Assembly: GCA_001897755.1 (NCBI GenBank)
Contig: MKUJ01000001.1
Coordinates: forward strand, 254,102-318,101
Length of the DNA: 64,000 nucleotides
Direction: 5' to 3'
Source of the DNA: Afipia sp. 64-13
GTDB taxonomy: Bacteria > Pseudomonadota > Alphaproteobacteria > Rhizobiales > Xanthobacteraceae
The position numbers and the translations under genes are program-made. Below, in pieces: positions 1-64,000 of this stretch. A model generated the notes under the pieces. That model had not been told where the DNA came from and ran no database searches. It was given only the letters and a program-made list of their open reading frames with translations. Position 1 is the first letter of the stretch. The number at the start of each line of letters is the position of its first letter.

Positions 1-1
1 C

Positions 2-2725
2 CCGAAGGAAGCCAACGACCCGGTGATCCTGAAATCCACCGGCCAGACCACGGCGGTGATGTATATCGGCTTCGCCAGCGACGAGCTTGGCGGCTCGGCG
101 ATCTCCGACTATCTGACGCGCGTGGTGCAGCCGATCCTCTCCACGGTGGACGGCGTGGCGTCGGCCGACATTCTCGGCGGCCAGACCTTCGCGATGCGGC
201 TGTGGCTCGATCCCGCCCGCATGTCGGGCCGCGGCGTCTCCGCCGGAGACGTGGTGGCGGCGATCCAGGCCAACAACTATCAGGCGGCCGCCGGTCAGTC
301 CAAAGGCTACTACGTCGTCTCCAACGTCACCACGAACTCCGACCTCAACAATGTCGAGCAGTTCAAGCGCATGACCGTCAAGGCGAAGGACGGCGCGCTG
401 ATCCGCATGGAAGACATCGCGACGGTCGAACTCGCGGCGCAGAGCGCCGACGCCAGCGTGGCGCTCAATGGCCAGCACGCGATCTTCATCGGCGTGCAGG
501 CGACGCCGGAAGGCAACCCGCTCAACATCGTCAAGGGCGTGCGCGCGCTGTTCCCGGAGATCGAGCGCAACCTGCCGCCGTCGCTGAAGATGACTGTGGC
601 CTATGACTCGACGAAGTTCATTCAGTCGTCGATCGACGAGGTGCAGAAGACGCTGATCGAAGCCGTGGTCATCGTCATCGTGGTGATCTTCCTGTTCCTG
701 GCCTCGTTCCGCTCGGTCATCATTCCGGTGGTCACCATTCCGCTGTCGCTGATCGGCGTCTGTTCGCTGATGCTGATCATGGGCTTCAGCCTCAATCTGC
801 TGACGCTGCTGGCGATGGTGCTCGCCATCGGCCTTGTGGTCGACGACGCCATCGTGGTGGTGGAGAACATCCACCGCCATCTGGAGGAGGGCAAATCGCC
901 GGTGCAGGCCTCGCTGATCGGCGCGCGCGAAATCGTCGGCCCGGTCATCTCCATGACCATCACACTCGCGGCGGTGTATGCGCCGATCGGTTTCCTCGGT
1001 GGCGTCACCGGCTCGCTGTTCCGCGAATTCGCCTTCACGCTGGCCGGATCGGTGATCGTGTCGGGCGTGATCGCGCTGACACTGTCGCCGATGATGTGTT
1101 CGGTGCTGCTGCGTCACACCGATCAGAGCCGCTTCGCGCGGAAGGTCGAGGACGTCTTCCGCTCGGTGACCCGCGGCTACGGCCGGCTGCTCGACCGCTC
1201 GCTGGACTACCGGCCGGTCACCGCGCTGTTCGCCGTGGTGATCCTCGGCCTCGTCGGCTTCCTTTACATGAACACCAGCAAGGAGCTGGCGCCGGAGGAG
1301 GATCAGGGCATCCTGTTCTCGCTGACCAAGGCGCCGAAATACGCCAACATCGACTACGCCAATTATTATGGCGAGAAGCTCGACAAGGCGTTCGCCAAAT
1401 TCCCCGAGACCGATCTGCGCTTCATCCTCAATGGCATTCCTAGTCCGAACCAGGGCATCGCCGGCATGATCCTCAAGCCGTGGGACCAGCGCAAGCGCTC
1501 CTCCACCGCGATGAAGCAGGAGGTGCAGACCGAGGTCAACAAGATCGAGGGCACGCAGGCGTTCGTCTTCAACCTGCCGCCGCTGCCGGGCGGACCGGGC
1601 GGCCTGCCGATCCAGATGGTGATCAACTCCACCAACGGTTTCCGTCAGGTCTATGAGGAGATGACGAAGCTGAAGGCCGCCGCGCGCAAGAGCGGTCTGT
1701 TCATCGCCGTCGACAGCGATCTCGATTTCAACCAGCCGATCGTGCGGGTGCGGATCGACCGCAGCAAGGCCAACGAACTCGGCATCACCATGGCGGCGGT
1801 GGGCAATACGCTCGCCACCGCGCTCGGCGGCAACTACGTCAACCGCTTCAACCTCGAGGGCCGTTCCTATCAGGTGATCCCGCAGGTGCCGCGTGAACTG
1901 CGGCTGACGCCGGATTCGCTCGACAACTACTATGTCGCGACCTCGACCGGCAGTCAGGTGCCGCTCTCGACCGTCGTGTCGATCCAGACCGGCACCGATC
2001 CGAACGCGCTGACGCATTACAACCAGCTCAACTCGGCGACCTTCCAGGCCGTCGCGATGCCGGGCGTCACCATCGGCAAGGCGGTGGAATTCCTGGAGGA
2101 GCAGGCCAAGCAACTGCCCGCCGGCTACAGCCACGATTATCTCGCCGACTCGCGCCAGTATGTGCGCGAAGGCAACCAGCTCGCGGTGGCGTTCGGTTTC
2201 GCGCTGATCATCATCTTCCTGGTACTGGCCGCGCAGTTCGAAAGTCTGCGCGACCCGCTGGTGATCCTGATCTCGGTGCCGATGGCGATCAGCGGCGCGC
2301 TGGTGCCGCTGTTCTTCGGCATGGCGACCATCAACATCTACACCCAGGTCGGCCTCTTGACCCTGATCGGCCTGATCAGCAAGCACGGCATCCTGATGGT
2401 GGAGTTCGCCAACGAGTTGCAGCTCAAGGAAGGGCTCGACCGCCGCTCGGCGATCGAACAGGCGGCCCGCGTCCGCCTGCGTCCGATCCTGATGACGACC
2501 GCGGCGATGGTCACCGGCCTGCTGCCGCTGCTCAGCGCGAGCGGCGCCGGCGCGGCGAGCCGCTTCTCGATCGGCCTCGTCGTGGTGGCGGGCATGACCA
2601 TCGGCACGCTGTTCACGCTGTTCGTGCTGCCGGCGGTCTATGTCGTGCTCGCGACCGATCACCAGGCCAAGCGCAACTCGCAGCGCACCAAGGACATCGA
2701 GGCGTTCGATCTGTCTCGCGCGTGA
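2..2725 (+). CDS. RND efflux transporter permease (HAE1/AcrB-MexB-like), 5' truncated by the window edge
   Basis: The reading frame is open to the first base (PKEANDPVILKSTGQ...). AcrB-like TM segments and GLVVDDAIVVVENIHRHLEEG motif; C-terminal GLISKHGILMVEFANELQ. Confidence 0.95.
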   Translation, partial: PKEANDPVILKSTGQTTAVMYIGFASDELGGSAISDYLTRVVQPILSTVDGVASADILGGQTFAMRLWLDPARMSGRGVSAGDVVAAIQANNYQAAAGQSKGYYVVSNVTTNSDLNNVEQFKRMTVKAKDGALIRMEDIATVELAAQSADASVALNGQHAIFIGVQATPEGNPLNIVKGVRALFPEIERNLPPSLKMTVAYDSTKFIQSSIDEVQKTLIEAVVIVIVVIFLFLASFRSVIIPVVTIPLSLIGVCSLMLIMGFSLNLLTLLAMVLAIGLVVDDAIVVVENIHRHLEEGKSPVQASLIGAREIVGPVISMTITLAAVYAPIGFLGGVTGSLFREFAFTLAGSVIVSGVIALTLSPMMCSVLLRHTDQSRFARKVEDVFRSVTRGYGRLLDRSLDYRPVTALFAVVILGLVGFLYMNTSKELAPEEDQGILFSLTKAPKYANIDYANYYGEKLDKAFAKFPETDLRFILNGIPSPNQGIAGMILKPWDQRKRSSTAMKQEVQTEVNKIEGTQAFVFNLPPLPGGPGGLPIQMVINSTNGFRQVYEEMTKLKAAARKSGLFIAVDSDLDFNQPIVRVRIDRSKANELGITMAAVGNTLATALGGNYVNRFNLEGRSYQVIPQVPRELRLTPDSLDNYYVATSTGSQVPLSTVVSIQTGTDPNALTHYNQLNSATFQAVAMPGVTIGKAVEFLEEQAKQLPAGYSHDYLADSRQYVREGNQLAVAFGFALIIIFLVLAAQFESLRDPLVILISVPMAISGALVPLFFGMATINIYTQVGLLTLIGLISKHGILMVEFANELQLKEGLDRRSAIEQAARVRLRPILMTTAAMVTGLLPLLSASGAGAASRFSIGLVVVAGMTIGTLFTLFVLPAVYVVLATDHQAKRNSQRTKDIEAFDLSRA

Positions 2726-2806
2726 GGCACGCCTCGCGGACCTCGATTATGTGACGCTCAATGGCCGGGCCTTGCGCCCGGCCATTGCCGTCTTCAATAT
2801 GCCGCC

Positions 2807-4642
2807 ATGCAGGGGGACGATTCAGCGGCGCGGCGCGAGGAGGTGCGGACATTCTGGACCGGCCCGCAGCTCTCCTTCTATGAAGCCCTGTCGCTGAAAA
2901 GCCTGCTCGCCACCGGCGCGACGGTGGTTCTTTATTCCTACGAAGATCATCTCATCGTGCCGGACGGCGTCGAGCTGCGCGACGCCAATGACATTCTGTC
3001 GGAAGAGGTGTTGCGGCAATACAATGCCGACAGCGACAAGGGCTGGTCGCGGCATGCCGATCTGTTCCGCTACATCATGCTGCATCGCTTCGGCGGCTGG
3101 TATGTCGATCTCGACGTGATCTGCCTGCGCGATCGCCTGCCGCCCGCCGAAATGTATGTCGCCCGCGCCGATGCGGCCACGATTTTCAATACGATCATGA
3201 AATTCCCGGCGGGCTGTCCGGCGCTGGCCGATCTGGTCGCGCGGGCGCAGAGAATCCTGCCCACCGCCGACAGGGCGCTGACCGAGGAGGCGCGCGTCGT
3301 GATCGGCCCGAAGCTGCTCAGCGAGGTTCTGAGCGAGCATGGGCTCGACGATCGCGCCGAGCCACGTGCGAAGGCCTATGAGATTCCGTTTCAGGAGGCG
3401 CTGGCGTTTTTCAATCCGGCGCAGTGCGAGGAGATCGAGGCGCGCCTTGCGGACAGCGATTTCGCCCATCTATGGAACGGCGCGTGGACCACGCTGCGGA
3501 TTCCGAAAACCTACGGGCCGCCGCCGGGAAGCTGGCTCGACGTGATGTTCCGCCGGTTCGACATCCGCGTGTCGGAACACGGACGTCTGCAATACGACGC
3601 GCTGGTGTCGTGGGTGATGGAAGACTGCTTGCTCGAGGAGTTCAAGATAAGGACAGGCGGGGGCAGCATCGACAAGGACACGGTCGCGGCCTTCGGCGCC
3701 GAGATCGAGCGGATCGGCTGGCAGCCGCGCGACCGGCTCTATCGTCCGCCGGTGAACACCGATGCCGTGCCGGTGGATGGATCGTCGCCTCTGGCGCAGA
3801 CAAGCGCGCCGCAGACCGTGCGCAGCTTCTGGCATGGCGCGCGGCTCGGGCCCTATCGGCTATTGTGCCTGAAAAGCTTTGCCGATCGCGGCCACCGCGT
3901 CGAGGTGTTCTCTTACGATACAGATTTCGCCGCACCGGACTGGCTAACCGTCCGCGATGCGCGCGACATCCTGCCGGCGCAGGAGGTGCTGTCGCCGCTG
4001 CCGCAAGGCGGGGGGGCGATCCACGGCGATCTGTTCCGCTACGCGCTGCTCGAACGGCTCGGCGGCTGGTGGATCGATCCGGATGTAATGCTGATGCAGC
4101 CGGATCTGCCGGACACCGATCTGTTTGTCGCCGGCCATGATGCGTTCGGCCAGATTCCGCCCGCGGTGGTGAAATGCCCGCCCGGATATCCCTTGATCAA
4201 AGCGGCGCTGACGCATGCCCGCGCCCTTGGCGGCGATCACGCGCGCTGGTCGCGGGTCGGTGCGCCGCTCTGGACCGCGCTGGTCGCCGAGCATGAGGCT
4301 GGCGCGCTGCGCCTCGCCAGCGAGCCGCTCGGGCCGGTGTCGTGGTTCACCGTCCCCGATCTGTTCGATCCGGCCAGGATGGACAGATTGTCGCAGCAAG
4401 CGGCGGCGACGTGCTTCCTGCGCCTGCAGGACGAGGTCTGGCGGCGGGCCGGAATCCCGGCCTGGCTGGCGCCGCCGGAGGGCTCGTTCCTGGGCATGTT
4501 GTTGCAGCGGCATGGTATCGATACCGGCTTTCCGGCGAGCCTGGAATTCGGTGAATTGAACAGGTGGATCAGACACATGTACCGCGCCGTTCAAGCGGAG
4601 CGCGCGGACCCGTCCGTCGCTTTGGACGCTCGGCTTTCCTGA
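2807..4642 (+). CDS. Glycosyltransferase with two GT32/DXD-type (Gly_transf_sug-like) domains in tandem
   Basis: Two DXD-type segments in one ORF: FRYIMLHRFGGWYVDLDVICL and FRYALLERLGGWWIDPDVMLM; each half starts with a TVRSFWHGARL / VRTFWTGPQLS motif. Confidence 0.8.
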   Translation: MQGDDSAARREEVRTFWTGPQLSFYEALSLKSLLATGATVVLYSYEDHLIVPDGVELRDANDILSEEVLRQYNADSDKGWSRHADLFRYIMLHRFGGWYVDLDVICLRDRLPPAEMYVARADAATIFNTIMKFPAGCPALADLVARAQRILPTADRALTEEARVVIGPKLLSEVLSEHGLDDRAEPRAKAYEIPFQEALAFFNPAQCEEIEARLADSDFAHLWNGAWTTLRIPKTYGPPPGSWLDVMFRRFDIRVSEHGRLQYDALVSWVMEDCLLEEFKIRTGGGSIDKDTVAAFGAEIERIGWQPRDRLYRPPVNTDAVPVDGSSPLAQTSAPQTVRSFWHGARLGPYRLLCLKSFADRGHRVEVFSYDTDFAAPDWLTVRDARDILPAQEVLSPLPQGGGAIHGDLFRYALLERLGGWWIDPDVMLMQPDLPDTDLFVAGHDAFGQIPPAVVKCPPGYPLIKAALTHARALGGDHARWSRVGAPLWTALVAEHEAGALRLASEPLGPVSWFTVPDLFDPARMDRLSQQAAATCFLRLQDEVWRRAGIPAWLAPPEGSFLGMLLQRHGIDTGFPASLEFGELNRWIRHMYRAVQAERADPSVALDARLS

Positions 4643-4758
4643 CCTCGGCGGCTACTTTCATCTTTTTGATCTATGTCATTGATCCCCGGCAACCTACGGT
4701 TGGCACAGGGTTTTTTGTGCACTTGCAGCGAACGACATTTTGGTGAGTGTTGCTCCCG

Positions 4759-4782
4759 CGCCGTTGCCGGCGGTTTTTTTTT
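4759..4782 (+). terminator. Rho-independent terminator after the glycosyltransferase
   Basis: CGCCG-TTGC-CGGCG stem followed by G and T9. Confidence 0.6.
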
Positions 4783-4823
4783 ATGATTGTTGAACCGAAG
4801 TTATATTAGCGAGACCAATTTTT

Positions 4824-6179
4824 ATGTTCGGTTGGCTGAATTTATTGGCCAACGCCGGTCGCGCAGAACGCGTTGCGTGTGTGGCTGTATCGGCGTTGCT
4901 GGGGGTCTCCGCTTTGGCGGATGGTGCGCGCGCGCAGGATGCTGCGGAGCAGCAGGCGCTGTTCAGGCGCATGGTGCAGCAGCCCACCAATTATGAGGTG
5001 ACCTTCGAATATGTGCGCGTCGCCACCGCGCGCGCCGACTATGAGGCCGCGATCGGCGCCCTGGAGCGCCTGCTGTTCTACAATCCCAAGCTGACGCGGG
5101 TAAAATACGAACTCGGCGCGCTGTATTTCCGCCTCGGTTCCTACGAGATGGCCAAGCGCTATTTCCTCGAGGCGCTGGCCAGTCCCGACATCGATCCGGT
5201 GACGCGCCAGCGCATTGAGACCTATCTGCCCGACGCCAGCAAGCAGCTCGAGCGCAGCCGCCTGTCCGGCTTCGCGCAGACCGGCATTCGCTCGCAGTCC
5301 AACGCCAACTACGCGCCGACCTCGGGCGGCATCCTGCTCGGCGGCAATCCGCTGACGCTGCTGCCGACCGCGCAGAAGAGGAGCGACACCAACTGGTTCG
5401 GCCTCGCCGGTGTGAGCCATGATTACGATCTCAACGGTCGCGGCGACACGCTGGAGACCCGTTTCGTCGGCTATCTCACCCAGCAGCACCGCTTCGATCA
5501 GTTGAATGTCGGCCTGTTTGACGTCTCGTTCGGCCCGCGCTTCCTGCTCGCGCCGGATTTCCTGCCGGGCGCGACCATCAAGCCCTATGTGGTCGGCGGC
5601 AATACCTGGATCGACAATCAGTCTTACCTGTCGTCGGTCGGCGCCGGCATCGACATGCGGATCCCGCTCAACGAACGTGTCTCGCTCGGCCCGGTGTTCG
5701 AGTGGCGGCGCAACGATTTCAAGACCGGCCTTGATCCGTTCTCGACCTTCAATTCCGGCAATTCCTACACCACGGGTCTCGGCGCCAACTGGCAGATCAT
5801 GCAGACCATCAAGCTGGACGCGCGCGGCTTCTACCGGCGCGGCGATGCGGTCAACACCTTCCAGTCGTTCAACCAGTGGGGCGCGGAAGCTGCGCTGACC
5901 TTCGAATTCGCGCCGCCGCTGCTCTCGCTCACCCGCAACTGGAGCGTGTCGCCGTTCGTGCGGTTGCTGGAGACGCGGTTCGACGCGCCGAACCCGTTCA
6001 TCGATCCGCTGACGATCCACCGCGACACCATGTGGACGGCGGGCGCGATCTTCAATGCGCCGATCACCCGCAACTTCGGCATTTCGACCGCGATCCAGTA
6101 CGACAAGACCAACTCGTCGCTGCCGAACTACCGGCTGGATAATTTCTCCGTCATGTTCGGCCCGACGGCCCGGTTCTGA
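4824..6179 (+). CDS. Secreted/outer-membrane protein with N-terminal TPR-like repeats and C-terminal beta-barrel (surface lipoprotein assembly modifier-like)
   Basis: Signal-like N-terminus (ALADGARAQDA), TPR-like helices (YEAAIGALERLLFYNPKLTRVKYELGALYFRLGSYEMAKRYF), then alternating barrel-like strands ending in an aromatic residue (VMFGPTARF). Confidence 0.65.
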   Translation: MFGWLNLLANAGRAERVACVAVSALLGVSALADGARAQDAAEQQALFRRMVQQPTNYEVTFEYVRVATARADYEAAIGALERLLFYNPKLTRVKYELGALYFRLGSYEMAKRYFLEALASPDIDPVTRQRIETYLPDASKQLERSRLSGFAQTGIRSQSNANYAPTSGGILLGGNPLTLLPTAQKRSDTNWFGLAGVSHDYDLNGRGDTLETRFVGYLTQQHRFDQLNVGLFDVSFGPRFLLAPDFLPGATIKPYVVGGNTWIDNQSYLSSVGAGIDMRIPLNERVSLGPVFEWRRNDFKTGLDPFSTFNSGNSYTTGLGANWQIMQTIKLDARGFYRRGDAVNTFQSFNQWGAEAALTFEFAPPLLSLTRNWSVSPFVRLLETRFDAPNPFIDPLTIHRDTMWTAGAIFNAPITRNFGISTAIQYDKTNSSLPNYRLDNFSVMFGPTARF

Positions 6180-6188
6180 GAGGACATC

Positions 6189-7163
6189 ATGACTCCGCGT
6201 GTCCGTTCCTGTCTCTCTCGCCTGCTGACGTTGCTGCTGTCGTCGGTCGCGCCGATCGCGCTGGCGCAGGCGCAGACCATGGGCCGCGTCGGCGCGGTCA
6301 ATCAGGACGCCACCGGCACACCGCCGGGCGCCGCCTCGCGTTCGCTCACGATCGGCGGCAACGTGGTCTACAAGGAGAAGATCCAGACCTCGGCGGCGGG
6401 CTCGACCCAGATCCTGTTTCCGGATTCCTCGACGCTCAATGTCGGCCGCAACTCCAGCATCGTGATCGACGAGTTCGTCTACGATCCGAACGCCGGCACC
6501 GGCAAGATGGTGGCGTCGGTCGGCAAGGGCGTGCTGCGGTTCGTCGGCGGCCAGATCAGCCACACCGCAGGCGTTACCATCAAGACGCCGGTAGCGACGC
6601 TCGGCATTCGCGGCGGCGTCGCCACCGTGGTCTATCCGATCCCGCCGAGTTATCTGTCCGATCCGAACCTCGCCAATGCGAGAGGCGAACTGGTCATCGG
6701 CCATGTCGGCACGGTCACTCTCACCAACAACGCCGGATCGGTGGTGCTGCGGCCGGGCTTCGTCACCTTCGTCACCGGGCCGAACGATCCGATCCCCGAG
6801 CCGTTCCGCATCAGCGACGTGCTGTTGCAGCAGATCATGGCCTCGCTGCGCTCCAAGCCGGGCCAGCAGGGCGGCGCGGTCGATCTGCCCACGGATTCGA
6901 TGGCCTCGCGCCAGGGTTACGGCACCAGCAATCTCAACGATCCGGCGCATCCGCCCGGCAGCGATCCGCTCGGCTATTTCTCGATTTTCTCGGGCGGCGA
7001 TGCTCTCGCCAAGAACAAGTCGCAGGCGGGCCAGACCACGCAGACCCAGCCGACCGGCGGTGGTGGCTACACCTGCGGCGGGGGCGGCGGCTACAACTGC
7101 GGCGGCGGGGGCGGATACACCTGCGGTGGCGGCGGCGGCAGTCACAGCAGCGGCAACTGGTAG
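6189..7163 (+). CDS. FecR-domain secreted protein with C-terminal Gly/Cys repeat
   Basis: Signal peptide; FecR-type domain (GGNVVYKEKIQTSAAGSTQILFPDSSTLNVGRNSSIVIDEFVYDP); C-terminal GGGGYTCGGGGGYNCGGGGGYTCGGGGG. Starts 9 bp after the preceding gene. Confidence 0.8.
   Translation: MTPRVRSCLSRLLTLLLSSVAPIALAQAQTMGRVGAVNQDATGTPPGAASRSLTIGGNVVYKEKIQTSAAGSTQILFPDSSTLNVGRNSSIVIDEFVYDPNAGTGKMVASVGKGVLRFVGGQISHTAGVTIKTPVATLGIRGGVATVVYPIPPSYLSDPNLANARGELVIGHVGTVTLTNNAGSVVLRPGFVTFVTGPNDPIPEPFRISDVLLQQIMASLRSKPGQQGGAVDLPTDSMASRQGYGTSNLNDPAHPPGSDPLGYFSIFSGGDALAKNKSQAGQTTQTQPTGGGGYTCGGGGGYNCGGGGGYTCGGGGGSHSSGNW
7061..7138 (+). repeat. About 24-bp tandem repeat encoding GGGGGY(T/N)C units
   Basis: Repeated ggcggcggctacacctgc-like units in the 3' end of the FecR-domain gene. 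Confidence 0.7.
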
Positions 7164-7250
7164 CGCCCGAGCGGGTCGTCCAACCCCCGAATCGAATAGA
7201 CTTGAGCCGACCGGCGCGGGCATCGCATTGCGTCGGCCGGCGGAGCGCGT

Positions 7251-8759
7251 TTGGACAAAACCTACGATCTTGCGATCATCGGCGGCGGCGTGAACGGCTG
7301 CGGCATCGCGCGCGATGCGGCGGGCCGGGGCCATTCGGTGTTCCTGTGCGAGATGAACGATCTGGCCAGCGGCACCTCGTCATGGTCGAGCAAGCTGATC
7401 CATGGCGGCTTGCGCTATCTCGAATATTACGAATTCCGTCTGGTGCGCGAGGCGCTGATCGAGCGCGAACTTTTGTGGCGGATCGCGCCGCACATCATCC
7501 ATCCGCAACGCTTCGTGCTGCCGCATCATGAGGGACTGCGCCCGGCATGGCTGCTGCGGCTCGGCCTGTTTCTCTACGATCATCTCGGCGGCCGTCATCG
7601 CCTGCCGCCGACGCGGACACTCGATCTGCGCTCCGCCGAGGTCGGCAAGCCGTTGAAGCCCGGCCGCTTCACTCGCGGCTTTGAATATTCCGACTGCGTG
7701 GTCGATGACGCCCGCCTTGTCGTGCTCAACGCACGCGATGCCGCCGATCGCGGCGCCGACATCCGCGTGCGCACCCGCGCGATGCAGGCGAGCCGACACG
7801 ACGGACGCTGGCGTGTGGTGCTGGAAGACAGCGTCACCGGCGCGCGCAGCGAGATTTTCGCCCGCGTGCTGATCAACGCCGGCGGGCCGTGGGTGGAAAG
7901 CATTCTGACGCAGCAGGCCGGCATCAACGCCAAGGCGCGGGTGCGGCTGGTGCAGGGCTCGCACATCGTGGTGCCGAAGCTCTATGCGCATGATCGCGCC
8001 TACACCTTCCAGAACGCCGATGGCCGCGTCGTCTTCGTCATCCCTTATCAGAACGACTTCACGCTGATCGGCACCACCGACCGCGACTATCACGGTGATC
8101 CGGCGCAGGTCGCGCCGACGCAAGAGGAGATCGACTATCTCTGCGCCTCGGTCGGCGATTATCTGGCGCAGCCGGTGTCGCCGCGCGATGTGGTGTGGGC
8201 CTATGCCGGCGTACGCCCGCTTTACGACGATGGCGCGAGCGAAGCGCGCGCCGCCACACGCGATTACGTGTTCGAGCTCGATACGCCGGACGGTCTACCG
8301 ATCCTCTCGGTGTTCGGCGGCAAGATCACCACCTATCGGCGGCTCGCCGAGCATGCGTTGCAGCGTCTGTCGCCCTATCTGAAGGACAACGCGATCGGCC
8401 TGCATGAAGGCTGGACCGGCGCCGCGCCGCTGCCCGGCGGCGATCTTGCAGTGACGGGGCTTGCCGCGCTCGCCGCGCAATTGCGCCGCGATCATCCGTT
8501 CCTTGCGCCGGCTCATGCGACGCGCCTCGCGCATGCCTATGGCACGCGGGCGCGTGGCTGGCTGGCCGGCGCGCGAAGCGCCGCCGATCTCGGCGAGGAT
8601 TTCGGTACGACGCTGACCGCGCGCGAGGTGGACTATCTGATGGCCCATGAATTCGCGCGCACCGCCGAGGATGTGGTCTGGCGGCGCTCGAAGCTGGGCC
8701 TGTGGTTGTCGGCGGCACAGGTGGCGCGGCTCGGAACATGGATGGCGGCACGGGTTTAA
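7251..8759 (+). CDS. glpD: Aerobic glycerol-3-phosphate dehydrogenase
   Basis: N-terminal FAD motif DLAIIGGGVNGCGIARDAAGRG; GTSSWSSKLIHGGLRYLEYYEFRLVREALIERE; VFGGKITTYRRLAEHAL. Confidence 0.95.
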   Translation: MDKTYDLAIIGGGVNGCGIARDAAGRGHSVFLCEMNDLASGTSSWSSKLIHGGLRYLEYYEFRLVREALIERELLWRIAPHIIHPQRFVLPHHEGLRPAWLLRLGLFLYDHLGGRHRLPPTRTLDLRSAEVGKPLKPGRFTRGFEYSDCVVDDARLVVLNARDAADRGADIRVRTRAMQASRHDGRWRVVLEDSVTGARSEIFARVLINAGGPWVESILTQQAGINAKARVRLVQGSHIVVPKLYAHDRAYTFQNADGRVVFVIPYQNDFTLIGTTDRDYHGDPAQVAPTQEEIDYLCASVGDYLAQPVSPRDVVWAYAGVRPLYDDGASEARAATRDYVFELDTPDGLPILSVFGGKITTYRRLAEHALQRLSPYLKDNAIGLHEGWTGAAPLPGGDLAVTGLAALAAQLRRDHPFLAPAHATRLAHAYGTRARGWLAGARSAADLGEDFGTTLTAREVDYLMAHEFARTAEDVVWRRSKLGLWLSAAQVARLGTWMAARV

Positions 8760-8820
8760 AAGGCCGGTATTTGCCGCTACAAGCGGTCAGCAAAAATCAT
8801 GATCGATGTGGAGTGACGAG

Positions 8821-9678
8821 ATGACGGACAAGACCGCGATGCCAACCCGTTTGTTCGGCCCGACCGGCCGCACGACCTCGGTGATCGGGCAGGGCACCTG
8901 GTACATCGATCACGGCGATCATGGCGCTGCGGCGGCGGCGCTGCGGCGCGGGCTCGATCTCGGCATGACCCATATCGACACTGCCGAGATGTATGGCGAC
9001 GCCGAGCTTGTGATCGCGGACGCCATCGAAGGCCGCCGCGACGAGGCGTTTCTGGTCTCCAAGGTGCTGCCGAGCAACGCCTCGCGGCGCGGCACCATCA
9101 CCGCCTGCGAGCGCTCGCTGAAGCGGCTGCGCACCGAGCAGCTGGACTGCTATCTGCTGCACTGGCGCGGCTCGTATCCCTTCGAGGAGACGGTCGCGGC
9201 GTTCGACGAGCTGATGACGGCCGGCAAGATCCTGTCATGGGGCGTCAGCAATTTCGATGCGTCGGACCTCGCCGAGATGCACGAGGTCGCGGGCGAGGGT
9301 GCGATCGCCTGCAATCAGGTGCTGTATCATCTGAACGAGCGCGCCATCGAGCATTCGGTGATCCCGTGGTGCGAGAAGCACAATGTCGCGGTGGTGGCGT
9401 ATTCGCCGTTCGGGCACAACGAATTCCCCAACCCGCGTTCCGAGGGCGGCCGCGTGCTGCAGCAGATCGCCGACAAGTACGGCGCGAGCCCGCGTCAGGT
9501 GGCGCTGGCGTTCCTCACTCGCCGTCCGGCGGTGTTCACCATTCCGAAGTCCTCGACGGCCCAGCATACCGAGCAGAACGCCAAGGCCGGCGCGCTGGCG
9601 CTGAGCAAGGATGACATCGCGGCTATCGACGCCGCATTTCCGCGCGGCCGCGAACCGCGCAACCTGCCGATGCTGTAA
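8821..9678 (+). CDS. Aldo/keto reductase
   Basis: LGMTHIDTAEMYGDAE, SNFDASDLAEM and FTIPKSSTAQHTEQNAKA motifs; start taken as MTDKTAMPTRLFG. Confidence 0.93.
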   Translation: MTDKTAMPTRLFGPTGRTTSVIGQGTWYIDHGDHGAAAAALRRGLDLGMTHIDTAEMYGDAELVIADAIEGRRDEAFLVSKVLPSNASRRGTITACERSLKRLRTEQLDCYLLHWRGSYPFEETVAAFDELMTAGKILSWGVSNFDASDLAEMHEVAGEGAIACNQVLYHLNERAIEHSVIPWCEKHNVAVVAYSPFGHNEFPNPRSEGGRVLQQIADKYGASPRQVALAFLTRRPAVFTIPKSSTAQHTEQNAKAGALALSKDDIAAIDAAFPRGREPRNLPML

Positions 9679-9725
9679 GGATAGCTTCTCATGGTGAGGA
9701 CTGCGAACGGCAGTCAAAGCTCTCG

Positions 9726-9810
9726 CCGTCATTGCGAGGAGCGTCAGCGACGAAGCAATCCAGTCCTGTCGTGGAGATTCTGGATTGCTTCGCTTCGCTC
9801 GCAATGACGG
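9726..9810. repeat. Intergenic palindromic repeat (cgtcattgcgag...gaagcaatccag / ctggattgcttcgc...gcaatgacg)
   Basis: Inverted arms seen directly; related copies at 10157-10195 and about 14995-15058. Confidence 0.75.
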
Positions 9811-10100
9811 TTGTGAGGAGGCGGGGAGCAACTTGAGCCTGCTCCTCATGGTGAGGAGGTGTCTCCAGCGCGTTCACGCGCGTCTTTCGACGCGCTATGG
9901 CGCCGTCTCGAACCATGAGGCCGCGATCATGAACTATTGCGGCCTCATCCTTCGAGACGCATCGCTGTGCGATGCTCCTCAGGATGAGGATCGCCATCTG
10001 CCGCTACACCGTCATGGCCGGGCATAGCCCGTCGAAGACGGGCGTGAACGCCCTTTTGACCCGGCCATCCACGGCTTTTCTCGCTGGTCTCTCATGAAGG

Positions 10101-10132
10101 CGTGGATCACCGGGACAAGCCCGGTGATGACG
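10101..10132. repeat. Intergenic palindromic repeat (cgtggatcaccgggacaagcccggtgatgac)
   Basis: Exact reverse complement of 11301-11331 over 31 nt. Confidence 0.8.
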
Positions 10133-10263
10133 ATTGAGCGAGCCGCACGTTTTCCGCGTCATTGCGGGGAGCGTTAGCGACGAAGTAATCCAGCTCTTTG
10201 CAATGCCCGCGACAGGCGCGGGCATAACGATGAATAGGACGTGGCGATGAGCGACTTCGCCGC

Positions 10264-10485
10264 TCAATAATGCGGCGGTGGCGGTTCGTCGCCGGGCGAG
10301 GCGGGGATCGCATCCTCGGCGGCGGCGAGCCGGTCGCCGAGCCGCACCAGTTCGCGCGTCAGGCGGTCGATCTCTTTCCACTGCGCGGTCAGGGCCTGGT
10401 TCAGCGCCTCGATGGTGTGCTCCTGATAGGCGACGCGCGTCTCCAGCGTTTCGATGCGCGCCTCAAGGGGCGAAAGCTCAGTCAT
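10264..10485 (-). CDS. slyX: SlyX family protein
   Basis: MTELSPLEARIETLETRVAYQEHTIEALNQALTAQWKEIDRLTRELVRLGDRL...PPPPHY: short coiled coil with PPPHY tail; overlaps the end of trhO. Confidence 0.88.
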   Translation of the reverse strand: MTELSPLEARIETLETRVAYQEHTIEALNQALTAQWKEIDRLTRELVRLGDRLAAAEDAIPASPGDEPPPPHY

Positions 10486-11248
10486 CGCTGTCCTCGTTTG
10501 CTGTTTCGCCGGGCTGTTGCGCGCGTTCGACCAGACCGTGGCCGAGCGCGATGCGCTGGTCGAACACGAAGCATTCGCCCTGCCAGCGGCTCTGCTCCTG
10601 AGGAATCTCCTCAAGATATTTCAGGATGCCGCCCTTGAGGTGATAGACCTGCGTAAAGCCGCGCGCCAGCAGATAGGAGCTGGCCTTCTCGCAGCGGATG
10701 CCGCCGGTGCAGAACATCGCGATTGCCTTGTCGCGCGCGGGATCGAGCGCGCGGTCGGCGTAATCCTTGAACTGGCTGAAGCTGGTGATTTGCGGGTCGG
10801 TCGCGCCGGCGAAGGTGCCCATCTCGACCTCGAACTGGTTGCGGGTGTCGAGCAGCACCATGCCCGGTCGCGCGATCAATTCGTTCCAGTCCTGCGCCTC
10901 GACATAGGTGCCGACCCGCGCGGTGGGGTCGGTGCCTTCGCCGCGCAGCGTCACGATCTCCTGCTTGAGCCGGACCTTGAGACGCTGGAACGGCATCTGC
11001 GCCGCCTGGGAGAATTTCAGTTCGAGATTGTCGAGCCGGCCGCCGAACAGCGCGCCGCCGCGGAGCTGGTTGATCAGCGCGTCGATCGCCACCGCGCTGC
11101 CGGCCACGGTGCCGTTGATGCCTTCGGCGGCGAGCAGCACGATGCCCTTGATGCCGAGCGCCGCGCACATGTTGCGCAGCGGCTCGCGCAGGCTCTCGAA
11201 GTCCGGCAGCGGCACGAACTGATAGAAGGCGGCGACCTTGTACGACAT
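10478..11248 (-). CDS. trhO: tRNA uridine(34) hydroxylase, rhodanese domain (TrhO/YceA)
   Basis: MSYKVAAFYQFVPLPDF..., rhodanese active site MFCTGGIRCEKASSYLLARGF; start placed at MSYKV. Confidence 0.92.
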   Translation of the reverse strand: MSYKVAAFYQFVPLPDFESLREPLRNMCAALGIKGIVLLAAEGINGTVAGSAVAIDALINQLRGGALFGGRLDNLELKFSQAAQMPFQRLKVRLKQEIVTLRGEGTDPTARVGTYVEAQDWNELIARPGMVLLDTRNQFEVEMGTFAGATDPQITSFSQFKDYADRALDPARDKAIAMFCTGGIRCEKASSYLLARGFTQVYHLKGGILKYLEEIPQEQSRWQGECFVFDQRIALGHGLVERAQQPGETANEDSDD

Positions 11249-11300
11249 CGCGCCGTTATAAAGGCCGCGGGCGCGGAGGCAAACCCGCGCTTGCCCCATC

Positions 11301-11393
11301 GTCATCACCGGGCTTGTCCCGGTGATCCACGGCTTCACGATAAATCAGTAAGAGAAGGCGTGGATGGCCGGGTCAAGCCCGGCCATGACGGGT
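11301..11393. repeat. Pair of intergenic palindromic repeats (gtcatcaccgggcttgtcccggtgatccacg; gcgtggatggccgggtcaagcccggccatgacg)
   Basis: Self-complementary arms; 31-nt inverted copy at 10101-10131. Confidence 0.75.
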
Positions 11394-11445
11394 TCCAACA
11401 AATACGCTGGTTTCATTGGCTCTGTTTTGAGCCTGTCTCTGAGGC

Positions 11446-13035
11446 TCAGAACCCCATCGCCGCGCCGTCGCTGCGCGGATCGGTGGCTCCTTCGAACACG
11501 CTGTCCGGGTGACGCACCACGGCGCCGCCATGGCCCATGGTCGAGGTGAAATCGGGCAGCACCTCGATGTCGTGGCCGGCGTCGCGCATCGCCTGGATCA
11601 GCGCCGGGTCGAACCGGCTCTCCAGCTTCAGCGTGACGGTGGCATCGCCCCAGGTCTTGCCGAGCAGCCAGCGCGGCGCGGTGATGGCCTGTTGCAGGCC
11701 CTGGCCGTAGATCGCGTAGCGGCTGAAGATCGCCGACTGCGTCTGCGGCTGGCCTTCGCCGCCCATGTTGCCGTAGACCATGCGGCGGCCGTCGTCGAAC
11801 AGCGCCATCGCCGGGTTGAGGGTGTGGAACGGCTTGCGGCCGGGGCGCAGCGCGCGCGGACCATCGCCGTCGAGCACGAAGCTGGAGCCGCGGTTCTGCC
11901 AGACGATGGCAGAGTTATCGAGCGTGCAGCCCGAGCCGAACTCGAAATAGACGCTCTGGATGAAGGAGACCGAAACGCCGTTGCCGTCGATCGCGCCGGC
12001 CCACACGGTATCGCCCGGATTGGCGACGTAGGGCCAGGGCAGCGCGCGCTTGCGGTCGATCCTCTTGGCGAGCTCGTCGAGCTTCTCCTTGGTCAGGTAG
12101 TCCTCGCAGCGCTCCTTCATGTGGGCCGGGTCGCTGACCACGGCGTCGCGCACCAGGAACGCCTGCTTGGTGGATTCGACGATGCCGTGCAGGTAGTCGA
12201 AGCTCTCGCATTCGGCGACATTGAGGCGCTCGAACAGCGCGAGGATCATCAGCGAGGCGAGGCCCTGCGTCGGCGGCGGGAAGTTGAACAGCCGCGCGCC
12301 CTTGACCGGCACCGAGATTGCCTCGCGGCGCTGCACCTTGTGCGCGGCGAGGTCTTCCAGCGTCACCGGCGAGCCGACGCGCGCCAGATCCGCCGCGATC
12401 TCCTTGGCGAGCGTGCCCTGATAGGCGTCCATCGGGCCGCGTTCGCCGATCTGCCGCAGCGTCTTGCCGAGCGCGGCGAGCTTCATCACCGAACCCTCGC
12501 GCGGCGCCTTGCCGTCCACCAGGAAGTGGCTGGCGAAGCCCGGCGCGTCCTTGAGGCCGGCGAGCTTGCTCTCGGTCAGTTCGCGCTGGCTCGCGGTGAC
12601 GGCGAAGCCGTTTTCGGCCGACCACACCGCGTCCTCGAGAAGACGCGACAGCGGCAGCTTGCCGCCGATTTCACGGCTGAGGGCATAGGCCTCGGCCCAG
12701 CCCGACAGGGTGCCGGCCACGGTGTTGGCGGCGAGCGGGCCGCGCTCGGGGATCGTCTTGAGACCCTTCGACTTGTAGAGGTCGACGGTGGCGGCCTTGG
12801 CCGCGGCGCCGCAGGCGTCGATCGCGACCGGCGGCTTGCCGTCGACGCTGATCAGCCAGAAACCGTCGCCGCCGATCGAGTTCATGTGCGGATAGACCAC
12901 GGCCAGATTGGCCGCGATCGCGATCATTGCCTCGATGGCGTTGCCGCCCTCGCGCAGGACGCGCAGGCCAGCCTCGCTGGCGAGATGATGGGGGGCGGTC
13001 ACCATGCCGCGGCGGGAACGGGGAGTGTTCAGCAT
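11446..13035 (-). CDS. Gamma-glutamyltransferase family protein
   Basis: RRGMVTAPHHLASEAGLRVLREGGNAIEAMIAIAANLAVVYPHMNSIGGDGFWL; VSFIQSVYFEFGSGCTLDNSAIVWQNRG. Confidence 0.92.
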   Translation of the reverse strand: MLNTPRSRRGMVTAPHHLASEAGLRVLREGGNAIEAMIAIAANLAVVYPHMNSIGGDGFWLISVDGKPPVAIDACGAAAKAATVDLYKSKGLKTIPERGPLAANTVAGTLSGWAEAYALSREIGGKLPLSRLLEDAVWSAENGFAVTASQRELTESKLAGLKDAPGFASHFLVDGKAPREGSVMKLAALGKTLRQIGERGPMDAYQGTLAKEIAADLARVGSPVTLEDLAAHKVQRREAISVPVKGARLFNFPPPTQGLASLMILALFERLNVAECESFDYLHGIVESTKQAFLVRDAVVSDPAHMKERCEDYLTKEKLDELAKRIDRKRALPWPYVANPGDTVWAGAIDGNGVSVSFIQSVYFEFGSGCTLDNSAIVWQNRGSSFVLDGDGPRALRPGRKPFHTLNPAMALFDDGRRMVYGNMGGEGQPQTQSAIFSRYAIYGQGLQQAITAPRWLLGKTWGDATVTLKLESRFDPALIQAMRDAGHDIEVLPDFTSTMGHGGAVVRHPDSVFEGATDPRSDGAAMGF

Positions 13036-13330
13036 CGCTTCAGTCCAACAGGTTGAGCCCGCCGCGGCGGGAGTTAAGTAAGAGAAATCTTCATTGGCCT
13101 TTTAGACCAAAAAGACGACGTTTCCAAACAGGGAAATGCCCGGCCACCGGCCGGGCATCCCTGCGGGTGAGACGCCTGATGGTGGGACCCCGGCATCTGC
13201 GCCGTTTTGGCGACGCAAAAGCCGGAATCGAAGGCCATCGGCACATGGATGGCGGCTCAAGAGAAGTCGGGATTCGACTTTCGCTTGGCGGGCCCGCGGC
13301 GTGGCGGGAGCGAATATCGAACCCGCTTCC

Positions 13331-14614
13331 TTAAGCGTGCCTATGACGCTCGAACCACTTCTGGCGCCAGGATTTTAGCACGAAGAGCGCGAGCAGGCCG
13401 GTCAGAATGTCCATGAAAATGATCAGGCCGAACACCGGCAGCCAGCTTCCGGTGGATTCGCGCAGCATCGCCGCCACCGGACCGCCGAGCACCGAGCCGA
13501 CGCCCTGTGCCATATAAAGGAAGCCGTAATTGGTGGTGGCGTTCTTGGTGCCGAAGGTGTCGGTCAGCGTGGAGGGGAACAGCGAGAAGATTTCGCCCCA
13601 GCCGAAGAACACGAGGCCCGACAGCAGCACGACCGCCAGCGCGTTCTCGCGATAGAGCACCATCAGGCCGATGGCGAAGCCTTCGAGAATGAAGGCGATG
13701 CCCATGGTGTTCTCGCGGCCGATGCGGTCCGAGACCCAGCCGAAGAACGGACGGGTCAGACCGTTGGTGACGCGGTCCACGGTGAGCGCGAGCGGCAACG
13801 CCGCGAGGCCCCAGATCATGACGTCGGCGACGCCGAAATCGCGGGTGAAGTTGGCGAACTGCGAGATCACCATGAGGCCGCCGGTGGACATCATGGTCAT
13901 CATCACGAACATCAGCCAGAACAGTGGCGTCTTCAGCATCTCCTTCGATGTGAAGTCATGCACCGAGGTTTTGACCTTGGCCGAGATGTTGGCTTTGGCC
14001 GCGGAGGTTTCATGCGATTCCGGATTGCGCAGGCCGAGCGCGGCGAGCACGCCGACGACGCCGAGGATGATGCCGAAGGTCACCAGCGTCGATTGCGCGC
14101 CGGAGGTTTTCAGCATGGTGTCGATCGGGAAGGTGGTCAGGATCGCGCCGAAGCCGTAGCCCGCGGCGACCATGCCGGTGGCGAAGCCGCGGCGGTCCGG
14201 AAACCAGCGCACCATCAGGCCGATGATGCCGACATAGACGATGCCGGTGCCGATGCCGCAGAACAGGCCGTAGGTCAGGTACAGGCCGGTCAGCGAAGTG
14301 ACGTTGGCCGACAGCACCCAGCCGAGACCGGAGAGAGCGCCGCCGACGGCGATCAGGAGTTTCGGGCCGAACCTGTCGACCAGCCAGCCTTGCGCCGGCG
14401 AGAACCAGGTTTGCAGAACGATGAGAAGCGAGAAGGTGACTTGAATGGCCGGCAGTGTTGCGCCGGTAGTGCTTTGAAATGATTTAACGAATAGCGTCCA
14501 GACGTATTGCGGGCTTGAGATCGCCATCATGGCGACCATGCCCAGCCCAAGCTGGATCCAGCGTGCGCTGGTATTGATTGCAATATCCTCAGTGTCCCTC
14601 GACGAAACAGACAT
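13331..14614 (-). CDS. MFS transporter, oxalate/formate antiporter (OFA)-like, copy 1
   Basis: 12-TM MFS protein; LTYGLFCGIGTGIVYVGIIGLMVRWFPDRRGFATGMVAAGYGFGA. Very similar to 15081-16367. Confidence 0.85.
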   Translation of the reverse strand: MSVSSRDTEDIAINTSARWIQLGLGMVAMMAISSPQYVWTLFVKSFQSTTGATLPAIQVTFSLLIVLQTWFSPAQGWLVDRFGPKLLIAVGGALSGLGWVLSANVTSLTGLYLTYGLFCGIGTGIVYVGIIGLMVRWFPDRRGFATGMVAAGYGFGAILTTFPIDTMLKTSGAQSTLVTFGIILGVVGVLAALGLRNPESHETSAAKANISAKVKTSVHDFTSKEMLKTPLFWLMFVMMTMMSTGGLMVISQFANFTRDFGVADVMIWGLAALPLALTVDRVTNGLTRPFFGWVSDRIGRENTMGIAFILEGFAIGLMVLYRENALAVVLLSGLVFFGWGEIFSLFPSTLTDTFGTKNATTNYGFLYMAQGVGSVLGGPVAAMLRESTGSWLPVFGLIIFMDILTGLLALFVLKSWRQKWFERHRHA

Positions 14615-15080
14615 TCTCAGCCTCCCAAATTTTCTTTAGGGGGAACTGCCCCACGGCTAGTATGTCAGTGATGGCGCGATGGAGTGGAAAATTTGATCAA
14701 AAGTGCAGGATTGAGGCGTTCTGTCGCAGTAAACAGGGGCGGATGCCGCAAGCTATCCACATCGCGACGTGAATCGCGGGCCAGTTGCGCTGCGATGCAT
14801 CATTTATAGCGGCGTAATTTACCGTTTCGCATAACGGTCGCGGTTCGAGGTCGCGATGTGAAAGATTCGCGCCGAATGGAATGAACGAGTTTTCCGTTAT
14901 CGCGAGCCAACGGGTCGGCGCCACCAGCGCGGTTACGCGCTCCTTTCGCCAGCGCGGTGACGCGCGTCTTTCGACATGCTCTGGCGCCGCCCGATGAGGC
15001 TCCGCGAAGCAATCCAGAATCCATAAAGGATCGGATTGCTTCGCGCCTCGCAATGACGTTCGGCCTGCTCCTGGTCTGTC

Positions 15081-16367
15081 TTATTCCGCCGGCGCGTGGA
15101 TTGTCCGTATCGGCGAGAATCCGGCGAACCAGCGTGCGCGCCACGGCTTGAGCACGAACAGCGCGAGCAGGCCGGTCAGCACGTCCATGAAGATGATGAC
15201 GCCGAACACCGGCAGCCAGCTTCCGGTCGAGTCACGCAGCATTGCCGCCACCGGACCGCCGAGTACCGAACCGACGCCCTGCGCCATATAGAGGAAGCCG
15301 TAATTGGTGGTGGCGTTCTTGGTGCCGAAGGTGTCGGTCAGCGTCGAGGGAAACAGCGAAAAGATTTCGCCCCAGCCGAAGAACACGAGGCCCGACAACA
15401 GCACGACCGCCAGCGCATTCTCGCGGAACAGCACCATCAATGTGATCGCCGCGCCTTCCAGGATGAAGGCGATGCCCATGGTGTTCTCGCGGCCGATGCG
15501 GTCCGACACCCAGCCGAAGAACGGGCGGGTGAGGCCGTTGGTGATGCGGTCCACCGTGAGCGCCAGCGGCAAGGCGGCGAGGCCCCAGACCATGACATTG
15601 GCGACGCCGAAGTCGCGGGTGAAGTTGGCGAACTGCGAGATCACCATGAGGCCGCCGGTCGACATCATGGTCATCATCCCGAACATCAGCCAGAACAGCG
15701 GCGTCTTCAGCATCTCCTTGGGCTCGTAGTCATGTGACGAGGTCGCAACTTTGGTGGAGGTCGCCGCAACCGCGATCTCGCCTTGCTGCGGATTGCGCAG
15801 GCCGAGCGCGGCGAGCACGCCGACGACGCCGAGGATGATGCCGAAGGTGACGAGCGTGGTCTTGTAGTCCGACGACTTCATCATCGAGTCGATCGGGAAG
15901 GTGGTCAGGATCGCGCCGAAGCCGTAGCCCGCCGCCACCATGCCGGTGGCGAAGCCGCGGCGGTCGGGAAACCAGCGCACCATCAATCCGACGATGCCGA
16001 CATAGACGATGCCGGTGCCGAGGCCGCAGAACAGGCCGTAGGTCAGATACAGGCCGGCCAGCGACGTGATGTGCGCCGACAAGACCCAGCCGAGACCGGA
16101 CAGCGCGCCGCCGACGGCGATCAGAAGTTTCGGTCCGAATTTATCGACCAGCCAGCCTTGCGCCGGCGAAAACCATGTCTGCAGCACGATGAGCAGGGAG
16201 AAGGTGACCTGAATGGCCGGCAGCGTCGCGCCGGTGGTGGTCTGGAATGATTTGACGAACAGCGTCCACACATATTGCGGACTTGAGATCGCCATCATGG
16301 CGATGACGCCGAGAACAAGCTGCGTCCAGCGCGCATTGTTGGACTGGGGATCAGTTACCGAGCTCAT
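15081..16367 (-). CDS. MFS transporter, oxalate/formate antiporter (OFA)-like, copy 2
   Basis: Paralogue of 13331-14614, with long identical stretches (FVLKSWR / FVLKPWR C-terminus, TTGATLPAIQVTFSLLIVLQTWFSPAQGWLVD). Confidence 0.85.
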   Translation of the reverse strand: MSSVTDPQSNNARWTQLVLGVIAMMAISSPQYVWTLFVKSFQTTTGATLPAIQVTFSLLIVLQTWFSPAQGWLVDKFGPKLLIAVGGALSGLGWVLSAHITSLAGLYLTYGLFCGLGTGIVYVGIVGLMVRWFPDRRGFATGMVAAGYGFGAILTTFPIDSMMKSSDYKTTLVTFGIILGVVGVLAALGLRNPQQGEIAVAATSTKVATSSHDYEPKEMLKTPLFWLMFGMMTMMSTGGLMVISQFANFTRDFGVANVMVWGLAALPLALTVDRITNGLTRPFFGWVSDRIGRENTMGIAFILEGAAITLMVLFRENALAVVLLSGLVFFGWGEIFSLFPSTLTDTFGTKNATTNYGFLYMAQGVGSVLGGPVAAMLRDSTGSWLPVFGVIIFMDVLTGLLALFVLKPWRARWFAGFSPIRTIHAPAE

Positions 16368-16638
16368 GGGATATCTCCTTTGCTACAGGGTAACTTCAGC
16401 AAGGAGTATGCCAGCTGTGTTCGCAGTCGGTGGGACAACATATGACGTGAACGCATGGCGAGGCCATGATCAATTCGCTTCGCACGAAATCGATCATGTA
16501 TCCGCAGACATGCACGGTCGCAAAACGCTGCATCAGCGCGTGCTGCCGCGATGACTGCTGCTCAAATACGGAAAGAACGAAGGCAGGAGCTTCAATGCGC
16601 GAAGGAATCTTCTCGGGGCCGCCGTAGCGCCTGCGCAA

Positions 16639-16728
16639 TCAGGCGGCAGCCTGCTGCTTTTTCAGGCCTTCGATTGCGGTCTTGACGATCGGGGCCATGC
16701 CTTCGCCGCCAAGGCGAGCTTGTCGTCA
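16639..16728 (-). pseudogene. Probable internally deleted remnant of formate dehydrogenase delta subunit (FdsD-like)
   Basis: Immediately downstream of fdhD. One frame reads DDKLA..., the next reads ...LGGEGMAPIVKTAIEGLKKQQAAA*, resembling FdsD start and end; the middle is missing and the frames differ. Confidence 0.45.
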
Positions 16729-17550
16729 TTATGCGACGTGGGTGGCCTTTCCCGGCGAAATACGGTGCATGTGCGTGAAAATCTCGAAACCGTCGGCGCG
16801 GGCGATTGCGGCAAGCGTGATGCCCGCGCGTTCGGCCATCCTGATCGCAAGCGCGGTGGGGGCGGAGACCGAGACGATCAGCGAGGCGCCGATCGAGGCG
16901 GTCTTCTGCACCATCTCGACCGAGACGCGGCTGGTCAGCAGCACCGCGCCTTCGCTGGCGGCGATGCTTTTGCGCGCCAGCGCGCCGGCGAGCTTGTCGA
17001 GCGCGTTGTGACGGCCGACATCTTCGCGGATTTCCATGATGCCGGACTGCGGGGTCCAGAACGCGGCGGCGTGGACCGCGCGGGTGATGGTGTTGAGCTT
17101 CTGCAGCGGGTAGAGGCCCTGCATCGCGGTCATGATCTCTTGCGGGGTGACGCGGATGCCTTCGCCGACGATGGCGACCGGCTTCATCGCCTCGGCAATC
17201 GAGTCGATGCCGCACAGGCCGCAGCCGGTGGGGCCGGCGATATGTCGCCGCCGCTCGTGCAACTGGTCGGCGTTGTGTTTGGTCAGCCACATCCGCAGTT
17301 CGATGCCCTCGTCCTGCGGAACGACCTCGAGCGACTCGATGTCCGACATGTCGTTGATGATGCCCTCGGTGAGGCTGAAGCCCACGGCGAAGTCCTCGAG
17401 ATCCTGCGGCGTGCCCATCATCACGGCGTAGGTGCCGGCGTCGTAGGACAAGGCCAGCGCCGTTTCCTCGGGCACGGAGCGGTCGCCTTCGCTGAAGCCG
17501 CTTTCGCGCCAGATCAGGCGATGAGCATTGACGATCGGGGATTCGTTCAC
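16729..17550 (-). CDS. fdhD: Formate dehydrogenase accessory sulfurtransferase FdhD
   Basis: GPTGCGLCGIDSIAEA (CxxC), REDVGRHNALDKLAGAL, LLTSRVSVEMVQKTASIG; GTG start. Confidence 0.93.
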   Translation of the reverse strand: MNESPIVNAHRLIWRESGFSEGDRSVPEETALALSYDAGTYAVMMGTPQDLEDFAVGFSLTEGIINDMSDIESLEVVPQDEGIELRMWLTKHNADQLHERRRHIAGPTGCGLCGIDSIAEAMKPVAIVGEGIRVTPQEIMTAMQGLYPLQKLNTITRAVHAAAFWTPQSGIMEIREDVGRHNALDKLAGALARKSIAASEGAVLLTSRVSVEMVQKTASIGASLIVSVSAPTALAIRMAERAGITLAAIARADGFEIFTHMHRISPGKATHVA

Positions 17551-17562
17551 GCCGCGCTCCTG

Positions 17563-17778
17563 TTATTTCGCGACCTCGGCGCGGATGATCCGCCGCGAGG
17601 CGCGCGCATGCTCCTCATAGGAGTTCTGCCGCTCGCTCGGATCGTTGGAGGGCATGATCTGCATCGCGGTGACCCTGAACCCGCGCCATTGACGCCAATC
17701 CGAGCAGTCCGGTCACCACATGGCCCTGTGTATCAGGATGATGGCAGGTCGTATAGACGACGCCCGGCGCGGGGCACC
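17563..17778 (-). pseudogene. C-terminal remnant of NAD-dependent formate dehydrogenase alpha subunit (fdhA/fdsA), frameshifted
   Basis: Minus-strand conceptual translation: APGVVYTTCHHPDTQGHVVTG then, after a frame change, DCSDWRQWRGFRVTAMQIMPSNDPSERQNSYEEHARASRRIIRAEVAK*. Resembles the FDH alpha C-terminus (VVYTTFHHPDT.../SDW...VTA.Q..PSN.PS...YEEHARASRRI). Lies 13 bp upstream of fdhD on the same strand. Confidence 0.75.
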
Positions 17779-17879
17779 ACCTAACACACGGGCGTCAAAC
17801 GCCTTCCTTGATCAAGACGCTGGTTCCGATGCCGCGTCAGCGGAATTTGGTCAATCTATTTGGAGGTGTTTAAATACCT

Positions 17880-18812
17880 TTATCCAAAATGACCGATCCC
17901 GGGCATGGTGTCCGGAAGGGTCTTGGCCAGATGGTGGGCCACGTCAGCCAGAGCGGCGGTGAGCGGGGTCATCGGCTCGCGGTGGAGGATCACCAGACCG
18001 ACCGATTGCACGTTCTCCGGCTCCACGATCGGGATGGAGCGGACCTTGTCGGTGAGGCCGAGGGATTCGGCCAGCAGCGCCGGCATCACGCTCGCCCATT
18101 TGCCGGTCCGCACATGAGAATAGAGCACGATCATCGAATTGGATTCGAGGGTCGGGGCCACCGCGACGCCGGCCCGAAACAGCATCTGGTCGATGATGCG
18201 ACGGTTCTGCATGTCCGGCGTCAGCAGGCAGAGCGGGATTTTTGCAATCTCCGCCCAGGTCACGCTGCTGCGGTCGCCGAGCGGGCTGTCGGCCGCAGTG
18301 AGCAGGCGATACTGTTCGAGATAAAGCGGGATGCGGTTGACGTGGCCGAGCGGCTCGTTGTCGAGATAGGTCAGGCCGGCATCGACCTCGAGATTTTCCA
18401 GCATGCGCAGGATCTCGATCGAGGTGCGCGAGATGATGGTGAATTTGACGCCGGGGTGACGCGCGCGGAACGGCGTGGTCAGCGCGGCGGTCATCGCCAG
18501 CGCGGTCGGAATCGCCGCGATCCGCAGATGGCCGGTAAGGCCGTGCTTGAGCGTCTCGATATCCTCGTGCATTGCCCGCGCATCGCCGACGATGCGCCGC
18601 GCCCACACCAGCACGCGCTCGCCTTCCGGCGTGAAGCCCTGGAAGCGCGAGCCGCGATTGACCAGCAGCATACCGAAGGTGTCTTCCAGGTGCTTGATCG
18701 CGGCTGACAGCGTCGGCTGGCTGACGTGACAGGCTTCGGCGGCGCGTCCAAAATGTTCTTCGCGGGCCAGCGCCAGCAGGAATTCGAGTTTGTCGATCAT
18801 CGCAGTCTTCAA
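17880..18812 (-). CDS. LysR family transcriptional regulator
   Basis: N-terminal HTH DKLEFLLALAREEHFGRAAEACHVSQPTLSAAIKHLEDTFGMLLVNRGSRFQGFTPEGERVLVWARRI. Confidence 0.93.
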   Translation of the reverse strand: MKTAMIDKLEFLLALAREEHFGRAAEACHVSQPTLSAAIKHLEDTFGMLLVNRGSRFQGFTPEGERVLVWARRIVGDARAMHEDIETLKHGLTGHLRIAAIPTALAMTAALTTPFRARHPGVKFTIISRTSIEILRMLENLEVDAGLTYLDNEPLGHVNRIPLYLEQYRLLTAADSPLGDRSSVTWAEIAKIPLCLLTPDMQNRRIIDQMLFRAGVAVAPTLESNSMIVLYSHVRTGKWASVMPALLAESLGLTDKVRSIPIVEPENVQSVGLVILHREPMTPLTAALADVAHHLAKTLPDTMPGIGHFG

Positions 18813-18906
18813 CCTCGCCCGGACCGCTCCGGCCGGATCGGAACGCTCGCCTGTCGATCAACACAGGTTCCCCGGCATAGTCAAATCCAATCAAGCCGTT
18901 GAAAAG

Positions 18907-18931
18907 GGAACCATGACCGGCGGGGCACGTT
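18907..18931 (+). promoter_or_regulatory. EcfG-type general stress response promoter upstream of hpnP
   Basis: GGAAC (18907-18911), 16-nt spacer, CGTT (18928-18931): exact match to the alphaproteobacterial EcfG consensus GGAAC-N16/17-CGTT. Confidence 0.75.
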
Positions 18932-19058
18932 TTTCCCTGGGATCGTCAAGCGTTGTCGCTATCTGCGCGGCCGGAAGACGAGACGGTGCCTTCGCCTTGA
19001 TTCCGGCGCGGCTTGTCCGTCCCTGGATCATCGCAACACGGACCAGCCGGGGCAGTCC

Positions 19059-20645
19059 ATGAACGAGACCTGCGGTTTAGCAACACGGCGCATCCTGTGC
19101 GTCTTCCCGAAATACTCGCCGTCGTTCGGCACGTTCGAATATGCCTATCCGCTGACCGATGGCGTGAAGGCCTTCATGCCGCCGCAGGGCCTGCTGCTGA
19201 TCGCGGCGGCGTTGCCTGCGCATTGGCAGGTGCGTTTCATCGACGAGAATATCGAGCCCGCCGCGCCGGAGGATTTCCGCTGGGCCGATGCGGTGTTCGT
19301 CAGCGGCATGCACATCCAGCGCCGGCAGATGCACGGAATCTGCGAACGGGCGCATGCCTATGGCCGGCCTGCCGTGCTCGGCGGGCCTTCGGTCAGCGCC
19401 TCGCCGCAGGCGTATCCCGATTTCGACTATCTGCATATCGGTGAGCTTGGCGATGCCACCGAGGAATTATTCCGGCGTATTTCCGACAATCCGGCGCGCC
19501 CGCCGCGACAGGTGGTGCTGGAGACGCACGAGCGGCGCGACATGGCGGAGTTTCCGCTGCCGGCCTATGAGCTGATTCCGCTGCGCAAATATTTTCTCGG
19601 CAGCATCCAGTTCTCCAGCGGCTGCCCGTATCAGTGCGAGTTCTGCGATATCCCGGCGCTGTACGGCCGCAATCCGCGATTGAAGACGCCGCAGCAGGTG
19701 CTGGCCGAGCTCGACAAGATGGTGGAATGCGGCCTGTCGGGCGCGGTCTATTTCGTCGACGACAATTTCATCGGCAACCGCAAGGCGACGCTCGAGCTGT
19801 TGCCGCATCTGGTGGCATGGCAGAAGCGCAACGGCTTCGCCATCCAGTTCGCCTGCGAGGCGACGCTCAACATCGCCAAGCGCCCCGAAATTCTCGAACT
19901 GATGCGCGAGGCGCTGTTTCTCACTGTGTTCTGTGGCATCGAGACGCCGGACCCGGCCGCGCTGAAGGCGATGTCCAAGCAGCACAACATGATGGTGCCG
20001 ATCCTCGAAGGCGTCGAGACGCTCAACCGTTACGGCCTCGAAGTGGTGTCGGGCATCATTCTCGGTCTCGACACCGACACGCTGGATGCGGGCGAGGGGA
20101 TTCTCGATTTCATCGACCGTTCGCAGATCCCGCTACTGACCATCAATCTCTTGCAGGCGCTGCCGCGCACGCCGCTGTGGGATCGGTTGAAGCGCGAAAA
20201 TCGTCTGGTGGATGACGAGGGCCGCGATTCGAACGTGAAATTTGTTCTGCCCTACGAGCATGTGGTTGCGACCTGGCGCGCATGCATGGGCCGCGCCTAT
20301 ACGCCGGAGAAAATGTTCGCGCGCTTTCAGCATCAGGTCGATCACACCTACTGCAACCGCATCACCCCGCCGAATTCGAAACAGCGCCGCTCATGGCCGA
20401 ACATCAAGCGCGCGCTCACCATGGTCGCCAGGATCGTCTGGCACGCCGGCGTGCGCAGCGACTATCGCCGCGAGTTCTGGAGATTCGCATGGCCGCGCAT
20501 CAAGGCGGGCGATATCGAACGGCTGATCAGTTGCGGGCTGGTGGCCCATCACCTCATCACCTTCGCGCGCGAAGCTTCGCGCGGGCGGCAGACCGCGTCC
20601 TATTACTCCGACAAGGTGCAGGACATCCAGATCGCCGCCGAATAG
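19059..20645 (+). CDS. hpnP: B12-binding radical SAM protein, probable hopanoid C-2 methylase HpnP
   Basis: Cobalamin-binding-like N-terminus; radical SAM CPYQCEFCDIP; next to hpnCDE-shc; long C-terminal extension. Confidence 0.8.
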   Translation: MNETCGLATRRILCVFPKYSPSFGTFEYAYPLTDGVKAFMPPQGLLLIAAALPAHWQVRFIDENIEPAAPEDFRWADAVFVSGMHIQRRQMHGICERAHAYGRPAVLGGPSVSASPQAYPDFDYLHIGELGDATEELFRRISDNPARPPRQVVLETHERRDMAEFPLPAYELIPLRKYFLGSIQFSSGCPYQCEFCDIPALYGRNPRLKTPQQVLAELDKMVECGLSGAVYFVDDNFIGNRKATLELLPHLVAWQKRNGFAIQFACEATLNIAKRPEILELMREALFLTVFCGIETPDPAALKAMSKQHNMMVPILEGVETLNRYGLEVVSGIILGLDTDTLDAGEGILDFIDRSQIPLLTINLLQALPRTPLWDRLKRENRLVDDEGRDSNVKFVLPYEHVVATWRACMGRAYTPEKMFARFQHQVDHTYCNRITPPNSKQRRSWPNIKRALTMVARIVWHAGVRSDYRREFWRFAWPRIKAGDIERLISCGLVAHHLITFAREASRGRQTASYYSDKVQDIQIAAE

Positions 20646-20673
20646 GCCGTGGCGGCGGGCGGGCGTGGCAATA

Positions 20674-20688
20674 TGACATGTTATGTCA
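20674..20688. promoter_or_regulatory. Candidate operator TGACAT-GTT-ATGTCA in the hpnP-hpnC intergenic region
   Basis: Perfect 6-bp inverted repeat with 3-bp spacer in an AT-richer gap. Confidence 0.35.
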
Positions 20689-20963
20689 GTTTAATCCTGA
20701 GTTCATGCCGATTTCATCATGGATCGCGATGCTCGCGGTTCCGGATTTATTAAGGTATTGGAATTATGAGATTTTTTGTGGTTCGGGGGCACTCGCATTC
20801 GCTCTCGCGCTGCGATATCATGCGCCGTCCCGTTTTCGGGGCCGATCTCCCTTAATCATGTTGGGTTCATGGTGTTCAGGATCAGTTGCACAAGCTGGTA
20901 TGTCCGCAGGCATGGCGGAACGTCGGGACGGACGATCCGCGCCGAAGGAGCGGTGCGCGTCCG

Positions 20964-21842
20964 ATGACCAGCGCAGGTGAGTTGCGCTCCGGCAAGGGGC
21001 ACAAGGACGAGAACTTTCCCGTCGCGTCGTGGATCATCCATCCGCGTCATCGCGCGCCGATTCTGGCGTTCTATAATTTCGTGCGCACCGCGGACGACAT
21101 CGCCGATCACGCGACGCTGCCGGCGCAGGACAAGCTCGATCAACTCGATCGCATGCAGGACGAATTGCTCGGCAGCGGTGCGGCGCAGCCCGAGGCGCTG
21201 GCGTTGCGCGAGGCGCTCGCCGCGCGCGGATTGTCGCCGCAGCACGCGCTCGATCTGCTCACCGCGTTCCGCATGGACGTTACCAAGCTGCGCTACGAAA
21301 GCTGGGACGATCTCATTCACTACTGCTCGTTCTCGGCGATGCCGGTCGGCCGTTTCGTGCTCGACGTGCATGGCGAGGACCGCGCGACCTGGGTCGCCAA
21401 CGATAAATTGTGCGCGGCGTTGCAGATCAACAATCATTTGCAGGATTGCGGCAAGGACTATCGCACGCTCAACCGTATCTATCTGCCGCTCGATGCCTTG
21501 CAGGCGTCCGGTGTATCGGTGGAGATGCTGGGCGAGGCAAGGGCGTCCGCGCCACTCCTCGATTGTCTGCACAAGCTCGCGGTGCGCAACGAACAGTTGC
21601 TCGCCGAGAGCCGCGCCTTCAGCGCCGAGGTGCAGGACAAGCGTCTGGGCATGGAGATCGCCGTGATCGATATCTTCGCGCGCAGGATCGCCGACCTCAT
21701 CAAGACGCGCGATCCGCTCAGCGAGCGCGTGCATCTTTCCAAATTCGCCATGTTGGGACTTGCAGCGTCCGCCGCCGCGGGCGAGTGGCTGCGCCGTTTG
21801 GGCGGCCGCGCGCCGCTCTCCCGACTATCGACGGGCGCATGA
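20964..21842 (+). CDS. hpnC: Squalene biosynthesis protein HpnC
   Basis: Squalene/phytoene synthase family (NFVRTADDIADHATLPAQDKLDQLD; LQINNHLQDCGKDYRTLNRIYLP), first gene of the hpnCDE set; start placed at MTSAGELRSGKG. Confidence 0.93.
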   Translation: MTSAGELRSGKGHKDENFPVASWIIHPRHRAPILAFYNFVRTADDIADHATLPAQDKLDQLDRMQDELLGSGAAQPEALALREALAARGLSPQHALDLLTAFRMDVTKLRYESWDDLIHYCSFSAMPVGRFVLDVHGEDRATWVANDKLCAALQINNHLQDCGKDYRTLNRIYLPLDALQASGVSVEMLGEARASAPLLDCLHKLAVRNEQLLAESRAFSAEVQDKRLGMEIAVIDIFARRIADLIKTRDPLSERVHLSKFAMLGLAASAAAGEWLRRLGGRAPLSRLSTGA

Positions 21843-21848
21843 TTTCCC

Positions 21849-22676
21849 ATGAATGACGTGACAGCAACACCGGCGGGCTCGGCTTCGGGCAGTTCGTTCT
21901 ACGCGGCGATGCGGATCCTGCCGCGCGCGCAGCGCGATGCGATGTTCCTGATCTACAGCTTCTGCCGTCAGGTCGATGACATCGCCGATTCCGATGGTCC
22001 GCGCGAGGAGCGCCTTGCCGCGCTCGACGAATGGCGGCGCGATGTCGACGCGCTCTATGCGGGCAATCCGCCGGCGCGGCTGCGCGACTACGTTGCGGCG
22101 GTGAAGGAATTCGGCCTGAAGCGCGACGATTTCATCGCCATCATCGATGGCATGGAAATGGATGTGCCGGCCGATATCCGTGCGCCCGACGCGGCGACGC
22201 TCGATCTTTACTGCGACCGGGTCGCGAGCGCGGTGGGGCGGTTGTCGGTGCGCGTGTTCGGTCTGCCGGAACAGGATGGCATTCTGCTGTCGCATTATCT
22301 GGGTCGTGCCCTGCAACTGACCAACATCCTGCGCGATATCGACGAGGATGCTGGCCTCGGCCGTCTCTATCTGCCGCGCGAACTGCTCGATGCCGCCGGC
22401 GTTTCTTCGCGCGATCCGGCGGCTGTGATCGCCGATCCCAATCTGCCGAAGGCCTGCGTGCCGCTGGCGATGCAGGCGCTCGGACACTTCCAGAAAGCGG
22501 ACGAGATCATGGCGCGCAATGCGCGCCGCACCGTCCGCGCGCCGCGCATCATGTCGCACTATTATCGCGCCATCTTCGAGAAACTGCTGGCGCGCGGTTT
22601 CGCGTTGCCGCGCCCTCCCGTCAAGCTGAGCAAAGCCGCCAAGATGTCCATCCTCCTGCGATACGCCGTGATCTGA
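21849..22676 (+). CDS. hpnD: Presqualene diphosphate synthase HpnD
   Basis: SGSSFYAAMRILPRAQRDAMFLIYSFCRQVDDIADSDG; LGRALQLTNILRDIDEDAGLGRLYLPREL. Confidence 0.93.
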   Translation: MNDVTATPAGSASGSSFYAAMRILPRAQRDAMFLIYSFCRQVDDIADSDGPREERLAALDEWRRDVDALYAGNPPARLRDYVAAVKEFGLKRDDFIAIIDGMEMDVPADIRAPDAATLDLYCDRVASAVGRLSVRVFGLPEQDGILLSHYLGRALQLTNILRDIDEDAGLGRLYLPRELLDAAGVSSRDPAAVIADPNLPKACVPLAMQALGHFQKADEIMARNARRTVRAPRIMSHYYRAIFEKLLARGFALPRPPVKLSKAAKMSILLRYAVI

Positions 22677-23935
22677 TGACCCAAACAGCTCACATTATCG
22701 GGGCAGGTCTGTCGGGATTGTCAGCCGCAGTGCGGCTCGCCAATGCCGGATTCGAGATCCACGTGCACGAGGCGACGCAGAACGCCGGCGGGCGCTGCCG
22801 GTCTTACTTCGATGCTGCGACTAATCTGACAATCGACAACGGCAACCATCTGATGCTGTCGGGGAATACGCATGCGCTTGCCTATGCGCGTTCGATCGGC
22901 AGCGAGTCCGGTCTTGTCGGTCCGGAGCGCGCGCAGTTTCCGTTTGCCGATGTCGAGACCGGCGAACGCTGGACGCTCGATCTTGGCGACAGCCGCTTTC
23001 CGTCATGGCTGTTCGATGCGGATCGCCGCGTACCCGAGACCGGCGTCATCGATTATCTTAAAATGCTGCCGCTGGCATGGGCGAGCGCCAATGCGCTGGT
23101 CGGAGACACCGTCGCCTGCGATGGCGCGCTCTATCGCCGTCTGGTCGGGCCGTTGTTGCTCGCCGCGCTCAATGTCGATCCGCCGTCGGGCTCGGCGGGA
23201 CTTGCCGGCGCCATCGTGCGCGAAACGCTGCTGGCCGGCGGCGCATCCTGCCGCCCGCTGATCGCGCGTGACGGGCTTAGCAGCGTTCTGATCGATCCGG
23301 CGCTCGCGATGCTGCGCGGCAAGGGCGCTTCGATCCGGCTGATGCATGAGCTACGGCGGATCGAGACATCGGCGGATCGCGTCACCGGCCTTGATTTCGG
23401 CGATGGCACCACTGCGCTGGGTGAGGACGATGTGGTGGTGCTCGCGGTGCCGGCGCGTTCGGCGTCGACCATTCTGCCCGGGCTGAAGACGCCGACCAAA
23501 TTCCGCGCCATCGTCAATGCGCATTTCCGTTACGTGCCGCCGCAGGGCACGCCGCCGGTCACCGGCGTGATCGGTGGACTGATCGAGTGGCTGTTCGCGT
23601 TTCCGGATCGTCTGTCCGTCACCATCAGCGATGCCGATCGCCTCGTGAACATGCCGCGCGAGGAACTTGCACGTGCGATCTGGCGTGACATCTGCAAGGT
23701 CGCGAAGCTCGATGACAGTGTTGCCGAAGGCCCGCTGCCGCCGTGGCAGATCGTGCGCGAGCGTAGGGCCACTTTCGAGGCGACGCCTGAACAGAACGCA
23801 TTGCGTCCCGGTCCCGTGACGCAGTGGAAAAACCTGATGCTGGCCGGCGACTGGACCGACACCGGACTGCCGGCCACCATCGAAGGCTCGATCCGCTCCG
23901 GCGACCGGGCCGCCGATCTCATCCTCAAGCAATAA
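22676..23935 (+). CDS. hpnE: Hydroxysqualene dehydroxylase / squalene-associated FAD oxidoreductase HpnE
   Basis: MTQTAHIIGAGLSGLSAAVRLANAGFEIHVHEATQNAGGRCRSYFD; LAGDWTDTGLPATIEGSIRSGDRAA; start overlaps the hpnD stop. Confidence 0.93.
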   Translation: MTQTAHIIGAGLSGLSAAVRLANAGFEIHVHEATQNAGGRCRSYFDAATNLTIDNGNHLMLSGNTHALAYARSIGSESGLVGPERAQFPFADVETGERWTLDLGDSRFPSWLFDADRRVPETGVIDYLKMLPLAWASANALVGDTVACDGALYRRLVGPLLLAALNVDPPSGSAGLAGAIVRETLLAGGASCRPLIARDGLSSVLIDPALAMLRGKGASIRLMHELRRIETSADRVTGLDFGDGTTALGEDDVVVLAVPARSASTILPGLKTPTKFRAIVNAHFRYVPPQGTPPVTGVIGGLIEWLFAFPDRLSVTISDADRLVNMPREELARAIWRDICKVAKLDDSVAEGPLPPWQIVRERRATFEATPEQNALRPGPVTQWKNLMLAGDWTDTGLPATIEGSIRSGDRAADLILKQ

Positions 23936-23958
23936 GAACGGACGACCCCAAACTCATC

Positions 23959-25926
23959 ATGACCATGACGTTCGATCAGCAGAGCACCGCGCCGGCCGCC
24001 GAAGGTCTTGCCGCCAGCATTTCCTCGGCAGGCCGCGCCATGCTTGGAAACCGTCAGGAGGACGGCCATTGGGTGTTCGAGCTCGAGGCCGACGTCACGA
24101 TTCCGGCCGAGTACGTCCTGCTGCGTCATTATCTCGCCGAGCCTGTGGATGCGCAGATCGAAGCCAAGATCGGCCGATATCTGCGGCGCATGCAGAACGA
24201 CAACGGCGGATGGTCGCTGTTCTACGGCCATGAGTTCGACATGAGCGCCAGCGTGAAGGCTTACTTCGCGCTCAAGATGATCGGCGACTCGCCCGATGCG
24301 CCGCATATGAAGAAGGCGCGCGAGACGATGCTGGCACGCGGCGGCGCGGCCAGGAGCAACGTGTTCACGCGCATCATGCTGGCGCTGTTCGGTGTGCTGA
24401 CGTGGCGTGCGGTGCCGATGATGCCGGTCGAGATCATGCTGCTGCCGCGCTGGTTTCCGTTCCACCTCAGCAAGATTTCATACTGGGCGCGCACGGTGAT
24501 CGTGCCGCTGCTGGTGTTGATGACGTTGCGGCCGCGGGCGCGCAATCCGCTCGGCATCGGCGTCGATGAACTATTCCTCGAGGATCCGAAAACCATCGGG
24601 CCGACCCCGAAGGCGCCGCACCAGAGCCAGCTCTGGTTCACCGCTTTCGACATTCTCGACAAGATGCTGCGCATCGCCGATCCGTTCTTCCCGAAGAAGA
24701 TGCGGCAGCGCTCGATCAGGAAGGCGGAGGAGTTCGTCACCGAACGGCTCAACGGCGTCGACGGACTTGGCGCGATCTTCCCGGCGATGGCCAACAGCGT
24801 GATGATGTATGATCTGCTGGGCTATCCGAAGGACGACCCGCGCTATGTGATGGCGCGGGAATCGGTCGAGCGGCTGCTGGTGATCCATGAGGACGAGGCG
24901 TACTGCCAGCCTTGCGTCTCGCCGATATGGGACACCGCGCTGGCCGCGCACGCTATGATCGAGTCGGGCGAGGACGACGACATCTCTGCCGCTATGAAGG
25001 CGCTCGACTGGCTTGCGCCGCGTCAGGTGCTCGATGTCGAGGGTGACTGGGCGGTGAAGCGGCCCGGCGTGCGGCCCGGCGGCTGGGCTTTCCAGTACAA
25101 CAACGCGCATTATCCCGATCTCGACGACACCGCCGTCGTGGTGATGGCGATGGATCGCGCGCGCGGGCTTGGCGCCGGCACCAAATATGACGAGGCGATC
25201 GCGCGTGGGCGCGAGTGGATCATCGGCCTGCAGAGCGTCGATGGCGGCTGGGCCGCGTTCGACGCCGACAATCTCGAATATTATCTCAACAACATTCCGT
25301 TCGCCGATCATGGCGCGCTGCTCGATCCGCCGACCGACGACGTCACCGCGCGTTGCGTCTCGATGCTGGCGCAGCTTGGCGAGACCGTGGAGAATTCGCT
25401 GCCGCTGAAGCGTGGCGTCGATTATCTGCGCGGCACCCAGCTTGCGGACGGCTCGTGGTTCGGGCGCTGGGGCGTCAATTACATCTACGGCACCTGGTCC
25501 ACGCTGTGCGCGCTTAACGCCGCGGGCGTGCCGCATGACGATCCGGCGATCAAGAAGGCGGCGGACTGGCTGGTCGCGATCCAGAATCCGGACGGCGGCT
25601 GGGGCGAGGACGGCAACAGCTACCGGCTTGATTACAAGGGTTATGAGCGCTCCGAGAGCACGGCGTCCCAGACGGCCTGGGCGACGCTGGCGCTGATGGC
25701 TGCCGGCCGGGTGGACGATGCTGCGGCGGAGCGGGGAATCGCGTATCTGACGCGGACCCAGAACGCAGAAGGGCTATGGAACGAGCCGAACTACACCGGG
25801 GGCGGGTTCCCACGTGTGTTCTATTTGCGATACCACGGATATTCTAAGTTCTTTCCGCTCTGGGCGCTGGCGCGCTATCGCAACCTACGTAATAGTAACA
25901 GCCGCTTCACAGGGGTCGGAATGTGA
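23959..25926 (+). CDS. shc: Squalene-hopene cyclase
   Basis: DXDD motif (PDLDDTAVVVMAM), multiple QW motifs (QNPDGGWGED, QSVDGGWAAFD, QNAEGLWNE). Confidence 0.96.
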   Translation: MTMTFDQQSTAPAAEGLAASISSAGRAMLGNRQEDGHWVFELEADVTIPAEYVLLRHYLAEPVDAQIEAKIGRYLRRMQNDNGGWSLFYGHEFDMSASVKAYFALKMIGDSPDAPHMKKARETMLARGGAARSNVFTRIMLALFGVLTWRAVPMMPVEIMLLPRWFPFHLSKISYWARTVIVPLLVLMTLRPRARNPLGIGVDELFLEDPKTIGPTPKAPHQSQLWFTAFDILDKMLRIADPFFPKKMRQRSIRKAEEFVTERLNGVDGLGAIFPAMANSVMMYDLLGYPKDDPRYVMARESVERLLVIHEDEAYCQPCVSPIWDTALAAHAMIESGEDDDISAAMKALDWLAPRQVLDVEGDWAVKRPGVRPGGWAFQYNNAHYPDLDDTAVVVMAMDRARGLGAGTKYDEAIARGREWIIGLQSVDGGWAAFDADNLEYYLNNIPFADHGALLDPPTDDVTARCVSMLAQLGETVENSLPLKRGVDYLRGTQLADGSWFGRWGVNYIYGTWSTLCALNAAGVPHDDPAIKKAADWLVAIQNPDGGWGEDGNSYRLDYKGYERSESTASQTAWATLALMAAGRVDDAAAERGIAYLTRTQNAEGLWNEPNYTGGGFPRVFYLRYHGYSKFFPLWALARYRNLRNSNSRFTGVGM

Positions 25927-26645
25927 TGATGAGCGAGGGCGGCGACGCCTCGAGAGACGGACTGCCGGTTCTGATCGTTACCGGCCTGAAACAGGAGGCC
26001 CGCATCGCTGCCGGCCCCGGCCTCACCGTCATCTGCAGTTCGAGCAACCCGGTGCAATTGCGCGAGATGATGGTCTCGTTCGATCCGGAGAGCATTCGCG
26101 GGATCGTCAGCTTCGGCGTGGCCGGCGGGCTTAACCCCGAGCTGCGCTCCGGCGACATCGTGATCGCCTCCGAGATCGTTGCCGCCGAGCATCGCTGGGC
26201 AACGGCGTCTTCGCTCACCGAAATGCTGATCGCGCTACCGGCGAGGGGCAAACGCACCGTCATCAACGGCGTGCTCGCCGGCGTCGAGGAGGTCGTGCTC
26301 GGCCAACTCGGCAAGGCCGCGCTGCGCGCCACCACGGGCGCCGACGCGGTGGATATGGAAAGCCATATCGCCGCACGCTACGCCGAGGAGCATGGCCTGC
26401 CGTTCGCGGCGTTGCGGGTGATCAGCGATCCGGCGCATCGCGCGTTGCCCGAGGTGGCGGCGAAGGCGCTGAAGCCGAACGGCGATGTCGATATCTGGAA
26501 AGTGATGCGAGGCATCGCGCGCAATCCGTCGGAGATCCGCGCGCTGGTGTCGAGCGGCCGCGATTTCAATCGCGCGCTGCGTGGTCTGCGCGATTATCGG
26601 GAGCACCTCGACGGCGCCGGCGATCGGGCCGAAGAAGAGGCCTGA
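25926..26645 (+). CDS. hpnG: Hopanoid-associated phosphorylase HpnG
   Basis: Nucleoside phosphorylase-like (GIVSFGVAGGLNPELRSGDIVIASEIV; GADAVDMESHIAARYAEEHGLPFAALRVISDPA), directly after shc. Confidence 0.92.
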   Translation: MMSEGGDASRDGLPVLIVTGLKQEARIAAGPGLTVICSSSNPVQLREMMVSFDPESIRGIVSFGVAGGLNPELRSGDIVIASEIVAAEHRWATASSLTEMLIALPARGKRTVINGVLAGVEEVVLGQLGKAALRATTGADAVDMESHIAARYAEEHGLPFAALRVISDPAHRALPEVAAKALKPNGDVDIWKVMRGIARNPSEIRALVSSGRDFNRALRGLRDYREHLDGAGDRAEEEA

Positions 26646-26691
26646 TCTTAAGGGATCGCCGCCCGCCGTCTGTCGTCCAAAGACTTGCGGG

Positions 26692-26729
26692 CAGACAACC
26701 GACAAAACAACAGACAACCCACAAAACAA
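26692..26729. repeat. 19-bp tandem direct repeat (cagacaaccgacaaaacaa / cagacaacccacaaaacaa)
   Basis: Two adjacent units, one mismatch, just before the terminator hairpin. Confidence 0.8.
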
Positions 26730-26758
26730 AAGGCGCGATTTGTATCGCGCCTTTTGTT
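26725..26758. terminator. Bidirectional terminator between convergent hpnG and hpnH
   Basis: 15-bp perfect stem AACAAAAGGCGCGAT-TTGT-ATCGCGCCTTTTGTT. Confidence 0.85.
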
Positions 26759-26781
26759 ATTTGCTGAGCCGTGTTTGGCCT

Positions 26782-27984
26782 TTATGCGGCGGTCGTCGCC
26801 TTGGTCTCGGCAGCCACCGGAGCGGATTTGGCGGCGGCGAGCTTGGCGGCGGCCTTCGCCTCTGCCTCCTTGGCCTCGTCAGAGCGAATCTCGGAAAGGC
26901 GCTTCTGCACCTCGGACGAGAACACGTACTGCGCCGGGCGCTGCTTCGACAGATCGATCTCCGGCGCCATCGGACCGCTGGTCTTGATGCCGCGGATCGC
27001 GACCCACGCCGCCTTGAGCGGATTGGTGATCGCCGCGTTGGCCGCGGTCGGCTCGTAGCCGCAATGCGCCATGCAGTTGGCGCACTTTTCGTACTTGCCG
27101 GTGCCGTAGGAATCCCAATCGGTGGTGTCCATCAGCTCCTTGAAGGTCTTGGTGTAACCTTCGCCGAGCAGATAGCACGGCTTCTGCCAGCCGAAGATGT
27201 TGCGCGCGGGCATGCCCCACGGCTCGCAATGGAAGTTCTGGTTGCCGGCGAGGAAGTCGAGGAACAGGCTCGAGTGCATGAAATTCCACTTCTTGCCCTT
27301 GCCGCGCGCGAACACGCCGCGGAACAGCTCCTTGGTCTTCTTGCGATTGAGGAAGTGCTCCTGGTCCGGCGCGCGCTCATAGGCGTAGCCGGGCGAGATC
27401 GAGACGCCGACGCCGAGCTCGGTGGTAAAATCCAGAAACTTCGCAATCTCCTCGGCCGGATAGTTGTCGAAGATCGTGGCATTGACGTTGACGGTGAAGC
27501 CGCGCGCCTTCGCCGCCTTGATCGCGGAGACGGCGCGGTCGAACACGCCCTTCTGACACACCGACTGGTCGTGATGTTCCTTCAGGCCATCGAGATGGAC
27601 CGAGAAGAACAAATAGGGCGAGGGCTCGAACAGATCGAGCTTCTTCTCCAACAGCAGCGCGTTGGTGCAGAGCGAGACGAACTTCTTGCGCGCCACGAGG
27701 CCGCGCACGATCTCGCCGATCTCCTTGTGGATCAGCGGCTCGCCGCCCGGAATGGCGACCATCGGCGCACCGCATTCCTCGGCCGCGTCCCAGCACTCTT
27801 GCGCGCTCATGCGGCGATTGAGGATCGCGTCGGGATAATCGATCTTGCCGCAGCCGGCGCAGGCGAGATTGCAGCGAAACAGCGGCTCCAGCATCAGCAC
27901 CAGCGGATAGCGTTTCCGACCGAGAAGCTTCTGCTTCACCAGGTAGGACCCGATCTTGATTTCCTTGAAAAACGGTATGGCCAT
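26782..27984 (-). CDS. hpnH: Adenosyl-hopene transferase HpnH (radical SAM)
   Basis: Radical SAM motif CNLACAGCGKI; MAIPFFKEIKIGSYLVKQKLLGRKRYPLVLMLEPLFRCNL; CEPWGMPARNIFGWQKPCYLL. Confidence 0.95.
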   Translation of the reverse strand: MAIPFFKEIKIGSYLVKQKLLGRKRYPLVLMLEPLFRCNLACAGCGKIDYPDAILNRRMSAQECWDAAEECGAPMVAIPGGEPLIHKEIGEIVRGLVARKKFVSLCTNALLLEKKLDLFEPSPYLFFSVHLDGLKEHHDQSVCQKGVFDRAVSAIKAAKARGFTVNVNATIFDNYPAEEIAKFLDFTTELGVGVSISPGYAYERAPDQEHFLNRKKTKELFRGVFARGKGKKWNFMHSSLFLDFLAGNQNFHCEPWGMPARNIFGWQKPCYLLGEGYTKTFKELMDTTDWDSYGTGKYEKCANCMAHCGYEPTAANAAITNPLKAAWVAIRGIKTSGPMAPEIDLSKQRPAQYVFSSEVQKRLSEIRSDEAKEAEAKAAAKLAAAKSAPVAAETKATTAA

Positions 27985-28008
27985 GAGCAGCGGTCTTTCT
28001 TGATCTTA

Positions 28009-28953
28009 TTAAAGGTGAGATGCGGTCCTGACCGAAGCCAATTCCGCAGGCAGCCTGAATTCGATGTTTTCTTCGCGACCCGGCACCACCGATACGGTGA
28101 CCGGCCCGATTCGCCGCAAGGCGTCAATCACGTCGTCGACGAGGATTTCGGGCGCCGATGCGCCGGCGGTGATGCCGACGGTCCGGGCGCCCTTCAGCCA
28201 AAGCGGGTTGAGCTCGCTTCCGTCCGCGATCAGGTAGCTCGGCACGCCGACTTCGGTGCCGATTTCCCGCAGGCGGTTGGAATTGGAGCTGTTGGTGGCG
28301 CCGACGACCAAAATGACGTCAACAAGCTTGCTGAGGTCTCGTACCGAAGACTGGCGATTTTGTGTCGCATAGCAGATGTCGCGGGTGTCCGGACCCTCGA
28401 GATCGGCGAAACGGTCTTCCAGTGCGGCGATAATATCCTTTGTATCGTCGACACTTAGCGTCGTCTGGGTGATGTAGGCGACGGGCTCGTCACTTGGCAG
28501 GTCCAGCGCAGCCACGTCCGCGACGCTTTGCACCAGATGGACCGGACCCGGTACCTGGCCCATGGTGCCGACCACTTCGGGATGCCCCTGATGGCCGATC
28601 AGGATCAGCCGCCGGCCCTTGGCGACGTAGCGCTTGCCCTGATTGTGCACCTTGGAGACGAGAGGGCAGGTGGCGTTGAGCACCGGCAGATCGCGCCGCG
28701 CGGCTTCTTCCTCGACGCTTCTGGCGACGCCATGGGCGCTGAACACGGTGATTGCGTTCGGCGGGACCTCGTGCAGATCCTCGACGAAGATCGCGCCTTT
28801 TGCCTTGAGGTTCTCGACCACGTATTTGTTATGCACGATCTCGTGCCGCACATAGACCGGCGGGCCATACTTCTCCAGCGCGCGCTCGACGATATCGATC
28901 GCGCGCACCACACCCGCGCAGAATCCGCGCGGCTGCGCCAGCAGGATTTGCAT
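28009..28953 (-). CDS. ispH: 4-hydroxy-3-methylbut-2-enyl diphosphate reductase
   Basis: [59 protein letters not shown]-type motifs. Confidence 0.96.
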
Positions 28954-28975
28954 GGGGCGGCTCTCGCAGGGCTGT

Positions 28976-30892
28976 CTAGGCAAGCTGCACCGTATTGATT
29001 TCATTCTCTCGGCCAAGCGCCTCGAACACCCGCGTGACGATGCCCTTGGCGTCGAGACCGGCCTTGGCATACATCGCGGCGGGGCTGTCCTGATCGATGA
29101 AGACGTCCGGCAGCACCATGGAGCGCACCTTGAGCCCATGGTCGAGCATGCCGTTCTCGGCGAGGGTATGCATGACCTGCGCGCCGAAGCCGCCGATCGA
29201 GCCTTCCTCGATGGTGATGAGCACGTCGTGTTCGCGCGCCAGCTTGAGCACCAGATCGGTGTCGATCGGCTTGGCGAAACGCGCGTCGGCCACCGTCGTG
29301 GTCAGGCCGTGCGACTTCAACGTGTCGGCCGCCTTCAGGCATTCGCCGAGCCGGGTGCCGAGCGAGAGCAGGGCGACGGACGAGCCTTCGCGCACGATGC
29401 GACCCTTGCCGATTTCCAGCGGAACGCCGACGGCGGGCAGATCGACGCCGACACCGTCGCCGCGCGGGAAGCGGAGGGCGGACGGACGGTCGTTGATCGA
29501 CGCCGCGGTGGCGACCATGTGCACCAATTCGGCCTCGTCGGCCGCGGCCATCAGCACGAAGTTGGGCAGACAGCCGAGATAGGCAAGATCGAACGAGCCG
29601 GCATGGGTCGGGCCGTCGGCGCCGACCAGACCGGCGCGATCGATGACGAAGCGCACCGGCAGACTCTGGATCGCGACATCGTGCACCACCTGATCGTAGG
29701 CGCGCTGCAGGAAGGTCGAGTAGATCGCGACGAACGGCTTGATGCCTTCGGTGGCCAGACCCGCGGCGAAGGTGACCGCATGCTGCTCGGCGATGCCGAC
29801 GTCGAAGGTTCGCTCCGGAAACGCCTTGCCGAAAATGTCGATGCCGGTGCCCGAGGGCATCGCCGCGGTGATGCCGACGATCTTGTCATCCTTCTCGGCT
29901 TCCTTGACCAGGCTGTCGCCCAACACGCGGGTGTAGGTCGGCGCGTTGGCCTGCGCCTTGGCCTGCTTGCCGGTGACGACATCGAACTTCACGACGCCGT
30001 GGTATTTGTCGGCGGCGCTCTCGGCGTAGGTATAGCCCTTGCCCTTCTGCGTCACGACATGGATCAGCGTCGGGCCGACCTTGGAATCGCGCACGTTCTT
30101 GAGCACGGGCAGCAGATGATCGAGGTTATGGCCGTCGATCGGGCCGACGTAATAGAAGCCGAGTTCCTCGAACAGCGTGCCGCCGGACAGGAAGCCGCGG
30201 GCGTATTCCTCGGCGCGCTGCGCGCCCTTCTCGACGAATTTCGGCAGCCGCTTGGCGACCTGTTTGCCGATCTCGCGCAGCGAACGATAGGTGTTGCCGG
30301 AGATCAGGCGCGAAAGGTAGGCGGACATCGCGCCGACCGGCGGGGCGATCGACATCTCGTTGTCGTTGAGAATCACGATCAGACGCGAATCCATCGCGCC
30401 GGCGTTGTTCATCGCCTCGTAGGCCATGCCGGCCGACATCGCGCCGTCGCCGATCACGGCGATGACGTTGCGGTCCTCGCCGGCGAGATCGCGCGCGACC
30501 GCCATGCCGAGACCCGCCGAGATCGAGGTCGAGGAATGCGCCGCGCCGAAGCAGTCGTACTCGCTCTCCGCGCGCTTGGTGAAGCCGGACAACCCGCCAC
30601 CTTGACGCAGCGTGCGAATTTGTTCACGGCGGCAGGTGAGGATTTTGTGCGGGTAGGCCTGATGACCGACGTCCCAGATCAGCCGGTCATTCGGCGTATT
30701 GAAGACATGATGCAGAGCGACAGTCAGTTCCACCACGCCAAGGCCCGAGCCGAGGTGTCCGCCGGTGACTGCGACCGCGTTGATGGTCTCGGCGCGTAAC
30801 TCCGCGGCGATCTGTGGTAGATCGCTTTCCTTCAAATTCCGCAGATCGGCTGGGGATTTGATTTGGTCGAGCAGAGGAGTCGAAGAGGTCAT
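28976..30892 (-). CDS. dxs: 1-deoxy-D-xylulose-5-phosphate synthase
   Basis: [44 protein letters not shown]-like; [15 protein letters not shown]; start placed at MTSSTPLL. Confidence 0.96.
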
Positions 30893-31102
30893 CAGAAGGT
30901 CTTCCAGTACAGCTTGGAACAAGGCGTGAACGGCAGCCAGTGTACCATTATGGCAGCTATTGAGCAGTAATTCTCGATAATCCCGGTGTAATGCCACTAT
31001 TGTGTGGCCTAAGGGCACCGATCGGACCGATCAGAGTTAACTCCTCAACTCGCCAAAAGCCTCAAATTTTTGCTTTGACTGCTTCAGATAGAAAGAAAGA
31101 AC

Positions 31103-33691
31103 GTGCTGACAAGGATTGTTGTTTCCCTGGTGCGAACCTGTACCCGACACGCATGGTTCACCGTCATTGTTGGTTTAATTCTCGCTGTTATTTCAGGTAT
31201 TTACGCGCAGAAACACTTTGCCATCAGCACCGACGTCGCCCAGCTCATCTCGCCCAACCTGGACTGGCGGCAGCGCGAAATCGCCTATGAGAAGGCATTT
31301 CCCGGTCATCACGATTTGATTCTGGCTGTTGTCGAGGCCGCGACCCCGGAAATGGCGCAGCAGGCGGCGGTGGCGCTGGAGAAGAAACTCGCGCCCCAAA
31401 CCGACAAGTTCCGCTGGGTCCGGCGGCCGGCCGGCGGTCCGTTCTTCGAGAACAACGGTCTTTTGTTCCTGCCGACCGCGGAAGTCGGGCAGCGGATCGG
31501 ACAATTGCAGGCGGCGCAGCCGTTCTTCGACATTCTGGTGGACGATCCCAGTATCCGCGGCCTGACCGGCGTGCTGGAGACCGGACTTGCCGGCGCCGAG
31601 CGCGGCCGGTTTTCCCGCGATTCCCTGACCCGGCCGCTGAACGTCGTGGCCGACAGCGTCGAGCAGGTGCTCAAGACCGGTGATGGCACGTTCTCCTGGC
31701 GTCAACTGGCGAGCAGCGAGCCGCTGACCGATTCCGATCGCCGCGTGCTGCTCACCATTCAGCCGATCCTGGACTTTCAGGCGCTGGAGCCGGGCAAGGT
31801 GGCGACCGATGCCATCCGCCAGGCGGCGAGCGATCTCAATTTCGACAAGGACTTTCATGCACGGGTGCGGCTGACCGGGCCGGTGCCGATCGCCAACGAG
31901 GAATTCGGCACGGTGCAGGAAGGCGCCGTCGTCAACGGCATCGGAACCATTCTGGTCGTGCTGTTCATCCTGTGGTGCGCGCTGCGTTCGCCCAAGATCA
32001 TCGGCGCGGTGTTTCTCACTCTTGCCATCGGTCTGTCGGTGACGACCGCGGTCGCCTTGATCATCGCAGGCTCGTTCAATCTGATCTCGATCGCGTTCTT
32101 CGTCCTGTTTGTAGGATTGGGCGTCGATTTCGGCATCCAGTACAGCGTGCGCTATCGCTCCGAGCGTTACGAGAATTCCGACCTGCAGGAGGCGCTGGAG
32201 CAGGCCGCGAAGTTTTCCGCCGTGCCGCTGACGCTGGCCGCGGTGGCGACCGCGGCCGGTTTCCTGTCGTTCCTGCCGACCAACTACAAGGGTGTCTCCG
32301 AACTCGGCAAGATCGCGGGTGCGGGCATGCTGATCGCGTTCATTTTCGCGATCACCGTGCTGCCGGCGCTGCTCAAGCTGCTCAATCCGCCGGGCGAGGC
32401 GGAGCCGGTGGGCTACGCCTTCCTGGCCCCGGTCGATCGCTTTCTGGAAGATCACCGGATCGGCATTGTGGCAACCACGCTCGGCATCGCGATCCTTGGC
32501 TTGCCGCTGCTCTATTTCCTGCACTTCGACTTCAACCCGATGAATCTGCGCAGTCCGAAGGTCGAATCCGTCGCGACCTATCTCGATCTGCGCCGCGATC
32601 CCGAAACCGGCACCAGTGCGGTGGAGGTGATCACGCCCTCGCTTGAGGCCGCCAAGGAGGCGCAGGAGCACTTGTCGAAGGTGCCTGAGGTGGCGCGCGT
32701 CATCTCGCTCGACAGCTTCGTGCCGGACGATCAGCAGGCCAAGCTAGCGATCATCCGCAAGGGCGCCGCGACGCTCGATCCGGTGTTCAAGGCGCGTCCC
32801 GGTTCGCCGCCGTCCGATGCCGACAATGTCGTTGCGCTGGCCGATGCCGCCACCAGCCTGCGCCGTGTCGCGGCCAAGTCCGGACCTGAGCCGGCGGCCG
32901 CAGCCAACCGTCTTGCCGATGCGCTGATGCGGCTGTCGCAGTCCGACAAATCGGTGCGCGACAAGGCGGCGAAGGTGTTCCTGTCGCCGCTCGCCACCAT
33001 GCTCGAGCAGGTGCGCGATTCGCTCAAGGCGCAGCCCGTCACCATCAAGTCGCTGCCGCCTGAACTGGTCAGCGACTGGATGACCGCCGACGGCCGCGTG
33101 CGCGTCGAGGCGCAGCCGAAGGGCGATCCGAACGACAACGATACGCTGCGGGCTTTTGCCGCCGCCGTGCAGAAGGTCGAGCCGAACGCGACCGGCGGTC
33201 CGATCTCGATTCTGGAATCGGGCCACACCATCGTGATGGCCTTCATCCAGGCTGGCGGCTGGGCACTGCTGTCGATCTCGATCCTGCTCTACATTGTGCT
33301 GCGCCGGATCGGCGACGTGCTGCTGACGCTGGTGCCGCTGATTCTCGCCGGCGTGGTGACGCTGGAAATCTGCGTGCTGATCGGTCTGCCGCTGAACTTC
33401 GCCAACATCATCGCGTTACCGCTACTGCTCGGCGTGGGCGTGGCGTTCAAGATCTACTACGTCACCGCATGGCGGGCGGGGCACACCAACCTGCTGCAAT
33501 CGAGTCTGACCCGGGCGATCTTCTTCAGTGCGATGACCACGGCCACCGCCTTCGGCAGCCTGTGGCTGTCGAGCCATCCGGGCACGTCGAGCATGGGCAA
33601 GCTGATGGCGCTGTCGCTGGTGACGACGCTCGCCGCAGCGGTGCTGTTTCAGCCCGCGCTAATGGGCCGCCCCCGCGATCTCGGGAAGTAG
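31103..33691 (+). CDS. hpnN: MMPL/RND family hopanoid transporter HpnN
   Basis: 862-aa RND/MMPL protein with two TM bundles (FVLFVGLGVDFGIQYSVRYRSER; IIALPLLLGVGVAFKIYYVTAWR) in the hopanoid locus; GTG start. Confidence 0.9.
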   Translation: MLTRIVVSLVRTCTRHAWFTVIVGLILAVISGIYAQKHFAISTDVAQLISPNLDWRQREIAYEKAFPGHHDLILAVVEAATPEMAQQAAVALEKKLAPQTDKFRWVRRPAGGPFFENNGLLFLPTAEVGQRIGQLQAAQPFFDILVDDPSIRGLTGVLETGLAGAERGRFSRDSLTRPLNVVADSVEQVLKTGDGTFSWRQLASSEPLTDSDRRVLLTIQPILDFQALEPGKVATDAIRQAASDLNFDKDFHARVRLTGPVPIANEEFGTVQEGAVVNGIGTILVVLFILWCALRSPKIIGAVFLTLAIGLSVTTAVALIIAGSFNLISIAFFVLFVGLGVDFGIQYSVRYRSERYENSDLQEALEQAAKFSAVPLTLAAVATAAGFLSFLPTNYKGVSELGKIAGAGMLIAFIFAITVLPALLKLLNPPGEAEPVGYAFLAPVDRFLEDHRIGIVATTLGIAILGLPLLYFLHFDFNPMNLRSPKVESVATYLDLRRDPETGTSAVEVITPSLEAAKEAQEHLSKVPEVARVISLDSFVPDDQQAKLAIIRKGAATLDPVFKARPGSPPSDADNVVALADAATSLRRVAAKSGPEPAAAANRLADALMRLSQSDKSVRDKAAKVFLSPLATMLEQVRDSLKAQPVTIKSLPPELVSDWMTADGRVRVEAQPKGDPNDNDTLRAFAAAVQKVEPNATGGPISILESGHTIVMAFIQAGGWALLSISILLYIVLRRIGDVLLTLVPLILAGVVTLEICVLIGLPLNFANIIALPLLLGVGVAFKIYYVTAWRAGHTNLLQSSLTRAIFFSAMTTATAFGSLWLSSHPGTSSMGKLMALSLVTTLAAAVLFQPALMGRPRDLGK

Positions 33692-34297
33692 GCAGATCTC
33701 GGACACCGGAGCGGGATCGACAGGTCCCGTTTTCTGTCCGATGACCTTCGGTGGAGCGTGGCCGGGTGCCGGGTGCGACTTGGCTCCGCCCGCCACCGGC
33801 GGTGCCGGGGTGGGGGACGTCTTGGCGCCGGGAACGGGCGATGCCGAGGATGTCGACAGGGTCTTGGTGTTGGGTCCGAAAACGTTTTCCGGCGCGCGCG
33901 TCCAAGTCTGACCGCCGCAGAGGATGCTCATCACGCAGCCTTCGACCTCAAGCCTGTTCGGCGACTTAAGTTGAATGGAAGCCTCGTAGGTTTTGCCGTT
34001 CTTGGCGTTGTAGATTTGGCCTTCCCACTTGTCCTTTTCGTCGGCGACTTTCTTCATGTTCAGCAGCACGGGCATCCCGAGGGTCGAGCGCGTCCGTTTC
34101 GTTTTGTCGGGGTTCTGACTGTCCGTTCCGCCGGGTGTCTTCTCGGCGGACACCACCCCCCAGAGGCGACTGTTGCAGTCGACGATCTTGATGGTGGCGA
34201 CCTTGTCCTCGACCAGCCAGTCGCCCAGCGGATCGGCGGCATGGGCCATGCCGCACGTCATGACCAGAAACAACGCAGGATACGTAAATTTTCGCAT
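33659..34297 (-). CDS. DUF2147 domain-containing secreted protein
   Basis: Signal peptide (MRKFTYPALFLVMTCGMAHAADPLGDWLVEDKVATIKIVDCNSRLWGVV) and DUF2147-like pattern; 3' end overlaps hpnN by 33 bp. Confidence 0.8.
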   Translation of the reverse strand: MRKFTYPALFLVMTCGMAHAADPLGDWLVEDKVATIKIVDCNSRLWGVVSAEKTPGGTDSQNPDKTKRTRSTLGMPVLLNMKKVADEKDKWEGQIYNAKNGKTYEASIQLKSPNRLEVEGCVMSILCGGQTWTRAPENVFGPNTKTLSTSSASPVPGAKTSPTPAPPVAGGAKSHPAPGHAPPKVIGQKTGPVDPAPVSEICLLPEIAGAAH

Positions 34298-34422
34298 GAG
34301 ACCTCGCATGCACAGCAACGGGGCGAACCCCTTCAGCCTCGTCCAAGTTCCGTCACAACGTCAAATCGCCGCGTTGCTTTTTTTCAGTTGACGAAGCGCC
34401 TTTCAGCCGACCTATGTAACCC

Positions 34423-35814
34423 ATGGTGAAAGCAAATATAGACATTTCCGAGATATTCGCGGACCGGCAGTTTCAGCGAGGGTCTCTCCACACCCGTTAT
34501 CTGAACGAGCAACTCGTCCGCGTGCTCAAAACCATCGGTTACGATGTTGGGTTCCAGCGTGGACAAGGGCAATATCTTTTCGACCGGGACGGCGAAAAAT
34601 ATCTCGATCTCCTCAGCGGATTTGGCGTTTTTGCGGTCGGCCGCAACCACCCGGTGATTCGCGACGCCCTCAAGAGCGTTCTGGACAGCGAGTTTGCCAA
34701 TCTGGTCCAGCTCGATTTGTCCACGCTGGCCGGTATTCTGGCGGAGCGACTGATCGCGCGGGTGCCGTATCTGGACAAGGTGTTTTTCGCCAATTCCGGA
34801 ACGGAGTGCGTCGAGGCGGCGATCAAGTTCGCGCGCGGCGCGACCGGACGTCCGGGCATCGTCTACTGCGACCACGGCTATCACGGCCTGACCTACGGTT
34901 CGCTGTCGCTGACCGACGACACCAATTTCCGCGGCGGCTTCGGCCCGCTGCTGCCTGATTGCGCCGTCATCCCATTCAACGATCTGGCGGCGCTGGAACG
35001 CGCGCTGGCCTCGCGCCAGGTGGCGGCCTTCATCGTCGAGCCGATCCAGGGCAAGGGCGTCAACATTCCGGACGACGATTTCCTGCCGGGCGCAGCCGCG
35101 CTCTGCAAGAAGTACGGCACCATCTTTGTCGCCGACGAGATTCAAACCGGCATGGGCCGCACCGGCCGTTTCCTTGCTGTCGAGCACTGGAATGTCGAGC
35201 CCGACATGGTGCTGCTGTCGAAGGCGCTATCCGGCGGTCATGTGCCGGTTGGCGCGGTGCTGACCCGCAAGGCGATCTTCGACAAGATCTTCGACCGGAT
35301 GGATCGCGCCGTGGTGCATGGCTCGACCTTCGCCAAGAACGATCTGGCGATGGCGGCCGGCATCGCCACCCTCGAGGTGCTGAAATCGGAGAAGCTGATC
35401 GAGAATGCCGCGCGGCAGGGCGAACGCCTGATGGCGAACCTCGACGCGATGATTCCGAAATATGAGCTGCTCAAGAACGTGCGCGGCAAGGGTCTGATGA
35501 TCGGCATCGAGTTCGGGCCGCCGAAATCGCTGGCGCTGCGCGCGTCGTGGAATCTGCTGGAGAGTGCCAGCAAGGGCCTGTTCTGCCAGCTCATCACCAT
35601 CCCGCTGTTCAAGGATCACAAGATCCTGACGCAGGTGGCGGGCCATGCCAGCCACACCGTCAAGCTGCTGTCGCCGCTCACCGTGACGGACGAGGACTGC
35701 GCCTGGATCGAAGGTGCGTTCGATTCGGTGATTGCCGCGAGCCACCGCGTGCCGGGTGCGGTGTGGTCGCTCGGCAAGACATTGATGGACAATGCGGTGC
35801 GCAAATCCGCCTGA
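34423..35814 (+). CDS. hpnO: Class III aminotransferase HpnO (aminobacteriohopanetriol synthesis)
   Basis: PLP aminotransferase (VADEIQTGMGRTGRFLAVEHWNVEPDMVLLSKALSGGHVPVGAVLTRKAI) adjacent to hpnN. Confidence 0.87.
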   Translation: MVKANIDISEIFADRQFQRGSLHTRYLNEQLVRVLKTIGYDVGFQRGQGQYLFDRDGEKYLDLLSGFGVFAVGRNHPVIRDALKSVLDSEFANLVQLDLSTLAGILAERLIARVPYLDKVFFANSGTECVEAAIKFARGATGRPGIVYCDHGYHGLTYGSLSLTDDTNFRGGFGPLLPDCAVIPFNDLAALERALASRQVAAFIVEPIQGKGVNIPDDDFLPGAAALCKKYGTIFVADEIQTGMGRTGRFLAVEHWNVEPDMVLLSKALSGGHVPVGAVLTRKAIFDKIFDRMDRAVVHGSTFAKNDLAMAAGIATLEVLKSEKLIENAARQGERLMANLDAMIPKYELLKNVRGKGLMIGIEFGPPKSLALRASWNLLESASKGLFCQLITIPLFKDHKILTQVAGHASHTVKLLSPLTVTDEDCAWIEGAFDSVIAASHRVPGAVWSLGKTLMDNAVRKSA

Positions 35815-35835
35815 CCGACCGTTGATCGATTCATG

Positions 35836-35871
35836 CAAAATCCGCCGCATCGGCCGATGCGGCGGATTTTG
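35836..35871. terminator. 36-bp perfect palindrome, bidirectional terminator after hpnO
   Basis: CAAAATCCGCCGCATCGG / CCGATGCGGCGGATTTTG. Confidence 0.85.
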
Positions 35872-35892
35872 TGTTTGGAGAATGTCTTGAAA

Positions 35893-36129
35893 TTACTGGC
35901 CGTGGCTGGCCAGCACAGCATCGCAGGCCTTGCTGATCTTGGGCCGGTGCTGCTGCAGGCAGGACAGGATGACGAGATCGGCTTCGTTCATCACGGAACG
36001 GCAATAGCGCGAAACATCCTTTGAACAGGCCTTCTGCTCATCCGGCGTACCGCTGCGAGTCTGATTCTGCGCCATGGCGAGGGTCGCGGCCGAGGAAAAG
36101 AGTGAGGCAATGAGAAGCGTTCTGAGCAT
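35893..36129 (-). CDS. Small secreted cysteine-containing protein (Cys-rich repeat-like)
   Basis: MLRTLLIASLFSSAATLAMAQNQTRSGTPDEQKACSKDVSRYCRSVMNEADLVILSCLQQHRPKISKACDAVLASHGQ; signal peptide plus four Cys. Confidence 0.75.
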   Translation of the reverse strand: MLRTLLIASLFSSAATLAMAQNQTRSGTPDEQKACSKDVSRYCRSVMNEADLVILSCLQQHRPKISKACDAVLASHGQ

Positions 36130-36323
36130 TGTCGTCCTTCGTTGGGCTGGGCGATAACGATAAGCGGGATGATTCGAAAGTAAGGTCGGCGGCACCGGAA
36201 TTCCAGCAGCAACATTTCCTTTGCCGGATTCCCCGCCGTTATTTCCGCAGGTGTGTCATACAGACAAGGAACCGGGCGAATGCAGGGCATATTTGAGTCG
36301 AAATAGGCCCTTGTTGTCGCAGG

Positions 36324-37940
36324 TTACCGATTGTCCTCCAGGACCATGGCGGAACCCTTCTCGGCGATCATCGCTGTCGGTGTATTGGTATTGCCCGACG
36401 TGATGGTCGGCATCACCGAGGCGTCGATGACGCGCAGCCGCTCGATGCCGCGTAGCCGCAGCCGTTCATCCACCACCGCCATCGGATCGCTGGCTGTTCC
36501 CATCTTCGCCGTTCCGACCGGATGGAAGATCGTGGTGCCGATATCGCCGGCCGCCCTGGCGAGCGAGGCGTCGTCGTCGCCGACCGAGGGACCCGGCAGA
36601 TATTCGCTCGGACGATACGGCGTGAGGGCAGGCTGCTTCATGAGTTTCCGCGTGACGCGAATGGCGTCGGCGGCGACTTCGCGGTCCTCGTCGGTCGCAA
36701 GATAGTTCGGCGCGATGATCGGCGGCGCGTTCAGTTCATTGGAGCGCAGGCGGATCACGCCGCGCGATGTCGGTTGCAAATTGCAGGCGCTGATGGTGAT
36801 GGCCGGAAAGCGGTGCAGCGGATCGCCGAACTTGTCGAGCGACAGCGGCTGGACGTGAAACTGGATGTTGGCGCGATCGCGGTTGGGATTCGAGCGCGTG
36901 AAAATGCCGAGTTGCGATGGCGCCATGGTGAGCGGCCCGCGCCGGCGCAGTGCGTAGTTGATGCCCATCCAGCCGCGTTGCAGCAGGTTGTAATAAGTCT
37001 CGTTGAGAGTGCGGATGCCCTCGACCTTGTAGATCGCGCGTTGTTGCAGATGGTCCTGCAGGTTGCGGCCGACGCCTTGCCTGTCGAGCACCATGTCGAT
37101 GCCGAGCGGTGCGAGCCATTCTTGCGGTCCGATGCCGGAGCGATGCAGCACCTGGATCGATCCGATCGAGCCGGCGCACAGGATTACTTCGCCTTTCGCG
37201 CGCGCCTCGATGGTCTCGTTGCCTTGGTGAAAGCGAATGCCGACGGCGCGGCCGTTCTCCACGATCAGGCGATCGACCACGACGCCGGTCTCCAGCCGAA
37301 GGTTGGGGCGTGTGAGCGCGGGCTTGAGAAAGCCGCGCGCCGCCGACCAGCGCCGCCCCCGCTTCTGGTTGACGTGGAAATAGCTGATGCCTTCGTTGTC
37401 GCCGGTGTTGAAGTCGGCGACGCGGCGGATGCCGGCCTGGCTCGCGGCCTCCGCGACCACGTCGAGCACTTTCCACGACAGGCGCGGCGCTTCCACGCGG
37501 AAACCACCGCCGGCGCCGTGCAGGTCGCCGGCGCCGAGAAAATGATCTTCGATATTCTTGAACGCGGGCAGCACATCGTCCCAGCCCCAGCCGGTGAGGC
37601 CGAGCTGCCGCCAATGATTGTAGTCGGCGGCCTGGCCACGCATGCAGATCATGGCGTTGATCGCGGAAGAGCCGCCGATCACCTTGCCGCGCGGATAGTG
37701 CAGCGAGCGTCCGTTGAGACCAGCCTCCGGTTCGGTCCTGAACATCCAGTCGGAGCGCGGATTGCCGATCGCGAACAGATAGCCGACGGGGATGTGAAAC
37801 CAGATCCAGTCATCATGGCCGCCGGCTTCGAGAATGAGGACGCGGTTGCGCGGGTCGGCCGACAGGCGGTTGGCGACGATGCAGCCGGCCGTGCCGGCGC
37901 CGACAACGATATAGTCGAACTCCCCATCGATCTTTTTCAT
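36324..37940 (-). CDS. GMC family FAD-dependent oxidoreductase (choline/alcohol dehydrogenase-like)
   Basis: FDYIVVGAGTAGCIVANRLSADPRNRVLILEAGG; HYPRGKVIGGSSAINAMICMRGQAADYNHW; C-terminal VIDASVMPTITSGNTNTPTAMIAEK. Confidence 0.94.
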   Translation of the reverse strand: MKKIDGEFDYIVVGAGTAGCIVANRLSADPRNRVLILEAGGHDDWIWFHIPVGYLFAIGNPRSDWMFRTEPEAGLNGRSLHYPRGKVIGGSSAINAMICMRGQAADYNHWRQLGLTGWGWDDVLPAFKNIEDHFLGAGDLHGAGGGFRVEAPRLSWKVLDVVAEAASQAGIRRVADFNTGDNEGISYFHVNQKRGRRWSAARGFLKPALTRPNLRLETGVVVDRLIVENGRAVGIRFHQGNETIEARAKGEVILCAGSIGSIQVLHRSGIGPQEWLAPLGIDMVLDRQGVGRNLQDHLQQRAIYKVEGIRTLNETYYNLLQRGWMGINYALRRRGPLTMAPSQLGIFTRSNPNRDRANIQFHVQPLSLDKFGDPLHRFPAITISACNLQPTSRGVIRLRSNELNAPPIIAPNYLATDEDREVAADAIRVTRKLMKQPALTPYRPSEYLPGPSVGDDDASLARAAGDIGTTIFHPVGTAKMGTASDPMAVVDERLRLRGIERLRVIDASVMPTITSGNTNTPTAMIAEKGSAMVLEDNR

Positions 37941-38090
37941 CATGACTGTTTCCGCCCACGCGCTGAAATTCTTGTTCTGGAATGGGGTGGCCCCGCAAGC
38001 CGCCGGGAAGATTTAGCGCGCTCGCCGTTGTTGGGTCCATGACTTGTCCATGCTACTCTTGTTGCATAGTCCACGGCCACGAGTTTGCGA

Positions 38091-39266
38091 ATGCCTATTG
38101 TCGAGCGCATTTCTGCCCTGCAACCCGAAATCAAGGCGTGGCGGCGCGATCTGCATGCCCATCCTGAACTGATGTATGACGTGCATCGCACCGCGGCGTT
38201 TGTGGCGGATCGCCTGCGCGAATTCGGTTGCGACGAGGTGGCGACCGGCCTTGGCCGCACCGGCGTGGTCGGCCGCATCAAGGGCAACAGGCCGGCGAAC
38301 GGTCGCGGCGTCAAGGCGCTCGGCTTGCGTGCGGATATGGATGCGCTGCCGCTCGAGGAGGAGACCAACGCGCCGTATCGCTCGACCGTACCGGGCAAGA
38401 TGCACGCCTGCGGCCATGACGGCCATACCGCGATGCTGCTCGGGGCCGCGCGCTATCTTGCGGAAACCCGCGATTTCGCCGGCGAGGCGATCATGATCTT
38501 CCAGCCCGCCGAGGAGGGCGGGGCGGGCGCCGACGCGATGATCAAGGACGGGCTGATGGACCGGTTCGGCATCGATCAGGTCTACGGTATGCACAACAGT
38601 CCGGGCATGCCGATCGGCACGTTCGCGACCCGCGCCGGACCGACCATGGCGGCAACCGATCACATCAATATTCATATCGAGGGTTTGGGCGGCCACGCGG
38701 CGCGTCCGCACAAGAGCATCGATTCGGTGCTGGTGGGCTCGCAACTGGTGGTGGCGCTGCAGAGCATCGTCTCGCGCAGCGTCGATCCGCTCGAGGCGGT
38801 GGTGGTGTCGATGTGCCAGTTCAGGGCGGGCGACGCCCGCAACGTCATTCCGCAGACGGCCGAGATCCTCGGCACCGCGCGGACGCTGACGGCCGAGATG
38901 CGGGATCTGGTCGAGCAGCGGGTGCGTGAAATCGTCGCCGGCGTTGCGCTGCAGAGCGGGGCGAGAATTACGCTGAACTACGAGCGCAGCTATCCCGTGC
39001 TGGTCAATCATGCGGCGCAGGTGGATGTGGCGGCGCGGGTGGCGGCGGAGGTGACCGGCGCGGCCAATGTCAGTTCCGAGATTCCGCCGGTCATGGGCGC
39101 CGAGGACTTCGCCTATATGCTCGAAGCGCGGCCCGGCGCCTTCATCTTCATCGGCAATGGCGACAGCGCGGGGCTGCATCACCCGGCCTACGATTTCAAT
39201 GACGAGGCCATCGTCTATGGCGCGTCGTACTGGGCGAGGCTGGTCGAGACCCAGCTCGCGGGCTGA
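38091..39266 (+). CDS. M20 family amidohydrolase (hippurate hydrolase-like)
   Basis: WRRDLHAHPELMYDVHRTAAFVA; MHACGHDGHTAMLLGAAR; FQPAEEGGAGADAMIKDG; PPVMGAEDFAYMLE. Confidence 0.93.
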   Translation: MPIVERISALQPEIKAWRRDLHAHPELMYDVHRTAAFVADRLREFGCDEVATGLGRTGVVGRIKGNRPANGRGVKALGLRADMDALPLEEETNAPYRSTVPGKMHACGHDGHTAMLLGAARYLAETRDFAGEAIMIFQPAEEGGAGADAMIKDGLMDRFGIDQVYGMHNSPGMPIGTFATRAGPTMAATDHINIHIEGLGGHAARPHKSIDSVLVGSQLVVALQSIVSRSVDPLEAVVVSMCQFRAGDARNVIPQTAEILGTARTLTAEMRDLVEQRVREIVAGVALQSGARITLNYERSYPVLVNHAAQVDVAARVAAEVTGAANVSSEIPPVMGAEDFAYMLEARPGAFIFIGNGDSAGLHHPAYDFNDEAIVYGASYWARLVETQLAG

Positions 39267-39280
39267 ACGCCGGACCTGTC

Positions 39281-39305
39281 GGAACCTGTTCGATCACGTC
39301 GCGTT
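39281..39305 (+). promoter_or_regulatory. EcfG-type general stress response promoter upstream of the yciF-like gene
   Basis: GGAAC (39281-39285), 16-nt spacer, CGTT (39302-39305); 40 bp before the ATG at 39345. Confidence 0.78.
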
Positions 39306-39344
39306 GAAGGGCCGCAATGACCCTTCAACAGGCGGAGAAGACAG

Positions 39345-39989
39345 ATGGCACGACGAGCAGCGGCACGTAAAACGGCAAAGCGCGCGGGCAAGAAATCGAC
39401 CACGCGGCGCACCCCCCCGCGAAAGGCGGCGACGGCGAGACGGTCTACAACCAAGCGAGCGCCCGCGCGCCGGCCGGCGGCCGGTAGGACGGCCGCGAAA
39501 GACAAGACTCTCCACGATCTCTTTCTCGATACCCTCAAGGACATCTATTACGCGGAAAACAAGATTTTGAAGGCGCTGCCGAAGATGGCCAAGGCGGCGC
39601 ATTCGGAGGATTTGCGCGCCGCGTTCGAAAAGCACTGGGAGCAGACCGAAGGCCAGGTGGATCGCCTGGAGCAGGTGTTCGCGCTGCTGGGTCAGGCTCC
39701 GAAGGGCAAGACCTGCGATGCCATCGAAGGCATTCTCGACGAGGGCAAGGAGATCATGGACGAATACAAGGGATGCGAGGCCCTCGATGCCGGCCTGCTG
39801 GCTGCCGCGCAGGCGGTCGAGCACTACGAGATTTCGCGCTACGGCACGCTCAAGGCCTGGGCCGAGAAACTCGGCATGGACGAGGCCGCCGAACTTCTCG
39901 ATGAAACCCTTCAGGAGGAACACCAGACCGATCGCGATTTGACGGTGCTGGCGGAAGGCGAGGTCAATTCGGAAGCGATGGCGGCGTGA
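39345..39989 (+). CDS. DUF892/YciF-type ferritin-like protein with Lys/Arg/Ala-rich H1-like N-terminal tail
   Basis: MARRAAARKTAKRAGKKSTTRRTPPRKAATARRSTTKRAPARRPAAGRTAAKDKTLHDLFLDTLKDIYYAENKILKALPKMAKAA... Confidence 0.9.
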   Translation: MARRAAARKTAKRAGKKSTTRRTPPRKAATARRSTTKRAPARRPAAGRTAAKDKTLHDLFLDTLKDIYYAENKILKALPKMAKAAHSEDLRAAFEKHWEQTEGQVDRLEQVFALLGQAPKGKTCDAIEGILDEGKEIMDEYKGCEALDAGLLAAAQAVEHYEISRYGTLKAWAEKLGMDEAAELLDETLQEEHQTDRDLTVLAEGEVNSEAMAA

Positions 39990-40006
39990 AGTGCCATCCA
40001 TAAAGT

Positions 40007-40140
40007 TGTCATGCGCGGGCTTGCCCCGCGCATCCACGCCTTGCTCCTGCATCACAGGGAAAGAAGAAGACGTGGATGGTCGGATCATAGGCGAGCGATG
40101 CGACGCCGGTCTTCGAATGGCTATGCCCGGCCATGACGGC
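40007..40140. repeat. Intergenic repeat segment (tcatgcgcgggcttgccccgcgcatccacgcc ... tatgcccggccatgacgg)
   Basis: Short palindromic arms related to those at 10012-10132 and 11301-11393. Confidence 0.6.
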
Positions 40141-40160
40141 TTTGATGGTTTTCGAACGCG

Positions 40161-41600
40161 CTATGCCGCTTTCAGTTTGCGTAGGACCGACGCGGCGAGC
40201 TTGAGGTCCTTGACGAAGGCGGCATATTCGCGCGCTCGCGCATCTTCATCCGGCAGTCGCAGCAGATAAGACGGATGAACGGTGACGAGCGCCCTGGTGG
40301 CGTCGTCGAGATCGATGACGCGGCCGCGGTTTTTGCCGATCGGGGTGATCTTGCCGAGCACGCTTTGCGCGGCGGTCGCGCCCATGGCGATGACGAGCGC
40401 GGGTTTGATCGCGGCAAGCTCGCGCTCGTACCAAGGCCGGCACGCCCGGATTTCCGGCGTGTTCGGCTTCTGGTGCAGCCGGATCTTGCCGCGCGGCACG
40501 AATTTGAAATGTTTCACCGCGTTGGTGACGTAGACCTTGCCGCGCTCGATCCCGGCGTCCGCCAGCGCGCGGTCCAGCATCATTCCGGCGGGACCGACGA
40601 ACGGCTTGCCGGCGAGGTCTTCCTTGTCGCCCGGCTGCTCTCCCACCAGCATGAGGGATGCGTGCTCGGGACCTTCGCCGAACACCGTCTGGGTCGCGTC
40701 TTTCCACAGCGGACAGGCGCGGCAGTGTGCGGCCTCGGCGCGCAACGCGGCGAGACTGTCCGGCTTGTGGCGTGCGGGTGTAGCCATCGGTGCGTCTTTC
40801 CGCTGCCGCGCGAGGCGGGGAGCTGGGGCTTCGCGTGCGATCATCGCTTGCGTGGTACGCACAGCCTCGGCGATCAGCGGGTCAATCAGGGAGGCCTCGG
40901 GAAGGTTCCGCCAATATTTCTTGGGCATCTCGGCCTGCATCGCTTTGACCTTGAGCCGGGCGGGATTGAAGATGCTGGCGTAGTAGATGCGCCACGTCTC
41001 CTCCAAGGGATCGTCCGATGACGCATCGGCGCGCGTTGCGCCCGCAGTGAAAGTGAGAGCGTGCCCGTTCCAATGCGCGCAACGCTCCGGCGTTAAAATC
41101 GACCACGCCATGCTGGCGAAGCGCCTCGCGAAGAACGGCGCTGCCAATTCGACGATGTGATGCGTGGGCTCGAACCAGGCGACGAAGCGCGTTGCCGCGC
41201 CGGTGCCGAACTCGCGGAAGCGGACGAAGGCGTGCATCTTGTGCTCCTCGCGGCGGACCTCGCGCGCCATCGTTTCGGTGCGGATAACGTCGGCATCGGC
41301 GGGATTGGTCATGATCGCCGGAACGGTGCGCATCCGCCAAAGCAGGCGGTAGAGTAGGGCGAAGCGCGCCGGATCGCGATGCAGGATCGCCATGCGCGCC
41401 GTTTCGATGAAGGCAGCCGACACGGCGAAGGTCGGCGCGTCGTTGCAAGGGGGAAGCGCGCTTGGTGCAAACAATTCCGGCGTGCGGTCGGCGACCGTCC
41501 ACACGATGGTCTCGGGCGGCACGCCGTTCTGCACCAGCGCCCGCGCCGCCGCGCGCCAGCCGTCGAAATCGGTCTCGCTGTCGAGGACGATGGTGTGCAT
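40161..41600 (-). CDS. DUF4130 (TIGR03915)-UdgX fusion: UdgX-family uracil-DNA binding protein
   Basis: C-terminal half: CRACPLWKDATQTVFGEGPEHASLMLVGEQPGDKEDLAGKPFVGPAGMMLDRAL; KHFKFVPRGKIRLHQKPN (UdgX R-loop with His); TVHPSYLLR. N-terminal half is TIGR03915-like. Confidence 0.9.
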   Translation of the reverse strand: MHTIVLDSETDFDGWRAAARALVQNGVPPETIVWTVADRTPELFAPSALPPCNDAPTFAVSAAFIETARMAILHRDPARFALLYRLLWRMRTVPAIMTNPADADVIRTETMAREVRREEHKMHAFVRFREFGTGAATRFVAWFEPTHHIVELAAPFFARRFASMAWSILTPERCAHWNGHALTFTAGATRADASSDDPLEETWRIYYASIFNPARLKVKAMQAEMPKKYWRNLPEASLIDPLIAEAVRTTQAMIAREAPAPRLARQRKDAPMATPARHKPDSLAALRAEAAHCRACPLWKDATQTVFGEGPEHASLMLVGEQPGDKEDLAGKPFVGPAGMMLDRALADAGIERGKVYVTNAVKHFKFVPRGKIRLHQKPNTPEIRACRPWYERELAAIKPALVIAMGATAAQSVLGKITPIGKNRGRVIDLDDATRALVTVHPSYLLRLPDEDARAREYAAFVKDLKLAASVLRKLKAA

Positions 41601-41619
41601 CAGACCTTCCATTTTTCTT

Positions 41620-41745
41620 TACCTCTCCCCGTGGGGGAGAGGTCGGCGCGAAGCGCCGGGTGAGGGGGCTCTGCGTTTTCCGCGATACGCCGTAACCCCC
41701 TCACCCCAACCCTCTCCCCAATGGGGAGAGGGAGTGCGTCCTGCT
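41620..41745. repeat. Intergenic inverted-repeat element between udgX and the radical SAM gene
   Basis: cctctccccgtgggggagagg at one end and ccctctccccaatggggagaggg at the other, plus ggtgaggggg / ccccctcacc. Confidence 0.75.
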
Positions 41746-41758
41746 TGTGTCGCATCCG

Positions 41759-42991
41759 TCAAAATTCGAATCCCAATTGCCGCGCCGGTGGACGCAGCAG
41801 CGCGGCAAGGCGGTTGCTGTCGAGCAGCATCGGCGCCGGCCGGTGGTCGGCGAGCACGATGAAGGGCAGCGCCTTGGCGCGCGGCACGTGAAGCCGTGCC
41901 AGGTCGGCGGCGCGCAGATGTGTGACGCGGCGCGCGGCGAGGATGCGATCGACCGTTCTCACGCCGAAGCCCGGCACCCGCAGCAGATCCTCGCGGCTCG
42001 CTTTGTTGACGTCGAGCGGGAAGCGCTCGCGGTGGCGCAGCGCCCAAGCCAGCTTGGGATCGATGTCGAGCGGCAGCATGCCGTCGCCGCGCGGATCGGT
42101 GATCTCACCGGCATCGAAACCGTAGAAGCGCATCAGCCAGTCAGCCTGATAGAGGCGGTGCTCGCGCAACAGCGGCGGCGCGCGCGGCGGCAGATTGCGG
42201 CTGGCGTCGGGAATCGGGCTGAAGGCGGAATAATAGACGCGCTTCAAACGATAGGAGCCGTAGAGGTTGGCGCTGGTCTGAAGGATGGTTTGGTCGCTCG
42301 CGGCATCGGCGCCGACGATCATCTGCGTGCTCTGGCCGGCGGGCGCGAAACGCGGCGCGCGGTTATCGCCGGCGCTTTCCTGCGCCTCGTCGAGCCTCAA
42401 GCGCAGCCGGCCCATGGTGCGGCGGATGGCGCGCACGTCCTTTTCCGGCGCGAGCGTCTTGAGGCTCGTCTCGGTCGGCACCTCGATGTTGATGCTGAGG
42501 CGGTCGGCATATCTGCCGGCTTCCGCGATCAGCGCATCGTCGGCTTCGGGAATGGTCTTGAGATGGATGTAGCCGCGGAAGTGATGGTCCTCGCGCAAAC
42601 ACTTCGCCACCCGCACCACTTGTTCCATGGTGTAGTCGGGGCTGCGGATGATGCCGGAGGATAGGAACAGGCCCTCGATGTAGTTGCGGCGGTAGAAGTC
42701 GAGCGTCAGCTGTACGGCTTCCTCCACCGTGAAGCGGGCGCGCGGCACGTTCGAGGACGCGCGGTTGATGCAATAGAGACAGTCGTAGTTGCAGGCGTTG
42801 GTGAGCAGGATTTTCAACAGCGAGATGCAGCGCCCGTCCGGCGCGTAGGAATGGCAGATGCCCATGCCGCTATCGGTGGAACCGAGGCCCTTGCCGTCGC
42901 GGCTGTCGCGGGTCGCGGTGCCGCTGGAGGCACAAGAGGCGTCGTACTTGGCCGCGTCGGCCAGGATGGCGAGCTTGCGTTGCAGGTTCAT
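41759..42991 (-). CDS. Putative DNA modification/repair radical SAM protein (TIGR03916-like)
   Basis: Radical SAM motif CNYDCLYCINR; C-terminal HhH-like LRVPGFGVRTVDRILAARR; partner of UdgX; start placed at MNLQRKLAILADAAKYDASCASSG. Confidence 0.88.
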   Translation of the reverse strand: MNLQRKLAILADAAKYDASCASSGTATRDSRDGKGLGSTDSGMGICHSYAPDGRCISLLKILLTNACNYDCLYCINRASSNVPRARFTVEEAVQLTLDFYRRNYIEGLFLSSGIIRSPDYTMEQVVRVAKCLREDHHFRGYIHLKTIPEADDALIAEAGRYADRLSINIEVPTETSLKTLAPEKDVRAIRRTMGRLRLRLDEAQESAGDNRAPRFAPAGQSTQMIVGADAASDQTILQTSANLYGSYRLKRVYYSAFSPIPDASRNLPPRAPPLLREHRLYQADWLMRFYGFDAGEITDPRGDGMLPLDIDPKLAWALRHRERFPLDVNKASREDLLRVPGFGVRTVDRILAARRVTHLRAADLARLHVPRAKALPFIVLADHRPAPMLLDSNRLAALLRPPARQLGFEF

Positions 42992-43071
42992 CCGTCGATC
43001 CCGTTGTTGTTGTTGGCAAAATCGATCCCTGAAGAGTCCGGTTGACTCGGCATGGCTCGTTTGCTTCATTA

Positions 43072-43086
43072 GAACATATCATGAAC
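43072..43086. promoter_or_regulatory. LexA/SOS box GAAC-N7-GAAC
   Basis: GAACATATCATGAAC, exact match to the alphaproteobacterial LexA site (GTTC-N7-GTTC on the other strand), between divergent radical-SAM and imuA genes. Confidence 0.9.
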
Positions 43087-43143
43087 AAATGGACTGGTCA
43101 TCCGTTCCGGAAGGATGACGGCCTCGATCACCGGGAGCGGCGC

Positions 43144-43941
43144 ATGACCAGCGCACGCATGAACACGCTTGCGAATCTGCGGGGCCAGATCGAGCGCCTT
43201 GAGGAGGGCGCTTGCGGTCACGCCTTCGGACGTGTGGCGCTGGGTCATGTCGATGCCGATGCCGCGCTGTCCGGCGGGCTGGCGCGGGGCGCCATGCATG
43301 AGGTGTTCGCCGAAGGCGGGCGGCAGGGCGCCGCGGCGGCAGGGTTTGTCGCGGGACTGGCGCGACGGGTCTCGGCGCGGCGGCCGCTGTTGTGGGTGAG
43401 GCAGGATTTCACCGCGACCGAATGCGGCGCGTTGTCGATGAGCGGGCTGGCCGAGTTGGGCTGCGATCCCCGGCAGGTGGTGACGGTGCATGCCGCGGAT
43501 GCGGAGACGGCGCTCCGGGTCGCAGCCGATGGCTTCGCCTGCGATGCCCTCGGCAGCGTGGTGCTGGAAGTCTGGGGCGAGGTGCGCGCGCTCGATCTTG
43601 TCGCCAGCCGCAAGCTCACGCTGGCGGCGCGCAGTTCCGGCGTCACCGGACTGGTGCTGCGTCTTGCGGCCACGCCATCGCCCAGCACGGCGGAGACGCG
43701 ATGGATCGTGCGCGCGGCGCGTTCGCCGCCGGATGAGGCATGGCGCGTCTGGGGCGCGCCGATGCTCGATGTCGAGCTTGTCCGCAATCGTCACGGCCCC
43801 ACCGGGCAGTGGCTCATGGAATGGAAATGTGATGAGTGCCTTTTCCGTGAACCGGCGACGTATTCTCAGCCTGTGGCTGCCACGTCTGCCGACCGACCGT
43901 ATCAAGCGCGCGTTGTCGCGCCGGGGCGACGCGCCGGATAG
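43144..43941 (+). CDS. imuA: ImuA (SulA/RecA-like) mutasome protein
   Basis: LANLRGQIERLEEGACGHAFGRVALGHVDADAALSGGLARGAMHEVFAEGG; first gene of imuA-imuB-dnaE2. Confidence 0.88.
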   Translation: MTSARMNTLANLRGQIERLEEGACGHAFGRVALGHVDADAALSGGLARGAMHEVFAEGGRQGAAAAGFVAGLARRVSARRPLLWVRQDFTATECGALSMSGLAELGCDPRQVVTVHAADAETALRVAADGFACDALGSVVLEVWGEVRALDLVASRKLTLAARSSGVTGLVLRLAATPSPSTAETRWIVRAARSPPDEAWRVWGAPMLDVELVRNRHGPTGQWLMEWKCDECLFREPATYSQPVAATSADRPYQARVVAPGRRAG

Positions 43942-45424
43942 CGGCCAGCCCTGGGCCGTTGTCGTCAGACAGAGCAACGCGCTGCAGATTTCGGCGCTAA
44001 ACGATGCCGCGGCCGCGATCGGTCTTGCCGTCGGTCTGCCGCTCGCCAATGCGCGCGCGATCTGTCCCGATGTTCATGTGTTCGATGCCGATGAGGCGGC
44101 GGACGGCAGGACGCTTGGCGACATCGCCGACTGGTGCGACCGTTTCACGCCGCTGGTTGCGCTCGATCCGCCGCATGGTCTGTTTCTCGACATCAGCGGT
44201 TGCGCGCATCTGTTCGGCGGCGAACAGGCGATGCTGCGCACGGTGTGCGAGGCGCTGGGCCGTCAGGGGTTTGTCGTCAATGCGGCGATTGCGGCGACGC
44301 CGGCCTGCGCCCGCACGCTGACGCGGGCGACGCGGGGATGCGTGGTGGCAAATGGCGCAGAGGCGGCCGCCGTCAGTCGCCTGCCGGTGTTCGCACTCGG
44401 TGCCGATGATGCGATCACGCACGGGCTGCGGCGCGCCGGCCTCAAGACCATCGGCGATGTCGCCGCACGGGAGCCGCGCGAGATCGCCGCGCGCTTTGGC
44501 GCGGATTTCATATTCTTGCTGCAGCAGGCGCTGGGGCAGCGCGATGCGCCGATCTCGCCGCGCCGGCCCGCGCCCGACTATCTGATGGAGAAGCGTTTCG
44601 CGGAACCCGTGGCGACGGACGGAGTGATCGCGGCGGCGCTCGCGGACCTCGCACAGATGCTGGTGGCTGCGATGGAGCGGCACGGCAAAGGCGCGCGGCA
44701 ACTGGAAGCAAGCTTTTTCCGTACTGATGGCGTAGTGCGCCGCCTCACGGTGGAGGCGGGGCAGCCGGTCACACGCATCGCGACGATCGAACGGCTGTTT
44801 CGCGAGCGGCTGGACGCATTGGCCGATCCGCTCGATCCTGGCTTCGGTTTCGATCTGATCCGCCTGTCCGCAAGCCATGTCGAGACCGTCGTGCAGGAAC
44901 AGCGCGATCTCGATGCCCATGCGCAGGATAATGACGAGGTGTCGATGCTGATCGATCGCATCGCGGCGCGGATCGGCAGCCGCCGCATCGTGGTCCATCT
45001 GCCGCAGGATACCCATATTCCCGAGCGCGCGGTGCTGGCTGCCCCCGCGCAGCATCATCTCGATGATGCCGCGCGCGCGATATGGCTGGAGCGGACTGAG
45101 GGCGAGCCGCCGCTGCGGCCGTTGCGGCTGTTCGAGCCGCCGGAATCGATCGACGTGCCATTTGCCACAGTGCCGGACGGTCCGCCGCGCCGTTTCACCT
45201 GGCGGCGCGCCACACATGAAATCGTTCGCGTGGAAGGGCCGGAGCGGATCGCGATGGAGTGGTGGCGCACGGAGAGCGGCAGGCTGACGCGCGATTATTT
45301 CCGCGTCGAGGACCATGAGGGGCAGCGCTTCTGGCTTTATCGCGAGGGCCTTTACAGCGAATACGTCGACAACGACGGCAGGCCCATCCCGCCGAAGTGG
45401 TTCATGCACGGACTGTTCGCATGA
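43832..45424 (+). CDS. imuB: ImuB, Y-family DNA polymerase-like protein
   Basis: RRILSLWLPRLPTDRIKRALSRR...PWAVVVRQSNALQISALNDAAAAIGLAVGLPLANARAICPDVHVFDAD; HLFGGEQAML; overlaps imuA and dnaE2. Confidence 0.92.
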   Translation: MSAFSVNRRRILSLWLPRLPTDRIKRALSRRGDAPDSGQPWAVVVRQSNALQISALNDAAAAIGLAVGLPLANARAICPDVHVFDADEAADGRTLGDIADWCDRFTPLVALDPPHGLFLDISGCAHLFGGEQAMLRTVCEALGRQGFVVNAAIAATPACARTLTRATRGCVVANGAEAAAVSRLPVFALGADDAITHGLRRAGLKTIGDVAAREPREIAARFGADFIFLLQQALGQRDAPISPRRPAPDYLMEKRFAEPVATDGVIAAALADLAQMLVAAMERHGKGARQLEASFFRTDGVVRRLTVEAGQPVTRIATIERLFRERLDALADPLDPGFGFDLIRLSASHVETVVQEQRDLDAHAQDNDEVSMLIDRIAARIGSRRIVVHLPQDTHIPERAVLAAPAQHHLDDAARAIWLERTEGEPPLRPLRLFEPPESIDVPFATVPDGPPRRFTWRRATHEIVRVEGPERIAMEWWRTESGRLTRDYFRVEDHEGQRFWLYREGLYSEYVDNDGRPIPPKWFMHGLFA

Positions 45425-48400
45425 GTGCCTATGCTGAAATCGGCATCACCACCAATTTCTCCTTCCTGCAAGGAGCCTCGCATCCGCAGGAATATGTGCA
45501 TCAGGCAAGTGAGCTACGGATTGCGGCGATCGGAATTGCGGATCGCAACACGCTTGCCGGCGTGGTGCGCGCCTATGGCGAACTCGCCAATCCGGACGTG
45601 AAACACAAGCCGAAACTGCTGATCGGTGCGCGCCTCGTCTTTGTCGATGGCACGCCGGACATTCTGGTCTATCCGCGCGAGCGCGGCGCCTATGGCCGGC
45701 TTTGCCAGTTGCTGACCCGCGGCAAGCTTGTGGCGGAGAAGGGCGAGTGCCGTTTGGCGCTGGAGGATTTGCTGGATTTCGCGGAAGGCCAGTTGCTGGT
45801 GTTGACGCTGCCGCACCGTTTCGAGACGGTGGCAACGCTGAAGACACTTGCCAAGTTGCGGGCGAGTGGCGTCGAGGGCATCTGGCTCGCGGCCAGCCTG
45901 CTTTATCGCGGCGATGACAAGCGCCGTCTGGCGCGTCTGCAACGCCTTGCAGCAACCGCGCGCGTGCCGCTGATCGCCACCAACGACGTCTTGTATCATG
46001 ATCCGGCGCGGCGGCCGTTGCAGGATGTGCTGACCTGCATTCGCGAGAAGGCCACGGTCCACGCTGTTGGTCGCAGGCTTGAATCCAACGCCGAACGGCA
46101 TCTGAAACCGGCCGGGGAAATGGCGCGCCTGTTCCGCGCCGCGCCGGAAGCGATTGCGGAAACGATGCGCTTTGCGGACCGTATCGAATTCACCCTTGAT
46201 GAATTGAAGTATCGATATCCCGATGAGCCGGTGCCGCCGGGCAAGACGGCACAGCAGCATCTTAAGGATCTGACACGGAAGGGCATCGATCGATATTTTC
46301 CTGGCGGAATTGACGACAAACTGCGTGGGACTATCGACAAGGAGTTGCTGCTGATCGAGAAGCTCGGATACGCCCATTACTTCCTGACGGTTCACGACAT
46401 CGTTCGTTATGCGCGGTCGCAGAATATTCTCTGCCAGGGGCGCGGCTCGGCGGCGAATTCCGCGGTCTGCTTCCTTCTTGGCATCACCTCGGTGAACCCT
46501 GCCGAAACGGATGTGCTGTTCGAGCGGTTCATTTCCGAGGAACGGCTCGAGCCGCCGGACATCGATGTCGATTTTGAGCACAACCGGCGCGAAGAGGTGA
46601 TGCAATACGTCTTCGAGCGCTATGGCCGGCATCGGGCGGCGATCGTCGCCACCGTCATTCATTATCGTCCGCGCAGCGCCATCCGCGATGTCGGCAAGGT
46701 GCTGGGGCTGACCGAGGATGTCACCGCGTCGCTTGCCGACACGGTGTGGGGAAGTTGGGGCGATGGTCTCGACGACAAACAGGTCAGGCAGGCGGGGTTC
46801 GATCCGCAGAATGGCATGATCCGCCGCGCCGTCGAACTTGCGACCGAGTTGATCGGGTTCCCGCGCCATTTGTCGCAGCATGTCGGCGGTTTCGTGCTGA
46901 CGCAGGACCGGCTCGACACCTATGTGCCGATCGGCAACGCCGCGATGGACGATCGCACTTTCATCGAGTGGGACAAGGACGACATCGACACGCTGAGCAT
47001 GATGAAGGTCGACGTGCTGGCGCTCGGCATGCTGACCTGCATCCGCAAATGCTTCGACCTGATCGCGGACCACAAGGGCAGGCGGTACGAACTCGCGGAC
47101 GTGCCGCGTGAGCAGCCCGAGGTTTACGACATGTTGTGCCAAGGGGAATCCATCGGCGTTTTTCAGGTCGAAAGCCGGGCGCAGATGAACATGCTGCCAC
47201 GGCTGAAGCCGCGGACCTTCTACGATCTTGTCGTCGAGGTCGCGATTGTCCGCCCCGGGCCGATTCAGGGCAACATGGTGCATCCGTATCTGAAGCGGCG
47301 GAAAATGAATCCGGAGGAGATCGCGTATCCCTATCCGAAGGGAGGCGATCCGAACGAGTTACGGTCGGTTCTGGAAAAGACGCTCGGCGTCCCGCTGTTC
47401 CAGGAACAGGCGATGCGCATTGCCATGCAGGCCGCGGAATTCACTCCCGAGGAAGCCAACGGCCTGCGTCGCGCCATGGCGACCTTCCGCAATGTCGGCA
47501 CCATGCCGAAATTCGAAAAGCGGATGGTGAGCCGGATGATTGCACGCGGCTATGATCCGGTCTTCGCGCAAAACTGCTTCGATCAGATCAAGGGTTTTGG
47601 CAGTTACGGATTTCCGGAAAGCCATGCCGCGAGTTTTGCGCAGCTTGTCTATGTCTCCTCATGGCTGAAATGCTTTCATCCCGACGCGTTCGCCTGTGGT
47701 CTTCTGAATTCGCAGCCGATGGGATTCTATGCGCCGGCGCAGATCGTCGGCGACGCCCGCAAGAATGGCGTCGAGGTGCGGGAGGTCGATGTTTCGCACT
47801 CCTTCGGTCAGAACACGCTGGAGGGGCGTTGCGGCCGGTATCATGCGTTGCGGCTGGGTTTCCGCCAGATCGATGGCTTCGAGGTGTTCGATGTCGATGA
47901 TCGCTTGCCGGAGAAATTCGGCAAGATTCCAAAAAAGCCGCAGAAGGACTACTGGGATCAACGCATCGTCGCCGCCCGCGCTCGCAAGCTGTTCGCATCG
48001 CTGGAAGACTTCGCTCGCGAGACCGGATTGCCCAAGCGCGCGCTGATCCTGCTGGCGGACGCCGATGCGTTTCGCTCGCTTGGCCTCGACCGCCGCGAGG
48101 CGCTGTGGACAGTGCGGCGTCTGCCGGACGATGTGCCGCTGCCGCTATTCCAATCCGCCGCGGCGCGCGAGCAGCCTGACGAGGGAACCGCACCGCTGCC
48201 GCAGATGCCGCTCCCCGAACAGGTGGTGGCCGATTATCAGACCGTCCGCCTGTCGCTGAAGGGACATCCGATGCAGTTCCTGCGGCCGACGTTGACGCGC
48301 GAGGGTGTCGTGCCGTGTCAGGATGTATTCCATGACAATGACGGCCGGCGGGTCAGGTGTGCCGGCGTCGTGCTGGTGCGTCAGCGGCCGGGCAGTTCCA

Positions 48401-48747
48401 AAGGCGTCGTATTTATGACGCTGGAGGACGAGACCGGCATCGCCAATATCGTCATCTGGCCGAAAATCATGGCCCGGTTCCGCAAGGAGGTGATGGGATC
48501 GCGCCTGATCATGGTGGAGGGCCGTGTGCAGAGCAGCCCGGACCAGGTCGTGCATCTGGTGGCCGAGCGCCTGATCGACCGTACGGCCGATCTGGCCGGA
48601 CTTGCCAATGATGCGCTGCGATATTCTCTTGCGGAGCGGGACAATGCCGGCGGGGCGGGGAGTGAGCGCTATTCGGATGAAGCAGTACCGAGAGCCAGCC
48701 ACCCGCGAAATGTTCGAATTCTGCCGCGGTCACGGGATTTTCATTAA
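45421..48747 (+). CDS. dnaE2: Error-prone DNA polymerase DnaE2
   Basis: PHP-domain YAEIGITTNFSFLQGASHPQEYVHQA; CQGRGSAANSAVCFLLGITSVNP; ERFISEERLEPPDIDVDFEHNRREEVMQYVFERYGRHRAAIVATVIHYRPRSAIRDVGK. Confidence 0.96.
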   Translation: MSAYAEIGITTNFSFLQGASHPQEYVHQASELRIAAIGIADRNTLAGVVRAYGELANPDVKHKPKLLIGARLVFVDGTPDILVYPRERGAYGRLCQLLTRGKLVAEKGECRLALEDLLDFAEGQLLVLTLPHRFETVATLKTLAKLRASGVEGIWLAASLLYRGDDKRRLARLQRLAATARVPLIATNDVLYHDPARRPLQDVLTCIREKATVHAVGRRLESNAERHLKPAGEMARLFRAAPEAIAETMRFADRIEFTLDELKYRYPDEPVPPGKTAQQHLKDLTRKGIDRYFPGGIDDKLRGTIDKELLLIEKLGYAHYFLTVHDIVRYARSQNILCQGRGSAANSAVCFLLGITSVNPAETDVLFERFISEERLEPPDIDVDFEHNRREEVMQYVFERYGRHRAAIVATVIHYRPRSAIRDVGKVLGLTEDVTASLADTVWGSWGDGLDDKQVRQAGFDPQNGMIRRAVELATELIGFPRHLSQHVGGFVLTQDRLDTYVPIGNAAMDDRTFIEWDKDDIDTLSMMKVDVLALGMLTCIRKCFDLIADHKGRRYELADVPREQPEVYDMLCQGESIGVFQVESRAQMNMLPRLKPRTFYDLVVEVAIVRPGPIQGNMVHPYLKRRKMNPEEIAYPYPKGGDPNELRSVLEKTLGVPLFQEQAMRIAMQAAEFTPEEANGLRRAMATFRNVGTMPKFEKRMVSRMIARGYDPVFAQNCFDQIKGFGSYGFPESHAASFAQLVYVSSWLKCFHPDAFACGLLNSQPMGFYAPAQIVGDARKNGVEVREVDVSHSFGQNTLEGRCGRYHALRLGFRQIDGFEVFDVDDRLPEKFGKIPKKPQKDYWDQRIVAARARKLFASLEDFARETGLPKRALILLADADAFRSLGLDRREALWTVRRLPDDVPLPLFQSAAAREQPDEGTAPLPQMPLPEQVVADYQTVRLSLKGHPMQFLRPTLTREGVVPCQDVFHDNDGRRVRCAGVVLVRQRPGSSKGVVFMTLEDETGIANIVIWPKIMARFRKEVMGSRLIMVEGRVQSSPDQVVHLVAERLIDRTADLAGLANDALRYSLAERDNAGGAGSERYSDEAVPRASHPRNVRILPRSRDFH

Positions 48748-48883
48748 CGCCCGGATGACGTTTGTATTAACTCCCCGCTGAAAATTTGCCCGGAATCGGG
48801 GCCGTGCGCGTTTTTTTGATTGTTTAAAAACGGAAAGCAGCCCTATTAGGCAACGTGTTCGTACTCCTGATGGGAAAGTCGTC

Positions 48884-50155
48884 GTGGCTGAGACACCACC
48901 CCGATTGTTACCGACCGTTGCCTCTCTTCGCGGCCTTGGCCGGGGAAAGCTGGCTCTTGGCCTCGCCGGAGTGCTGCTGGTGGGGGGAGCCGCGGTTTTC
49001 TCCGCGTTCCGTCTCATGCCGTCGGATGAGCCCAAGGATCGATGGGAAATCTCCAGCCAGTCCCGCAAGGGATTGCTGCGCTACACCCCGACCGAGGCTG
49101 AATGGGCCAGTCTGACCACCGCGCCGGCGCAGACCCATGTGTTTCGGGGCGAGCACGTCACCGAAGGCAAGATCGCGGTGAACGAGGACCGTTCGACCCA
49201 GGTGTTCTCGCCCTATGCCGGACGGGTGACCAGGTTGCTGACGAAGCCGGGCGATCATGTCGAGCAGGGGCAGGCGCTGTTCGTGATCGAGGCCGCCGAC
49301 ACCGTGCAGGCGCAGAACGATTTCATTGCCGCCGCCACCGCGCTCAACAAGGCCAAGTCGCAGCTCGAACTGGCGCAGACCCAGGACAAGCGTGCCCGCG
49401 ACCTTTACGAAGGCAAGGCGGTGCCGCTGAAGGATTATCAATCCGCGCAGGCCGCGCTGATTTCGGCCCAGAACGATTTTCGCTCCTCGGAGACCGCGCT
49501 TGAGGCCGCACGCAGCCGTCTGCGCATCCTGGGGTTGAGTGAGGCTGCCATCACCGCGTTTCAGGACAAGGGGAGCATCGACCGCGAGACCGTGGTCGTC
49601 GCGCCGATCGCCGGAACCGTGGTGCAGCGCAAGGTCGGCCCCGGCCAGTACGTCAATGCAGGGGCCAGCGATCCGGTCTACGTGATCGGCGATCTGTCGA
49701 CGGTCTGGCTCACCGCCTATGTCCGGGAAAGCGAGGCGTCTTCCGTTGAAGTCGGTGAGGATGTCAGCTTTGCCGTGCTGGCCTTTCCGGGTCGCACGAT
49801 AAAGGCTCGCGTCGATTATGTGGCTACCGCGATCGATCCCACGACGCGCCGCCTGATGGTGCGCGCCACCATCGACAATCCCGGCGAGAAGCTGAAGCCG
49901 GAGATGTTCGCGAATGTGACCATCTATTCGTCGGACGATCATCCCGCCGTCGGCGTCTCGAAGCAGGCGCTGATCTATGAAGGCGATCAGGTCCGGCTCT
50001 GGGTCGCGCGCGAGGACAAGACCATTGAGCTTCGTGTCATCAAGATCGGTCTAGTCAACGGTGATCTCGTCGAGGTGAAAAGCAATCTCTCGCCGGGCGA
50101 GCAGGTGGTCACCAAAGGCAGCCTCTTCATCGACCGTGCCGCATCGGGCAGCTAA
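48884..50155 (+). CDS. RND efflux periplasmic adaptor subunit
   Basis: N-terminal TM, barrel-sandwich hybrid (VFSPYAGRVTRLLTKPGDHVEQGQALFVIEA), VVAPIAGTVVQRKVGPGQYVNAG; GTG start. Confidence 0.92.
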   Translation: MAETPPRLLPTVASLRGLGRGKLALGLAGVLLVGGAAVFSAFRLMPSDEPKDRWEISSQSRKGLLRYTPTEAEWASLTTAPAQTHVFRGEHVTEGKIAVNEDRSTQVFSPYAGRVTRLLTKPGDHVEQGQALFVIEAADTVQAQNDFIAAATALNKAKSQLELAQTQDKRARDLYEGKAVPLKDYQSAQAALISAQNDFRSSETALEAARSRLRILGLSEAAITAFQDKGSIDRETVVVAPIAGTVVQRKVGPGQYVNAGASDPVYVIGDLSTVWLTAYVRESEASSVEVGEDVSFAVLAFPGRTIKARVDYVATAIDPTTRRLMVRATIDNPGEKLKPEMFANVTIYSSDDHPAVGVSKQALIYEGDQVRLWVAREDKTIELRVIKIGLVNGDLVEVKSNLSPGEQVVTKGSLFIDRAASGS

Positions 50156-50188
50156 TTCGGGCCTGAGCCCCATTCGAAAGGCCCGATC

Positions 50189-53100
50189 TTGATCGACCGT
50201 CTCGTCTCGTTTGCCGTCAGCCGCCGCTTCCTGATGGTCGGCCTGTTCATCGCGGTCGTCTTCGGCGGCCTGATTGCTTTCCAGCAGTTGAACATCGAGG
50301 CCTATCCCGACCCGACGCCGCCGATGGTCGATATCGTGACGCAAAGCGCCGGCCTGTCGGCGGAAGAGGTCGAGCGCTACATCACCATTCCCATCGAGAC
50401 CCAGGTCGCGGGCATCAAGAACCTGCGCACCATCCGCACCATCTCGCTTTACGGTCTGTCTGACGTCAAACTGCAATTCTCGTTCGACTACACCTATGAC
50501 GAGGCGTTGCAGCAGGTGCTCAACCGCCTTGGACAGCTTCCGCCGTTGCCGGGCAACGTGCAGCCGCAGATCTCGCCGCTCAGCCCGATTGGCGAGATTT
50601 TCCGTTATCGGCTGGTGGGTCCGCCGAACTATAGCGTCATGGATCTGAAGACGTTGCAGGACTGGGTGCTGCAACGCCGCTTCCGCGCGGTGCCGGGCGT
50701 GATCGACGTCACGAGCTGGGGCGGCAAGACCAAGACCTACGAATTGCAGGTCGATTTCAACAAGCTGATCGCCCATGGCCTGACGCTGCCGCAGATGCTG
50801 CAGGCGGTCGGCAACGCCAACATCAATGTCGGCGGCAATACCGTCGATATCGGTGCGCAGTCCGCGGTGGTACGCGGCGTCGGCCTGATCCGCTCCATCG
50901 ACGATCTCGCCAACACCATGATCGCGCAGAGCAACGGCAATCCGGTGCTGGTCAAGGACGTCGCCAACGTTACTGTCGGCGAGAAGCCGCGCCTCGGCAT
51001 CGCCGGCATGAACGAGAGCGACGACATCGTTCAGGGCATTGTGTTGATGCGTCGCGGCGAGCAAAGCTCGCCGACCATCGCGCGTGTCGATGCCATGGTG
51101 AAGTCGATCAACAATTCAAGCATCCTGCCGCCGGGCGTGCGGATCGAGCGGATCTACGACCGTCAGGACCTGATCGACACCACGACGCATACCGTGCTTC
51201 ACAACATGACGCTCGGCATCGTGCTGATTGTTCTGCTGCAATGGCTGTTTCTCGGCGATCTGCGCAGCGCGGTGATTGTCGGCGCGACAATTCCCTTCGC
51301 GCTGTTCTTCGCGGTGGCCATTCTGGTGTTGCGCGGAGAGTCCGCCAACCTGCTGTCGGTCGGCGCGATCGACTTCGGCCTGATCGTCGATGGCACCGTC
51401 ATTATGGTGGAGGCGATCTTCCGCCGTTTGACCCAGACGACCGAGCTGTCGCAGAGCGAACAGCAGGCGATCTCGCCGGAAACCATGATGGGCATGAAGA
51501 GCCATGCCATCCTCAGCGCCGCCGCCGACGTATCGCGCTCGATTTTCTTTGCCGCCGCCATCATCATCGCCGCGTTCCTGCCGCTGTTCACGCTGAGCGG
51601 CGTCGAGGGCAATATTTTCGGGCCGATGGCGCGGACCTACGCCTATGCGCTGGCGGGCGGCCTGCTTGCGACCTTCACGGTGACGCCTGCGCTCAGCGCG
51701 ATCATCCTGCCGTCGCATATTCATGAGACCGAAACGCGGATCATGAAATGGCTCAATCACGTCTATATGCCGCTGCTCGGCTGGGCCGTGAACAACCGCC
51801 GCATCGTGATGAGCGCTGCCGCCGGCCTCGTGGTGATCACGATTGTCGCGATCCGCATGCTTGGCCTGGAGTTCCTGCCCAAGCTCGAGGAAGGCAATCT
51901 GTGGATTCGCGCAACCCTGCCTTCGACGATCTCGCTGAAGGAAGGCAACGTCTACGTCAACGAGATGCGCAAGTTGATCCGCGCTCGTCCGGAAGTGGAA
52001 TCGGTGGTGTCGCAGCATGGGCGCCCGGATGACGGCACCGACGCGGCGGGGTTGTTCAACGCCGAGTTCTTCGCGCCGCTCAAGCCGGCCAGCAAATGGC
52101 CGAAGACGACGCACAACAAGGACGATCTCACCGCCGAGATTCTCGCCGACCTGCAGAAGAAATTTCCTGGCGTCGAATTCAACTTCTCGCAGTATCTGCA
52201 GGACAACGTCGCCGAGGCGGTCTCCGGCGTGAAAGGCGAGAATTCGATCAAGCTCTACGGCAACGATCTGGTCGAACTCACCAACACCGCGAACAAGATC
52301 AAGGCCGTGCTCGCGACGGTGAAGGGCGTGACCGACCTGTCGGTTTTCACTTCGCTCGGCCAGCCGACCATCCAGATCGATATCGACCGCGCCAAGGCGG
52401 CGCGCTACGGCCTGTCGCCCGGCGACATCAATGCCACGATCCGCGTCGCGATCGGCGGCGACAGCGCAGGCGATCTTTATGAGCCCGGCAGCGACCGGCA
52501 TTTCCCGATCGTGGTGCGGCTTGCGCCGGAATATCGCAAAAGCGCGGAGGCGATCCAGAATTTGCGGATCGGCGCGCAGGGGCCGAACGGCATCACGCAG
52601 ATCCCGCTCAGCGATGTGGCGACCATCCAGCTCGTGTCCGGCGCGGCCTATATCTATCGCGAGCAGCAGGAGCGCTATCTGCCGATCAAATTCTCGGTGC
52701 GCGAGCGCGACCTCGGCAGCGCGATCCAGGAGGCGCAGCAAAAGGTCAACGAGCAGGTCCACCTGCCGGCGGGCTCACGCCTCGAATGGGTCGGTGAATT
52801 CGGCAATCTGAAGGATGCGATCCGGCGGCTGTCGATCGTGGTGCCCATTAGTCTTGCGCTGATCGCGGTGCTGCTGTGGTTCAATTTCGGCTCGATGACC
52901 GACACGCTGCTTGCCATGAGCGTTATTCCGATGGCGATCCTCGGTGGCGTGCTGGGTCTTCTGTTCAGCGGAATTCCGTTCAGCGTCTCCGCCGCGATTG
53001 GCTTCATCGCACTGTTTGGCATCGCGGTGATGGATGGCATTATCATCCTGTCGCAATACAACCAGCTCATCGATCAGGGCTATGAAAAGGCCAAGGCGAT

Positions 53101-53314
53101 CCTGATGACCGGCGAAGCCCAGTTGCGGCCGGTGCTGATGACTTGCGCCGTCGCCGGGATCGGTCTGTTGCCCGCGGCGTGGTCCAGCGGCATCGGCTCT
53201 CAGGTGCAGAAGCCGCTGGCGCTGGTGGTGGTGGCGGGCATGGCGCTGGCGCCGTTCGTGATCCTGATCACGTTGCCGGTGCTGATCTCGATCTTCTCGC
53301 GGCGAACCAAGTAA
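50189..53314 (+). CDS. RND efflux permease, CusA/CzcA (HME)-like
   Basis: 1041 aa; NIEAYPDPTPPMVDIVTQSAGLSAEEVERYITIPIETQVAGI; GAIDFGLIVDGTVIMVEAIFRRL. Confidence 0.93.
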   Translation: MIDRLVSFAVSRRFLMVGLFIAVVFGGLIAFQQLNIEAYPDPTPPMVDIVTQSAGLSAEEVERYITIPIETQVAGIKNLRTIRTISLYGLSDVKLQFSFDYTYDEALQQVLNRLGQLPPLPGNVQPQISPLSPIGEIFRYRLVGPPNYSVMDLKTLQDWVLQRRFRAVPGVIDVTSWGGKTKTYELQVDFNKLIAHGLTLPQMLQAVGNANINVGGNTVDIGAQSAVVRGVGLIRSIDDLANTMIAQSNGNPVLVKDVANVTVGEKPRLGIAGMNESDDIVQGIVLMRRGEQSSPTIARVDAMVKSINNSSILPPGVRIERIYDRQDLIDTTTHTVLHNMTLGIVLIVLLQWLFLGDLRSAVIVGATIPFALFFAVAILVLRGESANLLSVGAIDFGLIVDGTVIMVEAIFRRLTQTTELSQSEQQAISPETMMGMKSHAILSAAADVSRSIFFAAAIIIAAFLPLFTLSGVEGNIFGPMARTYAYALAGGLLATFTVTPALSAIILPSHIHETETRIMKWLNHVYMPLLGWAVNNRRIVMSAAAGLVVITIVAIRMLGLEFLPKLEEGNLWIRATLPSTISLKEGNVYVNEMRKLIRARPEVESVVSQHGRPDDGTDAAGLFNAEFFAPLKPASKWPKTTHNKDDLTAEILADLQKKFPGVEFNFSQYLQDNVAEAVSGVKGENSIKLYGNDLVELTNTANKIKAVLATVKGVTDLSVFTSLGQPTIQIDIDRAKAARYGLSPGDINATIRVAIGGDSAGDLYEPGSDRHFPIVVRLAPEYRKSAEAIQNLRIGAQGPNGITQIPLSDVATIQLVSGAAYIYREQQERYLPIKFSVRERDLGSAIQEAQQKVNEQVHLPAGSRLEWVGEFGNLKDAIRRLSIVVPISLALIAVLLWFNFGSMTDTLLAMSVIPMAILGGVLGLLFSGIPFSVSAAIGFIALFGIAVMDGIIILSQYNQLIDQGYEKAKAILMTGEAQLRPVLMTCAVAGIGLLPAAWSSGIGSQVQKPLALVVVAGMALAPFVILITLPVLISIFSRRTK

Positions 53315-53329
53315 TCTTCCAGGAAGTCA

Positions 53330-54733
53330 TCACCGACCGGAAGGGGTGCGCACGCCGTGCCAGGCATCGCGCACCTGATGATAGTGCACGTCGGGCAGGT
53401 AATCCGGCGTGTTGAGCCCGAGCGTGCGCACGTCCAGTTTCCCGACTGCGCTGAGCAGCGTGTAGGAGGCGATCACGCGGTCGCGCTGGCCGACGATCTG
53501 CCGGGTACGGGCGGCGGTGAGGTCCTGCTGCGAGTTCAACACGTCGAGCGTGGTGCGCTGGCCGGCCTGCGCCTCGCGGCGGACGCCGGCGAGGGCGATG
53601 CCGGCGGCCTTGACCTCGCTTTCGGCGGCGGCGAGGGCGACCTTGGTGCCCTCGTTGGTGACAAAGGCGCTGATCGCGGCGGTGCGGGCCTGGTTGCGGA
53701 TCTGCTCCAGCACCTGCCGGCTTTGCCCGGCCAGCTCCTTGGCCTGCCGGGTCTGCGAGGCGGCGAGGCCGCCGTCATAGATCGGCACGGTAAGCTGGCC
53801 GACCACCGAGGCCTGACTGGTGCGGGTGGTGTCGAGGTTGGTATCGGTGTTGACCTGCCGGTTGATGTTGCCCTGAACGCTGACCTGCGGCAGCAGGCTG
53901 CTCTCCGCGACGCTGATCGTGGTGGTCGCGACATCGACGTCATAGGTCGCCGCGATCACCGCCGGATTTTGCCGGATCGCCATCTCGATCACGGCCTGGC
54001 GTTCGCCCGGCACGAAACGGTCGACGGTCTGGGCGGGGGCAAGCGGGCCAGGCGGGCTGCCGATTACCTGTGCATAGGTGGCGCGGCTGACCTGCAGCGC
54101 CACTTCGGCGGCGTTGAGGTCCGCGAGCCCGCGGCTGAGGCGGGCCTCGGCCTGCGCGGTGTCGGTCGGGGTCACGTCGCCGGCGGCCAGCCGCTTTCTC
54201 GCGATTTCCAGCGTCTCGCGCAGGAAGGTGACATTGCTGCGTTGGGTCTCCACCAGCGCCTGGTTGGCGATGACGTTCATATAGGCGGTGACGGCGTCGA
54301 GCAGCACGCCCTGACCGGTATTGCGTAGCGCCTCCCGGCCGGACATCACTTGGAATTCGGCGACGCGGACGCTGTTGGCGGTCTTGAAGCCGTTGAACAG
54401 GGTCTGGGTCACGGTGAGGCCGATGGTCCACGGCTTCAGGGTCGCGGTCTGGACGGTGTTATCCGGCAGCACGTTGCGGACGGCCTGCAATCCCGTGCTC
54501 AGGCTGGCGACGATCTGGGGGCGATAGCCGGCAAGCGCCTGCGGCACATTCTCGTCGGTGGCGCGCTGGCCGGCCCGCGTGGCATTGAGCTGGGGGCTGG
54601 ACTGGTAGGCCTTGACCAGCGCCTCCTGCAGGGTCTCCGCTCCGGCCGGAGCATGCAGCGCCGCGAGAATCAACGGGCAGGGGAGCAGGCGCGCGCCCGT
54701 CCGGCAAAATCCTCGTAATGCGCGCCAGATCAT
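53330..54733 (-). CDS. TolC family outer membrane efflux protein
   Basis: AETLQEALVKAYQSSPQLNATRAGQRATDENVPQALAGYRPQI; DVLNSQQDLTAARTRQIVGQRDRVIASYTLLSAVGKL. Confidence 0.93.
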   Translation of the reverse strand: MIWRALRGFCRTGARLLPCPLILAALHAPAGAETLQEALVKAYQSSPQLNATRAGQRATDENVPQALAGYRPQIVASLSTGLQAVRNVLPDNTVQTATLKPWTIGLTVTQTLFNGFKTANSVRVAEFQVMSGREALRNTGQGVLLDAVTAYMNVIANQALVETQRSNVTFLRETLEIARKRLAAGDVTPTDTAQAEARLSRGLADLNAAEVALQVSRATYAQVIGSPPGPLAPAQTVDRFVPGERQAVIEMAIRQNPAVIAATYDVDVATTTISVAESSLLPQVSVQGNINRQVNTDTNLDTTRTSQASVVGQLTVPIYDGGLAASQTRQAKELAGQSRQVLEQIRNQARTAAISAFVTNEGTKVALAAAESEVKAAGIALAGVRREAQAGQRTTLDVLNSQQDLTAARTRQIVGQRDRVIASYTLLSAVGKLDVRTLGLNTPDYLPDVHYHQVRDAWHGVRTPSGR

Positions 54734-54966
54734 TGATGGTCCGTCATTGTCTCCGGGTGCCGCCCTTGCGGCATCCGCCACCCTCTCTTAATTGGCCCGG
54801 CGGTCCCTCGCAAATCATCTGCTGATGAAACTTTACGGTTGTGGCTATCGGGCCTCAAACTGTGCAAGCGGCTGCCAATCGGCTTGACCTTGCGCCGGAC
54901 AGCCCTGAAATGGGGCAGGCGCCAGCCCATGCCCGTTTATGAGCGCGGTCCGGATCGTTCGAATCG

Positions 54967-56817
54967 ATGCCCAAAGTCTTTTCCAGTGCCAAGGCGATCA
55001 CGGACGAGATCATTCGCGATTGCGGTAAGCGGCTGGTAGTCGGCCTGCCGCTAGGTCTCGGCAAGGCCAATCACATCGTCAACGAGCTGTTCGCGCGGGC
55101 GCTGGCCGATCCGTCGCTCCACCTGACCATCTTCACAGCGCTGACGCTGGAGAAGCCGCGACCGTCGAACGATCTGGAACGGCGCTTCATCGGTCCGGTG
55201 ATCGAGCGGCTGTTCGGCCGCTATCCCGATCTTGCCTATGCCCGGCATCTGCATGGCGGCACGCTGCCGCCGAATATCGAGGTCAGCGAGTTCTTTTTTC
55301 TGGCCGGCCGCTGGCTGCACCATGGCTATGCGCAGCAGAATTACATCTGCGCGAACTACACCCATGCCGCGTCCTATCTGCTGACGCGCGGCGTCAATGT
55401 GATCTTGCAACTGGTCGCCAAGCGCGTGGAGAACGGACAGGCGCGCTACAGCCTGAGTTGCAACACCGACACCACGCTCGATTTTCTCGCGGCGAGGGCG
55501 GCAGGCCGCACCAGTTTCAAGCTGATCGGGCAGGTGAACCGCGAACTGCCGTTCATGCCGGGGCCGGGCGATCTGTCCGCCGACGAATTCGACGCGGTGC
55601 TGGAAGGACCGGACGTCGAATTTCCGCTATTCGCGCCGCCTTCGGAGCCGGTCGGCGATGCGAAATATGCGATCGGCCTGCACGCGGCGAGCCTGATCCG
55701 CGATGGCGGCACGCTGCAGATCGGAATCGGGCAGGTCGGCGATGCGCTGGCGCAGGGCCTCATCGTTCGCCAGCGCCACAATGATGTATTTCGCGAAACC
55801 CTGTCGCGTCTCGTGCCCGGCCAGCCGCCGCAGGAAAGCGCGCCGCTTGAGACCGGGCTTTATGGCGTCAGCGAGATGTTCTTCGAGGCGTTTCTCGGCC
55901 TGATCAAGGCGGGCATCATCCGGCGCGAGGTTGATGGCGCGGTGCTGCACGCCGCTTTTTTCCTCGGTCCGCAATCGTTCTACCGTGCGTTGCGCGAGAT
56001 GGACCCGGGCGCGCTGTCGCGTATCCGGATGATGCCGGTGTCCTTCACCAACGAACTCTACGGAGATGAGGCGGCGCGGCGGCGGGCGCGGGTCGACGCG
56101 CGGTTCGTCAACAGCGCGATGATGGCGACGCTGATGGGCGACGCGGTGTCCGATGGCCTGGAGAACGGGCAGGTGGTGAGCGGCGTTGGCGGGCAGTACA
56201 ATTTCGTCGCGCAGGCTTTCGCGCTCGAGGGCGCGCGCTCGATTCTCGCGGTGGATGCCGCACGGCGCAGCGGCGCCAAGCTGTTGTCGAATATCCGCTG
56301 GTCCTATGGTCACACCACGATCCCGCGTCATCTACGCGATATCGTCATCACCGAATACGGCATCGCCGACCTGCGCGGTAAATCCGATGCGGATGTGATC
56401 GCGGCAATGTTGTCGGTGGCGGATTCGCGTTTCCAGAATGATCTGATGCGGCAGGCCAAGGATGCCGGCAAGCTGCCGAAGAGTTATGAAATTCCGGCGC
56501 GTCATCGCGACAATACGCCGGACCGTATCGCGGCGGCGCTTCAGCCGGCGCGCGAGGCGGGATTGTTGCCGGCGTTTCCGTTCGGGAGCGATTTCACCGC
56601 GACCGAACAGCGGCTGATCCCGGCATTGCAGGCGCTGAAAGATGCGTCAGCCGAGCCGACCAAATTGCTGGGGCTGGCGTGGCAGGGGCTGACCGCGGCG
56701 ACGCCATCGCCGGATGCCGATGCGTGTCTGGCGCGCATGGGACTTGATCGACCTGCCTCGATGCGGGATCGCGTCTACCGATTGTTGTTACGCGCCGTTC
56801 TGGCGCGGCCGCACTAG
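54967..56817 (+). CDS. Acetyl-CoA hydrolase/transferase family protein
   Basis: [80 protein letters not shown]. Confidence 0.88.
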
Positions 56818-57593
56818 CGGTTCTTGAATCGCGGCGGCCTTTTTTCGGCGAAGGCGGTCATGCCCTCGGCGCGATCTTCCAGCGCGAAGGTCGAACTGAA
56901 CAGGTCGTTTTCGACTTTCATGCCCTCAGTGAGCGTGGTCTCGAAAGCGCGGTTGACCGCGTTCTTCACCATCGCGACCGCCGGTCGCGACAGGCCGGCG
57001 ATGGTGCCCGCGATCTTCATCACCTCGTCCATCAGCCGATCCGCCGGAAAAATCCGGCTGACGAGCCCGGAGCGTTCCGCCTCGGCGGCATCCATCATTC
57101 GTCCGGTGAGGCAGAGGTCCATCGCCTTGGATTTGCCGATGGCGCGGGTGAGGCGCTGGGTGCCGCCAAGACCCGGAATGGTGCCGATGGTGATCTCCGG
57201 CTGGCCGAATTTCGCGGTGTCGGCGGCGATGATGATGTCGCACATCATGGCGAGCTCGCAGCCGCCGCCGAGCGCATAGCCGCTCACGGCGGCGATGGTC
57301 GGTTTACGGCAGGTCGAAACCCGGTCGGCCCGGCTGGTTCTGAATCCGGCCGTGATCATATCGTGGAAAGTCCTGGACTGCATCTCCTTGATGTCGGCGC
57401 CGGCCGCGAAGGCCTTTTCGCTGCCGGTGATCACGATGCAGCCGATGGCGTCGTCGGCTTCGAGATCGTCGATGGCGGCGGCGATCTCGCCGAACACACC
57501 GAACGACAATGCATTGAGCATCTTCGGGCGATTCAGCCGGACAATGCCGACGCCGTCCCGGCTTTCCACCACGATATGTTCGAATACCGACAT
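56814..57593 (-). CDS. Enoyl-CoA hydratase
   Basis: [117 protein letters not shown]. Confidence 0.95.
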
Positions 57594-57672
57594 TGTGCCC
57601 TCGCGCCCGGTTGCAGATTTTGCGGCACTGTGCCCGCATGCTTTTGCGCCTGCAAGGCCGGACGTGAGGGGA

Positions 57673-58353
57673 TCAGGCCATCATGAGGCGCGCTGCGGAT
57701 GCCAGGGTCAGCAGGGTGCCGAATGCGATGAAAATCTTGCCGATCAGCGAGGCTTGGTCCCATGCATCGCCTTCTGAGGCAGTCTGGGCAAAGGCGACCG
57801 GACTTTCGGAATAGCTCGCCGTGGAGACGCTGGGTGACGGCGTCGCCGCCGCGGCATTCGCGTCACGGCTCATTTCATTCAATTGATCGGTCGCCGCAAT
57901 ATGGACACCGCCGGCCGTGGTGTCGGCGCTGATGGTTTTGTCGGACACCATCGGGACAGATGTCGGAGGCTGCGATTGCGGATCGCCGGGCGTGAGTTCG
58001 GCACGGGCATTGGCGACCGAGGGCTCCAGCCTTGAAGCCTCAAGAGTCGAAGACTCGGGGCTCGAAGGTTCGGGTGCGGTGTCCTGTTTTGCCACGTCGC
58101 GCTTTCCGGTCTCCTCGATCTTCGCAGCTCTGGCCGTGGTGCGCGTGCGTCGTTCGGCGTGGCGATGGCGGGAAGACCTGCGGGCGCGATGCGTCTTTCG
58201 TTTGGTGGCGTGCGTCAGCTTGAGCGGCCGTGCGGATGACGTCTGTGCGGCGGGAGCGGTCTGTTCCGCCGGTGCGGCTTGCGCCGGGCCGGCAAGGCAG
58301 GGCATGAGGGTTGCGGCGGCCACGACAAGTGATCGTCTGATGACCCGATGCAT
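57673..58353 (-). CDS. Hypothetical exported protein with low-complexity basic/acidic segments and C-terminal TM
   Basis: Signal peptide ([29 protein letters not shown]), [26 protein letters not shown] tract, C-terminal [23 protein letters not shown]. Confidence 0.6.
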
Positions 58354-58520
58354 GGGATCGTCTCCTGCGCCCGCCCCGGTACCAGAGAGCTTGGCTGCGT
58401 GACCGTATGGCGGCGGAAAATAGGAATTTTTTGCGAGTTGGGACCAAATTAAGGCAATCGGAGTGCGCGCGGCAGGACCTGGCCGCGCGGCTCACGATCG
58501 CGTGATTGCCATTCCGGCCG

Positions 58521-58546
58521 GTAACGCCCTAGGAACGGGGGCGTAT
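58521..58546 (+). promoter_or_regulatory. Candidate autoregulatory ECF promoter of the NrsF-linked sigma factor
   Basis: GTAAC-N16-CGTAT about 22 bp before a GTG that opens VRGSDNEWTDLMRQ; resembles the SigF/NrsF-type GTAAC -35 element. Confidence 0.45.
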
Positions 58547-58567
58547 TTTGAATCGACGGGAGCGCTT

Positions 58568-59119
58568 GTGCGCGGGTCAGACAACGAATGGACCGACCTG
58601 ATGCGGCAGGCCAATGCGGGTAATGATGCCGCCTACCATCGGCTGTTGAAGGCGGTGACCCCGGTTCTGAGAGCGGCCGCGCGCCGTGGTCTGACGCAAG
58701 CCGGACGGCCCGCCGACCAGTCCGAGGATATCGTGCAGGACATTTTGCTGGCCGTGCATCTGAAACGTCATACCTGGGACGAGAATGCGCCCTTCGCGCC
58801 GTGGCTGTTCGCGATTGCTCGCAACAAGCTGATCGATACGCTGCGCCGAGGTGGCCGGCGTGTTTTCGTCAATATCGATGATTTCTCGGACATCCTTCCG
58901 GGCGAGCAGCCGCAGGAGACGGTGTCCGGGACCGACGTTGCGGTGCATTTGAACGCCCTGCCGGCTCGCCAGCGCGAGGTGCTGCAATCGATTTCGGTCG
59001 ATGGCCTGTCGATCCGGGACACCGCGACGCGGCTCGCGATGACGGAAGGCGCGGTGCGCGTCGCACTGCACCGGGGTCTTGCCAGCCTGTCGTCCCGCAT
59101 GCAGGAAAAACAGCCATGA
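58568..59119 (+). CDS. ECF sigma factor (SigF/EcfF-like, NrsF-associated)
   Basis: ORF open from 58463; likely start VRGSDNEWTDLMRQANAGNDAAYHRLLKAVTPVLRAAARRGL. Region 2/4 motifs (SEDIVQDILLAVHLKRHTWD; LPARQREVLQSISVDGLSIRDTATRLAMTEGAVRVALHRGLASL). Confidence 0.88.
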   Translation: MRGSDNEWTDLMRQANAGNDAAYHRLLKAVTPVLRAAARRGLTQAGRPADQSEDIVQDILLAVHLKRHTWDENAPFAPWLFAIARNKLIDTLRRGGRRVFVNIDDFSDILPGEQPQETVSGTDVAVHLNALPARQREVLQSISVDGLSIRDTATRLAMTEGAVRVALHRGLASLSSRMQEKQP

Positions 59120-59754
59120 GAACCGATGATCTGATTGCCGGTCTGGCAGCCGATAACGGTTGGCGTGCGAGACCTGTCTGGCTCTGGCTGCTGGCGGCGA
59201 TGATCGCGGCCCTGCCATTGTCAGGCTCGCTGTTCATGATGAGCCTGGGCGTGCGGCCGGATATCGGCACCGCCATGCACAGCCCGTTTTTCGATTTCAA
59301 ATTTGTCATCACCATCGCGCTTGCCAGCGCGGCGGCGGCGCTCAGCCTGCATTTGTCGCGACCGGAAGCATCGCTGCGCGGCTGGATCTGGCTGCTTGCC
59401 GTTCCGGCCGGGCTGCTCGGCATCGGCATCGCCGCCGACTTCGCCGTGCATCAGCGCTCGGGCTGGATCTCGCGTCTGACCGGGACCAACTCGATGGTTT
59501 GCATGACCTCGATCCCGCTTTTGTCGCTGCCGCTCCTTGCGGCGGCCTTGCTGACGCTGCGGCGCGGAGCGACGACGCGCCCGGCGATCACGGGAGCCTT
59601 TGCGGGATTGATGTCGGGCGGCGTCGCCGCAACTCTGTATGCAATGCATTGCGGCGACGACTCGCCGCTGTTCGTGGCGACTTGGTACACGCTTGGCTTT
59701 GCGATGATCGCGGCGATCGGCGCACTCGCCGGCCGGCGTCTGCTGAGGTTCTGA
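59116..59754 (+). CDS. NrsF (DUF1109)-type membrane anti-sigma factor
   Basis: Six-TM pattern; two Cys in the expected NrsF contexts (SMVCMTSIPLLSLP, YAMHCGDDSPLFVATWYT); overlaps the sigma stop. Confidence 0.85.
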   Translation: MRTDDLIAGLAADNGWRARPVWLWLLAAMIAALPLSGSLFMMSLGVRPDIGTAMHSPFFDFKFVITIALASAAAALSLHLSRPEASLRGWIWLLAVPAGLLGIGIAADFAVHQRSGWISRLTGTNSMVCMTSIPLLSLPLLAAALLTLRRGATTRPAITGAFAGLMSGGVAATLYAMHCGDDSPLFVATWYTLGFAMIAAIGALAGRRLLRF

Positions 59755-59766
59755 CCGGTTTTATCT

Positions 59767-60876
59767 TCAGGCGGGCACGGACTCTGCCGTGGACTGCCGC
59801 ATGCGATAGAACCGCAGGACCTGCTGCGCCGTCGAGACCTTCAGCATGTCATAGTTGCTGTGGTAGTCCTCGATGTTGATCGCATCGTCGACCTGAACTA
59901 CGTCACGGCGCATCGCGAGGATCTTCTCCAGCGTCTCCCACGACAGTCCGGTGACCTTGGCCAGCACCAGCACGCCTTCGGAGTTGGACTCGATCATCAT
60001 GTTCTCGACGGTCGAGACCGAGATGTTGGCAAGCAGGGCAATGGCCGCGTTGGTTTCCTCGAAGCGGCCGGCTTCAGCGAATTCGCCAATCTGCTCTTCA
60101 TTCAGGCGGCCGTCGTTCTTGAGCAACTGCACCAGACTCTGGATACGGATCGATTCCTCGCTACGTGCCGCGCAGGCAGCTTGCGCCGCCTGCTGAACCG
60201 CAGATGACACGTTTGCGGCGTTTGCCGAATTGCTGGCTTCCAGCCGCGCGCGTACGGTCGCGGAGGCTCTGGCGATCAGCTTCAGATAATGATGGCGTGG
60301 AATGGTGGGGCGCAACGCCAGACAAACCGCAAGATTGTCGTTTTGTCCCGCCTTCGTGACCAGCATCCGGAAACCGTTTTCAGAAAACCGGGCGCCCGGA
60401 TTGTTGACCGCGCTTTCGACAACCTCCTGATTGCCGCGTTCGACCAGGACGTCGGTGACCGCGTCGCTCAAGGTCTTGCGTTTTGAAATCGCCAGCAGGT
60501 GGTGCTGGCTCTTGGTGCGCGCGTTTTCGATCAGGGTCTTGTCGTCGAGACGCTCCGATTGCGACAGGACCGGCGCCGCGACGTCAATGGCGTCGTCAAA
60601 AGCCAGCGTCCGCATGAGTTGCGGCGGCGCCTTGGCGATCGGGGCAAGACGGTTGGCCAGCATGGCCTTGGCGGAGGTTTCGATTTGTTCGATCAGGCAC
60701 TGGAATACATCGTCGAATACGGCGATCTGATCGTCGGAATAGTCGAGCGGCGCATTCACGAACAGATCGGTCACGCGGCGAAGGCGATCGACTCGCTTGG
60801 CGACATTGCCGCTCGCCATGGCTTCCTGGAGTTCGAAAAGAAGACCTTTCGACACAGCGGCGTGATTTGAATTCAT
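59767..60876 (-). CDS. DUF2336 domain-containing protein
   Basis: VAKRVDRLRRVTDLFVNAPLDYSDDQIAVFDDVFQCLIEQIE...; typical all-helical DUF2336 pattern. Confidence 0.85.
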   Translation of the reverse strand: MNSNHAAVSKGLLFELQEAMASGNVAKRVDRLRRVTDLFVNAPLDYSDDQIAVFDDVFQCLIEQIETSAKAMLANRLAPIAKAPPQLMRTLAFDDAIDVAAPVLSQSERLDDKTLIENARTKSQHHLLAISKRKTLSDAVTDVLVERGNQEVVESAVNNPGARFSENGFRMLVTKAGQNDNLAVCLALRPTIPRHHYLKLIARASATVRARLEASNSANAANVSSAVQQAAQAACAARSEESIRIQSLVQLLKNDGRLNEEQIGEFAEAGRFEETNAAIALLANISVSTVENMMIESNSEGVLVLAKVTGLSWETLEKILAMRRDVVQVDDAINIEDYHSNYDMLKVSTAQQVLRFYRMRQSTAESVPA

Positions 60877-60938
60877 GACTTCTGTCCAATTACTTCAGTC
60901 AAATGCCGACGCGAGCTTCCTGCTGCGGGATACGAAAT

Positions 60939-62078
60939 CTATCCGCGTTCGATACGGTTACGTCCCGAATGCTTTGCCTGGTAGAGAGCGATGTCGGCGC
61001 GTGCAAGAATGCTGTCCCCTGTTTCATTGGGGCGGAGCGTAACCACGCCTGCCGAAAGCGTGACGGCCATTCCTTGCGAGATGGTGCTCCAGTCGAGATC
61101 GGCAACGATCTTGCGGAGCCGGTCGAGCGTGCGAACCGCTTCGATATCGGACGTCTCGGGCAGAATCAGCAGGAATTCCTCGCCGCCGTAACGCCCAAAC
61201 TTGTCGATTCCGCGGATGTTGGCGAACATCGTGATCGCGAACGTGCGAAGCACTTCGTCGCCGGCCGGATGGCCGAACTGATCGTTGATCTTCTTGAACC
61301 AGTCGAGGTCGATCAGGGCGACCGAGCAAAGCGCTCCGGTGCGAGCCGAGCGCATGATCTCGTCATCGAGCGCTTTCATGATGCTGCGCCGGTTGTGCGA
61401 TCCGGTCAGTTCATCGAGTTCGGCCAGTTCCTCGATCCGCTGATAGGCTTCCTTGAGCTGCAGGCCCTGATTGTAGAACGATTCCCGCAGCGCGCTGCTG
61501 AACATGCCGACGAACATGCAGCGGCCGATCGTGATGACGAACGCCGCTAGCGTGGCGAAGCGCTCGATCGGGCTGCCATGCGGCATTGCGATGGGCTTGT
61601 CGGTCGCCAGAAAGAGCACGGACAGCCCGGCCGTCATGATGGTCCATGAGATCGCCGTCTGCCACGGCGTCGCGCGGAGCGAGCCGAATGCGAAGATCAC
61701 GAACAGCGAACACAGAAAGACGATCGCGACTTCCGGCGCGATGTAGATGAACGTGAGCATCAGGAGCAGGCTGACGCTGATTTGCGGAAGGAGGAGGTGG
61801 TGGTCCTTGAACCGATCGTTGATGTGCGTATCGGACAGGATCGCGAAGGCGGCGAGGGTCAGGAGGCTGCAGGAGAGAAAGGCAAGGCCGGTGGCGAGGG
61901 ACGTGGTCCCGGCGAAGGCGAAGATCAGGAGGATAAGGGTGTCGGCGGTATAACTTAGCCCCATCATCACCAGCAGGCGCCGCCTTTGGCTGGCTCTGCG
62001 CGCGAGTCTCGCGGACGTGGAATCGCCCCCAGCCGTGAGGTCGCCGATGGTGGCCAGTGATGAAACGAGGCTCCGCAC
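60939..62078 (-). CDS. Membrane-anchored GGDEF diguanylate cyclase
   Basis: Six predicted TMs then DELTGSHNRRSIMKALDDEI...DLDWFKKINDQFGHPAGDEVL...RGIDKFGRYGGEEFLLILPE (GGEEF with RxxD I-site). Confidence 0.92.
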   Translation of the reverse strand: MRSLVSSLATIGDLTAGGDSTSARLARRASQRRRLLVMMGLSYTADTLILLIFAFAGTTSLATGLAFLSCSLLTLAAFAILSDTHINDRFKDHHLLLPQISVSLLLMLTFIYIAPEVAIVFLCSLFVIFAFGSLRATPWQTAISWTIMTAGLSVLFLATDKPIAMPHGSPIERFATLAAFVITIGRCMFVGMFSSALRESFYNQGLQLKEAYQRIEELAELDELTGSHNRRSIMKALDDEIMRSARTGALCSVALIDLDWFKKINDQFGHPAGDEVLRTFAITMFANIRGIDKFGRYGGEEFLLILPETSDIEAVRTLDRLRKIVADLDWSTISQGMAVTLSAGVVTLRPNETGDSILARADIALYQAKHSGRNRIERG

Positions 62079-62286
62079 GCCAGTGTCCTTTGCTGGGCTT
62101 AGTTATGCGGAAAAGCCTTTAAGTTTCGTTCATTTGTGGGAAGCGGCGCGCCTTCGGCGGTAAATTCGAACGCCTTTCGGGGGTGCGAAGCCCGGGTCTC
62201 GATGCGCGACTGGCGAGGAAGCGGCCTGCGGGATCGCACGCACTAGCTGCACCGTAAAACGAGTTCGCGGAGTCTGAATAATTCAG

Positions 62287-62300
62287 GGTATTTAAATACC
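62287..62300. other. 14-bp perfect palindrome GGTATTTAAATACC upstream of the second ECF sigma gene
   Basis: Near-identical GGTGTTTAAATACC at 17865-17878. Confidence 0.5.
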
Positions 62301-62385
62301 GATTGATATTTTGCCTCCGCTTGCCCTTGGCCGTGATTCAGGGGCACCTTTGCCGGAACGCGCCGTACGGCATTTTCGCAATGCC

Positions 62386-63024
62386 ATGTCGGATTTTGAC
62401 ATCGGCGGCCTGAACCTGTTCACGACTTCGTGCGACCAACCTTGCGAGACGGCATTGAGTGCATCACAGGCGACCACCGATGAATCCCTGATCGCCCGCA
62501 TTGCTCAAGGTGACCGCCTCGCGATGCAGGTCCTCTATGGCCGGCATCATGTGCGGGTGTTTCGTTTCGCGTTGCGTCTGGTGCGCAATGAGCAGGTCGC
62601 GGAGGATCTTATCAGCGAGGTCTTTCTCGATGTCTGGCGTCAGGCGGGCAAGTTCGAGGGCCGCTCCGCGGTCTCGACCTGGCTGCTGGCGATCACCCGG
62701 TTCAAGGCGTTGTCGGCGCTGCGCAAGCGCAAGGATGCGGAACTGGACGACGAGGCCGCGGCGGCGATCGAGGATACGTCCGACGATCCGGAAGTCGCGG
62801 TGACGAAGAAGGATACGGGTGCAGCGTTGCGAAATTGCCTGACCGCACTTTCGCCGGACCATCGGGAGATCATCGATCTCGTCTACTATCACGAGAAGTC
62901 GGTGGAGGAGGTCGCCGAGATCGTCGGCATCCCGGAGAACACGGTGAAGACGCGGTTGTTCTATGCGCGGAAGAAACTGGCCGAGCTGCTGAAGGCAGCC
63001 GGCGTCGAGCGAGGTTGGCCATGA
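62386..63024 (+). CDS. ECF RNA polymerase sigma factor
   Basis: DESLIARIAQGDRLAMQVLYGRHHVRVFRFALRLVRNEQVAEDLISEVFLDVWRQAGKFEGRSAVSTWLLAITRFKALSALRKRK; start taken at MSDFDIGG. Confidence 0.93.
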   Translation: MSDFDIGGLNLFTTSCDQPCETALSASQATTDESLIARIAQGDRLAMQVLYGRHHVRVFRFALRLVRNEQVAEDLISEVFLDVWRQAGKFEGRSAVSTWLLAITRFKALSALRKRKDAELDDEAAAAIEDTSDDPEVAVTKKDTGAALRNCLTALSPDHREIIDLVYYHEKSVEEVAEIVGIPENTVKTRLFYARKKLAELLKAAGVERGWP

Positions 63025-63713
63025 CGGGCGCGGGCAAGACCGACGGAAATAACGACTTCGCGGCACAAGAGCCGGGCGAGCTCGAGGCGCTGTTGCCCTG
63101 GCACGCGGCCGGAACGCTCGATCCGCAGGAGAGCCGGCGGGTGGAGGAAGCTCTGGCGCGGGATCCGGCGCTCGCCCGGCAATACGCGGCGGTCCGGGAA
63201 GAGTGCGCGGAAACCGTGCTGCTGAACGAAAGTCTTGGCGCGCCTTCGACCCGCGCGCTGGAAAAGCTGTTCGAGGCGATCGATGCGGAGCCCGCCCGGG
63301 CCGCAGCTCCGGCGGAACCGGGTCTGCTGGGCCGGCTCGGCCAGTTCTTTGCGGCCATGGCGCCACGGACGCTGGCCGCGGCAGCGATCGTGGGAGCATT
63401 TGCGCTGGTGCTGCAGGCGGGCGTGATCGGCACCGTGCTGCTTAAGGGTGGCTCCGGCAGCTTTGAGACGGCATCCTATCAGACCGAGGCGGCGACCGGC
63501 CCGCGGGTGCTGGTCAGCTTCGTGCCGGACGCGCGCATCGCGGACATCAATGGCTTCCTCGGCCGCTATCAGGCCTCGATCGTCTCCGGACCCCAGGCCG
63601 GCATATTCCGCATCCAGCTTGGCGGCAAGGCTCTCTCGAAAGAGGAGACGGCCAAGGTGATCGAGCGGATCCGGGGCGAGAAGATCATAGGGTTTGCCGA
63701 GGCGACCAACTGA
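63021..63713 (+). CDS. Anti-sigma factor with TM segment and propeptide-like C-terminal domain
   Basis: LLPWHAAGTLDPQESRRVEEALARDPALARQYAAVREE (ZAS-like), TM AAAAIVGAFALVLQAGVIGTVLL, C-terminal VLVSFVPDARIADINGFLGRYQASIVSGPQAGIFRIQLGGK; ATGA overlap with the sigma gene. Confidence 0.82.
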   Translation: MTGAGKTDGNNDFAAQEPGELEALLPWHAAGTLDPQESRRVEEALARDPALARQYAAVREECAETVLLNESLGAPSTRALEKLFEAIDAEPARAAAPAEPGLLGRLGQFFAAMAPRTLAAAAIVGAFALVLQAGVIGTVLLKGGSGSFETASYQTEAATGPRVLVSFVPDARIADINGFLGRYQASIVSGPQAGIFRIQLGGKALSKEETAKVIERIRGEKIIGFAEATN

Positions 63714-63763
63714 TCGTTTGTCTGCTCCCTTGTCGATAACATCGTTTGCCCGCGAGGTGCGTC

Positions 63764-64000
63764 ATGGCCGGACAACGCAAGCATCATGAAGGCGCGCAGC
63801 CCGGCAAGGCAGCACGGCGGTGGTCATGGATTTTCGTGGCAGCCGCGTCCGTTTTGGTGGCGGCCATGCCGCAAGCCTCGGCGCAATTTGCGAATGTCGG
63901 GCGCGGCCCCAGCGTCAATATGAATACGGGGCCGCGGATTTCGATTCACCCGCACGTCCGTTATTCGCCGAACATCAATTATGATGATTTTGGACGTGGC
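63764..64000 (+). CDS. Exported protein, 3' truncated by the window edge (possible S8 peptidase of the sigma/anti-sigma operon)
   Basis: MAGQRKHHEGAQPGKAARRWSWIFVAAASVLVAAMPQASAQFANVGRGPSVNMNTGPRISIHPHVRYSPNINYDDFGRG; signal peptide and low-complexity start; no catalytic residues visible in the window. Confidence 0.6.
   Translation, partial: MAGQRKHHEGAQPGKAARRWSWIFVAAASVLVAAMPQASAQFANVGRGPSVNMNTGPRISIHPHVRYSPNINYDDFGRG

Follow-up and report, generated by a model that had tools for sequence, protein, structure and literature searches.

An ECF sigma factor operon of Afipia whose membrane anti-sigma factor may mimic the precursor of the subtilase encoded beside it

Results

The sigma and anti-sigma genes

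The window analysed here is a stretch of 64,000 nucleotides from Afipia sp. 64-13 (G000:C1:254102-318101), and the three genes of the original prediction are all present at its downstream end (Table 1). The product of the first gene matches Pfam Sigma70_r2 (E = 4e-17, residues 50-116) and Sigma70_r4_2 (E = 9e-15, residues 147-198) as well as NCBIfam PRK12515 (E = 3e-105, above its cut-off), and with regions 2 and 4 only, and no region 3 domain, it falls among the ECF sigma factors. Its start had been placed at ATG 62386, which lies upstream of a promoter block (62411-62437) conserved among relatives; this position, and the length of the homologous proteins, argue that translation probably begins instead at TTG 62455, which gives a protein of 189 aa like those of the relatives. 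The second gene overlaps the sigma stop codon (ATGA), and its product joins an N-terminal helical anti-sigma domain (ASD) to one transmembrane (TM) helix, which is the make-up of a class I membrane anti-sigma factor. With the Pfam and NCBIfam matches, the overlap and the helix, the description of the first two genes as an ECF sigma/anti-sigma pair stands.

The anti-sigma factor matches the NCBIfam antisigma model (6e-9) below its cut-off, and zf-HC2 likewise falls below its cut-off on this protein, weak zf-HC2 matches being found in 36 of 39 homologues. The zinc ligands of ZAS domains (HxxxCxxC) are absent from the window anti-sigma factor and its near relatives, and are seen in some distant homologues (for example L227 and L241). 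The periplasmic end carries the sequence VLVSFVPDARIADINGFLGRYQASIVSGPQAGIFRIQL, which was quoted when a likeness to subtilase propeptides and I9-type domains was first proposed.

Other regulatory genes lie further upstream. Window positions 58463-59754 contain another ECF sigma gene and, behind it, the gene of a protein with several TM segments that looks by eye like the NrsF/DUF1109 anti-sigmas, and such a pair is found in L260 too, upstream of its own sigma/anti-sigma/S8 module. On the minus strand, at 59767-62078 and upstream of the sigma operon, two proteins are encoded, one DUF2336-like and the other like a GGDEF diguanylate cyclase; genes similar to these lie beside the module in the relatives L247, L249 and L256, which are without S8.

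Table 1. Features of the sigma operon, in window coordinates
Feature	Position	Strand	Basis
ECF promoter (putative, autoregulatory), TGAACC-N16-CGACC, 17 nt upstream of the likely sigma start codon	62411..62437	+	Conservation
ECF sigma factor of the PRK12515 subfamily, 189 aa from the likely TTG start	62455..63024	+	Pfam, NCBIfam; relatives, promoter position
Anti-sigma factor, 230 aa: cytoplasmic ASD, TM helix, linker, prodomain-like module	63021..63713	+	ORF, profiles, AlphaFold
Cytoplasmic anti-sigma domain, helical, residues about 20-90, no zinc ligands	63078..63290	+	AlphaFold helices 18-89; alignments
Transmembrane helix, residues 116-141	63366..63443	+	Hydrophobic stretch; model helix 115-141
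FETAS motif next to the membrane, residues 148-152, proposed as the site of site-1 cleavage	63462..63476	+	Position, cognate resemblance, tracking of S8
Subtilase-prodomain-like module, residues 160-230, beta-alpha-beta-beta-alpha-beta	63498..63710	+	hhalign, AlphaFold, Foldseek
S8 subtilase gene, 5' part: signal-peptide-like start, low-complexity N/P/R-rich linker	63764..64000	+	ORF; rest read beyond the window

The third gene and its continuation beyond the window

The third gene had been described as beginning like that of an exported protein, with a low-complexity Asn/Pro-rich start, and as being cut by the window. It does have a signal-peptide-like start, from an ATG at 63764, and an N/P/R-rich stretch; it is cut at 64000 and continues beyond the window to L002 3503. 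A run of eight Ns follows directly after the window, inside the gene (G000:C1:318102-318109; L002 2304-2311), and the reading frame is not joined across it. As a 90%-identical relative (L062) has a single uninterrupted S8 ORF, with additional G/P/R-rich residues at the spot of the N run, the frame break is taken to be an assembly gap. A broken S8 gene was considered and ruled out, as the break coincides with the eight Ns and the gene of L062 is intact.

When read past 64000 the protein matches Pfam Peptidase_S8 (PF00082, E = 2e-43), and a match to a Fervidolysin_NPro-like prodomain (9e-4) lies just below its cut-off. Asp131, His161, Asn251 and Ser314 are invariant across all 34 aligned S8 relatives and provide the Asp/His/Ser triad and oxyanion Asn by which MEROPS defines family S8, and the best sequence matches in the PDB are subtilisins. 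Little sequence lies C-terminal of the catalytic domain, either here or in most of the relatives. The third gene is, as supposed at the outset, that of an exported S8 subtilase, and its Asp/His/Asn/Ser set is intact.

A conserved promoter in front of the sigma gene

The pattern GAACC-N15-17-CG[AT]C was found in 94 of 113 regions upstream of the sigma gene in relatives, where shuffled sequences would give 1.15. The promoter block is the sole match in the window at one mismatch or fewer, and as 1.3 matches are expected there by chance the evidence for it is conservation and not rarity. This conservation suggests autoregulation, and hence positive feedback. In a regulon search of the host genome a loose pattern matched 18 times, and 14 times in the reversed control; the stricter YGAACC-N16-CGACCAA gave 50 matches in seven relatives against none in the reversed controls. 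The stricter motif recurs before genes of the SPFH/stomatin type (at loci including L309, L313 and L331), and stands once before the gene of an exported C14 caspase (L314). Small secreted proteins of L328, L329 and L311 also stand behind it, and they contain NLNVNTG..IPIRPHVNLN, which is similar to the linker at the N-terminus of the S8 protein (VNMNTGPRISIHPHVRYSPNIN).

A prodomain-like module at the end of the anti-sigma factor

Comparison of the anti-sigma C-terminus with the prodomain of the partner S8 protein by hhalign gave a probability of 85% (E 6e-6, 63 columns), in an alignment that is colinear from the first strand to the last. With more diverse members the probability was 91% and the score 36.1, as against 17.1 or less in 200 column shuffles and 12.9 with a reversed profile, while the controls (the N-terminal part of the anti-sigma factor and the S8 catalytic domain) gave 0.2-0.3%. 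In the full-length AlphaFold model the module is a four-stranded antiparallel sheet with two helices (pLDDT about 87-95), and it is predicted to fold like a subtilase prodomain, in the order beta-alpha-beta-beta-alpha-beta. Foldseek against the PDB placed prodomains among the best matches (the subtilisin prosegments 1spb_P and 1scj_B and the PC1/3 prodomain 9fid_D; mutual TM 0.60-0.64, rmsd 2.3-2.9), although not uniquely, for ACT, BLUF and NapD domains score similarly; with so many ferredoxin-like domains scoring alike, Foldseek by itself does not discriminate.

Searches of the PDB sequences with the anti-sigma factor by phmmer and hmmsearch gave no matches, and the window protein has no match that passes the Pfam gathering score for prodomain families; the relation between module and prodomain is visible only by profile-profile and fold comparison. 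One anti-sigma homologue weakly matches PF22148 (0.0048), the prodomain family that is matched by 27 of the 34 S8 proteins. The likeness can be recognised by eye in a different class of the phylum, the anti-sigma factors there ending in LLAEPI, ILLAEPIS and VTLAEPLG and the partner prodomains in LVQPLQ, SWAEPME and AWAQPLG. By these comparisons the periplasmic module is related to the prodomain of the partner S8 protease, so that the propeptide- or I9-like character first proposed for it is upheld by the hhalign probabilities and by the modelled topology of residues 160-230. The window anti-sigma factor stops beside a conserved prodomain Asn (AQRNS), without a tail that would reach the protease active site, and some distant homologues have 3-10 residues more at this end.

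Linkage of the three genes across the phylum

The order sigma/anti-sigma/S8 occurs in 34 of 39 loci of relatives. In a class-wide sample S8 is adjacent to 14 of 15 distant anti-sigma genes that have the module and to none of five that lack it. A further class sample gave 13 more loci with S8 and no S8 at three loci without the module; at L276, L277 and L281, where the module is present, no S8 gene was seen in the sequenced flank examined. Phylum-wide, S8 is adjacent in 16 of 20 loci, and at the other four (L231, L233, L245 and L246) its place downstream is taken by a C14 gene of the caspase family. The products of these C14 genes are exported and caspase-like (Pfam 1e-8 to 2e-39), and in two of the four Cys residues flank the periplasmic domain, where a disulfide is possible. 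The GTDB contig collection holds 345 encoding loci, and the best 80 of the 345 come nearly all from Bradyrhizobium, Afipia and relatives. The predicted three-gene operon, made up of a stress sigma factor, its membrane inhibitor and an exported subtilisin-like protease, is widespread in bacteria. S8 is the usual and not the sole partner, as the module outlives the loss of S8 (see below) and some homologous modules are found with a caspase.

A juxtamembrane motif resembling the likely processing site of the partner

Between the TM helix and the module the anti-sigma factors bear a motif, aromatic-x-T-A/L-S/G, which in the window is FETAS and lies in a region (residues 147-154) of low confidence in the AlphaFold model. 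The motif resembles the segment that comes directly after the prodomain of the cognate S8 protein, likely its self-processing site. Pairs of anti-sigma and S8 motifs include YQTLT/FDTLT, YGTLS/YGVLT and YRTAS/YRTSS; the partner segment in the window is FRLQQ, and FETAS/FRLQQ is not a strong match. In 34 representatives the likeness was greater than that of linker shuffles (p = 0.0005) and than that of permuted partners (p = 0.014), phylogeny being only partly corrected for in these and the following values; the partner permutation was driven by the second class (p = 0.008) and was not significant outside it (p = 0.2). Because the idea of the motif had arisen from these same representatives it was retested on 11 loci fetched later, where the S8 segments of L270 and L280 were placed by hand, and this independent set, with pairs such as YQPAG/FRPAG and FTVAS/FTAAA, gave p < 3e-4 against linker shuffles and p = 0.004 on partner permutation. 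The likeness to the post-prodomain segment appears to be cognate-specific.

Loss of the protease in the host family

About 30 of the 131 host-family genomes with the anti-sigma factor have no strong S8 match. That S8 is obligatory was therefore rejected, many lineages keeping sigma and anti-sigma factor without it. In the host family the strict motif is found at 69 of 84 loci with an adjacent S8 gene and at 4 of 34 without (Fisher p = 8e-13, uncorrected for relatedness), and the genus means are 0.79 with S8 (27 genera) and 0.21 without (12 genera). The same contrast is seen within genera, the counts with and without S8 being 7/7 and 0/3 in g26, 3/3 and 0/4 in g524, 1/1 and 0/9 in g28, and 1/1 and 0/1 in g6. 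In g3, g20 and g528 some loci without an adjacent S8 gene retain the motif, and in g9 and g12 most S8-bearing loci are without its strict form. Members that lack S8 often have V, L or S in place of the aromatic residue while the following ETASY is kept, and the linkers at many such loci are long and Pro/Ala-rich. The module is under purifying selection both without S8 (dN/dS 0.19-0.45) and with it (0.17-0.32), and must for this reason have some role independent of S8. As the motif tends to be lost with S8 and the module is conserved, the linker motif appears to depend on S8 and the module not solely to do so. All that L260 (G845) has of S8 is several broken pieces, which adjoin an anti-sigma gene with an intact motif (YRTAS) and are possibly the trace of a recent loss of the protease.

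Discussion

The gene content and order, the catalytic residues, the relation to the prodomain, the resemblance of the motif and its co-loss with S8, and the conservation of the promoter were computed directly. The reading we prefer, to which we give about an even chance, is that the anti-sigma factor is a bipartite mimic of the precursor of the adjacent protease, the subtilase docking on it and cutting its linker as site 1. In the scheme that we infer, which comprises docking, linker cutting, the direction of the signal and positive feedback, the exported protease would shed its own prodomain and the mature enzyme would dock through its prodomain-binding face onto the C-terminal module of the anti-sigma factor, whereupon the linker motif would enter the active site and be cut. 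A site-2 protease of the M50/RseP type would complete the breakdown, and the released sigma factor would transcribe its own operon from the GAACC-N16-CGACC promoter, so that more protease would be made and the switch would amplify itself. A candidate for the site-2 step is present in the genome (Peptidase_M50, E = 4e-69, at G000:C17). In the ferredoxin-like prodomain fold the first and last strands are adjacent and antiparallel, so that the start of the module would lie close to where the tail of a prodomain passes into the cleft. A wider claim is more tentative, and we would put it a little short of even: that through a two-part zymogen mimic of this kind the subtilase serves its own sigma circuit as product and as dedicated site-1 protease, in two or more classes of Pseudomonadota and alongside a parallel version that uses caspase-like peptidases.

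The original prediction held that the anti-sigma factor could be a direct substrate or inhibitor of the protease it controls, and that the switch would be self-contained. Neither of the two findings that were to refute the prediction came about: the third gene encodes an S8 protease, and the module, as modelled and as aligned, behaves like a subtilase prodomain. The first of these ideas gains independent support from the linker motif, which is like the segment of the cognate protease and is apt to vanish where that protease has been lost. The second does not hold as worded: a site-2 protease would still be needed, many lineages are without S8, and in these the module is under purifying selection.

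The strongest competing explanation, somewhat unlikely in our estimate, is that the anti-sigma factor is a tethered inhibitor and level sensor, module and linker binding the mature protease as a pseudo-propeptide and keeping it inactive at the membrane. Binding might then stabilise or protect the anti-sigma factor and so give negative feedback on protease production, or misfolded substrates might release the protease, with the anti-sigma factor lost through other proteases. The docking homology and the linker mimicry would also fit an inhibitor, RsiV of Bacillus is a precedent for sensing and inhibiting an enzyme by occupation of its active site (PMC5014341), and retention of sigma and anti-sigma factor after loss of S8 is easier to understand if S8 is a ligand and not a required activator. 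The position of the motif, in the stretch of low model confidence, is however better suited to a substrate than to an inhibitor. In free propeptides it is the C-terminal tail that plugs the protease active site; the window anti-sigma factor, which ends beside the Asn of AQRNS, has no such tail, and this favours docking over inhibition.

We think it improbable that the module is a generic ferredoxin-like sensor of some other envelope signal, with S8 a mere co-transcribed target gene and the linker motif either cut by housekeeping proteases or serving membrane-proximal folding. Ferredoxin-like folds are common, as the similar Foldseek scores of ACT, BLUF and NapD domains illustrate, and the module persists without S8 and has homologues paired with C14 caspases, but shuffles fall far short of the profile score that it reaches with the partner prodomain, distant anti-sigma factors without it have no S8 neighbour, and the linker motif is both like the segment of the partner protease and found mostly where that protease is present. 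Still less probable is that the likeness and loss of the linker reflect the shared ancestry of a few clades and a general relaxation of linkers rather than recognition by the protease, since, for all that the tests are incompletely corrected for phylogeny and the linkers of many S8-less loci are long and Pro/Ala-rich, the contrast is repeated within genera (g26, g28, g524 and g6), V, L or S often replaces the aromatic residue beside an unaltered ETASY, and the cognate match was reproduced in the independent set of loci.

The mimicry that we favour may be compared with known systems. In Bacillus subtilis the anti-sigma factor RsiV is both receptor for and inhibitor of lysozyme in the sigma-V system (PMC5014341), and as in our proposal the outer domain of a membrane anti-sigma factor engages the active site of one particular hydrolase, the enzyme being the signal and regulated intramembrane proteolysis following; there, however, a foreign enzyme is bound and signal peptidase makes the site-1 cut, whereas here the protease comes from the same operon and the outer domain resembles its prodomain. 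The RseA/DegS/RseP pathway of regulated intramembrane proteolysis in the sigma-E response (reviewed in PMC8103513) shares with the Afipia operon an ECF sigma factor, a single-pass anti-sigma factor, a serine protease at site 1 (proposed here) and an M50 protease at site 2, but DegS is a membrane-anchored HtrA/PDZ protease answering to a C-terminal signal, in place of which we propose an exported, prodomain-bearing subtilase and recognition by zymogen mimicry. With subtilase prodomains and I9 inhibitors (PF22148, PF05922) the anti-sigma module has in common its fold, its topology and its profile similarity to the partner prodomain; it differs in being fused through a TM helix, in stopping before the active-site tail, and in having the processing-site-like segment in front of the domain rather than behind it. 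The ECF/anti-sigma/C14 modules of L231, L233, L245 and L246 share with the Afipia operon the type of anti-sigma factor, whose periplasmic domain is related to the one here, and the presence of a peptidase-family gene behind it, and differ in the class of the peptidase (C14). We know of no relation between C14 peptidases and the subtilase prodomain.

Regulated proteolysis of anti-sigma factors is already known, and what is new here is the processing-site-like linker motif, FETAS, in an anti-sigma factor. In the open-access literature searched we found no description of a prodomain-like receptor combined with a copy of the processing site and a dedicated, operon-encoded subtilase. For most ECF sigma/anti-sigma pairs the site-1 proteases and their triggers are, to our knowledge, not known. 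In Afipia, Bradyrhizobium and others the sequence alone points to a protease, a docking module and a scissile segment within one operon and, if the proposal is true, a protease's own prodomain architecture would have been reused as a signal receptor.
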